DNA from: Actinomycetota bacterium | Lineage (GTDB): Bacteria > Actinomycetota > Actinomycetes > Nanopelagicales > Nanopelagicaceae | Direction of reading: 5' to 3' | Length of the DNA stretch: 53,807 bases | NCBI GenBank assembly: GCA_016870455.1 | Contig: VGBN01000003.1 | Coordinates: forward strand, 1-53,807 | Shown: positions 1 to 53,807 of the stretch, one piece after another | Layout: every line of letters begins with the position of its first letter | Numbering within the stretch: position 1 is the first letter of the stretch | Translations under genes and position numbers: made by a program | The notes under the pieces: model-generated | The model's input: only the letters and a program-made list of their open reading frames with translations | Told to the model about the DNA's origin: nothing | Databases searched by the model: none

Positions 1-3000
1 TGCTCTATCAGAGCATTGCTTCAACCAATAATTGCAAATGATCTTACAAATGCCCAAATCAAAATCAAAAACAAGCAGAGTATGAGAATGTCAGATTTGA
101 TTGAGCAGCTATCCAAATTTGGTTACACCAGATCTGACTTGGTTGAAAAACGTGGAGATTTTGCAGTTCGTGGTGGAATTCTAGATCTCTTTGCCCCTGA
201 TCAAGAGCACCCGATCAGAGTAGATTTTTATGAGGATGAGATAGATGAGCTTTCATTTTTTGCTGTTTCAGATCAAAGGTCGATTGAAAAAATTACAACT
301 CAATTAGTGATTTATCCATGCCGGGAGATTTTGATAGATGAGGAGATTAAAAAGCAAGCTATACAGCTTGGTAAATCATTTCCACAGATTGCTGATTTAA
401 CAAGTAAGTTAGCTGAGGGAATTACCTTTGAGGGGATGGAATCCTTAGCAGCAGGAGTTGTAAGTAAATTTAACTCATTGTTGGATTATTTGCCACCCGG
501 CTATCAACTCTGGTTTATCGATGAACCAAGAATTAAAAGCAGGGCAAATGATTTGATAAATACTAATCAGGAGTTTTTAGAGGCTGCTTGGTCAAATCTT
601 GCTTGGTCTGATCAGGTAAGTAATCAAACACCTTTGGATCTGAGTAAGCCACTAGGTCGTGGTGGTTTCTATACATTGGAAGAGATAAAGAAGCTGGCCG
701 GAGCGGGCAATATTGCAATGCGATCCCTCAATCTATATGCGAGCTCACCTGAGGATAAACCAATAACTTTTATTAGTGAGATAGAAAGTTATGCAAATAA
801 GTATGACAAGGTGCTTAATGAGATTGAAAAGTGGCATCAAAGTGGATTTAAAGTATTTTTTACCGCCTCAGGAAATGGTGTTTTAAAACGGTTTTCTGAG
901 TTACTAAATGGGGTCAATTTGCCAAACAAGATTGCTACCGGTGAATTTGAGCCAATTTCAGATCTGATAAATCTATTTCAAAGTGATTTAAAACATGGAT
1001 TTATAAGTGAGGAATTTAAATTCGTTGTTATAACAGACAAAGATATAAGTGGACAGCGATCTTCCGATAAAGATCTTGCTCGAATGCCTTCTCGCAGGAA
1101 AAAATCTATTGATCCACTGCAGCTAAAGGTCGGAGATTTTGTTGTTCATGAACAACATGGAGTGGGTAGATACCTTGAGTTAATAAATCGATCAATAGCT
1201 GGGGTATCACGCGAGTACTTGGTTATTGAGTATGCCGCATCAAAGCGAGGACAACCAGCAGATAAGTTGTTTGTACCCACCGATACCTTAGAACAGGTGA
1301 CTAAATATGTTGGTGGTGAAGCTCCTGCATTGCACCGCATCGGTGGCACTGATTGGCAAAGTAGCAAACGAAAAGCGCGCAAAGCAATCAAGCAGATTGC
1401 TGCAGAATTGATAAGACTGTACGCAGCACGAATGAGTGCACCAGGTTTTGCATTCTCACCAGATACACCGTGGCAAAAAGAATTAGAGGATAGTTTTGCA
1501 TTTGTTGAAACAATTGATCAGCAAGCCACCATTGATGAGGTTAAGCAAGATATGGAAAAACCAAATCCAATGGATCGACTAGTTTGTGGTGATGTTGGGT
1601 ATGGAAAAACCGAGATCGCAGTACGAGCAGCCTTTAAAGCAGTTCAGGATGGAAAACAGGTTGCCATTCTGGTCCCAACAACTTTGCTAGTTCAACAACA
1701 CTTTAATACTTTTTCAGCTCGCTATTCAGGCTTTCCGATCAAATTAGCAGCCTTATCTAGATTTAATACGCCAGCACAAAGTAAAGAAATAATTGCTGGC
1801 TTAAAGTCTGGTGCGATTGATGTGGTAATTGGTACTCATAGATTACTTTCCAAGGATGTGATCTTTGCTGATTTAGGACTTTTGGTAGTAGATGAAGAGC
1901 AAAGGTTTGGTGTTGAACACAAAGAGGAGTTAAAAAAAGCAAGAACAAATGTGGATGTATTAGCTATGTCGGCCACACCAATTCCTAGAACTTTAGAGAT
2001 GGCAATAACCGGCATAAGAGAGATGTCAAACATAACCACTCCACCCGAGGAGCGACACCCCATCTTGACCTACGTTGGCCCTTATGATGAAAAACAGATT
2101 AGTGCGGCGATAAATCGTGAGTTACTTCGAGATGGACAAGTGTTTTTCATTCATAATCGAGTTGACAGTATTGAAGCAGTTGCAGAGCGACTAAAGAAAT
2201 TAGTGCCAGGAATCAAAATCGGAATTGCACATGGACAGATGAATGAACGAGCATTAGAAGAGGTGATTTTATCCTTTTGGAACAGAGATTTTGATTTGCT
2301 ACTTTGTACAACAATAATTGAGAGTGGAATTGATATTCCAAATGCCAACACCTTAATAGTAGATAGATCAGATATGTTTGGCTTATCTCAACTTCATCAA
2401 CTCAGAGGACGAGTTGGTCGAAGCCGAGAACGTGCGTACGCCTACTTTTTGTATCCTCTTGATCAACCTATTACAGAGTTAGCTCATGATCGTTTGACCA
2501 CTATTGCAACAAATACTGATCTTGGGGCTGGTATGCAGGTGGCTTTAAAGGATTTAGAGATTAGAGGTGCGGGAAATTTATTAGGTGGAGAACAATCGGG
2601 GCATATTGCTGAAGTTGGATTTGATTTATATATGAGGATGGTTGCAGATGCGGTTGAGGAGTTTAAGAGTGGTTATTTTGATGAAAAACCGAAGAACAAT
2701 GAGTGCAAGGTTGAGTTACCTGTAAATGCTCATCTACCGGTGGAGTACATTGAGTCTGAAAGATTAAGACTTGATTTATATCGTCGCATTGCAGATGCTC
2801 ACAATGATGAAGAATTAGCTGAAATTAATGGTGAGCTAATAGATCGTTTTGGGCCAGTTCCAAAGCCAGCTAAAGAGTTGTTACTGGTTGCATCATTAAG
2901 GTTATTTGCAAAAAGTTTAGGACTTACCGATATTGCTATATCCGGTAAGCATCTACGGCTTACCCCTGTAAATCTACCTGAATCGGCTCAGATCAAATTA

Positions 3001-3177
3001 TCTCGACTTTACCCAGGTTCTATTTATAAGAATGCGACGCAAATTCTCTTAGTGGCAAGACCCAGCAGCCCCAATTGGATGGAAAGTGCATCAATAGGAG
3101 ATACTTCTACCCTTGCTTGGGTTAATTCCGTACTTAAAGAGTTAATCCAACCTTTAAAAATTAGTATCAAGAATTAA
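1..3177 (+). CDS. mfd: Transcription-repair coupling factor Mfd (5' end outside window)
   Basis: Mfd is a DNA translocase that removes RNA polymerase stalled at lesions and recruits UvrA. The reading frame is open to base 1, so the N-terminal part of the UvrB-like region is missing; about 1058 codons remain of a family that is usually 1150-1230 residues. Counting from the TTG at 16, visible parts are the UvrB-like segment (RGDFAVRGGILDLFAP near residue 48), the CarD-like RNA polymerase interaction domain (LKVGDFVVHEQHGVGRY near 368), the motor with Walker A GDVGYGKTE (near 525) and DEEQ box (near 626), the RecG-like LRGRVGRS segment, and the C-terminal TRCF domain. It heads a co-directional run with the lipoprotein, mazG and eno, as in mycobacteria. 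Confidence 0.97.
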   Translation, partial: CSIRALLQPIIANDLTNAQIKIKNKQSMRMSDLIEQLSKFGYTRSDLVEKRGDFAVRGGILDLFAPDQEHPIRVDFYEDEIDELSFFAVSDQRSIEKITTQLVIYPCREILIDEEIKKQAIQLGKSFPQIADLTSKLAEGITFEGMESLAAGVVSKFNSLLDYLPPGYQLWFIDEPRIKSRANDLINTNQEFLEAAWSNLAWSDQVSNQTPLDLSKPLGRGGFYTLEEIKKLAGAGNIAMRSLNLYASSPEDKPITFISEIESYANKYDKVLNEIEKWHQSGFKVFFTASGNGVLKRFSELLNGVNLPNKIATGEFEPISDLINLFQSDLKHGFISEEFKFVVITDKDISGQRSSDKDLARMPSRRKKSIDPLQLKVGDFVVHEQHGVGRYLELINRSIAGVSREYLVIEYAASKRGQPADKLFVPTDTLEQVTKYVGGEAPALHRIGGTDWQSSKRKARKAIKQIAAELIRLYAARMSAPGFAFSPDTPWQKELEDSFAFVETIDQQATIDEVKQDMEKPNPMDRLVCGDVGYGKTEIAVRAAFKAVQDGKQVAILVPTTLLVQQHFNTFSARYSGFPIKLAALSRFNTPAQSKEIIAGLKSGAIDVVIGTHRLLSKDVIFADLGLLVVDEEQRFGVEHKEELKKARTNVDVLAMSATPIPRTLEMAITGIREMSNITTPPEERHPILTYVGPYDEKQISAAINRELLRDGQVFFIHNRVDSIEAVAERLKKLVPGIKIGIAHGQMNERALEEVILSFWNRDFDLLLCTTIIESGIDIPNANTLIVDRSDMFGLSQLHQLRGRVGRSRERAYAYFLYPLDQPITELAHDRLTTIATNTDLGAGMQVALKDLEIRGAGNLLGGEQSGHIAEVGFDLYMRMVADAVEEFKSGYFDEKPKNNECKVELPVNAHLPVEYIESERLRLDLYRRIADAHNDEELAEINGELIDRFGPVPKPAKELLLVASLRLFAKSLGLTDIAISGKHLRLTPVNLPESAQIKLSRLYPGSIYKNATQILLVARPSSPNWMESASIGDTSTLAWVNSVLKELIQPLKISIKN

Positions 3178-3183
3178 GGGAGC

Positions 3184-3795
3184 GTGTGGATTAAATTGTT
3201 AAAGAAGTTGATCTTTATAAGTACGGCGGTTGCGTTACTGACCAGTTGTTCAAGCATGAGCTCAGGCGTGAAGATTGGAGATCAGGAGATTTCTTCAACT
3301 GCAATTCAAAAATCTGTTGATGAAATTTTGGCAGCACGTAAAACTGTCGACACATCCCAAATGAATCTTGTTGATAGCGCAGATCTATTAAGGGAACAAG
3401 CACAGTTCTTTGTAATCAGAGTAATCATGGACCAAATTGCCAAAGATTTATCAGTAGATGTTTCGTTGGCAGATGTAGCCGCTCGCAGAAGCGAGGTAAT
3501 TTCCAGATTAGCTAATCCAGCTGAATTGCCTGCAGCTTTAGTGAGTGCAAATTTGCCAGAATCTAATCTTGATCCATACCTAAGAGTTTTAATTATCTCT
3601 GAAAGAGTTCAAGATGATTTTATTAAATCTGGTGCAACTGAGAGTGAAGTGCCCATGTACATAGATAAATTAGTTTTCGATACTGCCAAAAAATTAGGCG
3701 TAACGGTAAACCCTAGATTTGGAAAGTGGAATGAGACAACAGCATCAATTGAATCAAGTGATTTAACCGATGGTGCTGTAGTTCCAGGATCTTAA
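3184..3795 (+). CDS. Lipoprotein, SurA N-terminal-like
   Basis: Predicted lipoprotein of 203 residues. It starts at GTG 6 nt after the mfd stop. A short basic stretch and a hydrophobic segment end in a lipobox (VALLTSCSS, Cys at about residue 22), so the mature protein should be lipid-anchored outside the membrane. The rest is mostly helical with the pattern of SurA/trigger-factor-type chaperone N-terminal regions (IGDQEISSTAIQKSVDEILA), but no PPIase domain follows. In mycobacteria a lipoprotein gene also lies in the mfd-mazG-eno neighbourhood. A role in folding or handling exported proteins is inferred from this resemblance only. Confidence 0.75.
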   Translation: MWIKLLKKLIFISTAVALLTSCSSMSSGVKIGDQEISSTAIQKSVDEILAARKTVDTSQMNLVDSADLLREQAQFFVIRVIMDQIAKDLSVDVSLADVAARRSEVISRLANPAELPAALVSANLPESNLDPYLRVLIISERVQDDFIKSGATESEVPMYIDKLVFDTAKKLGVTVNPRFGKWNETTASIESSDLTDGAVVPGS

Positions 3796-3804
3796 ATAAT
3801 AGAA

Positions 3805-4449
3805 ATGAGTTCTGAACTTATCAGACTTCGCGAAGTGATGGATAAACTTCGCTCACCGGGCGGTTGTCCATGGGATGCCCAACAAGATCACAGCTCATTA
3901 CTGAAATACCTTTTGGAAGAGTCTTATGAGTTCATTGAGGCTGTTGAAAACAATGATCGGCAAGCAATGCAGGAGGAGTTAGGTGATCTTCTTTTACAGA
4001 TTTATTTCCACTCTCGGATGGCTGAAGAGGATGCAAAACAGCCCTTTGATATTGAAGATATTGCTAAGTCGGTTGCGGACAAATTAATTAGGCGTCATCC
4101 ACATGTATTTGCTGCTCCTTCAAATGAAAGTAGTGAGGATGTTTTAGCAAATTGGGAGAGGCAAAAAGTCAGTGAGAAAGGTCGAACCTCGGCAATAGAT
4201 GGCGTTCCACTGGGACAACCAGCACTGCCGCTTGCTACAAAAATAATTTATCGACTCAATAAACTTAATTATGAGGTGCCAATTTCTCACCCAATATCAT
4301 TACCAAATGAGGCAGATCAGGATCAATTAGGTCAAGTACTTCTTGGATTGATTAGCCAAGCAGTTGAAAAAGGATTAGATCCTGAGGCAGCACTTCGCAA
4401 TGCAACCAAAGCCCTGATTGCTCAGATCCAAGAGCATGAGACAAGGTAG
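3805..4449 (+). CDS. mazG: MazG family nucleotide pyrophosphohydrolase
   Basis: MazG proteins hydrolyse NTPs/dNTPs to monophosphate and pyrophosphate and clean the nucleotide pool. The protein is 214 residues. It begins with the family signature GGCPWDAQQDHSSLLKYLLEE, then the metal-binding acidic helices (EESYEFIEAVE and EELGDLLLQIYFHSRMAEE near residues 35-75), and carries the KLIRRHPHVF segment. Canonical E. coli MazG has two such domains; here the second half is weakly conserved, as in other short actinobacterial forms. It starts with ATG 9 nt after the lipoprotein stop and precedes eno by 45 nt. Confidence 0.93.
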   Translation: MSSELIRLREVMDKLRSPGGCPWDAQQDHSSLLKYLLEESYEFIEAVENNDRQAMQEELGDLLLQIYFHSRMAEEDAKQPFDIEDIAKSVADKLIRRHPHVFAAPSNESSEDVLANWERQKVSEKGRTSAIDGVPLGQPALPLATKIIYRLNKLNYEVPISHPISLPNEADQDQLGQVLLGLISQAVEKGLDPEAALRNATKALIAQIQEHETR

Positions 4450-4485
4450 AATTTACCTACTTCTTTTAAATCTAAAAACAGTTAG

Positions 4486-5772
<1,287 letters not shown>

Positions 5773-5777
5773 TTTAC

Positions 5778-6230
5778 TTGGCTAAGCATAAGTTTTTTGC
5801 AGCATCATTTATCTCTAACTCTCGAAAAGGCATCAAGGCCGCATTAAAAAAGCGTGGACTTTCAAATAGAGCTTTAATTCTTGGAATTGTTTTGTTTGTT
5901 GTTGCAATTACCTTAGCCCCACCAATTCAAAACTACTTCACTCAACGGGCTCAGATAAATGCTTTAAAAACTCAGATTGCTGACAATCAGGCTATGTTAG
6001 ATCAAGCAGCAGCTGAGCTTGCTAAGTGGGATGATCCTGAATTTGTAGCAAGCCAAGCAAGAGCGCGATTGCACTTTGTTTTTCCAGGAGAGCGCCAATA
6101 CATCGTAATTGGCAATGAAGAGATTGAAAATAATTCAGAGCAGACAAAAGTCTCTGGACAATTACCTTTAGGTATACCCTGGTACTCAAGATTGATCTCC
6201 TCAATCACCAGCACAAATGTAAGTAACTAA
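5778..6230 (+). CDS. FtsB/DivIC-like septum formation initiator
   Basis: Bitopic division protein expected to pair with FtsL/FtsQ at the septum. It has 150 residues: a basic cytoplasmic N-terminus, one membrane segment (ALILGIVLFVVAITLAPPI, about residues 31-50), then a short extracellular coiled coil (QRAQINALKTQIADNQAML...ELAKW) and the family motif DPEFVASQARARLHFVFPGE. It begins with TTG 5 nt after eno. This position between eno and a DUF501 gene matches the FtsB/DivIC-like gene downstream of eno in mycobacteria. Confidence 0.88.
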   Translation: MAKHKFFAASFISNSRKGIKAALKKRGLSNRALILGIVLFVVAITLAPPIQNYFTQRAQINALKTQIADNQAMLDQAAAELAKWDDPEFVASQARARLHFVFPGERQYIVIGNEEIENNSEQTKVSGQLPLGIPWYSRLISSITSTNVSN

Positions 6231-6231
6231 G

Positions 6232-6789
6232 ATGGTTAAGCCAGCAAATGCATTCAAAGCTGAAGTGCCATCTGAAAAAGATTTAAAAACTGTTGCTGCT
6301 CAACTTGGTAGAGAGCCAAGGGATGTCTTAGCAATAGCCCACCGGTGTCCATGTGGTGAACCAGATGTAATTCAAACACCACCTCGCTTGGCTGATGGCA
6401 CACCTTTTCCAACCTTTTACTACGCCACCTGTCCAAGACTGACTGGCGCAATATCAACCTTAGAAAGCTCTGGATTGATGGCGAAAATGAATGAACGATT
6501 ACAAAGTGATGCAAGATTAGCTGGGGATTACTTAGCAGCTCATCTTGATTACGAAGCATCCAGGAGTGCGGTAGCAAAACAAACAAATTTAGATGTACCT
6601 GAGATTGCTGGAGTTACTGCCGGCGGTATGCCAGATCGAGTTAAGTGTTTACACTCACTTATCGCACACACATTAGCTGCCGGTAGTGATGTTAATCCGC
6701 TTGGGGATGAGGCACTAAGTGCACTTGACCCTTGGTGGTTGAGTAAGCCTTGTAGTCAAATTAGTAATTTAATGAATGAAGGTAAGTAG
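6232..6789 (+). CDS. DUF501 domain protein
   Basis: Conserved actinobacterial protein of unknown biochemical function, 185 residues. The family signature is visible: LGREPRDVLAIAHRCPCGEPDVIQ at residues 26-50, then DGTPFPTFYYATCPR and a long helical part ending in PDRVKCLHSLIAHTLA. Three cysteines and two histidines in the conserved blocks could bind metal, which is inference. The ATG lies 1 nt after the preceding stop, and ppx follows with no gap, so translation is probably coupled. The eno-FtsB-DUF501-ppx order is standard in Actinobacteria. Confidence 0.9.
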   Translation: MVKPANAFKAEVPSEKDLKTVAAQLGREPRDVLAIAHRCPCGEPDVIQTPPRLADGTPFPTFYYATCPRLTGAISTLESSGLMAKMNERLQSDARLAGDYLAAHLDYEASRSAVAKQTNLDVPEIAGVTAGGMPDRVKCLHSLIAHTLAAGSDVNPLGDEALSALDPWWLSKPCSQISNLMNEGK

Positions 6790-7704
6790 TTGAGTCGAGT
6801 TGCAGCAATTGATTGTGGTACTAACTCAATTAGATTATTAATTGCTGATATCACTGATGGCAAGTTCAAAGAGGTGCTTCGCACCATGGAAATTGTCCGT
6901 CTTGGGCAAGGTGTAGATCAAAATAAGTCTTTTCATCCAGATGCGATTAATCGCACCCTCTTAGCAGTTGAAAAATTTGCCCAACTCATTGCTAGCAAAG
7001 GCGTGGAAAAAATTAGATTCTGTGCCACGAGTGCAACTCGTGATGCTGGCAATCGAGAGTTGTTTACCGATGGAGTTGAGAGGATTTTAGGAGTTAAAGT
7101 TGAGGTGATTCCAGGTGAGCAAGAGGCAGCCCTTTCATTTATCGGTGCCACAAAAGAGTTATCTCAAAGTGATGGTCCATTCTTAGTGGTAGATATTGGA
7201 GGCGGATCAACAGAGTTTGTATTTGGTAGCAAAACGGTGGAGTCAGCCAAAAGTGTAAATATTGGCTGTGTTCGAATGAGTGAGCGCCATTTAAATTTAC
7301 AACCGCCCACGATGGCCTCCATAGCTGAAGCAATAATTGATATTGATATTGCTATTACCCAAGCGGCAAAAGAAGTTCCGATCACAGAAGCAAAAAGTTT
7401 GGTTGCAGTTGCTGGCACTGCAACCACAGTGGCTGCTGCTGCCTTGAAATTAGATAATTATGATCGACATTTAATTCATCTTTCTAGAATTTCTGCAACA
7501 TCTGTCTATCAAGTTGCTGCAATCTTTCAAAGCATGAACAAAGATCAGCTAGCTAATTTGGGGTATATGCACCCAGGTAGAGTGGATGTAATTACAGCAG
7601 GTGCATTAGTTTTATCCCGCATCATGGCAGCAACAGGTGCTAGTGAATTTATCGCCTCTGAATCAGATATTTTGGATGGTATTGCTTGGTCACTTTCAAA
7701 GTGA
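6790..7704 (+). CDS. ppx: Ppx/GppA family exopolyphosphatase
   Basis: Hydrolyses polyphosphate and/or pppGpp terminal phosphates; it belongs to the ASKHA ATPase fold. The 304-residue form lacks the C-terminal HD domain of E. coli Ppx, as usual in Actinobacteria. Motifs: phosphate-1 AAIDCGTNSIRLLIAD, ATSATRDAGN, phosphate-2 VVDIGGGSTEFVFG, and GTATTVAAAALKLDNY. The TTG start directly abuts the DUF501 stop. Together with mazG it adds nucleotide/phosphate housekeeping to the operon. Confidence 0.93.
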   Translation: MSRVAAIDCGTNSIRLLIADITDGKFKEVLRTMEIVRLGQGVDQNKSFHPDAINRTLLAVEKFAQLIASKGVEKIRFCATSATRDAGNRELFTDGVERILGVKVEVIPGEQEAALSFIGATKELSQSDGPFLVVDIGGGSTEFVFGSKTVESAKSVNIGCVRMSERHLNLQPPTMASIAEAIIDIDIAITQAAKEVPITEAKSLVAVAGTATTVAAAALKLDNYDRHLIHLSRISATSVYQVAAIFQSMNKDQLANLGYMHPGRVDVITAGALVLSRIMAATGASEFIASESDILDGIAWSLSK

Positions 7705-7765
7705 ACGAAGAATTGGCTGGCAGTGGCGGTTAAAAAAGACGGGTAGATTTACCCCCTGAAGATTC

Positions 7766-7838
7766 GCCCCTGTAGCCCAACGGCAGAGGCATGCGACTTA
7801 AAATCGCACAAGTGTGGGTTCGACCCCCACCGGGGGCA
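7766..7838 (+). tRNA. tRNA with UAA anticodon (leucine codon UUA), short variable loop
   Basis: A cloverleaf folds cleanly: acceptor GCCCCTG (7766-7772) with CGGGGGC (7831-7837), discriminator A, three-base-pair D stem (GCC/GGC) with a GG-containing loop, anticodon stem TGCGA/TCGCA around the loop CTTAAAA, five-base variable loop CAAGT, and T arm GTGGG/CCCAC with TTCGACC. T33 places the anticodon at TAA, reading UUA. CCA is not encoded. Normal bacterial tRNA-Leu is type II with a long variable arm; this one is type I, so its identity needs checking. A -10-like TAGATT lies 16 nt before the 5' end. Confidence 0.8.
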
Positions 7839-7883
7839 CGCTCAATACCTACGAATCTTCAGCAAAGATTAAGACTGAGTTCG

Positions 7884-7903
7884 CCCTAGGCAATAGCCTA
7901 GGG
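7884..7903. other. Perfect 8-bp inverted repeat overlapping a SigR-type -35
   Basis: CCCTAGGC and GCCTAGGG are separated by AATA, a perfect 8-bp palindrome between the tRNA and the Bax-inhibitor gene. No T-run follows on the plus strand, so it is a poor terminator by itself. Its right arm shares the GGG of the GGGAAT promoter element, so a bound protein could block SigR polymerase. Operator or RNA hairpin are both possible. Confidence 0.6.
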
Positions 7904-7928
7904 AATTGGAAAAGATTAATATTTGTTT
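7901..7928 (+). promoter_or_regulatory. SigR (ECF) type promoter GGGAAT-N18-GTT
   Basis: GGGAAT at 7901-7906 and GTTT at 7925-7928 are separated by exactly 18 nt, the consensus of SigR/SigH thiol-stress sigma factors. The same spacing occurs before sigR in this window. Transcription would begin near 7935 and give a leader of about 50 nt before the SD-bearing start. Confidence 0.6.
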
Positions 7929-7984
7929 ACTACCTAAGTAACCAAAACAACTCCACCAATGGTTACCTTTATAGAAGGAGAAGA

Positions 7985-8755
7985 ATGAGAAGCTCAAACC
8001 CTGTACTTGGCAAGGCATTTAATCAACCGAATAATTATCAGGTTGATCAACTAGAGCAAAGTTATAACGCTCCAGCAGCCTCATCAATACGAACAGGTCG
8101 CATGACAATTGAGGATGTTGTTGCGAAAACTGGATTTTTGTTTGTAATTTTAGTTGCGGTTGGCGCATTGGCTTGGCGTGCAAATCTGGGCTTAGGTGCT
8201 GTACTCATAGGCTTCCTAGGTGGCTTTGTCCTAGCGATGGTGATTATCTTTAGTAAAAATATTAAGCCAGGATTAGTGGTCACATACGCGGCTCTTGAAG
8301 GATTAGCCCTTGGAACATTAAGCAGCTACTACGAAGCTGTCTCTCCTGGAATTGTTAGCCAGGCAGTAATTGGCACCATCGCAGCTTTTGCTGGTGTGTT
8401 GGTTATGTATCGCAACGGCACACTTCGTGCCACTCCACAATTTACCCGCGCATTAATTGGCGCAGCAATTGGGTACTTCATCTTGGCTCTAGTTTCACTT
8501 GTCGCATCCTTCTTTGGCGTCGGTGAAGGTTATGGTTTCTACGGAGTTTCAGGAGTTGGCCTACTACTTGCAGTAGCAGGTGTAGCAATTGCAAGTCTCT
8601 TCTTAGTTCTAGATTTTGATCAGATTCAAAAAGGTGTTGTAGCTGGTGTTCCAGAGAAGGAATCTTGGCGAGCATCTTTTGGTTTGATGGTCACCGTAGT
8701 TTGGCTATACCTTGAAGTGTTGCGACTAATTGCAATTCTTCGTGGCGATCGCTAA
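7985..8755 (+). CDS. Bax inhibitor-1 / YccA family membrane protein
   Basis: Integral membrane protein of 256 residues with about seven hydrophobic helices in a continuous block (residues 50-250) after a hydrophilic N-terminus (MRSSNPVLGKAFNQ). This is the actinobacterial Bax1-I/YccA type; relatives are linked to FtsH regulation or ion leak, and the role in this lineage is unknown. I chose the ATG at 7985 because AGAAGGAG sits 4 nt upstream and MRSSNPVLGKAF is a family-like beginning; the in-frame extension upstream would run back into the tRNA. It ends before a strong terminator and has a SigR-type promoter upstream, so it may be induced by thiol stress. Confidence 0.88.
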   Translation: MRSSNPVLGKAFNQPNNYQVDQLEQSYNAPAASSIRTGRMTIEDVVAKTGFLFVILVAVGALAWRANLGLGAVLIGFLGGFVLAMVIIFSKNIKPGLVVTYAALEGLALGTLSSYYEAVSPGIVSQAVIGTIAAFAGVLVMYRNGTLRATPQFTRALIGAAIGYFILALVSLVASFFGVGEGYGFYGVSGVGLLLAVAGVAIASLFLVLDFDQIQKGVVAGVPEKESWRASFGLMVTVVWLYLEVLRLIAILRGDR

Positions 8756-8771
8756 GTAAACCTAAGCATCC

Positions 8772-8810
8772 AACAGGGGCTGTGAGAGATCACAGCTCCT
8801 GTTTGTTTTT
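8772..8810. terminator. Strong intrinsic terminator after the Bax-inhibitor gene
   Basis: A 14-bp stem (AACAGGGGCTGTGA with TCACAGCTCCTGTT, one G-T wobble) closes a GAGA loop and is followed by TGTTTTTG. The stem contains the stop codon of the convergent MFS gene, so both transcripts end here. Confidence 0.9.
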
Positions 8811-9965
8811 GTCTGGAATTAAATCCTCATCCATATGGGCAATTCTTGTCTCAGGCAGTATGGTGGCCAACAAAATACCTACTATCCAAATACCTGCTGA
8901 AAGTAAAAATGCTGCTTGGTAGCTGAAAAGATCGGTGATTAATCCAACTATTACTGGGCCAAAAATCATTCCGGCATCTCCTGCCATCTGCCAAACTGCA
9001 ATTACTTGACCACCTCGTCCCCGAATAATGTCACCCACAACACTGCCAGGTGCAGTTCCAACATATGCCCCACCTAAGCCAAAAACTGCCATTGCAACAA
9101 AATAAAGAGTTGCATTTGTTGTAAAGGCCAGCATTAAAATTCCAAACAAGACAAAAGCACTACCAAATAAATACGCCGCTCGACGCCCATTCTTATCTGA
9201 AAATTTGCCAGCCCGCAGCAAAAAAGTTCCTTGGACTAATGCTCCAACAGTTAAACCCAAACCGGCAATTGCAGCAGTTGAGTTTAATTTTTCAACCACA
9301 AAAAGTGGCAAAATCGATGATCTTAAACCAAACAACACCCAGTTATTAATAAAAGCGAGCACCAATGCAATTTGATACGGGCGTAATTTGAATGCTTGTC
9401 CCAGGGTTGTCAAACCTATTTTGCTAGATGGCAAATCTACTTTTCTACCTAATCGCTTTTCGCTTAAGAAAACTAATGCAATAACAGCAGCTGTTGCAAG
9501 AGTTGTTGAATACACAAAAAATGGTGCCCGAAGAGAGATTGCGGAAAGAATGCCACCAAAGGCTGGCCCTGTGATACCACCTAGTAAAAATCCACCATTA
9601 AATAATGATTGTGCCCGTGCTCTGTATTCATCACTTACTGATCGCATTAAAAGTGAGCCGGCTGAAACTGAGAACATCGATGAACCCAAGCCACCCAATG
9701 ATCTAAATACTAAAAGCTGCTCGTAACTCTGTGCTAAACCAGTAAGGAGAGTAAAAAAGGAGACCATAAACAAACCAAAACCAAGTACTTTTCGCTCACC
9801 AAACTTATCCACAAACTTTCCAGCAATTAATCCGGTAGAAAAACGTACTATTGCAAAGATTGAGATTATTAATCCAACTGCTGTCTTGCTAACACCAAAA
9901 GATGCAGCGAATACGGGAATAACGGGAATAATTAATCCAAAACCAACTGCCACAAAAAACGACAC
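8790..9965 (-). CDS. MFS transporter (drug-exporter type)
   Basis: Major facilitator protein of 391 residues with 12 predicted membrane segments, probably a proton-coupled efflux pump; the substrate is not evident. The signature loop between helices 2 and 3 is GKFVDKFGERKVLGFG (about residues 49-64), with a second copy GKFSDKNGRRAAYLFG in the C-terminal half. The GTG start at 9965 is only the first available start codon: the frame is open further upstream and encodes the plausible beginning RFNNPFTELPKEVAVLSSV, which lacks a normal start codon, so the true N-terminus is uncertain. It is transcribed towards the Bax-inhibitor gene. Confidence 0.88.
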   Translation of the reverse strand: MSFFVAVGFGLIIPVIPVFAASFGVSKTAVGLIISIFAIVRFSTGLIAGKFVDKFGERKVLGFGLFMVSFFTLLTGLAQSYEQLLVFRSLGGLGSSMFSVSAGSLLMRSVSDEYRARAQSLFNGGFLLGGITGPAFGGILSAISLRAPFFVYSTTLATAAVIALVFLSEKRLGRKVDLPSSKIGLTTLGQAFKLRPYQIALVLAFINNWVLFGLRSSILPLFVVEKLNSTAAIAGLGLTVGALVQGTFLLRAGKFSDKNGRRAAYLFGSAFVLFGILMLAFTTNATLYFVAMAVFGLGGAYVGTAPGSVVGDIIRGRGGQVIAVWQMAGDAGMIFGPVIVGLITDLFSYQAAFLLSAGIWIVGILLATILPETRIAHMDEDLIPDKNKQEL

Positions 9966-10104
9966 CGAAGAGAGAACCGCTACCTCTTTTGGAAGTTCAG
10001 TAAATGGATTGTTAAAACGCTTTTTTTTGACTATTTGACTAACCGCCGCTCTTTTTCCGTAGAAATTCCTGGCCGTTTCACTTGAAATTTACCACCTTAA
10101 TTTC

Positions 10105-10173
10105 ATGAGCCCTAAAAAAAAGGCCAAAATGTTCAAGAGGCACAGATTACTCTTTTTCTTTGTTAGTATCTAA
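10105..10173 (+). CDS. Possible 22-residue leader peptide before the ABC transporter
   Basis: A short ATG frame, MSPKKKAKMFKRHRLLFFFVSI, ends 3 nt before the ABC ATPase start. It has a basic head and a hydrophobic tail, like regulatory or small membrane peptides. No convincing SD precedes it, and the presumed -10 of the ABC gene lies inside it. It may be chance coding. Confidence 0.25.
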   Translation: MSPKKKAKMFKRHRLLFFFVSI

Positions 10174-10176
10174 TTC

Positions 10177-11169
10177 ATGAAAGCAGTTGTTGCAGAAAAT
10201 TTAGTTAAGAGCTACACCAAAGGCTCAGTCAAAGCGCTAGATGGATTAAACCTAGATGTTGAAGAGGGCACAGTGCTTGGAGTGTTAGGGCCAAATGGTG
10301 CTGGTAAAACTACCTCAGTCAGAATTTTAGCGACCCTGTTATCACCTGACTCTGGTCGTGCCTTTGTCGCAGGAATTGATGTACTAAAACATCCAGATGA
10401 GGTAAGAAAAATAATTGGTTTATCAGGTCAATATGCTGCCGTAGATGAGACCTTAACTGGTTGGGATAACTTGATTATGTTTGGGCGGCTTTATCACTTG
10501 TCCGCAAAAGCAGCTAAGGATAGAGCGGTGGAGTTACTGGAGCAGTTTTCACTCTCTGAGGCTGCAAAGCGTCCAATTAGAACCTACTCAGGTGGCATGA
10601 GGCGCAGATTAGATTTGGCTGCTTCTTTGATAATCAGACCAAAGGTTTTGTTTTTAGATGAGCCCACAACTGGACTAGATCCAAGAGGCAGACAGGATAT
10701 GTGGGGCGTAATTGATGAGTTAGTGAAGGGCGGTGTAACACTGCTATTGACCACCCAGTATTTAGAAGAGGCAGATCACTTGGCTGATGAGATAGCGGTA
10801 ATTGATCATGGCAAGGTAATTGCTCGGGGTACATCAGATTCTCTTAAGCGCCAGGTGGGCGGGGAGAGATTAGAGATCGTTGTTGAAAATGAGTATGTCT
10901 TGGCTGTTAAAGAGATCGTTGCAAAAGTCAGCGGTAGTGCAGTTAATGTGGATGAAGGTTTGCGACAGATTTCAGCCCCAGTTACTACTGGCAGCAAAGC
11001 ATTGATTGAGGCGGCAAAAATGTTGGATGAGCAGGGAATTCATCCATTAGATATCGGCTTAAAACGCCCTTCATTAGATGATGTCTTCTTATCCTTGACT
11101 GGGCATGTTGCTGAGGAGAAGGTGGCAGAAGAGGATTTGGTGGGTAAGGGTAGGAGGCGCGGAAAATGA
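10177..11169 (+). CDS. ABC transporter ATPase, DrrA (daunorubicin-type) family
   Basis: ATP-binding subunit of an ABC-2 exporter, 330 residues. Walker A GPNGAGKTTSVRIL (about residue 38), Q-loop LSGQYAAVDETLTGW, signature YSGGMRRRLDLAASLI (about 135), Walker B VLFLDEPTTGLDPRG, and the switch region LLLTTQYLEEADHLAD where Gln replaces the usual H-loop His, as in DrrA proteins. The C-terminal DUF4162-like tail runs to the basic end GKGRRRGK. The permease gene overlaps by ATGA, so the two form one unit. TAGTAT lies 7 nt before the ATG, fitting a leaderless transcript. Substrate unknown; DrrA relatives export antibiotics or lipids. Confidence 0.93.
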   Translation: MKAVVAENLVKSYTKGSVKALDGLNLDVEEGTVLGVLGPNGAGKTTSVRILATLLSPDSGRAFVAGIDVLKHPDEVRKIIGLSGQYAAVDETLTGWDNLIMFGRLYHLSAKAAKDRAVELLEQFSLSEAAKRPIRTYSGGMRRRLDLAASLIIRPKVLFLDEPTTGLDPRGRQDMWGVIDELVKGGVTLLLTTQYLEEADHLADEIAVIDHGKVIARGTSDSLKRQVGGERLEIVVENEYVLAVKEIVAKVSGSAVNVDEGLRQISAPVTTGSKALIEAAKMLDEQGIHPLDIGLKRPSLDDVFLSLTGHVAEEKVAEEDLVGKGRRRGK

Positions 11170-11963
11170 TTAATTTCATCTCAGATGCAGCTGTTATAAC
11201 AAAGCGTCAGTTGCAGCAATTAACCAGAGTTCCCGAACTTTTACTTTTCTCCACTATTCAGCCAATTATGTTTGTTTTGTTATTTAGATATGTGTTTGGT
11301 GGCTCAATTGATACCGGCCAACCTGGTGGATATGTGCAATTGCTAATGCCAGGCATATTTGTTCAAACTGTAGCCTTCACGCTGGCTGGAACGGCAGTTG
11401 GTTTAGCCGCTGATATGCAAAAAGGATTAATTGATCGGTTTAGATCACTACCAATCTCTAGATCTGCAGTGGTAATCGGCAGAACTCTTGGTGATGGTGC
11501 CTTAAATATCGTTGTTCTTGCCGCAATGGGAATTACTGGATTTATAGTTGGGTGGCGGCCTAGCTCATCTGTCTTTGAGGTGATCCTTGGCTTTATCTTT
11601 CTTCTCGTCTTTGGTTTTGCAATGTCTTGGATTGGCGTGCTGATTGGTTTATCTGTTCGCGAAGAGCGAGTAGCCACCAATGCCACATTTATTGTGGTCT
11701 TCCCACTTACCTTTTTATCAAATGCATTTGCGCCAACAACTGGTATGCCAAGACCCTTGCAATATGTTGCAGAGTGGAATCCAGTTTCAACTATGGTTGC
11801 AGGTTGCCGCCAATTGTTTGGCCTTGAAAATCAATTTGGTGCAACCGCTGGTTCATTCCCGAGTGAGAACCCGTTGCAGATGTCAATAATTTATATGATT
11901 TTGATTATGGCAGTCTTTGTTCCTCTGAGTATTAGAAAATACAATAACGCAGCTAAGAAATAA
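11166..11963 (+). CDS. ABC-2 type permease, DrrB family
   Basis: Membrane partner of the DrrA-like ATPase, 265 residues with six hydrophobic segments. The N-terminal amphipathic part (TKRQLQQLTRVPELLLFSTIQPIMFVLLFRYVFGG) and the loop MQKGLIDRFRSLPISRSAVVIGRTLGD are characteristic of DrrB/ABC-2 permeases; the C-terminal WNPVSTMVAGCRQLFG motif is also typical. It ends 1 nt from the convergent greA stop, with no room for a separate terminator. Confidence 0.92.
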   Translation: MINFISDAAVITKRQLQQLTRVPELLLFSTIQPIMFVLLFRYVFGGSIDTGQPGGYVQLLMPGIFVQTVAFTLAGTAVGLAADMQKGLIDRFRSLPISRSAVVIGRTLGDGALNIVVLAAMGITGFIVGWRPSSSVFEVILGFIFLLVFGFAMSWIGVLIGLSVREERVATNATFIVVFPLTFLSNAFAPTTGMPRPLQYVAEWNPVSTMVAGCRQLFGLENQFGATAGSFPSENPLQMSIIYMILIMAVFVPLSIRKYNNAAKK

Positions 11964-11964
11964 G

Positions 11965-12447
11965 TTAGCTGAAAAGTTGTGCCTCTAGCACTGCAACCTT
12001 TATTACTTTGCCATTTGGTGCGGTGTAATTAACTGTCTGGCCCACCTTTGCCCCTAATACTGCTGCGCCAAGGGGAGATTTTTCAGAGTAAACATCAACA
12101 TCACCTGATGAAATTTCTCTTGATCCGAGTAAAAACTTAAGTTCATCCCCTGCAATATCAACTGTAACTAACATGCCAAGTCCAACTACACCTGATTCAC
12201 CCGCAGGTGGTATGCCAATGTGAGCATGCTCCAACATATGTTTCAATTGACGAATTCTTCCTTCCATCTTTCCCTGCTCCTCTCTAGCTGCGTGGTATCC
12301 GCCATTCTCCTTTAAGTCACCCTCCGCGCGAGCGGTTTCAATCTTTTTAATAATTTCAGCACGAAGTGGACCCTCTAATTGAGCAAGCTCTGCCGTTAGA
12401 CGATCTGCTGCTTCCTGGGTAAGCCAGGTCTGAGTTGGCTGATTCAT
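11965..12447 (-). CDS. greA: Transcription elongation factor GreA
   Basis: GreA rescues backtracked RNA polymerase by stimulating RNA cleavage in the secondary channel. The 160-residue protein has the N-terminal coiled coil with the acidic tip (ARAEGDLKENGGYHAAREEQGKMEGRIRQL, about residues 40-70) and the C-terminal FKBP-like domain (SPLGAAVLGAKVGQTVNYTAPNGKVIKVAVL). It lies 12 nt downstream of the DUF4307 gene, the same pairing as in mycobacteria. Confidence 0.97.
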   Translation of the reverse strand: MNQPTQTWLTQEAADRLTAELAQLEGPLRAEIIKKIETARAEGDLKENGGYHAAREEQGKMEGRIRQLKHMLEHAHIGIPPAGESGVVGLGMLVTVDIAGDELKFLLGSREISSGDVDVYSEKSPLGAAVLGAKVGQTVNYTAPNGKVIKVAVLEAQLFS

Positions 12448-12459
12448 AAGAAGTAAAGA

Positions 12460-12870
12460 TTACTGGCAACTGAGAATTCCTGCATTTACCGCAGGCAATC
12501 GGGTAGGAATCTCAACAGTACGCAAATTGGCACCAGCAAGTAATGAATTAGCTGGCATTAAATCTGTCACCTCACCAACAGTATTTTTATCAATATCTCG
12601 TGCCACCACTGAGCAACTGTGATCTTTTGTTAAATTGCGAACAGAAATTTTGTAAGAAATTAAGATCGCTTGATCATCAATAACCTTGAAGGAGATTAAC
12701 TCAGATCTAAGAGCTGGGTTAGCCGCATTAAAGCCACTCCATAGAAACCAAGCAGCGGCAATACTTAGCAAAACCCCCAGGATTAATGGACGGTTTTTTC
12801 TACCACTTGATATGCCATACCGTTCTTTTAGCGCTGGATCAGTATGTACTTTGGGATGCATCACACTCAT
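12460..12870 (-). CDS. DUF4307 membrane protein
   Basis: Small bitopic protein, up to 136 residues: cytoplasmic head with ALKERYGISSG, one membrane helix (RPLILGVLLSIAAAWFLW, about residues 27-45) and an extracellular beta-rich domain with two cysteines (DHSCSVVARD and the C-terminal GILSCQ) that could form a disulfide. Function unknown; it regularly sits before greA in Actinobacteria. TACAAT directly abuts the first ATG, while GTG and ATG codons 6 and 9 nt after that box fit leaderless starts, so translation may begin at 12864 or 12861. Confidence 0.82.
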   Translation of the reverse strand: MSVMHPKVHTDPALKERYGISSGRKNRPLILGVLLSIAAAWFLWSGFNAANPALRSELISFKVIDDQAILISYKISVRNLTKDHSCSVVARDIDKNTVGEVTDLMPANSLLAGANLRTVEIPTRLPAVNAGILSCQ

Positions 12871-12932
12871 ATTGTAGAACCAATTGCTTAATGCTTAAGT
12901 AGGCTTATCTCACAAAGTAGAGGGGTGAGGTT

Positions 12933-13070
12933 ATGGATGAGGTATCAAGTTTTGATATGGGCGTAGCTGGCTCTTTAACCATGATTTTTTTATCACTAGC
13001 CATGCTGGTTTTGATGATTAGTTTTTATCGTAGATATAAGAGATTACTTGACCGAAAAGATCAAGAGTAG
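12933..13070 (+). CDS. Small single-span membrane protein (45 aa)
   Basis: The frame encodes MDEVSSFDMGVAGSLTMIFLS, a hydrophobic helix (about residues 12-32, ending ...LAMLVLMISF) and a basic tail YRRYKRLLDRKDQE. An SD-like GGTGAGG precedes the ATG by 2-3 nt. A similar small membrane protein gene lies divergent from greA/DUF4307 in mycobacteria, supporting a real gene. Function unknown; it lies 12 nt before SURF1 and may share its transcript. Confidence 0.65.
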   Translation: MDEVSSFDMGVAGSLTMIFLSLAMLVLMISFYRRYKRLLDRKDQE

Positions 13071-13082
13071 TTTTAACAACCT

Positions 13083-13835
13083 ATGAAATCAGCAGTCAGA
13101 AAAACTGCCATAGTTTTAATCTGGCTTTCGTTAATCTATACCTGCTATGAATTAGGAGTCTGGCAGTTAAATAGAGCTCAGGCCTTAAATGTAGCCACCG
13201 CACCAAAACCCGATCAGCCATTGGTGGCGTTAACTGAGATTTCATCAGCTGGGAAAAACATTCCAATAAAGGCGGTTAATCGAATTGTTTCTGCTACTGG
13301 CACCTATTCAAAATCTTATATTGCCAAGGATCAAAAGTTTTCAGAGGGTCAGATCGCAGATTTTGATGTGAGAGTACTTCAACTAAATACTGGCCATGCT
13401 GTCTTAGTTGCTCGTGAGGTATTGGCAGAAAGCGCTGACATACTCCCAGGTGAGGTTTTGATTACTGGCCGGCTCTACCCAAGGCAAAATGTTGATCGCA
13501 CCTTGGCAAAACCGGGGCAGTTACCACGAATTGATCCAGCATTGGTGGTGAGTAAAGAAAATCCATTTTTATATGATGGCTACATAATCTTACGAAGTGA
13601 GGTTAATTCCAGTAACCAAGCAAGTAATCTAACTTTGATTCCCTCACCGCAGATCTCAGAGCGGCTACCTGGTTTTTATTGGCAACACATCTCATATGTA
13701 GTGGTGTGGTGGTTTATGGGAGCATTACTGTTGATTGCACCGGCATTTCCTCAATTTAGGTTAAGCACACAAAAAGTAGGTGATAACTCACCTAAGCGGG
13801 TAAACAAGGGTAGAAGGGTTGGGATGAAAAAGTGA
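13083..13835 (+). CDS. SURF1 family cytochrome oxidase assembly protein
   Basis: SURF1 proteins help insert heme a into aa3-type cytochrome oxidase. The 250-residue protein has the expected layout: N-terminal membrane helix ending in ELGVWQLNRAQ (family W-Q-x-x-R motif), a long extracytoplasmic domain (residues 35-205), and a second helix preceded by RLPGFYWQHISYVVVWW, the conserved C-terminal block. The basic tail GKGRRVGMKK overlaps the next gene by GTGA. No oxidase genes are in view, so the target complex is inferred from the family. Confidence 0.88.
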   Translation: MKSAVRKTAIVLIWLSLIYTCYELGVWQLNRAQALNVATAPKPDQPLVALTEISSAGKNIPIKAVNRIVSATGTYSKSYIAKDQKFSEGQIADFDVRVLQLNTGHAVLVAREVLAESADILPGEVLITGRLYPRQNVDRTLAKPGQLPRIDPALVVSKENPFLYDGYIILRSEVNSSNQASNLTLIPSPQISERLPGFYWQHISYVVVWWFMGALLLIAPAFPQFRLSTQKVGDNSPKRVNKGRRVGMKK

Positions 13836-14131
13836 ACAAGATAATTTTCTTCTTTCGGTTCTGGGCACTTTGGGCCGGTGTTATGTCACTTCTGCTCTGG
13901 TTTTTGTATATGCCAGCTAAGTACCTGGTGAGTGATAAAACTTTTTATGAGCAATTTATTTGGATACCAATCGTGCATGGCTTTACCTATCCGGTTTATC
14001 TCTTCGCAGCTTTGATCCTATGTATTGCCAAGCGAAAATCCCTACTAAGCACAGCGCTATTTTTATTAGCCGGTACCCTGCCAGTGGCATCAATTTGGAT
14101 TGAGCGGCGGGTTAAATCTGGCCGGTGGTAG
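13832..14131 (+). CDS. DUF3817 integral membrane protein
   Basis: Three-helix membrane protein of 99 residues. Family features: FRFWALWAGVMSLLLWFLYMPAKY at the start, WIPIVHGFTYPVYLFAALIL with a conserved His in helix 2, and the C-terminal LLAGTLPVASIWIERRVK. GTG start, translationally coupled to SURF1 by a 4-nt overlap. The exact role is unknown; the coupling suggests a connection with respiratory-chain assembly, which is inference. Confidence 0.85.
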   Translation: MNKIIFFFRFWALWAGVMSLLLWFLYMPAKYLVSDKTFYEQFIWIPIVHGFTYPVYLFAALILCIAKRKSLLSTALFLLAGTLPVASIWIERRVKSGRW

Positions 14132-14260
14132 GGCAAACCTTTATCTAAACTTAACCTTTAAACCTTGCGTGTTGCCACTACTTCTGCAGGTTGATTATTT
14201 ACCCTTTACCTATCCTTCCAAAACCAATGAGCACAATTAAACAGATTGCGAAGATAGTAA

Positions 14261-15613
14261 TTGGCTAGTGAATCTATTGTTCTAAAGTCAGTCGCCGCTC
14301 AGCCACAACCTGCTCGCATCACCTATGTGCTAGATACCTCAGTTTTACTTGCAGATCCAGTGGCTTTATCTAGATTTGCCGAGCATGAGGTGATCATTCC
14401 AATTACTGTAATTGGCGAGTTAGAGAGTAAACGAGATCATCCAGAGCTGGGCTACTTTGCTAGAGCCGCTCTTCGCACCTTAGATGATCTGCGGGTAAAA
14501 AGTGGGCGATTAGATCAACCTATTGGAATTAATGATGATGGTGGCACACTTGCAGTTGAGTTAAACCACGCTGATACTGCAAAGTTGCCAGCTGGCTTTT
14601 TAAGAGATGGTTCAAATGATTCACGAATTTTAGCTATTGCAAAAAACTTAATGTCAGATGGTCGTAAAGTTGTCTTAGTAACTAAGGATTTACCACTTCG
14701 AGTTAAAGCCTCCTCAGTTGGAATTGAAGCCCAGGAGTATCGCGCCGAGCTAGCCAGTAGTAGTGGCTTTAGTGGGATGACAGAGGAATCAGTTGGCTCA
14801 ACGGTGATTGACGCACTTTATGAAAATGAAAAGATTCCACATGAGATTGCAAAATCTCATCCTTGTCACACCGGGGTTGTCCTGCACTCGGAAAAGGGAA
14901 GTGCACTTGCTCGAGTTACCCCGGATAAGCAGCTTCAATTAGTCCGGGGAGATCGAAGTGCATTTGGTTTGCATGGCAGAAGCGCAGAACAAAGAGTTGC
15001 ATTAGATATTTTGTTAGATCCTGAGATCGGAATCATCTCTTTGGGTGGCAGGGCTGGAACTGGAAAAAGTGCGTTGGCCATATCTGCGGGATTAGAGGCG
15101 GTATTGGAGCGACGATTGCATAAGAAGGTAGTTATCTTTCGTCCACTTTATGCAGTCGGTGGTCAAGAGCTTGGTTATCTGCCTGGAACTGAGAATGAAA
15201 AGATGTCACCTTGGGCGCAAGCAGTCTTTGACACCTTAGGTGCCTTAGTTAGCCAGCAGGTTTTAGATGAGGTGGTTGAGCGAGGATTAATTGAGGTGTT
15301 GCCATTGACCCATATCCGGGGTCGCTCACTCCACGACTCCTTTGTAATAGTTGATGAGGCCCAATCCCTAGAGCGCGGAGTTTTGCTAACAGTTCTATCC
15401 CGAATTGGTCAGGGCTCACGGGTGGTGCTCACCCATGACATCGCCCAACGGGATAATTTGCGGGTGGGCCGCCATGATGGGGTGGTGGCGGTGGTTGAGT
15501 CCCTCAAGGGTCACCCGCTCTTTGCCCATATCACCCTGACCCGCAGTGAGAGATCCCAGATTGCAGCCTTAGTTACTGAGCTGCTGGAGGAGCCAATTAA
15601 CTTCACAACCTGA
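14261..15613 (+). CDS. PIN-domain PhoH-like ATPase
   Basis: PhoH2-type protein of 450 residues. An N-terminal PIN ribonuclease domain ([46 protein letters not shown]; acidic metal ligands present) is fused to a PhoH RNA helicase-like ATPase with Walker [13 protein letters not shown] (about residue 261), [18 protein letters not shown] and Walker B FVIVDEAQ. Family members are sequence-specific RNA unwinding ribonucleases. The start is TTG; no clear SD precedes it, so the N-terminus could differ slightly. It is followed by a transglycosylase and fumarase, a common actinobacterial neighbourhood. Confidence 0.9.
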
Positions 15614-15673
15614 TTTTATCCCCTCTTACGACATAACGGATAAATCGGACTTCACCGTGGCTGACCTGCGCTT

Positions 15674-15702
15674 TTGTGACTGGGAAAGGCTGTGAATATA
15701 AA
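15674..15702 (+). promoter_or_regulatory. Candidate promoter for the transglycosylase gene
   Basis: TTGTGA (15674-15679), 17-nt spacer, TATAAA (15697-15702). Transcription from about 15709 would leave a leader of about 110 nt, GC-richer than its surroundings, with a small hairpin GGGCC/GGCCC near 15774-15789 and an SD (AAGGAG). No known riboswitch was recognised in the leader. Confidence 0.5.
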
Positions 15703-15818
15703 CATAATCGCGCCACGCGCCTCTATAAAGTTGCCCCTGCCCACCCTGGCTGACACCCTAAAGCAGTTCCAAGGGGCCATATCAGGCCCATGGGAAGGTA
15801 AAGAAGGAGATGGGGGAT

Positions 15819-16418
15819 ATGGCTAAGCAGCTCGTACTACCCCGCCCGCGGGTTCGCCGGCTATCGATCTCTGCTGCCCTTTTGGCATTTTTCCTGCTGA
15901 TCGCAGAGCCCGCCTACGCCTCCAGCAACCTGACCTCATCTGTGACCATTCCACCTATTGAACTTTCATTAGAGAGCACCCAACCGGTTGCACCGGTGGA
16001 GGAGTTTGATCCCACCCCCTCTTTACTTGAGTTAGATGCGGTTAAAACAGTTGATGCCACAGCGATGGCTTTGGTCTCAGTTGCTGCCCGCCAAGTAGAT
16101 CTAGCCCGCCAGGCCGAGGGTGCCAAAAGTATTGCCCAAGAGTTAATCGCAGCTAACTACACCTGGTCGGCAAAGCAATTTACCTGCCTTGATCAACTAT
16201 GGACCAAGGAGAGTAATTGGAATTACAAAGCCCGAAATCGAGTAACTGGGGCCCATGGAATTCCTCAAGCACTTCCTGCCACCAAGATGGAGATTGTTGG
16301 AACTGATTGGCGAACCAATCCAGTAACTCAAATTACCTGGGGACTTAAATATATTAAAGAGCGTTATAACACCCCATGTGCTGCCTGGAGCAAATTCAAG
16401 CGATCAAATTGGTATTAA
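15819..16418 (+). CDS. Secreted lytic transglycosylase-like protein
   Basis: Exported wall-active protein of 199 residues. Signal peptide: basic head (RPRVRRLSIS), hydrophobic core (AALLAFFLLIAEPAYA) and an AYA-S cleavage site near residue 35. A low-complexity linker rich in P, E and V follows, then the SLT-like domain: FTCLDQLWTKESNWNYKARN with the presumed catalytic Glu, GAHGIPQALPATKM, and NPVTQITWGLKYIKERY. ATG 15819 is 9 nt after AAGGAG; the earlier in-frame ATG at 15810 directly abuts the SD and is unlikely. Family members cut peptidoglycan glycan strands. Confidence 0.87.
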   Translation: MAKQLVLPRPRVRRLSISAALLAFFLLIAEPAYASSNLTSSVTIPPIELSLESTQPVAPVEEFDPTPSLLELDAVKTVDATAMALVSVAARQVDLARQAEGAKSIAQELIAANYTWSAKQFTCLDQLWTKESNWNYKARNRVTGAHGIPQALPATKMEIVGTDWRTNPVTQITWGLKYIKERYNTPCAAWSKFKRSNWY

Positions 16419-16431
16419 AAAAACTCTTTTC

Positions 16432-18087
16432 CTAGTTTGGGCGCTTGCCAATACTTAATGGTTTCCTAGTTTGAGCATAAAAATCATTTCCTTTATCATC
16501 AATAATTATAAATGCTGGAAAGTTCTCCACCTCAATCTTCCAAACCGCCTCCATACCCAACTCTTCATAATCTAAAACCTCAACCTTTTTAATGCAATCT
16601 TGAGCAAGTCGAGCAGCTGGGCCACCAATTGATCCTAAGTAAAAGCCGCCATACTTTTTACAAGCATTAGCCACCTGTTCAGATCGATTTCCCTTTGCCA
16701 ACATTATTAATGAACCACCTACTGCTTGGAATTGCTCAACATATGAATCCATTCGACCTGCGGTGGTTGGCCCAAATGAACCAGAGGCGTAACCGGTGGG
16801 AGTTTTTGCCGGACCTGCGTAATAGACCGCGTGATTTTTTAAGTACTCTGGCATTGGTTTGCCATTATCTAGTAGCTCTTTAATTTTAGAGTGGGCTAAA
16901 TCCCGTGCCACTACCAAGGTGCCACTTAATAGCACTCGGGTTTTAACTGGGTGCTTTGATAACTGGGGTAATACATCAGCCATTTTCGCATTTAAATCAA
17001 TGTGAATCTCTGGCCCATCTAACTCATCATCTGTCGTAGCAGGCAGATAATGGGCAGGATCGGTCTCTAGTTTTTCAATAAAGACACCATCTTTGGTGAT
17101 CTTTGCCTTCACCTGGCGATCTGCTGAACAGGAGACGGCAATTGCAATTGGAAGTGAGGCACCATGCCTTGGCAATCTGACTACCCGAACATCATGGCAA
17201 AAGTACTTGCCACCAAATTGAGCACCAATTCCAATATTTTGAGTCAATTTTAAAATCTCTTTTTCTAACTGGATATCTCTAAAACCATGGCCAGTTTTTG
17301 CATCTCCCTTAGTTGGCAGTGAATCTAAGTACTTTGTGCTGGCAAGTTTTGCCGCTTTAACTGTGTACTCCGCACTTGTGCCACCGATTACTACCACCAG
17401 GTGATAAGGCGGACAGGCTGAGGTACCAAGTGAGCGAAGTTTTTCATCCAACCAATTCATAAATGAGGTGGGATTTAACACCGCTTTGGTCTCTTGATAT
17501 AAAAATGACTTATTAGCACTGCCACCACCTTTAGCAATAAATAAAAAGTTGTACTCATCTGGGTGATCGGTATCTGAATAAATCTCAATTTGGGCCGGAA
17601 GATTATTACCCGTATTTTTCTCCTCCCAAGTGGTAACTGGTGCTAATTGGGAGTAGCGCAGATTTAGTTTGGTGAATGCATCATAGACACCACGTGAGAT
17701 TGAGATTTCATCTTTTTCATCAGTTAATACCTGTTGCCCCTTCTTGCCCATCACAATTGCAGTGCCGGTGTCTTGGCACATCGGCAATACCCCACCGGCT
17801 GAGATGTTGGCATTTTTCAATAGATCTGTTGCCACAAATCGATCATTAGGTGAGCTCTCTGGGTCCTTCAAAATATTTGCTAATTGCGCAAGGTGTTCAC
17901 TTCTTAAATAATGCGAAATATCATGCATTGCAACTTCAGTTAGTTTTGAAATAGCTTGACTTGAAACCTTTAAGAATTGCCGACCATCTGCAGTGAAGGT
18001 ACTCACACCTTCAGTTGAGATAAGTCGATACTGCGTATCATCTGGCCCAATTGGAAGTAGATCCTGATAGGTGAACTCTGGTGCCAT
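16432..18087 (-). CDS. Fumarate hydratase, class I (Fe-S)
   Basis: TCA cycle enzyme hydrating fumarate to L-malate with an oxygen-sensitive [4Fe-4S] cluster. The full-length class I protein (551 residues) carries both alpha and beta parts: [19 protein letters not shown], cluster cysteine regions [15 protein letters not shown] and [20 protein letters not shown], then the beta part with [27 protein letters not shown] placed the start at ATG 18087 ([11 protein letters not shown]): TAGATT lies 7 nt before it, giving a leaderless transcript, and a TTG 30 nt further up lacks support. It shares a 43-bp divergent promoter region with ispH. Confidence 0.95.
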
Positions 18088-18130
18088 AGGGCTAAATCTA
18101 CTGTCTTCTAAGATCAATTAGGATAAGCAC
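18088..18130. promoter_or_regulatory. Back-to-back leaderless promoters of fumarase and ispH
   Basis: Only 43 bp separate the two start codons. On the plus strand TAGGAT (18119-18124) is 6 nt before the ispH ATG; on the minus strand TAGATT (18100-18095) is 7 nt before the fumarase ATG. Neither has a good -35, and the -35 region of each would cover the -10 of the other. Confidence 0.6.
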
Positions 18131-19096
18131 ATGAGCCAGGCCACTAAAAAGCGAGTATTACTTGCAGCACCTCGTGGCTACTGCGCTGGTGTTGATCGTG
18201 CAGTAATAACTGTTGAAAAAGCTTTAGATCTTTATGGTGCACCGGTCTATGTTCGCAAACAAATTGTGCACAACAAACATGTGGTTCAAACCTTAGAGGC
18301 GCGGGGTGCGATATTTGTCGATGAAACTGATGAGGTGCCAGAGGGAAAGATTGTGGTCTTCTCCGCCCACGGTGTCTCGCCAGCGGTTCATCAAAGTGCT
18401 GCCAGTAGAAATTTAAAAACTATTGATGCTACCTGCCCGCTTGTTACTAAGGTCCATCATGAGGCAAAGAGATTTGCCTCCGATGATTATGACATTTTGT
18501 TAATAGGTCACCAGGGCCATGAGGAGGTTGATGGCACCGCAGGTGAAGCGCCAGATCATGTTCAGCTTGTGGATGGCATAGATAGCATTAAAAACATAAA
18601 GGTGCGGGATGAAAACAAGGTAGCTTGGCTTTCACAAACTACCTTAAGTGTGGATGAGACCTTAGCTACCGTGGCAGAGCTTCGTAAGCGGTTTCCAAAC
18701 TTAATTGATCCACCAAGTGATGACATCTGTTACGCCACCCAAAACCGACAGGTAGCAATTAAAGAGATTGCACCTAAAGCAGATTTAGTCTTAATTGTTG
18801 GCTCAGCTAACTCATCTAACTCGGTTCGATTAGTTGAGGTCTCCCTTGAGTATGGTGCAAAAGCTGCTTACTTAATTGATTACGCAGCCGAGGCAAAAGA
18901 TGAGTGGTTAAATGGCGTAACAACTATTGGTGTTTCAAGTGGTGCATCGGTGCCTGAGATTTTAGTTAAGGATTTACTCACCTGGCTTGCCGATCGTGGC
19001 TTTGGTGAGGTTGAAACTGTCACCGCAACTGAGGAGCATTTATTGTTTGCAATTCCACCTGAGCTTCGAAAAGATTTAAAAGCTGTTGGAAAATGA
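18131..19096 (+). CDS. ispH: 4-hydroxy-3-methylbut-2-enyl diphosphate reductase IspH
   Basis: Last enzyme of the MEP pathway, making IPP and DMAPP; it contains an iron-sulfur cluster. The product is 321 residues, with cluster cysteines in [24 protein letters not shown] and [12 protein letters not shown], and substrate residues in [47 protein letters not shown] and [13 protein letters not shown]. It overlaps the convergent membrane-protein gene by 21 nt. Confidence 0.98.
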
Positions 19097-19498
19097 TTGA
19101 GTATTTAGATTTCGCTCTTTTTTAAACCAGATAAACCAAGCAACAGCTGCCCCACTTAATAGATAAAAGGATACTGAGGCTAAACCTGCCACTAAATCAA
19201 TTAGTAACTTAGTTGGCGCAAATGAGCCACCACCTACAGTTGGCATCAAGATAATTGAGGCGAGTAAAAGTGATACCGGTGGAGCAACTGCTGTTACATA
19301 AGCTGTGCCCACTCTGCCTAAATAGATCGCTCCAAAAAATGCAATCCAGATAGCTAAACAGGTGATGATGCCCAATGAGTTACGGAAAATAAGCTCAATT
19401 GCCTCAAATACAAAAATTACTAAAAATTGCAAAATTACTACCCCGGGCTTGGTTAAACCTGGTCCCTTAATCGGTGAATTAATTGGCAAATTACTCAT
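19076..19498 (-). CDS. Four-helix membrane protein, DUF6542-like
   Basis: 140 residues with four hydrophobic segments (about 20-40, 42-64, 68-88, 100-125) and a short basic C-terminus. Hydropathy and position beside rmuC resemble actinobacterial DUF6542 membrane proteins; this assignment is tentative. Its ATG abuts the rmuC stop codon exactly, so it is co-translated with rmuC, and its 3' end runs into ispH. Function unknown. Confidence 0.6.
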
Positions 19499-20644
19499 TT
19501 ATTTTTCTCCCTCAATCTCCTCTACCTCAATAAAATCATCCTCACCAGATATTGCCTTTAACTCCCTTACCTCACCAGGGGACTCTGGATACTCAATTGC
19601 CAATTTATCTTTATCACCACTGACACCTAAATTGTGGATCCGTCGGGCTGGACTTAAGACCGTACGTTCTGCAGTTGGGATCAAATCCTCATACGCTTTT
19701 GCAGTGGATGAGATTGCCTTACCCACTGCCACAATCTTGCCATGTAAAAGCGTGATGTTTTTTAAGAAGGTATTAGCTACCTTTTGAATCTCATCAGCAT
19801 TGTCAGCTAATTTGTTTCTGGTAAAGATATAACCAATTGTTCGAAGTAGCGCCATCATTGAGGTTGGGGTAGCGATAGTTACATTAAGTTTAAAAGCTTT
19901 CTCTAACATCGATGGATCAATTCTCAATGCCTCTGCCAATAAGGTTTCAAATGGTAGAAATAAAACTACAAAATCTGGTGAGCCTTGAGATTTGTGGTAA
20001 CCGCGTTTAGCTAAGGCCTCAACATGTTTTAATAAATCTTTACTATGTTGAGCTAAATACTCATCTCGCTGAGTTTGCTCTTGAGTACCAAAGGCATCTA
20101 AGAAACGATCAAATGGAAATTTAGAGTCAATAAATATGCTGCTGCCACCTGGCATTTTTACTGTGATATCTGGAATCCCAGCGGAGTCAGCATCGGTGGT
20201 GGATTTTTGCCGGTTGTACTCATGGCCTTCTCGCAACCCAGCAGATTGCAACAGCAATTCTAATTGCGCCTCACCAAATTTACCTCGGCTTTGGGTATTA
20301 GATAAGGCCCCAGCAATCTTTTTTGTCTCATCAAAGATTGATTCACTAGCCCGTCTCATCTCATTGATAGTGGTTTCCAGTTTGGCCTCAGCCTGGGTTC
20401 GAATCCGATTCGCCTCAACTGATTGGGCAGATAACTTTTCAACTGTTGATTTCATTGCATTTAGCTCAGCGGTTAATTTAATTGAGTTCTCGGTTTTACT
20501 TCTCTCATCTGCTAACTGCTTTTTATAATCATCAAGTAATGAGCTATCAGTACCTTTGTTTTTATTTCGCAGGGCATTAAAGAGGTAGCCGATTGCTACT
20601 CCGGCACCAAGGCCGATCAGCAGCGTGATGATCGAGGCGGGCAT
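19499..20644 (-). CDS. rmuC: RmuC family DNA recombination protein
   Basis: RmuC-type protein, a putative nuclease-fold factor limiting inversion at short repeats. The 381 residues comprise an N-terminal membrane helix (IITLLIGLGAGVAIGYLF), a coiled coil (about residues 35-105) and the conserved RmuC core from SRGKFGEAQLELLLQSAGL through PDITVKMPGGSSIFIDSKFPFDRF to the FVVLFLPFETLLAEAL and IATPTSMMALLRTIGYIF blocks. Transcribed away from ychF and coupled to the downstream membrane-protein gene. Confidence 0.94.
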   Translation of the reverse strand: MPASIITLLIGLGAGVAIGYLFNALRNKNKGTDSSLLDDYKKQLADERSKTENSIKLTAELNAMKSTVEKLSAQSVEANRIRTQAEAKLETTINEMRRASESIFDETKKIAGALSNTQSRGKFGEAQLELLLQSAGLREGHEYNRQKSTTDADSAGIPDITVKMPGGSSIFIDSKFPFDRFLDAFGTQEQTQRDEYLAQHSKDLLKHVEALAKRGYHKSQGSPDFVVLFLPFETLLAEALRIDPSMLEKAFKLNVTIATPTSMMALLRTIGYIFTRNKLADNADEIQKVANTFLKNITLLHGKIVAVGKAISSTAKAYEDLIPTAERTVLSPARRIHNLGVSGDKDKLAIEYPESPGEVRELKAISGEDDFIEVEEIEGEK

Positions 20645-20695
20645 AGGGTTATAGTGGCAGGAAGTGCTGACAATCTTGCGTAGGCTTAACCCCTT

Positions 20696-21769
20696 GTGAG
20701 CCTTTCAATCGGAATCGTCGGTCTGCCAAATGTGGGTAAGTCCACCCTCTTTAATGCGCTGACTAAAAACAATGTCTTAGCGGCTAACTACCCCTTTGCC
20801 ACCATTGAACCCAATATTGGTGTGGTGGGAGTGCCAGATCAACGGCTTGCGGTTTTAGCCAAAATCTTCTCCTCGGAAAAAATCCTGCCAGCAGCTGTTT
20901 CATTTGTTGATATCGCAGGAATAGTAAAGGGAGCCTCAGAGGGAGCGGGGCTGGGAAATAAATTCCTAGCAAATATCAGAGAGTCAGATGCAATCTGCCA
21001 AGTTATTAGAGTTTTTAAAGATGGCGATGTGGTTCATGTTGATGGAAATGTTGATCCTAAAAAAGATATCGAAACCATTAACACTGAGCTCTGTCTGGCA
21101 GATTTACAGACTCTAGAAAAGGCCATCCCGCGATTGGAAAAAGAGGTTAGAACTGTTAAGGAAAAAGCTCCAGTTTTAGCAGCGGCCAAAGCGGCAGCTG
21201 AGATATTAAACAAGGGAATGCTGTTGCGAGGTAGCCAGGTAGATCTTGCCGCAATTGCAGAGTTGCAATTGTTGACCGCTAAACCATTTTTATATCTCTT
21301 TAATGTTGATGCAGCAGAGTTATTAGATGGCAAATTACGAGATGAGTTAGCAGCTCTTGTTAAGCCAGCAGAGGCAATCTTTTTAGATGCAAAAACTGAG
21401 GCTGAGCTGGCAGATTTAGATGAGGCAGATGCACTTGAGTTGCTTAAATCAATTGGATTAACTGAGCCAGGCCTAACCACATTAGCAAGAGTTGGTTTTA
21501 ATACATTAGGATTACAGACTTATCTCACCGCAGGTCCGAAAGAGGCCAGAGCGTGGACGATTCATAAAGGTGATACCGCTCCAGTTGCAGCTGGTGTGAT
21601 TCACACCGATTTTCAAAAAGGATTTATCAAGGCAGAGGTTGTGGCCTTTGATGAGTTGGTTGCTGCTGGATCAATGGTGCAAGCCCGCGCCAATGGCAAG
21701 GTGCGAATGGAAGGTAAGGATTACGTGATGGCTGATGGTGATGTAGTGGAGTTTAGGTTTAATGTCTAA
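20696..21769 (+). CDS. ychF: YchF/OLA1 family P-loop ATPase
   Basis: Universal ribosome-associated Obg-family ATPase (prefers ATP over GTP) that modulates translation and stress responses. Full length, 357 residues: Walker [18 protein letters not shown], switch/G3 [25 protein letters not shown], nucleotide motif around FLYLFNVDA where NKxD is altered as in the family, then the C-terminal TGS domain ([28 protein letters not shown]...[15 protein letters not shown]). GTG start, with TAGGCT 9 nt upstream as a possible -10. It overlaps typA by 8 nt. Confidence 0.97.
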
Positions 21770-23660
21770 AAAACAACCACACTTAAAAGATTTGCCAGTT
21801 AAAAAACGAGAGAACCTTCGTAACGTGGCAATTATTGCCCACGTAGATCATGGCAAGACAACTTTGGTCGATGCCATGCTTTGGCAATCTGGTGCATTTG
21901 CTGCACATAAAAAACAGGATGAAGGCCAAGATCGCATGATGGATTCCATGGATCTTGAGCGGGAAAAGGGAATTACTATCTTGGCAAAAAACACTGCGGT
22001 AAAACGTGGTCAGACCATTGTCAACATTATTGATACCCCAGGGCACGCTGATTTTGGTGGCGAGGTTGAACGTGGATTAGAGATGGTAGATGGCGTGATT
22101 TTGTTGGTTGATGCCTCAGAGGGCCCATTGCCACAAACTCGATTTGTGCTTCGCAAAGCTCTGCATAAAAATCTGCCAGTAATTTTAGTAATTAACAAAG
22201 TAGATCGACCAGATTCTCGAATTGCCGAGGTGGTTGATGAAACCTATGCACTCTTTTTAGATCTAGATGCCAATGAGGATCAGATTGAGTTTCCAATTGT
22301 TTATGCATCTGCTAAGGCTGGGAAGGCATCTTTGGATCGACCAGCAGATGGTGGTATGCCAAACACAGAGAACTTAGATGCTTTATTTGAGACTATTTTT
22401 TCTGCTATTCCAGCACCTATCTATCATGAGGGTGCCCCACTGCAAGCACATGTAACAAACCTTGATTCATCTCCCTTCTTAGGCCGGCTGGCATTATGTC
22501 GAGTTCGAGAGGGTGTAATTAAAAAAGGTCAATCAGTTATGTGGATTAAAACTGATGGCTCAACTGAGCGAGTAAAGGTTTCAGAGTTATTGATTACCGA
22601 AGCGCTAGAGCGAGTGCCAGCGCAAGAGGCCCACCCAGGTGACATTATTGCAGTTGCCGGAATTGAAACTATTACCTTAGGTGAAACACTTGCTGATTTA
22701 GAAAACCCACATGCTTTGCCATTAATTACCGTTGATGAGCCAAGTATCTCTATGACTATTGGAATTAACACCTCACCCCTGGCTGGAAAAAGTGGAAATA
22801 AATTAACCGCTCGCCAGGTTAAGGGCAGGCTTGATGCTGAGTTGGTTGGAAATGTATCCCTTCGAATATTAAATACTGATCGACCTGACACCTGGGAGGT
22901 GCAGGGCCGAGGTGAGTTACAGCTTGCTGTTTTAGTTGAGATTATGAAGCGAGAGGGATTTGAGTTAACAGTTGGTAAGCCACAGGTGGTTACTAAGATA
23001 ATTGATGGCAAGATTCATGAGCCAATGGAGCGGCTATCAATTGACGCCCCGGAGGAGTACTTAGGTGTAATTACTCAGTTGATGGCTCTTCGTAAAGGTC
23101 GCATGGAGCAGATGGTTAACCATGGCACTAGTTGGATCAGGCTTGATTACCGAGTTCCATCCCGCGGTTTAATTGGTTTTAGAACTGAGTTTTTAACTGA
23201 GACGCGTGGCACAGGATTACTCCACCATGTATTTGATGGATATGAGCCATGGCATGGGGAGTTGCGCACTCGCGCAACTGGCTCACTGGTCTCTGATCGA
23301 ATGGGAGCTGTAACTAGTTACGCCCTTTATGGCACCCAAGATCGTGGCTCAATATTTGTTGAGCCAGGGGATGAGGTTTATGAGGGCATGGTAATTGGTG
23401 AAAACTCCCGTAATGAGGATTTAGATGTTAACTGCGTAAGAGAGAAAAAGTTAACAAATATGCGAGCCTCCGGCTCTGATGAATCAGAGCGATTAATACC
23501 AGCGAAGAAATTAAATATGGAGGGTGCACTTGAGTTTTGCCGTGAGGATGAGTGTGTTGAGGTGACACCGGCGGTGGTTCGAATTCGCAAGGTGATTTTA
23601 GATGGATCAACTAGGGCTCGAATTACCTCAAAAGCAAAGCGGGCAAATGAGAATTCATAA
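21762..23660 (+). CDS. typA: Ribosome-associated GTPase TypA/BipA
   Basis: Translational GTPase of the EF-G type assisting 50S assembly and stress adaptation. The 632 residues start with [24 protein letters not shown] (G1), then [12 protein letters not shown] (G2), [16 protein letters not shown] (G3), VINKVDRP (G4) and the BipA-specific C-terminal blocks ([55 protein letters not shown]). The ATG lies inside the ychF end, implying coupled translation. Confidence 0.98.
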
Positions 23661-23713
23661 CCATTACTGGGCAATAAAGCGGTAATGTCAGAGGCACCTT
23701 GTTAAATTAGGCT

Positions 23714-26700
23714 GTGGCCGCAACAAAAACTGGTGTTAAGCTAAATCTAGTTAGAGCAAATTCAGCTCAGCAAGGCATACCACTTGCTAAGTTTAATGAA
23801 GATCAACTTAAAGTGGTAAACCACACTGGTTCTAAATTACTAGTCCTAGGCCAAGCTGGCAGTGGAAAAACTACAACATTAGTTGCCGCTATTTCTCACC
23901 GAATCTCTCAAGGGATAAATCCAAACTCCATCTTGGCAATTACCTATGGCCGTAACAGTGCTAGCAGATTACGGGATCAAATTGCATCTGCAAATCCTGC
24001 TCAGCACACAGTGGCAGAGCCAATTGCTCGAACCTTTCACTCACTTGCATTTATGATTTTAAATGATCCAATAAATCTAGCGGTAGGTAGTGAAAAACAG
24101 TTTGTGCTGCTCTCTGGCGCAGAGCAGGATGCGCAGATCAGGCAGTTACTAGCATCAGATGCCGAAAATCCAACTGCTACCTTGTGGCCAAAAGAGTTAA
24201 TTCCGGCATTAACTACTAGAGGTTTTGCCAAAGAGCTTCGTGAATTTATTAACCGTGCCACTGAGCGGGGTAGCTCACCGGATGAGTTAATTAAATTTGC
24301 TAAAAAATATGACCAAAGATACTGGCCTGCGATTGCGCAGTTTTGGCAAAAATATAAGCAGGGTATGGCCCTTAGAGATGGCACTACCTCACACTCATTT
24401 AATCGGGTAGATCCTAGTGAAATTGTTGTCCTTGCAGTTGAGCGATTATCAGCCAATTTAGAGTTATTAGCAAAGTATCGAAAATTATTTGAAATTATTT
24501 ACGTAGATGAGTTTGAAGAGTCAGATCGTGCGCAACGAAGGTTGTTGCAATTATTAAGTGGTGATGAATTGGTGATCTTTGCAGATCCACAGAGTGCGGT
24601 GGGCAGGTTTCGCGGAGCAGATCCAGATAATTTGATTAATGATTTAGAAAACTTTGAGATCAAAACTCAGATTACCCTTGAAAATAAAGTACGAGAATCA
24701 GCTATACAACAAGTAGCACTCTTAGGCTCCAGCAGTGAAGAGGCAAATTACATCGCCCATCAATTTAGATCTGCCCACCTAACTTTAGGAACTGCCTGGT
24801 CAAAGATGGCGGTAATTGTTAGATCACCAGGTGCGCAAATCACTGCCCTGGCGCGAGCCTTTGCTATGAATCAAATTCCAGTTGAAATTGATGCACAAGC
24901 ACTCTCCCTTGGTGATAACCCAGCGATCAAACCAATAATCACAATTGCCCAAATTGCCTTAGGTGAGTTAAAGCTTGTAAGTAGTAACTGGGGTCAGATT
25001 GAGGAGTTACTAAAAAGTGAGTTTGCTGGAGCTGATGCAATCTCAATTAGACAGATGCGAATTGCCTTAAGTAAGGCACAAAAATCAGATCAGGTTAAAA
25101 CCTCAACTGAGTTGATTTTAGATGCACTTACCGCACCAAGTGTTGATCTGCCATGGCAGGAGTTAACTAGCCTTAAACGGTTAAATGATTTGATAAGGCA
25201 TGCGAAAAAATCCTTACAAAGATCCCAAGATGTTTCCGATCTGCTTTGGAGTATTTGGAGTAATGGCAAAAATTATGAAGGGCAGTTGATCTGGCAAGGT
25301 TGGCAACAGCAAGCGCTAGCTGGTGGCACAAAAGGTGGGATTGCAGATCAAAATCTTGATGCAGTAATTACCTTATTTGAAGTTGCCCGGCGATTTACTC
25401 AACGGCTGCCAGGGGCTAAACCATCCTTATTTATTGATCAAATACTTGGTGAGAAGATTCTGGCCGACAGTATTACCGCAACTGCTCAGCGAGGTGAGGT
25501 AGTTAAGGTTTTAACTGTTCACTCCGCTAAGGGTTTGGAGTGGGAGTATGTGGCATTAGCAGGGATGCAAGAGGGCAGTTGGCCCAATCTAAAACAACGT
25601 GGTTCATTACTTGGCAGTGAACGATTAGTTGAGATTTTCCGACATGGCATAAGTAATCAAGAGCAATTAGATGCCATCTCAGCTGCTGGCCTTGCTCAAG
25701 ATGAGAGGCGATTGTTAAATGTTGCGCTCAGTAGAGCTACAAAAAAATTATTAATTACCGCAGTAGCCCATGAGGATAATCAGCCATCTAGATACTTTGA
25801 ACAATTAGCACCTGAGGATATTCAACTCTCGCAAACTGCCAGAGCCATTACTCAACCAGCCTTAGTGGCAACCTTTAGAAGAATGGCAACCTTTGCTGCC
25901 AGAGAAGATGTTGAGTTTGCAGCTCGTGCATTAAAGACCTTAGCCAGTAATGGGGTTAAGTCAGCGGATCCAAAAAATTGGCTGGGGATTACACCCCTTT
26001 CAACTGAGCTGCCTGTTATCACAGATGATGAACAGCTTCGTATCTCACCTAGCTCTCTTGAAAGTTTTACTGAGTGTGGATTGAAGTGGATGTTAGAACA
26101 AAGTGGCGGCAAGGAGGCTGATTCGACCGCACAGGTTCTTGGCTCTGCTATCCATGTAATAGCTGCACAATTAAAGGATCAACCTGATTTAACTTTAGAA
26201 CAGCTAGAGGCAAAGTTAAAAGGAGCATGGTCGCTAATTGATATGAATAAAGGTTGGATTAAAGATTATGAGTATCGACGCGCAGCCATGATGCTTCGAA
26301 AGTTTTATGGTTGGCAAGCAAACAACAAAAACAAATTAATCGGTGTGGAGGAGCGGTTTGAGTTTAAGTTAGGAAAGGCGATTGTCGCTGGCTCCATCGA
26401 TAGAGTTGAACTGATTACAGATGGCAAGTACTACATAGTTGATTTAAAGACAGGTGCAACACCAATCTCATTTGAGGATGCTGCGCAAAACAAGCAATTA
26501 CAAAGTTATCAATTAGCGGTTGTTAAGGATGGCTTTAAAAACAAGTTATCCCACCAAGAGGTATCAGGTGCTCAACTGATATATGTTGGCGATCAAAAGG
26601 GAAAAGAGGCTAAACCAAGACCACAGGATGCCATTGATCCCAAGGTGGTCAGTGATGAGATTGAAGAGATCGGGATCAAAATGAGTGATAAAAGTTTTGT

Positions 26701-26788
26701 TGCAATCATCAATGATCGATGTCGAAGCTGTGCGGTTAAATCCTCTTGCCCAATTCAGCCTGCCGGTAAGTGGGTAATCCAGCCATGA
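23714..26788 (+). CDS. adnA: AdnA-type helicase-nuclease subunit
   Basis: First subunit of the actinobacterial AdnAB motor-nuclease that resects double-strand breaks (functional counterpart of RecBCD/AddAB). The 1024 residues combine a UvrD-like motor with Walker A LGQAGSGKTTTLVAAI (about residue 53) and Walker B IIYVDEFEES, and a C-terminal RecB-type nuclease with GSAIHVIA, AGSIDRVELI and the catalytic VDLKTG. Cysteines TECGLKW and CRSCAVKSSC (C-x2-C-x5-C) form a likely 4Fe-4S clasp around the nuclease. GTG start with TTAAAT 6 nt upstream suggests leaderless initiation. It overlaps adnB by 4 nt. Confidence 0.93.
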   Translation: MAATKTGVKLNLVRANSAQQGIPLAKFNEDQLKVVNHTGSKLLVLGQAGSGKTTTLVAAISHRISQGINPNSILAITYGRNSASRLRDQIASANPAQHTVAEPIARTFHSLAFMILNDPINLAVGSEKQFVLLSGAEQDAQIRQLLASDAENPTATLWPKELIPALTTRGFAKELREFINRATERGSSPDELIKFAKKYDQRYWPAIAQFWQKYKQGMALRDGTTSHSFNRVDPSEIVVLAVERLSANLELLAKYRKLFEIIYVDEFEESDRAQRRLLQLLSGDELVIFADPQSAVGRFRGADPDNLINDLENFEIKTQITLENKVRESAIQQVALLGSSSEEANYIAHQFRSAHLTLGTAWSKMAVIVRSPGAQITALARAFAMNQIPVEIDAQALSLGDNPAIKPIITIAQIALGELKLVSSNWGQIEELLKSEFAGADAISIRQMRIALSKAQKSDQVKTSTELILDALTAPSVDLPWQELTSLKRLNDLIRHAKKSLQRSQDVSDLLWSIWSNGKNYEGQLIWQGWQQQALAGGTKGGIADQNLDAVITLFEVARRFTQRLPGAKPSLFIDQILGEKILADSITATAQRGEVVKVLTVHSAKGLEWEYVALAGMQEGSWPNLKQRGSLLGSERLVEIFRHGISNQEQLDAISAAGLAQDERRLLNVALSRATKKLLITAVAHEDNQPSRYFEQLAPEDIQLSQTARAITQPALVATFRRMATFAAREDVEFAARALKTLASNGVKSADPKNWLGITPLSTELPVITDDEQLRISPSSLESFTECGLKWMLEQSGGKEADSTAQVLGSAIHVIAAQLKDQPDLTLEQLEAKLKGAWSLIDMNKGWIKDYEYRRAAMMLRKFYGWQANNKNKLIGVEERFEFKLGKAIVAGSIDRVELITDGKYYIVDLKTGATPISFEDAAQNKQLQSYQLAVVKDGFKNKLSHQEVSGAQLIYVGDQKGKEAKPRPQDAIDPKVVSDEIEEIGIKMSDKSFVAIINDRCRSCAVKSSCPIQPAGKWVIQP

Positions 26789-29700
26789 AGGTTAAATACT
26801 CAGCACTTGATATTGCTAAAAAAATCTCGGCGGTAGACCCAAGCTTTAAAGTGCCTACCGCTGAGCAGATTCCAATTATTGAATCACCACTTGCACCTGC
26901 CGTGGTGATTGCAGGTGCTGGCTCTGGCAAAACTGAGACGATGAGCCAGCGAGTACTGTTTTTAGTAGCAAATGAGTTGATCACTCCAAATCAATTGTTA
27001 GGTTTAACCTTTACTCGTAAAGCAGCCGGTGAGTTAGCCAAGCGAATTAAGTATCGACTTCGTCAATTAAAAAAAGCAAATCTCCTACCCGATCATGTAG
27101 ATGAGTCTGAGTTAACTGTCTCTACCTACCACTCCTACGCTGGCAAAGTTTTAGCAGAGCATGCAATTCGAATTGGCGTCGATGCTGAGTCTGATCCAAT
27201 AGGCGAGGCTGCTGCATGGCAGATTGCCCATGAAGAGGTCACTAAATTTGTAGGTAGTGATCTGCCCATAAATGGTTCAACGGCCTCAGTTGTACAGGAG
27301 GTAATGGATCTATCAACGCAACTTGCTGAAAATGATAAGAGCGCACCTGAGATTATCCAGTACACCAATAGATTGTTAGATCAAATCTCACAATTTAATG
27401 ATCGTCAAACAGTTGCAGTAAGTGAATTTAAAGCAGAGCTAAGACAGCGCCTTGCTATTTTGCCGATAGTAGATGCCTTTGACAATCGGCGTAAAGAAAG
27501 TGGGCTTCTAACCTTTAATGACCATATGTCTATTGCCGCTAGATTGGTCAGCGAGAGTAAGTTAAACCATAGTGATGATATTGGTGTGATTGAACGTGGC
27601 AAATATAAAGTAGTTTTACTTGATGAGTACCAAGACACCTCATTTAATCAAATAAAGTTTCTTTCCAATCTTTATGGCAACAATCATCCGGTCACTGCAG
27701 TTGGTGATCCTAATCAGGCCATTTATGGCTGGCGAAGTGCTAGCTCTGAAACTTTAGATAGCTTTTCAAAATCCTTTAATAGTAAAGCCTTGAAATTTAA
27801 TTTAATGACCACATGGCGAAATGAAGAAGCCATACTGCAGCTAGCAAATAGTGTTATTGATCAAATCTCAACTGAAAAACAGATCGCAAAGTTAACTACC
27901 AGGCCAGGTGCTAAAACAGGTGAGGTGATCTGCGCTGTGTATGAGACGCAGGTACAAGAAGGTGCAGAGATTGCCTCTTACTTCGCGTCAAAATGGTTTG
28001 ATAAGCACCGCCAGAGCTTGCCAGATGAGAAAAAATCAACCTTTGCCGTCTTAGTTAGAAATAGATCACAGATTGATTTAATTCAATCAGCATTTAGCCA
28101 ATTAAATATTCCTACAGATGTGGTTGGAGTTGGCGGATTAATTAACACACCTGAGGTGGCTGACATTATTGCCTTGCTTCGCACCCTGACTATGCCAGAT
28201 TCTGGCACCGCACTTATGCGCTTACTAACTGGCCCTTATTTAAATCTTGGCGCAAGAGATTTAATGGCATTGGGTAGTTTTACTAAAGCATTTGCAAGAG
28301 AAAATGAGTATTCAAGAGGCACTCAGTTAAAGCAAGCATTAGAGGAGGATATTGCGGTAATTACCACCTCAGATGAGTTTGCCGCCGGCTCAATTATTGA
28401 AAGCTTAGAGCAACTGTTAACTTTGACTGAGGTTGAGTTAAAAGATTATCGAGCAACTCCTGCATTCACAGATGAGGGATTGGCTAGATTAAGAAAATTT
28501 GCACTCTCACTTCGCTCATTGCGCCGAAATTTAAATGGATCAATAACTGAGGCAATTATTGAAGTCTGTGAGTTCTTGTCATTAGACACTGAAGTTTTGG
28601 TTAGAGATGGTTGGCAAAATGGTCGCAAAAATATAGATCGATTCCTGGATGAGGCAGCAAGGTTTCAGAAAAATGGCGGCAGCTTATTTAACTTCTTGCA
28701 GTGGTTAAAAATTGCCGAGGAGGCAGAGGGCGGGCTTAAACCTGCTGAGGTCGATGTTAGAAGTGATGCGGTTCAGATATTAACTATTCATGCTGCAAAA
28801 GGAGCTGAGTGGGATTATGTTGCCATTCCTGGTTTGGCTGAGAGAAGTTTTCCAAATAGTGGCAAAAAATCTGATAACTGGATAACTAATGCCGGCAGTA
28901 TTCCAGTCAGCATGCGTGGGGATTATCAACAATTGCCAGCAATTAATTTTGACAACTTTACATCTAATAAGAGCTTAAAAGCTGGTATCGAAAACTTTAG
29001 TGAGCAATGGAAATCGCGCAAGATGATGGAGGAGATGCGCCTGGCATATGTTGCAATAACCCGGGCAAAACAGGCTCTCATCTGCACCACCTCTCACTTT
29101 AGAACTGGTGAAAATGTGGTCAAGCCAAGTCGATTATTTCAATTATTTGCAGCTGCAGTAGTAAATATTCCAGGCGGCCAGCTCATTGTTCAAGATGAGA
29201 TTCCAGATGGTATTAATCCAATGAAAGAAAACCCAACTACTGCACACTGGCCAAGACAGCTCAATGAGGTATCAACAGTGCAAAAGGTTGCTGCAGCTGT
29301 TGAATCAAGCCAACCCTTTACTAAAGCAGAGGTTGAGCAGATGTTAAGTAGTTTGCAAGATGAAGAGAGGATTGGTTTGTTAAATGATTTAATGATGATC
29401 ATCACTGAGTTAAAAACCAAAGATAATCAACAAGATATTGTCTTACCTACCAGGTTGTCAGTTTCAACCTTGTTGTATTTAGCCGATGATCCGCAAGAGT
29501 TAGCACTTCGATTGCGCAGGCCAATGCCTAATCACATTGATAAGTATGCAAGACGTGGTACTGAGTTTCACCTATGGCTTGAAAATCACTTTAAGCAACC
29601 ATCATTGATATCTATGGATGAGTTGTTTAACCAAGGGTTAATGACCCAATCAGATGAGGATGCGCCATTAGATCAATTACAAAAAGCTTGGCTAGCTAGT

Positions 29701-30045
29701 AAGTGGGCAGATCGCCAACCTGTCGCAGTTGAGGTGGGCTTTGAGACGATGATCGATACCACTTTAATTAGGGGAAGAATTGATGCGGTGTATCAGATTT
29801 CTGATCAACAGTATGAGGTAGTGGATTGGAAAACTGGCAAGGTTAAATCTGGTGAGGATTTAGCCAGTGCTGCGATTCAACTTGCCATGTATCGATTGGC
29901 TTATGCAAAACTTAAAAACATACCAATTGAAAATATTTCAGCAGCTTTTCACTACGTTATTGATAATCAGACCGTAAGACCAGCTGATATTTTAGGTGAA
30001 AGAGAATTAATTGAATTAGTTAGCAAGATTCCTATTCAAATTTGA
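26785..30045 (+). CDS. adnB: AdnB-type helicase-nuclease subunit
   Basis: Partner subunit of AdnA, 1086 residues from the ATG overlapping the adnA stop (ATGA); a GTG 15 nt earlier is less likely. Motor: Q-motif PTAEQIPII, Walker A IAGAGSGKTETMSQRV (about residue 43), LTFTRKAAGEL, Walker B VVLLDEYQDTS, GDPNQAIYGWR, HAAKGAEWDYV and RLAYVAITRAKQ. Nuclease: RRGTEFHLWLE, IRGRIDAVYQI, VVDWKTGKV and QLAMYRLAYA, all key acidic and Lys residues present; no Fe-S cysteine set is seen. Both motors and both nucleases of the pair look intact. Confidence 0.94.
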   Translation: MKVKYSALDIAKKISAVDPSFKVPTAEQIPIIESPLAPAVVIAGAGSGKTETMSQRVLFLVANELITPNQLLGLTFTRKAAGELAKRIKYRLRQLKKANLLPDHVDESELTVSTYHSYAGKVLAEHAIRIGVDAESDPIGEAAAWQIAHEEVTKFVGSDLPINGSTASVVQEVMDLSTQLAENDKSAPEIIQYTNRLLDQISQFNDRQTVAVSEFKAELRQRLAILPIVDAFDNRRKESGLLTFNDHMSIAARLVSESKLNHSDDIGVIERGKYKVVLLDEYQDTSFNQIKFLSNLYGNNHPVTAVGDPNQAIYGWRSASSETLDSFSKSFNSKALKFNLMTTWRNEEAILQLANSVIDQISTEKQIAKLTTRPGAKTGEVICAVYETQVQEGAEIASYFASKWFDKHRQSLPDEKKSTFAVLVRNRSQIDLIQSAFSQLNIPTDVVGVGGLINTPEVADIIALLRTLTMPDSGTALMRLLTGPYLNLGARDLMALGSFTKAFARENEYSRGTQLKQALEEDIAVITTSDEFAAGSIIESLEQLLTLTEVELKDYRATPAFTDEGLARLRKFALSLRSLRRNLNGSITEAIIEVCEFLSLDTEVLVRDGWQNGRKNIDRFLDEAARFQKNGGSLFNFLQWLKIAEEAEGGLKPAEVDVRSDAVQILTIHAAKGAEWDYVAIPGLAERSFPNSGKKSDNWITNAGSIPVSMRGDYQQLPAINFDNFTSNKSLKAGIENFSEQWKSRKMMEEMRLAYVAITRAKQALICTTSHFRTGENVVKPSRLFQLFAAAVVNIPGGQLIVQDEIPDGINPMKENPTTAHWPRQLNEVSTVQKVAAAVESSQPFTKAEVEQMLSSLQDEERIGLLNDLMMIITELKTKDNQQDIVLPTRLSVSTLLYLADDPQELALRLRRPMPNHIDKYARRGTEFHLWLENHFKQPSLISMDELFNQGLMTQSDEDAPLDQLQKAWLASKWADRQPVAVEVGFETMIDTTLIRGRIDAVYQISDQQYEVVDWKTGKVKSGEDLASAAIQLAMYRLAYAKLKNIPIENISAAFHYVIDNQTVRPADILGERELIELVSKIPIQI

Positions 30046-30893
30046 ATTTCAACACCAATTGGAATGTGATCTGATATCTTAAGATTAATTGATTTAATCG
30101 CCGTAAAATTTGGGCTCACCATGGCGCCAAACTCTGAGTTTGGAACCATGATGTAATCAAACTGGATTTTTGGCTGCCAACTTGGGTAGGTGTGCTGCGA
30201 TAACAAGGATTTAAAAGGGCTTAACTTACTTGGCAAATTTCCAGGAAGATTTAAATCACCAGTCAATAATTTTCGTCCGGGAAGTTTTTTTAGATATAAA
30301 GAGAGCTTATTTAATTGAAATATGTTGACTCCTGGCACAAAGGATAGATGAGTTGTGGCTATGGTAACTCCATTTTTAAGCTCTGCTATCAATGCAACTC
30401 TTGGCTCATCTTTTACATAGATAAATCTTGCACCTTTACCATCATCCTTTGGAATCATAAGTGGCATTCCTACAATAGATCTGCCTAATTTTTTCACATA
30501 AAGTTTTTTAATTGGCACATTAGTAGCAAGAGCTAGGCCATAACTTGGTTGAGTGTTTTTCACTACAGTTTTTTCAGTAATTATGGCTTTCGTAAGATCT
30601 TCAACTCGGTGCCATTTTTCACCAGGAGTTCCAATTAAAGTTGGCAGATAAGCCCAGTGCTTTAGTTGAGTTGCTTTAGCAATTATCTGTGTTTGATTAG
30701 TTAGATCAGATCTAGGTTGAAGGTAATCCACCTCTTGTAATGCAATAAAATCTGGTTGTAACTGCGTGGCAACTTTCTTTGCAGCACCTGCTAGCTCTGC
30801 CTGCCAATCTTGTTTGGCAGTTGGTGGGATTTTCTGCCCATGCAAAAGATTCCATGAGATCACTCTCATACTTTGAGCGGGGGCGACAACCAT
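30036..30893 (-). CDS. Endonuclease/exonuclease/phosphatase family protein
   Basis: Metal-dependent phosphoesterase of the EEP fold, 285 residues; substrate (DNA, RNA, inositol phosphate or sphingolipid) cannot be told. Catalytic motifs are complete: VISWNLLHG, FIALQEVD (Glu ligand), TTHLS, LLTGDLNLPG (Asp and Asn) and the terminal SDHIPIGVE (Asp-His). No signal peptide is seen. ATG 30893 fits TAGCCT 6 nt upstream; ATG 30869 (MRVISWNLLHG) is an alternative. It overlaps the end of adnB by 10 nt and is divergent from nudC. Confidence 0.88.
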   Translation of the reverse strand: MVVAPAQSMRVISWNLLHGQKIPPTAKQDWQAELAGAAKKVATQLQPDFIALQEVDYLQPRSDLTNQTQIIAKATQLKHWAYLPTLIGTPGEKWHRVEDLTKAIITEKTVVKNTQPSYGLALATNVPIKKLYVKKLGRSIVGMPLMIPKDDGKGARFIYVKDEPRVALIAELKNGVTIATTHLSFVPGVNIFQLNKLSLYLKKLPGRKLLTGDLNLPGNLPSKLSPFKSLLSQHTYPSWQPKIQFDYIMVPNSEFGAMVSPNFTAIKSINLKISDHIPIGVEIQI

Positions 30894-30918
30894 GACGACA
30901 GGCTAGTAGGGTCGGGCG
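30894..30918. promoter_or_regulatory. 25-bp divergent leaderless promoter region (EEP / nudC)
   Basis: Minus strand TAGCCT (30905-30900) lies 6 nt before the EEP ATG; plus strand TAGGGT (30907-30912) lies 6 nt before the nudC GTG. The two -10 elements almost touch, so each -35 region must lie inside the coding sequence of the opposite gene and the promoters should exclude each other. Confidence 0.5.
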
Positions 30919-31839
30919 GTGATGGCGCCTTCTAAACCACTAAAACTACCGCTAGCAGTTGCAGAGGTAGATCGTGCAGCTGAGTTGCGTAGTGATTTGG
31001 CCTACATAAACTCAGCCTGGTCATCTGCAGATGTGCTCTTATTTTCAGATGAAAAGTTTGCTACCGCTAATGGAAAGTTATTTTTCACTAAGGGTGAATT
31101 ATTGGGAGGGTATCAAGATCAAATTGATTACTTTCTTGGGGTAAAGGATTCAAAACCATTTTTTGTTCGCCACCTACCAAGTGATCATCAGGTGGCTGGT
31201 GATTTTAAAACTTTGCGTGAGGTGGGGGCTTTGTTATCGGCACAAGATATTGGCTTGGCAGTGCACGCCCAATCGGTAGCTAATTGGCATAAGAAACACC
31301 CACGCTGTGCAATCTGTGGTGAGAAGACCTTGGTTGCATTAGCAGGATCAATCAGGCGATGTCCGGCAGATCAAAGTGAACATTACCCACGAACAGATAG
31401 CGCAATAATTGTTTTAGTTAAAGATGAAGATGATCGAATTTTACTTGGGCGACAAAAGGTATGGCCTAAAAATAGATTCTCCACCTTTGCTGGATTTGTG
31501 GAGCCAGGTGAATCATTTGAAAACTGTGTCACCCGAGAGGTGATGGAGGAGGCAGGGGTATCTTTAAAGGAGATTAATTATCTCGGCTCTCAACCATGGC
31601 CCTTTCCAGCATCTTTAATGATTGCTTTTGAGGCGATAACCAATACACCAGAGTTAGCTAGACCCGATGGTGATGAGATCGAGGAGATTCGTTGGTTTAC
31701 TCGCTCCGATATGAAAGATGCGATTGCCCAAAAAACTTTGATTCTTCCATTAGAGATTAGTGTGGCACGTCAGATGATTAAAGCTTGGTATGGGGCGGGT
31801 GCTGAAACTGAGTTAGCAGGCAATGAGTCATGGCGTTAG
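30919..31839 (+). CDS. nudC: NADH pyrophosphatase / NAD-decapping Nudix hydrolase NudC
   Basis: Hydrolyses NAD(H) to NMN(H) and AMP and removes NAD caps from RNA. 306 residues: N-terminal half, a zinc-ribbon remnant (HPRCAICG and RRCPADQ; the fourth Cys of the usual set is Asp), Nudix box GFVEPGESFENCVTREVMEEAG (about residues 193-214) and the NudC-specific SQPWPFPASLM. Start GTG 30919 fits its -10; ATG at 30922 is the next codon. Sits between adnAB and uvrD2 as in mycobacteria, overlapping uvrD2 by 10 nt. Confidence 0.94.
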   Translation: MMAPSKPLKLPLAVAEVDRAAELRSDLAYINSAWSSADVLLFSDEKFATANGKLFFTKGELLGGYQDQIDYFLGVKDSKPFFVRHLPSDHQVAGDFKTLREVGALLSAQDIGLAVHAQSVANWHKKHPRCAICGEKTLVALAGSIRRCPADQSEHYPRTDSAIIVLVKDEDDRILLGRQKVWPKNRFSTFAGFVEPGESFENCVTREVMEEAGVSLKEINYLGSQPWPFPASLMIAFEAITNTPELARPDGDEIEEIRWFTRSDMKDAIAQKTLILPLEISVARQMIKAWYGAGAETELAGNESWR

Positions 31840-33473
31840 ATAACGATGCAATCTTTGCTCAGTTAGATCCAGAGCAACTTGCGGTAGTAAAGGCGATCAC
31901 TGGCCCAGTTTGTGTAATAGCTGGTGCTGGAACTGGAAAAACTCGGGTAATTACCAATCGAATTGCATATGCAATCAATTCCGGTGTTACCGATTCAACC
32001 AAAGTTTTAGCACTTACCTTTACTGCAAAAGCAGCTGGTCAGATGCGAAGCAGATTACGATCACTTGGCGTACCAAATGCTGCTGCCCGGACCTTTCACT
32101 CAGCAGCCTTAAAACAACTTTTATATTTTTGGCCATATGCATTTGGTGGTCAGTTTCCATCTCTACTAACTACAAAATCAGGGTTTATCAGCCAAGCAAT
32201 TGCCAGAGCTGAGGTGGCTATTCCAGCCCAAGTAAATGCACTTCATGAAATAGCTAGTGAGATTGAGTGGGCAAAGGTGCTTGAGATATCACCAGATAAT
32301 TATCAGCAGGAGGCAATTGCAAACAATCGACTGGTTAAGCTGCCAAATAGCAAAGGTGACTCGGAAAATCTTTCGATGATTGCTCGAGTCTATGAAGCGT
32401 ATGAATCATTAAAAAAGCAGGAGCGCACATTAGATTTTGAGGATGTATTGCTGCTGACCGTTGGCATGTTAGAGGAGGATCGGACTGTCCGCGAGCGAGT
32501 GCATGATCAATACCGATACTTCACCGTTGATGAGTATCAAGATGTCTCACCGTTGCAGCAGCGCTTGCTTAACCTTTGGTTGGGCAATCGACAAGAGATT
32601 TGTGTAGTTGGCGATGCTGCGCAAACCATTTACTCATTTGCCGGGGCAACCTCAAACTTTTTGCTAAATTTTCAAAATAGATTTGCGAATGCTCAAGTTT
32701 TTCGACTCTCTCGTGGCTATCGCTCCACCCCTGAGATAATCAATACCGCCAATGCAATTTTGCAGGCCGCCAATTTAATCTCTGATCATGGCCAGCAATT
32801 GCAATCTGCCAACGCGCATGGTGATAAGCCGGCTGTAAATGGGTTTAATACCTTTCAAGATGAGATCTCCTATGTGGCAGGTGAGGTGGCACGCTGCATT
32901 TCGCAAGGAGTTGATTCATCTGAGATCGCAGTTTTAGCTAGAACCAATGCGCAGTTAGATCAGGTAAAGGCAGCCTTAAACAATGCCAAGATTCCAAGCC
33001 AGATTCGCTCTGGTGAGAGATTTTTTGATCGCACCGATGTCAAAGATCTGATGCGTATCATCAGAAGTGCCTCCGTACTGCCGTCAGAGGGTGGTGATTG
33101 GTATGCCGATTTAGTAGCGGTGCTTAGGCCATTTGGTGAGGCTGATTATGTAATTGCCTTCCTTAGATTGGCTAAAAGTATTCAAGAAAATGGCGGAAAA
33201 AATATGCGAGCATTTTTACGTGAGATTGAAGATCGTGCTGAACAAAACAATCCACCCACCCTGCCTGGGGTGACCTTGGCAACATTACATGCGGCCAAAG
33301 GTTTGGAGTGGCGACAATTATTTTTAATCGGCGTATCAGATGGTGTGCTACCGATGGGTAATGATTTAAATGAGGAGCGCAGGCTGTTTTATGTGGGCAT
33401 TACTAGGGCAAAGGAGCGGATTCAAATCACCTATGCCGGCAAACCCAGCGTATTTTTAGCCCAATTTAATTAA
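31830..33473 (+). CDS. uvrD2: UvrD-family helicase, UvrD2-like without C-terminal extension
   Basis: Superfamily 1 3'-5' DNA helicase, 547 residues. Motifs: Q-motif LDPEQLAVV, Walker A IAGAGTGKTRVIT, LTFTAKAAGQM, Walker B FTVDEYQDVSPLQ, VGDAAQTIYSFAGA, LSRGYRST, LHAAKGLEWRQ and RLFYVGITRAKERI. It stops right after motif VI; the tetracysteine and HRDC regions that make mycobacterial UvrD2 about 700 residues are absent. Order nudC-uvrD2-whiB7 supports the assignment. The whiB7 promoter box overlaps its stop codon. Confidence 0.88.
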   Translation: MALDNDAIFAQLDPEQLAVVKAITGPVCVIAGAGTGKTRVITNRIAYAINSGVTDSTKVLALTFTAKAAGQMRSRLRSLGVPNAAARTFHSAALKQLLYFWPYAFGGQFPSLLTTKSGFISQAIARAEVAIPAQVNALHEIASEIEWAKVLEISPDNYQQEAIANNRLVKLPNSKGDSENLSMIARVYEAYESLKKQERTLDFEDVLLLTVGMLEEDRTVRERVHDQYRYFTVDEYQDVSPLQQRLLNLWLGNRQEICVVGDAAQTIYSFAGATSNFLLNFQNRFANAQVFRLSRGYRSTPEIINTANAILQAANLISDHGQQLQSANAHGDKPAVNGFNTFQDEISYVAGEVARCISQGVDSSEIAVLARTNAQLDQVKAALNNAKIPSQIRSGERFFDRTDVKDLMRIIRSASVLPSEGGDWYADLVAVLRPFGEADYVIAFLRLAKSIQENGGKNMRAFLREIEDRAEQNNPPTLPGVTLATLHAAKGLEWRQLFLIGVSDGVLPMGNDLNEERRLFYVGITRAKERIQITYAGKPSVFLAQFN

Positions 33474-33504
33474 GTTGCATCAAACTCATCTAATGCCTTA
33501 CTCT
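33463..33504 (+). promoter_or_regulatory. Candidate autoregulated whiB7 promoter with AT-rich box
   Basis: AT-rich AATTTAATTAA (33463-33473) is followed after one base by -35-like TTGCAT (33475-33480), an 18-nt spacer, and -10-like TACTCT (33499-33504). An AT-rich stretch directly upstream of the -35 is the WhiB7 target architecture in mycobacteria. The -10 is 6 nt before the ATG of the leader ORF, the spacing seen at other leaderless genes here. Confidence 0.5.
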
Positions 33505-33510
33505 TGCCAA

Positions 33511-33690
33511 ATGGCAAAAGTAGTTAATTCAAGTACAGCAGTTGCACCAATTGCAGCTACTGCTAATTGGTATGCCATCACATCAATCACGGCGAAATCT
33601 TCATATCGCTCAGATTGGTCAAATAAGCGCTCAAATAAGGGTTTTTATACCTTTACATTAGATCGCACCCCGGGGAGCTATATCGGCTAA
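33511..33690 (+). CDS. Leader ORF (59 aa) upstream of whiB7
   Basis: Starts MAKVVNSSTAVAPIAATANW and ends RTPGSYIG; no similarity recognised. Codon choice resembles neighbouring genes. Longer in-frame starts exist at 33493 (ATG) and 33475 (TTG), but only the ATG at 33511 has a -10 element at leaderless distance. It ends 20 nt before an intrinsic terminator, and whiB7 starts 147 nt after its stop. Mycobacterial whiB7 and Streptomyces wblC have leaders with an upstream ORF and a terminator, so this is probably an attenuation ORF sensing ribosome stalling. It could instead make a functional small protein. Confidence 0.5.
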   Translation: MAKVVNSSTAVAPIAATANWYAITSITAKSSYRSDWSNKRSNKGFYTFTLDRTPGSYIG

Positions 33691-33710
33691 GGTCGAGATA
33701 GAAGCCAAGG

Positions 33711-33745
33711 GGCCCGCGAATCTAATGATTCGGGGGCCTTTTTCT
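33711..33745 (+). terminator. Intrinsic terminator in the whiB7 leader (candidate attenuator)
   Basis: GGCCCGCGAATC (33711-33722) pairs with GATTCGGGGGCC (33727-33738) with one G-G mismatch around a TAAT loop, followed by TTTTTCTTTT. It lies between the leader ORF and whiB7. A CCCCG in the last codons of the ORF (33668-33672) can pair with CGGGG (33731-33735) in the 3' arm as a possible antiterminator. Confidence 0.8.
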
Positions 33746-33837
33746 TTTATCTCATAACTTCCAACAACTGCCAGATAACTGGCAAAGCAAAGACCACCAA
33801 ACTAAATGAGAGATAACCGAAAGGAAAGGTGAGAACG

Positions 33838-34302
33838 ATGACCGTTCTCTTCAGCGAACTACTTGTACCAGGTTGGGCAGAGGGTCCAACCGCCAAAATT
33901 GGGTTAGGTGATATCACCTGGGCTTATGAGGATGCCCCAGTTATCTCCTACACCGATTACACCACTAACTCAGCAACAGCTACAGATAAGAGTTACCAGA
34001 CAAAGGTGGCATACAAGCGCGCAGATAATCCTTTCGCACCTACTACTGATCAGATGCCTAAGATTTCCAGCCTGCCTTGCCACACCGCAGATCCAGAGTT
34101 GTTTTTCAGCGAGCAGCCTGCGGTAATCGCCCAAGCAAAGGCGTTATGTGGCAGCTGCCCAATGAGGGATAAATGTCTACAAGGGGCGCTCTCAAGAGCA
34201 GAACCATGTGGGGTATGGGGTGGAGAGTTATTTGATGAAGGTCAGGTAATTCAAAGTAAGCGAACTCCAGGCCGTCCAGCCAAGGTGGCGCAAGCAAGTT
34301 AA
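33838..34302 (+). CDS. whiB7: WhiB7-type Fe-S transcription regulator
   Basis: WhiB family activator that binds the primary sigma factor and AT-rich promoters to induce intrinsic antibiotic resistance. 154 residues from ATG with AAGGAAAGG 8 nt upstream (GTG 33829 lies in the SD). Cluster ligands follow C-x22-C-x2-C-x5-C (SLPC; ALCGSC; DKC). The turn GVWGG and a C-terminal AT-hook TPGRPAK mark WhiB7. Odd points: about 80 extra N-terminal residues, and EPC where WhiB7 proteins usually have EPW before GVWGG. It lies next to uvrD2 as in M. tuberculosis, with a leader ORF and terminator upstream. Confidence 0.88.
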   Translation: MTVLFSELLVPGWAEGPTAKIGLGDITWAYEDAPVISYTDYTTNSATATDKSYQTKVAYKRADNPFAPTTDQMPKISSLPCHTADPELFFSEQPAVIAQAKALCGSCPMRDKCLQGALSRAEPCGVWGGELFDEGQVIQSKRTPGRPAKVAQAS

Positions 34303-34337
34303 GTTTTCAAACTACGGGTTAACTAGAAAGGGTTAAC

Positions 34338-34381
34338 AAAAAAACGGTGAGGTTGGCTTTAAACCGACCTCACCGTTTTTT
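34338..34381. terminator. Bidirectional terminator between whiB7 and DUF5679 gene
   Basis: AAAACGGTGAGGTTGG pairs with CCGACCTCACCGTTTT (one T-G wobble) around CTTTAAA, with an A-run before and a T-run after. It ends whiB7 on the plus strand and the convergent DUF5679 gene on the minus strand. Confidence 0.92.
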
Positions 34382-34404
34382 ACTTTTGGTTACTTGCTTA
34401 TTTG

Positions 34405-34563
34405 TTAAGCCTTACCAAGAATACGGTTCACCTTTGTGCCACAAACTGGGCAGATTCCTTGTGCCATACGGCGACCAGAATCAGAGACCTTTACATATCC
34501 TTCAAAGGAGCGCTTCTCTTTGCACTTAACGCAGTAAGCCTCACCCTTGTACTCTTCAGCCAT
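34405..34563 (-). CDS. DUF5679 zinc-ribbon protein (52 aa)
   Basis: Very small protein MAEEYKGEAYCVKCKEKRSF..., ending GICPVCGTKVNRILGKA. Two CxxC pairs (YCVKC and ICPVC) 27 residues apart form a zinc ribbon; the central EGYVKVSDSGRRMAQG is the DUF5679 core. GGAGG lies 6 nt before the chosen ATG (an in-frame ATG 6 nt earlier overlaps the SD). Function unknown; the family is widespread in Actinobacteria and resembles ribosomal or nucleic-acid-binding zinc ribbons. Confidence 0.93.
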   Translation of the reverse strand: MAEEYKGEAYCVKCKEKRSFEGYVKVSDSGRRMAQGICPVCGTKVNRILGKA

Positions 34564-34594
34564 ACTCATCCTCCATCCGCCGCACTCTAGGGAT

Positions 34595-34616
34595 CATGCT
34601 GGCAAGTTCCAGCATG
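34595..34616. other. Perfect 8-bp inverted repeat upstream of the DUF5679 gene
   Basis: CATGCTGG and CCAGCATG flank a 6-nt centre (CAAGTT), located 32 bp upstream of the DUF5679 start on the minus strand. No T-run follows. It is placed near where a -35 would be relative to TAGAGT, so an operator is plausible. Confidence 0.5.
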
Positions 34617-34721
34617 TGAGTACGAATAGCAACACCATACCCCTTGTTACGGGCTCAACTGGTGTTTTCCACGCTTAAATTGGTAAATATTGCGGCAAAA
34701 GGTTGGAAATGAGGGGTAAAA

Positions 34722-35351
34722 CTAGATATTTACGGCAGGAACTACACCTGATCCACCACTTTGAGAGCCAAGTTCAAATCCCGCTAGAAAAGCCTCAGCC
34801 TTACCTTGATCGGCAAATCTATTTAGCAGCTGATAAAAATCTTGATCATGACCAGAAATTATTAAATGAATCAACTCATGAAAAATTATGTAATCTAAAA
34901 CAAACTCTGGTGCACCAATTAATCGATCTGAGATTCGGATTGTTCGATCCAAGGTAGTGCAGGAGCCCCATCTTTCACTCATATTTCGCCAATTAATGCT
35001 GGCAGGTCTTATCTCATACTCCGGTAGATACTTGACCATTAACGCCAGACCTATTTGCATAAGTTGTGAATCAGTTTTTCTAGATCTAGCCTCACGGCGC
35101 AAGACCATGGCAATCATCTCTGGAATCATCTCAATCTCATCTCGCCGGCTCATCTTTGCTGGGATGTGAATCTCAATTACCCCACCCTGGCGAAAGGCGG
35201 TAATGCTTCGTCGCCTACGCTCTTTTCGGATTACCCGATATGGCGGCAGATCAGCAGGCAGGGCAGGTGTTGCGCTGCGGCGGCCTTTGGAAATTTGAGC
35301 AACGGGCAGAGGTAGATCTTCAAAGAGAATCTCCTGCTTAAAGTTATCCAC
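34722..35351 (-). CDS. YgjP-type metallopeptidase domain protein (M48/SprT-like)
   Basis: Putative zinc peptidase of the YgjP/DUF45 family, 209 residues. The zinc site is DYIIFHELIHLIISGHDQDFYQLL (HExxH plus a downstream His) and the upstream signature is INWRNMSERWGSCTTLDRTIRIS. No signal peptide; probably cytosolic. GTG 35351 is 5 nt after AGAGG; a TTG at 35354 is an alternative. DnaA-box-like sequences overlap the start codon region. Substrate unknown. Confidence 0.85.
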   Translation of the reverse strand: MDNFKQEILFEDLPLPVAQISKGRRSATPALPADLPPYRVIRKERRRRSITAFRQGGVIEIHIPAKMSRRDEIEMIPEMIAMVLRREARSRKTDSQLMQIGLALMVKYLPEYEIRPASINWRNMSERWGSCTTLDRTIRISDRLIGAPEFVLDYIIFHELIHLIISGHDQDFYQLLNRFADQGKAEAFLAGFELGSQSGGSGVVPAVNI

Positions 35352-35405
35352 CAATACCTCTACTTATCCACCATAATCGTGGCTGTCTCCACAGGTTAAT
35401 CCACA
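35344..35405 (+). other. Cluster of DnaA-box-like 9-mers
   Basis: TTATCCACC at 35344 and 35364 (each 8/9 to TTATCCACA, 20 bp apart), GTCTCCACA at 35385 (7/9) and TAATCCACA at 35397 (8/9), all in the same orientation. An AT-rich stretch follows (35500-35536). No dnaA, dnaN or other origin genes are near, so a DnaA titration or regulatory site is more likely than the origin. Confidence 0.45.
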
Positions 35406-35551
35406 ACAGGTTAGCCAAGTTTAGGCAATGATTATCTAACTACCCTGATTGCCATCCCGTATTGGCAAAGGCGTTTTGTTTTCACTCAGAAGATAGCTGT
35501 AAAAAAATTGGATAATCATTTAAAAATACTTTTTTAACACACCGTTCTAAG
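35406..35551. other. Non-coding AT-rich gap with a spaced inverted repeat
   Basis: No credible gene. The arms AATGATTATC (35427-35436) and GATAATCATT (35511-35520) are a perfect 10-bp inverted repeat 74 nt apart; A- and T-runs follow to 35536. The rest of the 35355-35675 gap holds the DnaA-box cluster on one side and the promoter and hairpin on the other. Confidence 0.5.
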
Positions 35552-35580
35552 TTGATTCTCACCTTTGATTCCCTTATGTT
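35552..35580 (+). promoter_or_regulatory. Promoter reading into a rod-shaped hairpin
   Basis: TTGATT (35552-35557), 17-nt spacer, TATGTT (35575-35580). The expected start at about 35587 falls on the base next to the outer stem of the hairpin. No plus-strand gene follows for 1.4 kb, so it most likely drives a small RNA. Confidence 0.5.
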
Positions 35581-35586
35581 TGCGCT

Positions 35587-35659
35587 ACGAAGTCCCCGGA
35601 TAACCGTTTCATATCTGCAAGGGGAAGGCAGATAAGAAATTGTGCGCCCGGGGATTTCG
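35587..35659 (+). ncRNA. Candidate small structured RNA
   Basis: The outer stem CGAAGTCCCCGG (35588-35599) pairs with CCGGGGATTTCG (35648-35659), 12 bp with one G-U. Inside, GTTTC/GAAAT and TATCTGC/GCAGATA continue the rod to a loop AAGGGGAAG. No long U-run follows (CTTATTAAATT), so it is not a standard terminator. It lies 16 nt past the stop codon of the opposing DUF2342 gene; the 3' end is unknown. It does not match SRP, 6S or tmRNA motifs. Confidence 0.45.
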
Positions 35660-35675
35660 CTTATTAAATTGCTAC

Positions 35676-37004
35676 CTAAATCAAGCCCGATAAATCATCT
35701 GGCACAGTTACGCTATCTAAAAATCCTTTTACATTGCCTAAATCTGCAGGCATAGGTAGGAAGGCTGGGTCCTCCCAGCACTTATCCCGCCCATCTGCTC
35801 CTCTTAAACTTTTAACCTCACCCCAAAAAGCAGATGCCTCTCGCATTTTTCTTGGTGAGACCTCAAGCCCAAGTAGGTTTGCAAACAATTGTTGCATTGG
35901 TGCATTTGTGGCTCGTCGACGTCTGGAGTTTTCAATCAATGCTGAAAAAGCTGGGATTCTCTCACTAGCGACCTGAGAAATAACATGATCAATCCAGCCT
36001 TCAATTAATGCAAGTGTCATCTCTAATCTGCTTAAGGCTAACTCTTGGGCCGGTGTTTGTTGTGGCGTAAACAACCCTGCACTTAATGCAATATTGATTG
36101 CTTGGGGATTATTAATATCAATCTCCCCACTTGCCATCGCCTCCTCGGCCTGCCTAGTTATTGACTCAACATCAATTGTGATGCCACTGCCATATGCCGT
36201 AATCAAACCCTGAATGTAATTTTGCAACCAAGCGGTGTTGGCAAACAATCTCGCAGCAGCACACTCTCGAAGAGATAGATATAGCTCCACCTGCTCCTTA
36301 TCAATTCCAAGTCCTTCAGCCCAATCATTTATATTTTGCGGGACCAAATGTGGGCCACAATCAGCTTTTAGCAACGGTATTGCCACATCATTTGCACCGG
36401 TAATTGAGTTAGCAAGTAATCCCACAGTTTGGCCTAATTGAGTAGCGATTAAATTTCCCATAAAGCCACGAAGTATTCGAGCTAACATTAATTTCATAGC
36501 ATCTTGTTGAGCTTGGGAGCCAACGCCCGCCCCCATAAATTCAATTGGCAGGGGGTTGTTACTTGTAGTGATGACATTGCTGAGCGCATCTGCCATACCT
36601 GTAGCTAATGGCTCAATCATCACCTGCCAGCCAGTTACTGAGTGATTTAACCAATCACTCTTTGACCAAGCGCTTTTGTTAGGCATAACGGCGGCTGGAA
36701 ACAAAATTTCAGTATCTAGCCAAGTATTTGCTAATAAAAGTGATTGGGTATATTTACTTTGATCTGTTACACCAATCGGCAAATCACCCTTTGCAGTAAT
36801 AATTTTCTTAGCAAGCTCGCGTAGGTGCTCTACAGTAATTAATGTTTGGTCACCACCGCTATTGCCAGCTTGCATGCTTTCAAAAAAAGATTTAGCACCG
36901 GCTAGTGCATTTGAGTCCACTCCCATTTCTGAGAATTTCTTCAACAGCGCATCAAAGTCTGGCTGACCCTCATTTGGTAAAAAGCCAAAACCCATTTTGC
37001 TCAA
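35676..37004 (-). CDS. DUF2342 protein (zincin-like hydrolase family)
   Basis: Actinobacterial protein of the DUF2342 / putative hydrolase family, 442 residues, neighbour of the Lon-PDZ protease and UPF0182 genes as in mycobacteria. It begins with MGFGF, and the conserved core includes EFMGAGVGSQAQQDAMKLMLARILRGFMGNLIATQLGQTVG, LALIEGWIDHVI and ENSRRRRATNAPMQQLFANLLGLEVSPRKMREA. I see no HExxH, so peptidase activity is only inferred from family annotation. Start may be TTG 37004 or ATG 36995 (AGG 9 nt upstream). Confidence 0.85.
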   Translation of the reverse strand: MSKMGFGFLPNEGQPDFDALLKKFSEMGVDSNALAGAKSFFESMQAGNSGGDQTLITVEHLRELAKKIITAKGDLPIGVTDQSKYTQSLLLANTWLDTEILFPAAVMPNKSAWSKSDWLNHSVTGWQVMIEPLATGMADALSNVITTSNNPLPIEFMGAGVGSQAQQDAMKLMLARILRGFMGNLIATQLGQTVGLLANSITGANDVAIPLLKADCGPHLVPQNINDWAEGLGIDKEQVELYLSLRECAAARLFANTAWLQNYIQGLITAYGSGITIDVESITRQAEEAMASGEIDINNPQAINIALSAGLFTPQQTPAQELALSRLEMTLALIEGWIDHVISQVASERIPAFSALIENSRRRRATNAPMQQLFANLLGLEVSPRKMREASAFWGEVKSLRGADGRDKCWEDPAFLPMPADLGNVKGFLDSVTVPDDLSGLI

Positions 37005-37088
37005 CCTGCCCTTTGGTAAAAATCTAAAGTTTCTAGTGGTAGAACAATAATGCCACCAATTTTCTTCCCCGCTGATTAGGATGGGGTA

Positions 37089-37265
37089 ATGAGCTCAAGT
37101 GCGGCTTCGGCCCTAGTTTGGTTGCTAATCCCCATCGTGGCGGTCAGTTGTGCGATTATTTACGGTGTTTGGATCTCAAAATACAAGTCTAAGTTTGAAA
37201 ACCAAACTAATCGGTCAGTAAATAAGTTTAAGAAGTTTCAAAATACTTTTCGCCCCAAAAATTAA
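37089..37265 (+). CDS. Small membrane protein (58 aa)
   Basis: Frame MSSSAASALVWLLIPIVAVS... with one hydrophobic helix (about residues 8-27), then WISKYKSKFENQ and a strongly basic tail NKFKKFQNTFRPKN. TAGGAT lies 6 nt before the ATG, identical in sequence and spacing to the ispH start, so a leaderless gene is well supported. No known family recognised. The Lon-PDZ protease starts 19 nt later and may share the transcript. Confidence 0.72.
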   Translation: MSSSAASALVWLLIPIVAVSCAIIYGVWISKYKSKFENQTNRSVNKFKKFQNTFRPKN

Positions 37266-37284
37266 TTTAAGGCAGATTTCATAA

Positions 37285-38346
37285 ATGCGTTCATTGCTTC
37301 CAGTAAGAGGTTATGTGCCACTGCCTACCAAGCTTGTGTTGATTCTTTTACTACTGGGCTCACTTTTCTTACCCGCCCCTTATGTGATTTTGGCACCCGG
37401 TGATCCGCAAAATGTTTTAGGTTCTGCGATAAAAATCTCAGGTACTAATACCTATCCGACAACTGGCAAACTTTCAGTTACTGCAGTAATGATTACTGAC
37501 CCTGATTCATATATAACTGCCTTTGATATTTTTTATGGCTGGATAGATAAAAATCGGGCAGTGCTTCCGCGTGAGCGTGTGTATCCAGCTGGCGAGACTG
37601 CAGCTGAAGCACAGCAAGAAGGCGCAGTTGAGATGAGCGGCTCACAGATAAATGCAACCGCTGCAGCTCTTACCTATCTAGGTTATGAAATTCCTGCCAA
37701 ATTAGAGGTGGTAGGGATCCAGGAACAAAGTAATGCCCACAAAGTGATTTTAGTAAATGATCAGGTGCTATCGATAGATCAGATTAAACCCAAAAACACA
37801 ACTGATGTTTTGATGTATTTAGAGAGTAAAAAAGTAGGAGAAATAGTCAGCGTTGAAATAGATCGCCCAAAGGTGGGCGTATTGAGCAAAAAAATTGCCT
37901 TATCGCCAAGGGAGGATGGTTCAGCATTTATTGGCATCAATATCCAAGAGAAATTTGATTTTCCATTTGATGTTGATATCAAACTTGCTGAAACTGGTGG
38001 ACCAAGCGGTGGTTTGATATTTGCCTTAGGAATTGTGGAAAAATTAACTCAACTTGATTTAGTGCGCTCTCGAAATATTGCCGGCACAGGCACAATTACC
38101 ACCGATGGCAGAGTTGGACCAATTGGGGGAATTGTGGAGAAGATAATTGGAGCTCAAAACGATGGTGTTGATCTATTTTTTACCCCAATAAACAATTGCC
38201 AGGATATAAATAATCCTGGTCGATTAAGCACTGGCAAAGGGGGCAAGATTATGAAAATTGTGCCGGTGGCCACACTCGCTGAGGCAATTGAAGTATTAAA
38301 ACTGCCTGAGAATGCCAAGTTTCCCAGCTGTAAAAGCTATGCCTAG
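37285..38346 (+). CDS. Membrane-anchored Lon-like protease with PDZ domain (YlbL type)
   Basis: Extracytoplasmic serine protease, 353 residues: N-terminal membrane helix (KLVLILLLLGSLFLPAPYVILAPG), degenerate PDZ region (VVGIQEQSNAHKVILVNDQVLSIDQIKPKNTTDV), and a C-terminal Lon proteolytic domain with the Ser-Lys dyad in AETGGPSGGLIFALGI and RVGPIGGIVEKIIGAQ. Cysteines near the C-terminus (NNCQD, PSCKS) may form a disulfide. Conserved next to UPF0182 and DUF2342 genes in Actinobacteria. Substrate unknown; it may act in envelope quality control. Confidence 0.93.
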   Translation: MRSLLPVRGYVPLPTKLVLILLLLGSLFLPAPYVILAPGDPQNVLGSAIKISGTNTYPTTGKLSVTAVMITDPDSYITAFDIFYGWIDKNRAVLPRERVYPAGETAAEAQQEGAVEMSGSQINATAAALTYLGYEIPAKLEVVGIQEQSNAHKVILVNDQVLSIDQIKPKNTTDVLMYLESKKVGEIVSVEIDRPKVGVLSKKIALSPREDGSAFIGINIQEKFDFPFDVDIKLAETGGPSGGLIFALGIVEKLTQLDLVRSRNIAGTGTITTDGRVGPIGGIVEKIIGAQNDGVDLFFTPINNCQDINNPGRLSTGKGGKIMKIVPVATLAEAIEVLKLPENAKFPSCKSYA

Positions 38347-38365
38347 GAATGGCTAAGATCTGAGC

Positions 38366-41287
38366 ATGAGTAACTCTGGTTTTGGTGGCGGAGGATTTAA
38401 CCGCAATAACAATCCATTTGGCGGCAGTGGCATCGGCGGAAATTTCCCAAATCCATTTGCTAATCGTGGCGGTGGCAGAAGAAGAGTTAGTCCATTAACT
38501 ATTACCTTCATAGTTATTTTTATTTTATCCACCATTTTAGTTTCCTTAAGTGGCTTTTACGCCGACCTGCTTTGGTTTCGTTCTGTTGGCTATGTTGATG
38601 TTTGGCAAACATCCTTGTTTACTAAAATCTATCTCTTCCTAGGCTTTGGATTAATTACCGCTGCGATTATCACCCTTAATATTTACCTAGCTTTTAAAAA
38701 GCGGCCAATATATGTGCCAATTTCAGTTGAAGCAGAGAGCTTAGAAAGATATCGCGCTCAACTAGAGCCGATTCGTAAGTTTGTTTTAATTGGTACCTTC
38801 TTAGCAATTTTTTACTTTGCTGGTAGCGCTGGCTCAAGATTTTGGCAAACCTGGTTACTTTTTAGAAACTCAACAGAGTTTGGTCAGGTTGATCCACAAT
38901 TTGGCCTTGATATTTCATTTTTTGCATTCAAGCTGCCAATGTGGCAGGCATTGATTGGCTGGGGTATTTCAACAATAGTTTTGGCAATTATTGCCGCTGC
39001 TGCCGTGCATTACATTTATGGTGGCATCAGGCCGCAGGTGAAGGAAGAGCGCACAACTGTTGCAGCCAGGGTTCAACTTTCAATTTTGTTAGGTTTGTTG
39101 GTACTGCTTAAAGCAGTTGCATATTGGTTTGATCGCTTTGCATTAAGCCTCAAAGAAGGACGTCTAATCACAGGACTTACCTATAGCGATGTCAACGCAC
39201 TCTTACCTGCCAAATCAATCTTGGCCGCTATTGCAGTGATCTGCTCGCTGTTGTTCTTTGCAAATATTGTTAGAAAATCCTGGCTGCTACCAACTGCAGG
39301 CGTTGCTTTGATGGTTATTGCATCCGTCTTAATTGCTGGAGTTTATCCAGCTGCAATTCAGCAATTTCAAGTAAAGCCATCTGAATCAACCAAAGAGGCA
39401 CCATATATTCAAAGAAATATTGATGCAACTAGAAGTGCATATGGGTTAACAGATGTTGAGGTCAAGGATTATCAAGCAACTGTTGCTACTTCAGCTGGGC
39501 AACTAGCAAATGATGCAGCCACAATTGCAAATATTCGATTAATGGATCCAAATGTATTGTCAGCAACCTTTAGGCAGTTGCAGCAGATAAAGCCATATTA
39601 CGCTTTTGCTGATTCATTGGATATTGATCGTTATAAAATTGATGGCAAAGAGCGAGATGTTGTCGTTGCGATTCGTGAGTTAAATATTGATGGAAATCCA
39701 GCCCGAAATTGGATTAATGATCATTTGGTTTACACCCATGGTTTTGGAATGGTTGCCGCCTACGGAAATACTGTGGATGCTGATGGTAAGCCAACCTTTG
39801 TAATTGGCGATATTCCACCAACAAAAGGATTAGGGGAGTTTCAACCAAGAGTTTATTTTGGTGAGAATGTTCCTGATTACTCAATTATCGGTGGACCGGC
39901 AGCAAGTAATCCTGTTGAGCTTGATTACCCAGATGATAAGTCACCAAATGGCCAAAAAAACTACACCTATACCGGCAAGGGTGGAGTCCCAATGGGTTCT
40001 TTATTTACCCGGTTGTTGTTTGCGATTAAGTATCAAGAACAACGAATTCTTCTTTCAAATTTAATCAACTCTGAGTCAAAGATATTATTTAATAGAAATC
40101 CACGTGAGCGAGTGGCAAAGGTTGCCCCTTGGCTTACATTAGATGGTGATCCATACCCTGCAATCATTGATGGAAAAATTCTTTGGATTATTGATGGCTA
40201 TACAACTAGCAATGGTTATCCAAATTCCAGGGTGGTAAATCTTGCAAACACTGGTGATGCACTTACTAGTCGGTCAAACGCTGTTTCATCTTTGGATAAT
40301 CGAAATGTAAATTACATTCGAAATTCAATTAAGGCCACAGTAGATGCTTATGACGGTACCGTCTCCTTGTATCAGTGGGATACCCAAGACCCGGTACTTG
40401 CTACCTGGAGCAAAGCATTCCCAGGCAGTGTCAAACCAAGAGGAGAGATTTCTCCTGAGCTACTCTCACATGTTAGATATCCAGAGGATATGTTTCGGGT
40501 GCAACGAGATATTCTCAGCGCCTACCATGTGACAAATGCTGGTGCGTTTTACGGCGGACAAGATTTTTGGCGGGTACCACTAGATCCTTCAAGTTTTGGA
40601 TCAAACTCTGGTAATCAACCGCCTTACTACCTAACTATGCAGATTCCAGGGCAAAGTAAGCCAACATTTTCACTGTATACCCCATTTGTACCAAGGGGTG
40701 GTCGAGAGAACCTAACAGCGTTAGCGGTGGTAAATGCTGATGCTGGCGATGAGTACGGCAAGATCACTGTTTTGCAGTTACCTCGTTCAACTAACGTTCC
40801 TGGCCCATCACAGGTAGCATCAAATTTTGAGGCTAAGCCCGAGGTTGCAACATCACTTTCTTTGCTACGTCAAGGTGGCGCAGATGTTGTTTTGGGTAAT
40901 CTATTAACACTTCCAGTGGGCAAGGGTTTGCTTTATGTGCAACCAGTTTATGTTCGAGCAACTGGAAATACAGCAGCTTATCCATTGCTGCAAAGAGTTT
41001 TAGTTTCATTTGGTGATCAGATTGGATTTAGCGAAACCTTACAAGGTGCGTTAGATCAGGTATTTGGTGGCGACTCTGGAACTGATGCTTCAAATAATCA
41101 GCCAAACACACCAATTAATGAAGGTGCAGGAACTAGCCAAGCAATAAGAACTGCAATTGCTTCACTGCAATCTGCGTTTGCAGATCTTGAAGCAGCACAA
41201 CGAAGGTTAGATGGTGCTGCAGAAGATCGAGCAAGAGCTAGAGTTAAAGCAGCAATAGCAGCATTGATCGCAGCCCAAAATAGATAG
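38366..41287 (+). CDS. UPF0182 family large membrane protein
   Basis: Large actinobacterial membrane protein of unknown function, 973 residues. The N-terminus is Gly/Asn-rich (GFGGGGFNRNNNPFGGSG), followed by about seven membrane helices up to residue 335 and a large domain predicted outside (YIQRNIDATRSAYGL, GDIPPTKGLGEFQPRVYFGE, RLLFAIKYQEQRILLS, DPYPAIIDGKILWIIDGYT). The C-terminal tail is an Ala/Arg-rich helix (SLQSAFADLEAAQRRLDGAAEDRARAR). TAAGAT 6 nt before the ATG suggests a leaderless mRNA. Confidence 0.93.
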   Translation: MSNSGFGGGGFNRNNNPFGGSGIGGNFPNPFANRGGGRRRVSPLTITFIVIFILSTILVSLSGFYADLLWFRSVGYVDVWQTSLFTKIYLFLGFGLITAAIITLNIYLAFKKRPIYVPISVEAESLERYRAQLEPIRKFVLIGTFLAIFYFAGSAGSRFWQTWLLFRNSTEFGQVDPQFGLDISFFAFKLPMWQALIGWGISTIVLAIIAAAAVHYIYGGIRPQVKEERTTVAARVQLSILLGLLVLLKAVAYWFDRFALSLKEGRLITGLTYSDVNALLPAKSILAAIAVICSLLFFANIVRKSWLLPTAGVALMVIASVLIAGVYPAAIQQFQVKPSESTKEAPYIQRNIDATRSAYGLTDVEVKDYQATVATSAGQLANDAATIANIRLMDPNVLSATFRQLQQIKPYYAFADSLDIDRYKIDGKERDVVVAIRELNIDGNPARNWINDHLVYTHGFGMVAAYGNTVDADGKPTFVIGDIPPTKGLGEFQPRVYFGENVPDYSIIGGPAASNPVELDYPDDKSPNGQKNYTYTGKGGVPMGSLFTRLLFAIKYQEQRILLSNLINSESKILFNRNPRERVAKVAPWLTLDGDPYPAIIDGKILWIIDGYTTSNGYPNSRVVNLANTGDALTSRSNAVSSLDNRNVNYIRNSIKATVDAYDGTVSLYQWDTQDPVLATWSKAFPGSVKPRGEISPELLSHVRYPEDMFRVQRDILSAYHVTNAGAFYGGQDFWRVPLDPSSFGSNSGNQPPYYLTMQIPGQSKPTFSLYTPFVPRGGRENLTALAVVNADAGDEYGKITVLQLPRSTNVPGPSQVASNFEAKPEVATSLSLLRQGGADVVLGNLLTLPVGKGLLYVQPVYVRATGNTAAYPLLQRVLVSFGDQIGFSETLQGALDQVFGGDSGTDASNNQPNTPINEGAGTSQAIRTAIASLQSAFADLEAAQRRLDGAAEDRARARVKAAIAALIAAQNR

Positions 41288-41300
41288 TAATTTGATTTAT

Positions 41301-41329
41301 TTGGGTTAATTGCCCCTCTACTCTAAGAT
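41301..41329 (+). promoter_or_regulatory. Promoter of initiator tRNA
   Basis: TTGGGT (41301-41306), 17-nt spacer, TAAGAT (41324-41329); the start at about 41336 leaves a 5-nt leader before the tRNA. Confidence 0.6.
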
Positions 41330-41340
41330 TTCATCACCGA

Positions 41341-41417
<77 letters not shown>

Positions 41418-41421
41418 ACTT

Positions 41422-43725
41422 TTATCTAATGCGTAAGCTATTTAGCACCACAAATAAAGATGATAGCGACATTGCAGCTGCAGCATACATCGGCGATAAA
41501 TTTCCGCTAGCAGCAATTGGAATAAATGCCACGTTATAGAAAAACGCCCAACCTAGGTTGGATTTAATTACCCTCACACTCTTCTTAGAGATAGCCAGCG
41601 TCTGTAATACTGCAATTAATGAGGGTCTAATTAAAGTTATATCAGCAGCTGCAATCGCAGTTTCAGTTCCGGATCCCATGGCAATACTTAGATCAGCCTT
41701 GGCAAGTGCAGCAGCATCATTGATACCATCGCCAATCATTAATACTCGACCTTTTTGCTGTAACTTCTCCACAAAACTTAACTTGTCCTGCGGTGTAGCG
41801 GCTGCAAATATTTGATCTATCGGAATTCCAACAGCAGCTCCCATTGAGATAGCAGCATTTTCACCATCACCAGTCACTAACCAAGTATTGATTCCAGAGT
41901 TTTGTAGTTTTTCAACTGCCTGTTTGCTCTCTGGCTTAATCAAGTCACCAACTTCAAACACGCCATAAGCCAGGCCATCAACAGCTAAGACGGCAACAGA
42001 ATTGGCTCTTAGATTTGCAGATTCAATTGCCTGAGTAAGTTTTGGTGCAAACTCAGTTGTTGCTCTTGCAATTGAGATTACTGAACCGATTAATACTGCT
42101 TTTGAGTTTGCAGTTTGGGAGGCTGGAATTCGAGCTGCAACTCCCGCCCCTGGTGTGTGTTCAAAATCTAAGACCTCTACCTTCGTAACTCCTTGCTTTT
42201 GCAAGGCGGTAGAGATTGCTTTTGCAATGGGATGTGAATCTAAGCTCTCAATCGATAATGCATATGAAAGTAAATCTGAGGTATTAATCGATGTGCTATC
42301 TGTCGAAAGTGGGTTATTAATTAGTGTCATCTCAAGCAGCGCCATTTGCCCGATGGTTATAGTTCCAGTCTTATCAAATACGGCATCGGTAATGCCAACC
42401 GCTTTTTCAATAGAGCGAGGAGATCGAATTACAATTCCAGATCTTGCAGCCTTGCCAGTTGCCACCATCAATGCAATAGGAGTAGCAAGTCCAAGTGCAC
42501 ATGGACAGGCAATCACTAATACCGCAACCGCTGCGGTTACTGAGGTTACAAGTTCAGCGGAGGTGAAGTACCACGCAGAAAAAGTAGCCACAGAAAGCAA
42601 AAGAACTACTGGCACAAACACCCTACTTATTTTGTCTGCCAACTGTTGCGCTGGTGCTTTTTCTGATTGAGCGGCCAATACCATTCGAGTAATTCGAGCA
42701 AGTTCAGTGTCGGATCCGATACGGGTAGCCTTTACCAAGATATTTCCATTGTTATTTATTGAACCAGCAAAAACTAAATCACCTACCCCTACCTCAATCG
42801 GCTTAGCCTCACCAGTCAAAAACGCATTATTAATTGTTGTGTAACCAATTACTACCTGCCCATCAGTTGCAATTCGATCCCCCGGCTTAACAACAAATAC
42901 ATCACCAACTTGAAGCTGATCAATCGGTATAAAAATATTGCCATTAACACCTTGAACTTCAACCTCACCAGATGAGAGCTTAAACAGCTCAGCTAAAGCA
43001 GAGCCGGCCTTTCGTTTGGCTCGGTGCTCTAAGTAACGCCCCAGCATCACAAAAAATATCACCGCTGCCGATACCTCTGCATATACATTTAAGATAGAAC
43101 TTGAGGGGTTATAAGTTATAAGTGAATAGATGCTCCAGCACAATGCAATCAGTGAACCAAGAGAGACCAAAGTATCCATAGTAGGGCTAGCAATATTCTT
43201 AAGCGCCGCACGATGTATTGGCCAAGCTAATATCAACACAACTAATGCTGAAAGTATTATCACCAACCAAAGAGAAATGGATGCAATCGGGTAGTTAATC
43301 GTTATTGAGCTTGTAAAAGTACTTAAAAAATTATTGAGATCATCAATCAAAGATAAAAGAAATCTGTCCAAATCTTCATGCCAACTATGGATCATAGAGA
43401 TGGCAATAATTGGCACGGTAAAAATGAAGGTAATAAGAAGTCGTATTCCTAGATGACTAGATTTTTCAAAGGATTCTCGTTCGCCCTTAAATGCAGATGC
43501 CTCATAACCTGCAGATTTAATCGCCGAGATTAAATCTTTATCTGAAACATTGAAAGGTGCAATTATGTGAGCAGATTCCATCGCTAAATTAACTGCAGCT
43601 CTAACACCAGATATTTTGTTTAACGATTTTTCAACCGATCCAACGCAAGATGAACAGGTCATGCCGGTTACCGAAAGATTTACCTGTCGAGTTTTAATCT
43701 TGTTATCAGTCACACCATTAGCCAT
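41422..43725 (-). CDS. copA: Heavy-metal P1B-type ATPase (copper exporter type)
   Basis: Cation pump of 767 residues, expected to export Cu(I). One N-terminal metal-binding domain with GMTCSSC (about residue 21), eight membrane helices, actuator LTGEAKP, ion-channel CPC in VIACPCALGLATP, phosphorylation site DKTGTITIG, nucleotide-binding HP motif SHPIAKAI, and hinge GDGINDAAALAKADLSIAMGSGT. TAATCT 7 nt before the ATG suggests a leaderless transcript. No chaperone or CsoR-type regulator is visible nearby. Confidence 0.93.
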   Translation of the reverse strand: MANGVTDNKIKTRQVNLSVTGMTCSSCVGSVEKSLNKISGVRAAVNLAMESAHIIAPFNVSDKDLISAIKSAGYEASAFKGERESFEKSSHLGIRLLITFIFTVPIIAISMIHSWHEDLDRFLLSLIDDLNNFLSTFTSSITINYPIASISLWLVIILSALVVLILAWPIHRAALKNIASPTMDTLVSLGSLIALCWSIYSLITYNPSSSILNVYAEVSAAVIFFVMLGRYLEHRAKRKAGSALAELFKLSSGEVEVQGVNGNIFIPIDQLQVGDVFVVKPGDRIATDGQVVIGYTTINNAFLTGEAKPIEVGVGDLVFAGSINNNGNILVKATRIGSDTELARITRMVLAAQSEKAPAQQLADKISRVFVPVVLLLSVATFSAWYFTSAELVTSVTAAVAVLVIACPCALGLATPIALMVATGKAARSGIVIRSPRSIEKAVGITDAVFDKTGTITIGQMALLEMTLINNPLSTDSTSINTSDLLSYALSIESLDSHPIAKAISTALQKQGVTKVEVLDFEHTPGAGVAARIPASQTANSKAVLIGSVISIARATTEFAPKLTQAIESANLRANSVAVLAVDGLAYGVFEVGDLIKPESKQAVEKLQNSGINTWLVTGDGENAAISMGAAVGIPIDQIFAAATPQDKLSFVEKLQQKGRVLMIGDGINDAAALAKADLSIAMGSGTETAIAAADITLIRPSLIAVLQTLAISKKSVRVIKSNLGWAFFYNVAFIPIAASGNLSPMYAAAAMSLSSLFVVLNSLRIR

Positions 43726-43750
43726 ACTGATCAGATTACTCTTACTTTCA

Positions 43751-44803
43751 CTACTTGGTAGATAAAACTCTACGAAGGCTAGCCAACCTAGCCAAGTTTT
43801 GTTCCGAGAATGTTGACCAGTGATTTAGTGCACAACCCTCTTCGTTGTGTGTGCAGTTTTTCTGACAGTTTGAAATAGCATCACAAAACTCAGGAAAAGA
43901 GGAGATAACTCTGGCAGGTTGAATATGAGCAATTCCAAAAGAGCGTACTCCAGGTGTATCAATCACCCAGCCAAAATCTGCACCGTCAATGGAAGATGAC
44001 AGCGGTAAAGCAACTGCACTTGAGGTTGTATGGCGACCGCGACCGGTAACTTGATTAACATCACCCGTAGCACGACTAATTTTTTCAAATATAGATTGTG
44101 AAGCTCGATTGTTTGAATTAGCCAATAGATTATTCACTAAAGTTGATTTTCCAACTCCAGAGTGTCCAAGCAAGACAGTGGTTTTGCCAAGTAAAGCTTT
44201 TTGTAGCATGGTTAAATCAGTTGACCTATCAATTTTAAATACCAAGAGATCTAAATCTTTATATATTTTTAAAAACTCATCACCATCTGCTAAATCTTTT
44301 TTGGTCATGACAATTATTGGTTTTATACCCTGGTCATAAGCAACTGCTAGAGCTCGATCAACTAAGCCGATCCTAGGTTCAGGGTTGGCAGCCGCAATAA
44401 CTATTGCCATTTGATCAATATTTGCAACTATAACTCGCTCATCATTGACATGGTCATCAATACTTCGTGTTAAGGCATTTTTCCTGGGTTGAACTGTTAC
44501 TACTCGGGCTAATGATCCTTCATTACCTGAAACATCGCCGACGATTGAGACTAAATCTCCTACAACAACAGAGTTTTTTCCTAGCTCTCTGGCCTTCATT
44601 GCAGTAATAATTTTTTTCCCAGCCGGACTTTCAATTAAACATTTAACTCGCCCTCGATCAACCTCAATAATTGTGGCAGTTAGAGCCTTTGAATAATCTG
44701 GCCGGTCTTTACTGCGCGGACGGGCTTTATTGCTAGTTCCAAATTGGCGTGACTTGTTAATACGCACATCATCTTCATCCCAATTATTTTTTGATCTAGC
44801 CAT
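43751..44803 (-). CDS. rsgA: Ribosome small-subunit GTPase RsgA
   Basis: Circularly permuted GTPase that acts late in 30S maturation, 350 residues. OB-fold first (SIVGDVSGNEGSLARVVTVQPRKNALTRS), then G4 VMTKKDLADG, G1 LGHSGVGKSTLVNNLL, G3 DTPGVRSFG, and the C-terminal zinc knuckle with CDAISNCQKNCTHNEEGCALN. Start at ATG 44803 (MARSKNNWDEDD), which has AGGAAA 6 nt upstream inside aroA; it overlaps the aroA stop by 8 nt. The frame continues upstream within aroA but that part is not family-like. Confidence 0.95.
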   Translation of the reverse strand: MARSKNNWDEDDVRINKSRQFGTSNKARPRSKDRPDYSKALTATIIEVDRGRVKCLIESPAGKKIITAMKARELGKNSVVVGDLVSIVGDVSGNEGSLARVVTVQPRKNALTRSIDDHVNDERVIVANIDQMAIVIAAANPEPRIGLVDRALAVAYDQGIKPIIVMTKKDLADGDEFLKIYKDLDLLVFKIDRSTDLTMLQKALLGKTTVLLGHSGVGKSTLVNNLLANSNNRASQSIFEKISRATGDVNQVTGRGRHTTSSAVALPLSSSIDGADFGWVIDTPGVRSFGIAHIQPARVISSFPEFCDAISNCQKNCTHNEEGCALNHWSTFSEQNLARLASLRRVLSTK

Positions 44804-46091
44804 CAAGCATTTCCTGCCACATACCTGGAAAGTCAGAGAGGGTTTTACGAGTTGTTTCGATATTCTCAACAACAATACCTTCAACTGCTAAACCAATAAT
44901 TGCTCCAGTTGTAGCCATTCGATGGTCCTCATAACTGCGAAAAACTTCAGAAGCTTTCATTTTTCTTGGGTTAATTACCAACTCTCCTGCACCTTCTATA
45001 ACTGAGCCACCTAGATTGTTGAGCTCATTTGCTAACGCAGCTAATCGATCAGTTTCATGCAATCGAAGATGAGATATACCGCTTAGTTTTGAGGGTGAAG
45101 CGGCCAAGGATGCCACCGCCGCAATACTTGGGGTTAACTCACCAACATCGGAAAGATCAATCTCAATTCCATTTATTTTTCCACTTCCAGCAATAATTAA
45201 GTTTGTACCTTTTTGCTCGATCTTTGCGCCCATCTTCGCAAAAATGGAGCGCAATTGATCTCCCGGTTGGGTGGTAGAAGTAGGCCAATCACTTATTTTT
45301 ACACTTCCACCACAAATCATTGCCGCTGCCATAAATGGAGCTGCGTTAGATAAGTCAGGTTCAATTACAAGATCTTGACCAGTCAGTTTGCAAGGCTCAA
45401 CCCTCCAACTTGATGAGGTGCGCTGCACATTTGCACCAAAAATTTCTAACATTTGAATTGTCATTTCAATATGTGGGGTAGAGGGAAGGGAGGTTCCAAT
45501 ATTTTTAATAGTGATTCCCTCTTGAGTGGCGGGTGCTACTAAAAGTAAGGCTGAAACAAATTGACTTGAAGCACTGGCATCAATTTCTACAACCCCGCCT
45601 TTAATGTTCCCGGCACCGTTAATAGTTATGGGTAGTTTGTACTTATTGTTGTGCTCAACTGATACCCCTAACTGTTCAAGTGCGCTAATCACCGGCGTAA
45701 TTGGTCGGTGATGGGATCTTTCATCACCGTCAAAGTGGATCAAGCCGTTTGCTAAGGCTGCAATTGGCGGTAAAAAGCGCATCACGGTTCCAGCATTACC
45801 AACTTCAATTTGGGTTGGACCAGTCAATCTGCCGGGCGTTACTTGATAATCAAAGCCATCATTAGTTTTTAATTGCTCAATTTTGCAACCCAAACTCTGC
45901 AATCCTTTTGCCATTAAATCAGTGTCTCGAGAGGAGAGCGGCTTTCGAATCCTAGATGGCGTTGCTGCCAGCGCAGCCAATATCAAAGCCCGGTTTGTAG
46001 CTGACTTAGAGCCTGGGATTGTAACTGTGGCAGAGATTGGCTTGCTATCAGCGGTTAACCCACCGCGAAAAGGAGCTTTCCAGTTACTCAT
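44796..46091 (-). CDS. aroA: 3-phosphoshikimate 1-carboxyvinyltransferase (EPSP synthase)
   Basis: Shikimate-pathway enzyme joining PEP and shikimate-3-phosphate. 431 residues: TIPGSKSATNRALILAALA, VGNAGTVMRFLPPIAAL (PEP-site region), FDGDERSHHRPI, DASASSQFVSALLL, and the C-terminal LRLHETDRLAALANEL and YEDHRMATTGAIIGL with catalytic Glu/His/Arg. I chose ATG 46091 (MSNWKAPFRGG): TAGACT is 7 nt upstream, matching leaderless starts; an earlier in-frame start would add 11 unsupported residues. Divergent from sigR. Confidence 0.96.
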   Translation of the reverse strand: MSNWKAPFRGGLTADSKPISATVTIPGSKSATNRALILAALAATPSRIRKPLSSRDTDLMAKGLQSLGCKIEQLKTNDGFDYQVTPGRLTGPTQIEVGNAGTVMRFLPPIAALANGLIHFDGDERSHHRPITPVISALEQLGVSVEHNNKYKLPITINGAGNIKGGVVEIDASASSQFVSALLLVAPATQEGITIKNIGTSLPSTPHIEMTIQMLEIFGANVQRTSSSWRVEPCKLTGQDLVIEPDLSNAAPFMAAAMICGGSVKISDWPTSTTQPGDQLRSIFAKMGAKIEQKGTNLIIAGSGKINGIEIDLSDVGELTPSIAAVASLAASPSKLSGISHLRLHETDRLAALANELNNLGGSVIEGAGELVINPRKMKASEVFRSYEDHRMATTGAIIGLAVEGIVVENIETTRKTLSDFPGMWQEMLDG

Positions 46092-46162
46092 ATGTCCCAG
46101 TCTACCTTTTGCCAACTTAATCAAATTGGGTTTTTTTCAACTTCTAAACCCTGATCTAATTT

Positions 46163-46190
46163 GGGAATAAACCAATGATTTACAGGGTTT
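46163..46190 (+). promoter_or_regulatory. SigR autoregulatory promoter GGGAAT-N18-GTT
   Basis: GGGAAT (46163-46168) and GTTT (46187-46190) are separated by exactly 18 nt, the SigR/SigH thiol-stress consensus. The sigR ATG begins 7 nt after the -10, so the mRNA would be leaderless or nearly so. Confidence 0.78.
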
Positions 46191-46197
46191 TACCGCT

Positions 46198-46908
46198 ATG
46201 CAAGCGTTACATCCCTTAACTAGGCAAAGCAGAAATTATCTTGCTATTGATAAAACCCCCTTCGAGGTAGCCTTAGCCCAAATGAATAACGAAGATTTAC
46301 TGCCAGCAATTGTTGATCGAAGTAAAGAAACTTTAGAGCAACGTAAAGCCCGATTTGAAAAAGATGCGTTGGTATTTACCTCCCAACTTTATGGCGCAGC
46401 TCTTCGCTATACAAAAGATACCCATGATGCTCAGGATCTGGTCCAGGATACTTATGCAAAAGCCTTTACAAGTTTTCATCAATTTGAACCTGGTACAAAT
46501 CTAAAAGCTTGGTTATACAGAATTCTTACAACAACATTTATAAATAATTACCGTAAGGATCAGCGCAGACCTCAAATATCGGCAGGTGAGGTTGAGGACT
46601 GGCAGCTGGCAGATGCCTCATCTCATACAAGTGATCAAGGAAAATCTGCCGAAGAGGAAGTATTAGAAAATATTGCAGACAAAGATGTAAAAGATGCGTT
46701 AGCTGCCATGCCAGAGGATTTTCGAATGGCCGTTTATCTTTCTGATGTTGAAGGTTTTTCTTATAAAGAGATTGCTGAGATTACCGGTGTACCAACTGGA
46801 ACTGTAATGTCAAGACTTCACCGGGGAAGAAAGCTACTTAGAGAATCACTTGCTGAGTATGCAAAAGATCGAGGCTTTGGTAAAAAACAAGTAGGTGATA
46901 AAAAATGA
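46198..46908 (+). CDS. sigR: ECF sigma factor SigR/SigH (thiol-oxidative stress)
   Basis: Group IV sigma factor, 236 residues. Region 2: [53 protein letters not shown]; region 4: [50 protein letters not shown]. This is the actinobacterial SigR/SigH (ECF12) pattern, and the anti-sigma gene rsrA overlaps by 4 nt. The first ATG is used because it lies at leaderless distance from a SigR promoter; a later ATG (46282) would remove 28 residues and may be an alternative, since Streptomyces SigR is known to use two starts. Neighbours rsgA-aroA are conserved. Confidence 0.94.
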
Positions 46909-47306
46909 GTTATTTAAATAATTACTCAATGACATGTGAGCAAGTCATTCCAAATATTGTTTTATATATTGATCACGAAATATTTGATACTAAGCAGTTA
47001 AATGCTGTCGAGCTTCATTTTGGTACCTGCTCAGCTTGTCGTAATCAATTGGAGCAAGAGAGTGCGGCCTTAATAATGATGAAAAAACTTCTTTGTGATT
47101 CTTTACAAGAAGAGACACCTGTTGATTTGTTTGATCGAATTAGTGAGCAAACCGAGGATTTATACATGCAGATGCAGCAAGGTATTCAATCAAGCGGGAT
47201 TACTGAGATTACCTATACTCAAACCACTTATACGGAGATAACCTCTGAAGGTGCAACTCAAATTGAAATAACTAGCGAAATACGCCGGGAGTTCCCGCAA
47301 GAATAA
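46905..47306 (+). CDS. rsrA: Zinc anti-sigma factor RsrA-like
   Basis: Redox-sensing anti-sigma factor expected to hold SigR and release it on disulfide formation. 133 residues with the ZAS motif HFGTCSAC (H38, C42, C45), the upstream C11 in MTCEQVI and a further C64 in KLLCDS, matching the RsrA ligand and redox positions. The SigR-binding part ends near residue 90; a Thr/Glu/Ile-rich tail with repeated EIT units ([18 protein letters not shown]) is unusual for the family. The ATG overlaps the sigR stop. Confidence 0.9.
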
Positions 47307-47331
47307 TTGCTTAATCACTAATCTTGTGATT

Positions 47332-47784
47332 ATGAAAGCAGAGCAAGTAATAGGTGCAATTGGCATGGCAAGTATGTCAATTCGCCCTGGCGATACATCA
47401 GTTGCTCAAGGAGTTAATGATCTACCGGTGATTAGTTCAAGCCAAGTACTTGGTTTAATTGAAAGTGCCTGCAGCACCGCAATAATTGAGTTTTTAGATT
47501 TTGGTGAAACCACTGTGACTGCTACATCTAGCGTCGATATAAAGGGTGCAGCTGGAGTTGGTAGTGAAATACATGCCACCGCTAGATGTCTTGGTTTACA
47601 TGAGGATGTATTGCAATTTGAGGTTGAGGTACACCAAAGCTCTAGATTGATCGCTACCGGCTTGATAACAAGAAGATTTGTCGAGCGAGTTTCATTTATG
47701 GCAAGAGTTGCGGCCGAAACTATTGTGGCTGATAAAGCAGTCAACTCAAACAATGAAAAAATCGCTAGCGGTTCAACCTTCTAA
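47332..47784 (+). CDS. FlK-like hotdog thioesterase
   Basis: Single hotdog-domain protein, 150 residues, resembling fluoroacetyl-CoA thioesterase-type proteins: VAQGVNDLPVISSSQVLGLIESACSTAIIEFL, TTVTATSSVDIKGAAGVGSEIHATARC and LITRRFVERVSFMARV. The substrate is unknown. ATG 47332 has TAATCT 7 nt upstream, so it can be transcribed separately from sigR-rsrA, 25 nt before it. The end of the gene contributes to a terminator hairpin. Confidence 0.75.
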   Translation: MKAEQVIGAIGMASMSIRPGDTSVAQGVNDLPVISSSQVLGLIESACSTAIIEFLDFGETTVTATSSVDIKGAAGVGSEIHATARCLGLHEDVLQFEVEVHQSSRLIATGLITRRFVERVSFMARVAAETIVADKAVNSNNEKIASGSTF

Positions 47785-47805
47785 ACCACTAGCGATTTAG
47801 TAATT
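47759..47805. terminator. Bidirectional terminator between thioesterase and sodN
   Basis: AAATCGCTAG-C-GGTT pairs with AACC-A-CTAGCGATTT (10 + 4 bp with one mismatch). On the minus strand it is followed directly by TTTTT, a good terminator for sodN; on the plus strand a looser T-rich stretch follows. Confidence 0.75.
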
Positions 47806-48212
47806 TATTTTTTAGTTGCCCAGAAAATTTCAGCTATCTCATCAATTTTGCCAATCAACTTTTCAGCAACTGCAACATCATTTGTGCCTTTACTTCCACC
47901 AGCACCAGCTAATTTGGTGGCCTCATTAAACAATGAGTGTAGATGCGGATAGGCTTCAAAATGATTTGGTTTGAAATAATCTGTCCAAAGCACCCAAAGA
48001 TGATGTTTTACCAACTCAGAGCGCTCCTCCTTGATCGCAACGGCGCGAGCTTTGAAGTCAGCATCACTGCTGGCCGCATATTTTTCCATGCACGCCTTTA
48101 CTGATTGTGCCTCAATCTTTGCCTGTGCTGGGTCGTAAACACCACATGGCAAATCACAATGAGCAAAAACTATTTGATTTGGTTTAATAAAATTTATTAA
48201 AGATTTGAACAT
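47805..48212 (-). CDS. sodN: Nickel superoxide dismutase precursor
   Basis: Ni-SOD, detoxifies superoxide. 135 residues including a 17-residue leader (MFKSLINFIKPNQIVFA) removed before the nickel hook HCDLPCGVYDP, which supplies His1, Cys2 and Cys6 after cleavage. The rest is the four-helix bundle of the family. GGGAG lies 5 nt before the ATG. The divergent sodX gene encodes the protease that cuts the leader. Use of Ni-SOD avoids Fe/Mn and is common in aquatic Actinobacteria. Confidence 0.97.
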   Translation of the reverse strand: MFKSLINFIKPNQIVFAHCDLPCGVYDPAQAKIEAQSVKACMEKYAASSDADFKARAVAIKEERSELVKHHLWVLWTDYFKPNHFEAYPHLHSLFNEATKLAGAGGSKGTNDVAVAEKLIGKIDEIAEIFWATKK

Positions 48213-48247
48213 TTTTCTCCCTGGTTAATTTAAAACTAATCTCTTAG

Positions 48248-48263
48248 TGGGAGAATACTCCCA
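48248..48263. promoter_or_regulatory. Palindrome in the sodN-sodX divergent region
   Basis: TGGGAG-AATA-CTCCCA is a perfect inverted repeat whose last base is the A of the sodX ATG. On the minus strand it contains TATTCT, a possible sodN -10. It could be an operator for both genes or an RNA hairpin over the sodX start. Confidence 0.5.
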
Positions 48264-48577
48264 TGTTTGGATTGAGCAAGGTAGTAGTTGCCGGGTCTTC
48301 TATGTCACCTATCTTTAATCAAGGTGATTGGTTGATCGTTCGAAAGCTCAGTGGCCAAAAACACAGATTAAAGATTGGAAAACTTTACTTAATCACCGAC
48401 CCAGAAAGACCTGGTGTGGCGCTGTTAAAGCGACTTAAGCACACTCGAATGGAGCATGGCGTAATGAGATATTGGGTGGAGGGAGATAATCCCGCAAGTA
48501 CTGATTCAAAGAGTTGGGGCTGGATTGAGTCTGAGCAATTCTTGGGAAAAGTACTGATTCGTTACAAAAGAGGTTAA
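48263..48577 (+). CDS. sodX: Ni-SOD maturation protease SodX
   Basis: Signal-peptidase-like serine protease that exposes the nickel hook of SodN. 104 residues: catalytic Ser in VAGSSMSPIFNQGDWLIV and catalytic Lys in GVALLKRLKH, then EGDNPASTDSKSWGWIE, the S26 family box. It has no membrane segment, fitting a cytosolic enzyme. It is divergent from its substrate gene; its end overlaps the convergent kgd by 4 nt. Confidence 0.93.
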   Translation: MFGLSKVVVAGSSMSPIFNQGDWLIVRKLSGQKHRLKIGKLYLITDPERPGVALLKRLKHTRMEHGVMRYWVEGDNPASTDSKSWGWIESEQFLGKVLIRYKRG

Positions 48578-51500
48578 CGGGTAAAGGCTTCAGTCATCAA
48601 AGCCTTCTCCTCCTCTTCATGCAGATGGTGATTTCCAGTAGCAGGACTTGCAGTGGCACGTCTAGAAACTCGTCTTATGCTTCGCCCAGCTAACTCTTCA
48701 TGGGCTGCAAATGCTTCAGTGGTTGTTAATGCCACAAATGGCCATGGGCCTTGGTTTGCTGGCTCATCTTGCACCCATAGCAAGGTTGCTTTGGGATGTA
48801 ATTTAGCTTGGGCAATAATTTCATCAATTGGTAGTGGATAAAGTTGTTCAACTCTTACTATCGCAGTGGAGAACTCATTTAGTTTTTCTCGCTCAGCAAT
48901 TAAATCGTAGTAGACCTTACCTGATGTAAATATCAAACGAGTTGCATTACTTACCTTTGCATCTGGAATCAATGGCTTAAATGTGCCAGATGTGAAATCT
49001 GCCAAACCGCTGGCAGCTGTTTTTAATCTCAACATGGATTTAGGTTCAAAAACAATCAATGGCCTTCTAGCTGGATTTTTCATATGCCAACGCAACAAAT
49101 GGAAATATGATGCTGGTGTTGATGGTTGGGCCACTGTCATATTTTGTTCAGCACAAAGAGTTAAAAATCTTTCAATTCGGCCAGATGAGTGATCGGGTCC
49201 TTGTCCCTCATATCCATGCGGCAAAAGGAGAACTACTGATGAGCGCTCGCCCCATTTTTGCAGCGCCGATGAGATGAACTCATCAACAACTGTCTGAGCT
49301 CCATTTGCAAAATCTCCAAACTGGGCCTCCCAAATCACTAAAGCATTTTCCCGCTCAACTGAATAACCATACTCAAAACCCATCACTGCATACTCTGACA
49401 AAAGTGAGTCATAAATATGGAATTGATTTGGATCTTTAACTAGTGATCGAAGTGGGAAGAAATTTGAACCGGTCTCCTTATCCACAATAACTGCATGGCG
49501 ATTACTAAATGTACCCCGTCGAACATCTTGACCACTCATTCGAATTGGGTGACCTTCTAACAATAAAGATCCAAAGGCAAACATTTCACCGGCTGCCCAG
49601 TCCACTGTATTTTCAGTCAGCATTTCAGTGCGCTTTACCAATTGAGGTAATAACTTTGGATGAACCGTAAAGTTACTTGGAATTGCAGTTTGTGTAGCGG
49701 CAACATTTCTTAATACCGATTCAGCAACAGCGGTATTTACATTCTCTGGCGCAGGTACAACTGGTGCCTTCCAGTTCGGATCACTTGCTGGCTCAGTGTT
49801 ATGGACAGCGGTAAAGACGCCCTCTAGTTGTTGTTGATAATCACGTAATACCTCTTCAGCCTCTTCAACTGTTAGATCACCACGACCAATTAATGCTTCG
49901 GTATAAAGCTTTCGTGTAGAGCGTTTGGCATCAACTAATTTATACATCAGTGGTTGAGTAAAACTTGGCTCATCACCCTCATTATGTCCACGTCTTCGAT
50001 AGCAAATTAGGTCAATCACAACATCTTTGTTAAAGGCTTGTCGATACTCAAATGCTAATCGAGCAACTCGTGCACAAGCTTCTGGATCATCACCATTTAC
50101 GTGAAAGACAGGTGCTTGAATCATCTTCGCAATATCAGTGGAGTAGGTAGAGGAACGTGCTGCATGCGGTGAGGTAGTAAATCCGACTTGATTGTTAATA
50201 ACTATGTGAATAGTGCCGCCGGTGCGATAGCCCTTCAATAATGAAAGTGAGAGAGTTTCTGAAACCACACCTTGACCAGCAAATGCCGCATCGCCGTGCA
50301 AAAGAATTGGTAACACTGGATATGAGCTTTGCTCATCCACGGTTGTGTCACCAGCTGCTGCCCTTAACTTATCCTGCTTAGCTCTTACTATTCCTTCAAG
50401 CACAGGGTTAACTGCCTCTAAATGTGATGGGTTAGCTGCTAGGTAAATATTTGTAGTTGCTCCACTTTCAGCTGTGAAAACACCTTTTGTTCCCAGGTGA
50501 TACTTAACATCACCAGATCCATGAACTTCATTGTCATGATAATTTCCCTCAAACTCTTGGAAAATTTGACCATATGACTTACCAGCAATATTTGCTAAAA
50601 CATTTAATCGGCCACGGTGTGGCATGCCAATACAGACCTCATCTAGCTTACTTTCAGCTGCCGATGAAATCATGGCGTCAAGTAATGGAATAACTGATTC
50701 TCCGCCCTCAAGTGAGAAGCGTTTTTGACCAACGTATTTAGTTTGCAGGAAGGATTCAAAAGCCTCAGCTGAGTTGAGTTTGCGCAAAATTCTAAGTTGC
50801 TCTTCTCGCGCAGTCCTTGGTGCGCCTACCTCAATACGTTCCTGGATCCATTTACGTTCGGCTGGATTTGCAATGTACATATACTCAATGCCAATACTTC
50901 GGCAGTATGAATCTCTCAATATGCCAAGTATTCGACGTAACTTCATACTTGGCTTTCCACCGAAGTCACCAGTTGCAAACTCTCGGTCTAGATCCCAAAG
51001 TGATAGGCCATGAGTTACTACATCTAAATCAGGGTGAGATCTTTGTACATAAGTTAGCGGATCTACATCCGCCATTAAATGGCCAGTTGTGCGGTATGCA
51101 TCAATTAATTTTTGAACCTTGGCTGTTTTAACTGACTCATCGATATTGGAATCTTGCATGTCAGTAACCCAACGAATTGGTACATAAGGAATTCTTAGTG
51201 CCTCAAATATTTCATCATAAAAATTCTCTTCACCCAATAAGATCTCATGAATTCTGCGCAAGAAATCACCAGATTGAGCACCTTGAATAATTCGATGATC
51301 GTAAGTGCTAGTTAGTGTTACCACTTTACTTATACCAAGCTCTGACAACCTTTGCTCATTAGCGCCATGGAATTCAGCCGGGTAATCAAGTAAACCGACA
51401 CCAAGAATCATTCCCTGCCCTTGCACCAGCCTTGGTACAGAGTGCACTGTTCCTATTGTTCCTGGATTGGTTAGTGAGATGGTTGTTCCAGCAAAATCCT

Positions 51501-52329
51501 CAACAGTTAATGACCCACTTCGAGCCTTTCGCACAGTATCTTCATAAGCGGTCCAAAACTGTGCAAAATCTAATTCTTCACAACCCTTAATCGAGGGTAC
51601 AAGAAGTTGGCGGGAACCATCTGGTTTTGCTAGGTCGATTGCGATTCCTAAATTGATATGTTCTGGGTGACCAATTGCTGGTTTACCATCTTGCTCTGTA
51701 TAAAATGAATTCATCTCTGGCATAGCACGGATTGCTTTAACCATTGCATAACCAATTAGATGTGTAAATGAAACCTTGCCACCACGCCCACGCTTTAAGT
51801 GGTTATTTATTACAGTTCGATTATCAATCATTAACTTGGCTGGAACTGCGCGAACACTGGTAGCTGTTGGAACAGTTAAAGAACCCTCCATAGATTGGAC
51901 AACTCTTGCTGCTACACCTCGCAACGGCTCGATAGATGATGCGCCAGGGGTAATTAAAGTTGGAATTGGCTTTACAACCAGATCAGCTGGTTTAACTGGG
52001 GTGTTTGCAACTTGGATTTGTTCAATTTTTTCAACTGGTACGGGAGTAATAATTTGCGCAGGGGCAACGGTAGGTGCGGCTTGTGCACTCTTAGCCAATT
52101 GCGATTTAGGAATTGGTGGAGTTCCTGGTTTTGTTACCGGAATGGGAGAAATTACCGTACCGTTTAAAGATGAATTCGTTTTAAAATCTGCAAAAAAATC
52201 CCACCAAGCTTTATCTACAGATGATGGATCAGCTTGATATCTTTCATACATCTCTTGAACCAACCACTCATTAGGTCCGAATGAGCCACCAAAGTGATTT
52301 GCGGGCGTATTGGCTCCGACTTCGCTCAC
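48574..52329 (-). CDS. kgd: Multifunctional 2-oxoglutarate metabolism enzyme (E2-E1 fusion, Kgd)
   Basis: Actinobacterial fused 2-oxoglutarate dehydrogenase/decarboxylase, 1251 residues, feeding carbon from 2-oxoglutarate into the TCA cycle. N-terminal helix (FGPNEWLVQEMYERYQADPSSV), Pro/Val-rich linker, E2 acyltransferase-type domain ending TYDHRIIQGAQSGDFL (His present, no lipoyl domain), then ThDP-dependent E1: CIGMPHRGRLNVLAN, LHGDAAFAGQGVVSETL, VINNQVGFTTSP, RRRGHNEGDEPSFTQPLMY and GYEGQGPDHSS. GTG start with GGGAG 7 nt upstream. Confidence 0.97.
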   Translation of the reverse strand: MSEVGANTPANHFGGSFGPNEWLVQEMYERYQADPSSVDKAWWDFFADFKTNSSLNGTVISPIPVTKPGTPPIPKSQLAKSAQAAPTVAPAQIITPVPVEKIEQIQVANTPVKPADLVVKPIPTLITPGASSIEPLRGVAARVVQSMEGSLTVPTATSVRAVPAKLMIDNRTVINNHLKRGRGGKVSFTHLIGYAMVKAIRAMPEMNSFYTEQDGKPAIGHPEHINLGIAIDLAKPDGSRQLLVPSIKGCEELDFAQFWTAYEDTVRKARSGSLTVEDFAGTTISLTNPGTIGTVHSVPRLVQGQGMILGVGLLDYPAEFHGANEQRLSELGISKVVTLTSTYDHRIIQGAQSGDFLRRIHEILLGEENFYDEIFEALRIPYVPIRWVTDMQDSNIDESVKTAKVQKLIDAYRTTGHLMADVDPLTYVQRSHPDLDVVTHGLSLWDLDREFATGDFGGKPSMKLRRILGILRDSYCRSIGIEYMYIANPAERKWIQERIEVGAPRTAREEQLRILRKLNSAEAFESFLQTKYVGQKRFSLEGGESVIPLLDAMISSAAESKLDEVCIGMPHRGRLNVLANIAGKSYGQIFQEFEGNYHDNEVHGSGDVKYHLGTKGVFTAESGATTNIYLAANPSHLEAVNPVLEGIVRAKQDKLRAAAGDTTVDEQSSYPVLPILLHGDAAFAGQGVVSETLSLSLLKGYRTGGTIHIVINNQVGFTTSPHAARSSTYSTDIAKMIQAPVFHVNGDDPEACARVARLAFEYRQAFNKDVVIDLICYRRRGHNEGDEPSFTQPLMYKLVDAKRSTRKLYTEALIGRGDLTVEEAEEVLRDYQQQLEGVFTAVHNTEPASDPNWKAPVVPAPENVNTAVAESVLRNVAATQTAIPSNFTVHPKLLPQLVKRTEMLTENTVDWAAGEMFAFGSLLLEGHPIRMSGQDVRRGTFSNRHAVIVDKETGSNFFPLRSLVKDPNQFHIYDSLLSEYAVMGFEYGYSVERENALVIWEAQFGDFANGAQTVVDEFISSALQKWGERSSVVLLLPHGYEGQGPDHSSGRIERFLTLCAEQNMTVAQPSTPASYFHLLRWHMKNPARRPLIVFEPKSMLRLKTAASGLADFTSGTFKPLIPDAKVSNATRLIFTSGKVYYDLIAEREKLNEFSTAIVRVEQLYPLPIDEIIAQAKLHPKATLLWVQDEPANQGPWPFVALTTTEAFAAHEELAGRSIRRVSRRATASPATGNHHLHEEEEKALMTEAFTR

Positions 52330-52495
52330 TTATCGTCTCCCTATTTAGACCATACTTCGGTGATTGATTTCAGGATAATCTTAACTGCAAGCAAGCGCTG
52401 GCTAAACCGGCAGACCCGATTGGCTTAAGAGAAAGTGGCCACCAGCACATAAATTGCGGTGGTAATTAGGCATAAACAACGGCAAGGTTGCTCCT

Positions 52496-53224
52496 ATGAG
52501 TAGTGATCAAAAATGGGCAATAGTCACTGGTGGTTCACGCGGCCTTGGCTATGAGACTGCAAAGGGTTTAATTGAATCTGGATATTTTGTTTACATAATT
52601 GGCAGAGATGAAGTACGGGTCAAAGAAAGTGCGCAAAGGTTAGGCTGCCAATCTCGCGCCATAGATGTAGCTGATAATAAGAAATTTCGTAATACATTAA
52701 TTGAGATAAGTGAAGATGCAACGAGGCGAGGTTTTTCAGTATTAGATGTCTTAGTTCTTGCCCATGGTGTAATGAGCGAAAAGATGTCAAAAACTTTACG
52801 CACCACAGATGAGGAGTGGCGCAGAGTCTTATCAATCAATCTAGATGCAGTCTTTACTGCAATTAATCAATTAGCACCCGCTATGGCCGAAGCTAGAAAA
52901 GGTCGAGTGGTTGTTTATTCAGCCTGCTTAGGCAGAATGTCTGGACCTGGCACACATGGTGGACTTGCTCCTTATCGAATTAGCAAAGCTGGTGTTAATG
53001 CACTGGTAAAAAATCTGTCATATGAGACCGGATTAGGTGCACGTGGATTTTTAATTGATGCTATTTGTCCAAATCACTGTCGTACAGATATGGGCGGACC
53101 AGATGCACCACGGAGCGCAGCAGAGGGTGCTGAGACCGCAATTTGGCTTGCTACTAGATCATTTGATCCATTAGTGGATAAGACTGGATTACTTTGGGAG
53201 GATCGACAGATAGTTGAGTGGTAA
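52496..53224 (+). CDS. Short-chain dehydrogenase/reductase
   Basis: NAD(P)-dependent oxidoreductase of the classical SDR type, 242 residues. Nucleotide motif TGGSRGLGYETAKG (about residues 12-25), LAHG replacing NNAG, active-site Ser in VVYSACLGRM and Tyr-x3-Lys in YRISKAG, followed by a lid region with NHCRTDMGGPDAP. Substrate unknown. No clear SD or -10 at the usual distance. Its stop codon abuts the stop of the convergent membrane-protein gene. Confidence 0.92.
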   Translation: MSSDQKWAIVTGGSRGLGYETAKGLIESGYFVYIIGRDEVRVKESAQRLGCQSRAIDVADNKKFRNTLIEISEDATRRGFSVLDVLVLAHGVMSEKMSKTLRTTDEEWRRVLSINLDAVFTAINQLAPAMAEARKGRVVVYSACLGRMSGPGTHGGLAPYRISKAGVNALVKNLSYETGLGARGFLIDAICPNHCRTDMGGPDAPRSAAEGAETAIWLATRSFDPLVDKTGLLWEDRQIVEW

Positions 53225-53599
53225 TTACTCTGAATATCCCAAAGCAGATGAGATTAAAGTAATTGCAGCTAAGACAGCGAGCGGGATTCCAACCAAGTAA
53301 AGATTTCCAGTAATCATGTAATAAGAAACTCCAAGGGCAATCAAGTTCGCTAAAACTGCCGGAGCTCTTCCAAAAGATTTTTTCTTATCAAAGCCACGAG
53401 CGGAAAACCATAATCCAATTCCAGCCAAAGTTGCGAAAACTATCTCAGCAGAGAGTGCTGCTGGAGCGCTAACATCTGATACAAATGGAGCGATTAAAAG
53501 ATAAATTACTGCCCCAAAAAGTATCAAAGACTCAAACTTTAATAAGTAACTTGCACGAGTTCTGCAGCGCTCAGTTGAGAAGACTCTTTTCACATCCAT
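53225..53599 (-). CDS. Four-helix membrane protein of unknown function
   Basis: 124 residues, four hydrophobic helices (about 24-42, 48-66, 78-97, 99-119) and a basic, Cys-containing N-terminus MDVKRVFSTERCRTRASYL. No family recognised. TAGTAT lies 6 nt before the ATG (minus strand), supporting this start and a leaderless transcript. Divergent from argG. Confidence 0.75.
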   Translation of the reverse strand: MDVKRVFSTERCRTRASYLLKFESLILFGAVIYLLIAPFVSDVSAPAALSAEIVFATLAGIGLWFSARGFDKKKSFGRAPAVLANLIALGVSYYMITGNLYLVGIPLAVLAAITLISSALGYSE

Positions 53600-53646
53600 A
53601 TTTAAATACTACCCGCGTTTATTGACCCGGTGATTAACTGTTACAA

Positions 53647-53665
53647 ACGACCCCTAGGTGGTCGT
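53647..53665. promoter_or_regulatory. Operator-like inverted repeat upstream of argG
   Basis: ACGACC and GGTCGT, perfect 6-bp arms around a 7-nt centre, lie about 50 bp before argG and 48 bp before the divergent membrane-protein gene. It does not resemble an ARG box; a regulator is unknown. Confidence 0.4.
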
Positions 53666-53705
53666 ATTACTAGTCCAACTGCGGGGTTTTAGTTATAAAG
53701 GTTAG

Positions 53706-53807
<102 letters not shown>

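Follow-up and report, generated by a model that had tools for sequence, protein, structure and literature searches.

A candidate small RNA with a near-constant hairpin loop between YgjP-like and DUF2342 genes in Actinomycetota

Organization of the locus and fold of the element

The window (the whole 53,807 nt stretch of Nanopelagicaceae contig VGBN01000003.1 analysed here) contains a hairpin-forming element on the plus strand, between a YgjP-like metallopeptidase gene and a DUF2342 gene that are both transcribed leftwards (Table 1). The element faces the 3' end of the DUF2342 gene, which ends at 35676, and no gene starts downstream of it on the plus strand before position 37285, both as described in the first-pass annotation, which had proposed a new small RNA here. 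Further to the left we note a small DUF5679 (PF18930) gene at 34420-34536 on the minus strand, which falls below the length cut-off of the open reading frame list, and a strongly folding leader at 33475-33828 on the plus strand, 5' of a WhiB gene. This leader includes an intrinsic-terminator-like hairpin with a U-run (at approximately 33707-33760) and resembles the attenuation leader known for whiB7.

Table 1. Features of the candidate RNA locus, in window coordinates
Feature	Position	Strand	Basis or remark
YgjP-like metallopeptidase gene (PF01863), head-to-head with the RNA	34722..35354	-	Context
DnaA-box-like TTATCCACC	35344..35352	+	One mismatch to TTRTCCACA
DnaA-box-like TTATCCACC	35364..35372	+	
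DnaA-box-like TAATCCACA	35397..35405	+	
-35 hexamer TTGATT	35552..35557	+	TTGATT/TTGACC/TTGACG in relatives, at equal spacing
-10 hexamer TATGTT, spacer 17 nt	35575..35580	+	TANNNT in relatives
Predicted transcription start (A), where the conserved element begins	35587	+	Distance from -10 and onset of conservation
5' arm of outer 12 bp stem	35588..35599	+	Minimum free energy fold and covariation
Internal-loop segment ATAAC, after the GG of the outer stem	35600..35604	+	Conserved in the family
Inner helices around the loop, interrupted once	35606..35640	+	Compensatory changes
9 nt apical loop AAGGGGAAG, core GGGGAAG	35619..35627	+	Near-constant among copies
3' arm of outer stem	35648..35659	+	Minimum free energy fold and covariation
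T-rich tail CTTATTAAAT, probable intrinsic terminator	35660..35669	+	CTTTTTT in most relatives of the family
DUF2342/Zincin_2 gene (PF10103, TIGR03624), tail-to-tail with the RNA	35676..37004	-	Context

The computed minimum free energy structure consists of exactly a 12 bp stem, inner helices and a 9 nt loop, AAGGGGAAG, and is the same as the stem and inner pairing first drawn for the element. The hairpin (35588-35659, plus strand) folds with -37.2 kcal/mol, against -22.6 +/- 3.15 kcal/mol for shuffled sequences (z = -4.6), and none of 200 shuffles folds as well. It is among the strongest folds of the window, yet not the strongest one, and its antisense strand folds too.

The promoter TTGATT-N17-TATGTT is present as it was originally annotated. 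A consensus promoter scan of the window does not list it because it matches the consensus at only 8 of 12 positions, so that the evidence from this single sequence is weak; it is conservation that establishes the promoter. A TTGAC/TTGAT-like -35 hexamer and a TANNNT -10 hexamer with a 17-18 nt spacer are found in 110 of 111 distinct upstream sequences, a count in which the scoring favoured such sites, the pattern being also visible by eye in the plain sequences. In these 111 sequences the -10 box mostly ends 6-9 nt 5' of the hairpin, and this fixed distance predicts a start of transcription at the base of the stem. At the other end, at least five T residues occur in the 10 nt after the stem at 57 of 60 Nanopelagicaceae loci, compared with 16 of 77 elsewhere, and in this family the T-rich tail is probably the RNA's own intrinsic terminator; the U-run of the window is interrupted (CTTATT). 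Outside the Nanopelagicaceae the U-run is mostly absent and does not explain termination there.

Conservation and distribution of the element

The pairing is maintained by extensive compensatory change. Among 39 sequences from the family, 98.2% of pair cells hold standard pairs and double changes are present at 8 of the 24 pairs, the number of double-change cells being reached in none of 500 shuffles. In 68 sequences from across the class and phylum, 95.1% of cells are paired and compensatory changes occur at 23 of 24 pairs, with 336 double-change cells as against 92 after shuffling and 27-74 in slid controls, and with a covariation score of 0.61 (0.24 shuffled, 0.13-0.14 for the best slid controls); fitting this alignment to the model works in favour of the structure, but the effect lies far above the controls. 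Inner pairs with compensatory changes number 5 in the family and 11 across the phylum, and stem sequences change completely with pairing kept. Covariation in relatives, the check proposed in the first-pass annotation, is thus strong both family-wide and phylum-wide. G-U cells outnumber A-C cells (131 versus 21), which points to the plus strand RNA as the product under selection, the opposite ratio being expected for the other strand.

The loop core GGGGAAG is found in all 124 distinct copies and the full AAGGGGAAG in 116 of them, although the pattern scan and the covariance models weight the loop, such that its complete invariance is somewhat overstated; the closing pairs under the loop do vary. 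The ATAAC segment is invariant or nearly so in the family, and ATAAC, AGAAC or AAAAC is present in 25 of 75 distinct elements outside it.

When 201 genomes of the family were searched at the DNA level, 194 of them, representing all 17 genera, gave a match with an E value of up to 1. The match spans mainly the hairpin in most genera, and alignment shows that hairpin and promoter are conserved but the flanks are not. With a covariance model built from the 39 family sequences the element is detected in 259 of 296 genomes of the order (106 of the 108 of good quality) and in 133 of 395 genomes sampled at the level of the class, and with a model built from the 68 diverse sequences in 172 of the 395 class genomes and 74 of 137 genera; additional copies come from other classes of the phylum. 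Antisense matches to the model mirror the palindrome and were excluded. Carriers confirmed by the model include Nocardioides ferulae, N. albidus, N. nematodiphilus, N. caeni, an uncultured Marmoricola, metagenome-assembled genomes of Frankiales, 'Ca. Planktophila lacus' and strain IMCC26103. Several families of the class with large genomes (5-10 Mb), possibly including Streptomycetaceae and Mycobacteriaceae, give no clear match with the 68-sequence model.

The gene neighbourhood is likewise conserved. YgjP is the divergent upstream neighbour at 58 of 60 family loci and at 55 of 77 others, DUF2342 lies within the locus at 60 of 60 and 62 of 77, respectively, and a divergent YgjP together with a convergent DUF2342 is found at 58 of the 60 family loci. 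The genes 3' of the RNA vary among families, and in some relatives there is a DUF5679-like reading frame just 3' of it on the same strand. Weak matches in other classes (L311, L312, L320 and L321) have promoter-like sequences upstream, as do the stronger matches L278 and L279, and DUF2342 and/or YgjP is adjacent to all of these where the flank suffices; promoter and neighbours of the other-class matches played no part in the covariance model. L313, L314, L316-L319, L324, L325 and L327 were rejected as look-alikes, having neither the promoter nor the neighbourhood. Multi-copy hairpins with the loop GCAAGGGGGUUGGGG or a similar one occur in another class (L318, L324 and L327 in one genome, L319 and L325 in another), and are a repeat family in their own right, similar to the RNA but lacking promoter and synteny. 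One contig titled Rubrivirga sp. (L243, PBTV01000019.1) bears the RNA with DUF2342 nearby, and is probably a misnamed contig of actinobacterial origin.

The hairpin is present only once in the source genome and is syntenic across genera, and is thus not the mobile repeat in many copies that had been considered as a counter-explanation. A viral or phage origin was rejected because no real viral or phage copy was found: 31 pattern matches in viral contigs include none, and phages give no match.

DnaA boxes upstream of the promoter

The 250 nt upstream of 113 elements contain 244 sites with at most one mismatch to the DnaA box TTRTCCACA, 53 of them exact, compared with 10.8 in shuffled sequences and 6 in the 250 nt downstream; the background in these loci is 0.06 sites per 250 nt. 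The boxes are mostly in one orientation, are often 11-12 nt apart, and recur at about -64, -76, -88, -110, -121 and -132 relative to the RNA. At least two boxes are present at 61 of 75 loci outside the family and at 20 of 47 within it, and boxes near the promoter are found class-wide; within the family their distribution is patchy, with boxes weak or absent in many members. The three imperfect boxes of the window lie 180-245 nt upstream, closer to the start of YgjP than to the RNA promoter. Near position 1 and at approximately 1.5 kb, complete genomes of the family contain boxes that are similarly spaced, 10-12 nt apart, and these clusters are taken to be oriC. Boxes are also present at four loci without an adjacent YgjP gene (L112, L115, L117 and L136), which indicates that they go with the RNA and not with YgjP. 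DnaA probably modulates the small RNA in many lineages.

Interpretation and relation to known RNAs

We favour the reading, with a probability of about 0.6, that the element is the gene for an independently transcribed small RNA of approximately 75-85 nt that acts through its constant loop and is modulated by DnaA in many lineages. RNA polymerase would begin at about 35587 from the RNA's own vegetative promoter, the transcript would fold to a single rod-shaped hairpin, and in Nanopelagicaceae the 3' side of the rod together with the U-run would also terminate transcription. The rod would expose the constant purine loop, which would bind a single conserved partner in the cell and so act in trans; a protein is a more likely partner than one particular mRNA. 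In many lineages the boxes just 5' of the promoter would let DnaA repress or activate the RNA, tying its level to replication. A more ambitious version, which strikes us as rather unlikely, is that of a phylum-wide RNA linking replication to a core process, in which DnaA sets transcription via the phased boxes and the partner of the universal GGGGAAG loop is a conserved core protein or the regulators of DnaA itself, making the RNA a functional counterpart of the 6S/CsrB-type RNAs.

The loop could instead pair with C-rich CUUCCCC sites at the translation starts of mRNAs, the RNA being a trans-acting antisense regulator. An exposed and invariant 9 nt loop is typical of seed regions, and there is a CTTCCCC site at 37064, approximately 220 nt upstream of a PDZ/Lon-like gene. 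However, the pairing with C-rich targets suggested in the first-pass annotation finds no support in the genomes: the full complement of the loop, CCTTCCCCTT, occurs in the source genome only at the RNA gene itself, and sites for the 8-mer CTTCCCCT show no consistent enrichment relative to the reversed pattern, with none conserved near orthologous gene starts among three relatives. A shared pair of target sites 512 nt apart was rejected as an mRNA target, being the antisense strand of 23S rRNA. The 23S rRNA of three congeners (L284, L300 and L309) has AGGGGAAG, the same as in the RNA loop, twice and 512 nt apart; an idea of ribosomal mimicry built on this was set aside, since little can be concluded from two 8-mers in an rRNA rich in purines. 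The lack of a conserved complementary mRNA site somewhat favours a protein partner, and makes it unlikely that the RNA has one conserved mRNA target recognised through a long seed; a protein, or several mRNAs contacted through short seeds of 6-7 nt, are the partners that remain. We regard the antisense reading as a possible one of limited appeal.

It is improbable that the locus is mainly a DNA element, that is, a site titrating or regulating DnaA (of the datA, DARS or DnaA-box-cluster type) at which hairpin and transcription only modulate DnaA binding. The strong phased arrays (11-12 nt) upstream in many families and the similarly spaced boxes at the presumed oriC are in keeping with such a site, as is the reported modulation of E. 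coli datA by transcription (PMC10950094), but much of the element's own family, in which the hairpin is most conserved, has degenerate boxes or none, the sense-strand G-U bias and compensatory changes reflect selection on RNA, and the invariance of the loop is left unexplained. A cis-acting leader or attenuator is a still poorer fit. Some families do have a DUF5679-like or PDZ gene in the same direction approximately 160-330 nt downstream, but the downstream genes differ between families, neither the window nor the rest of the family has a gene following on the strand, which makes a leader function unlikely, and in the family a U-run follows straight after the stem. Least credible is a plain bidirectional terminator or a chance hairpin, for which the immediate proximity of the DUF2342 stop codon and the folding of the antisense strand could be cited; the invariant loop, the promoter at a fixed distance, the compensatory changes and the conservation of the element also where DUF2342 is not adjacent form a pattern by which this explanation is already refuted.

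For the favoured small RNA we find no counterpart among described families. Searches of Rfam 15 find no family overlapping the element, whether in the window or in relatives and even at E up to 5-10. This agrees with the original remark that it matches no standard RNA family and holds at gathering as well as relaxed thresholds; no description of it was found in open-access papers. 6C RNA has two hairpins with C-rich loops; it is likewise an actinobacterial small RNA exposing constant loops, whereas the element has one hairpin and a G/A loop, and the 6C model (RF01066, cut-off 47 bits) has no match in the source genome or the eight congeners searched. Bacterial SRP RNA (RF00169) shares the rod shape and a purine-rich apical loop, but its loop and internal loops differ, and there is no Rfam SRP match at E up to 10. 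ANTAR targets consist of a pair of small hairpins with hexaloops and mostly act in cis. They resemble the element as structured actinobacterial RNAs and recruit protein through their loops (PMC8164766), but the element is one long free-standing rod with a nonaloop. Ms1, a 6S-like RNA that binds the RNA polymerase core, adjoins a HAD-hydrolase gene, and intergenic regions of more than 300 nt were required for it (PMC9130861). Like the element it is an actinobacterial small RNA that has a conserved neighbourhood and is present in a majority of studied genera of the phylum; the element is approximately 80 nt long, has one hairpin and lies at a DUF2342/YgjP locus, and a 6S/Ms1 identity was rejected since there is neither HAD-hydrolase synteny nor a 6S-like rod in an intergenic region of more than 300 nt. 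The datA and DARS clusters, described as non-coding DNA sites acting on DnaA (PMC4585315), also combine clustered DnaA boxes with a conserved chromosomal locus, but here the boxes are upstream of a conserved RNA gene.

The best reading of these sequence comparisons is that the element represents a new RNA family without an Rfam counterpart, and the candidate put forward in the first-pass annotation is supported by the absence of Rfam matches, the strong covariation and the lack of any mobile repeat. A small RNA as such is of a known kind; the phylum-wide invariant loop and the DnaA-box arrays are, to our knowledge, new. We know of few RNAs beyond the core set (rRNA, tRNA, tmRNA, RNase P, SRP and 6S) that are conserved across a phylum with an unchanging loop. 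The absence from Rfam perhaps reflects the lack of detection in several large-genome families, which may include standard model genera. That the element is kept in the genome-reduced freshwater Nanopelagicales argues for an important role. Because the RNA occurs together with DnaA-box arrays, a connection between replication and a small RNA could be tested directly in Nocardioides and Planktophila, both of which can be cultivated.
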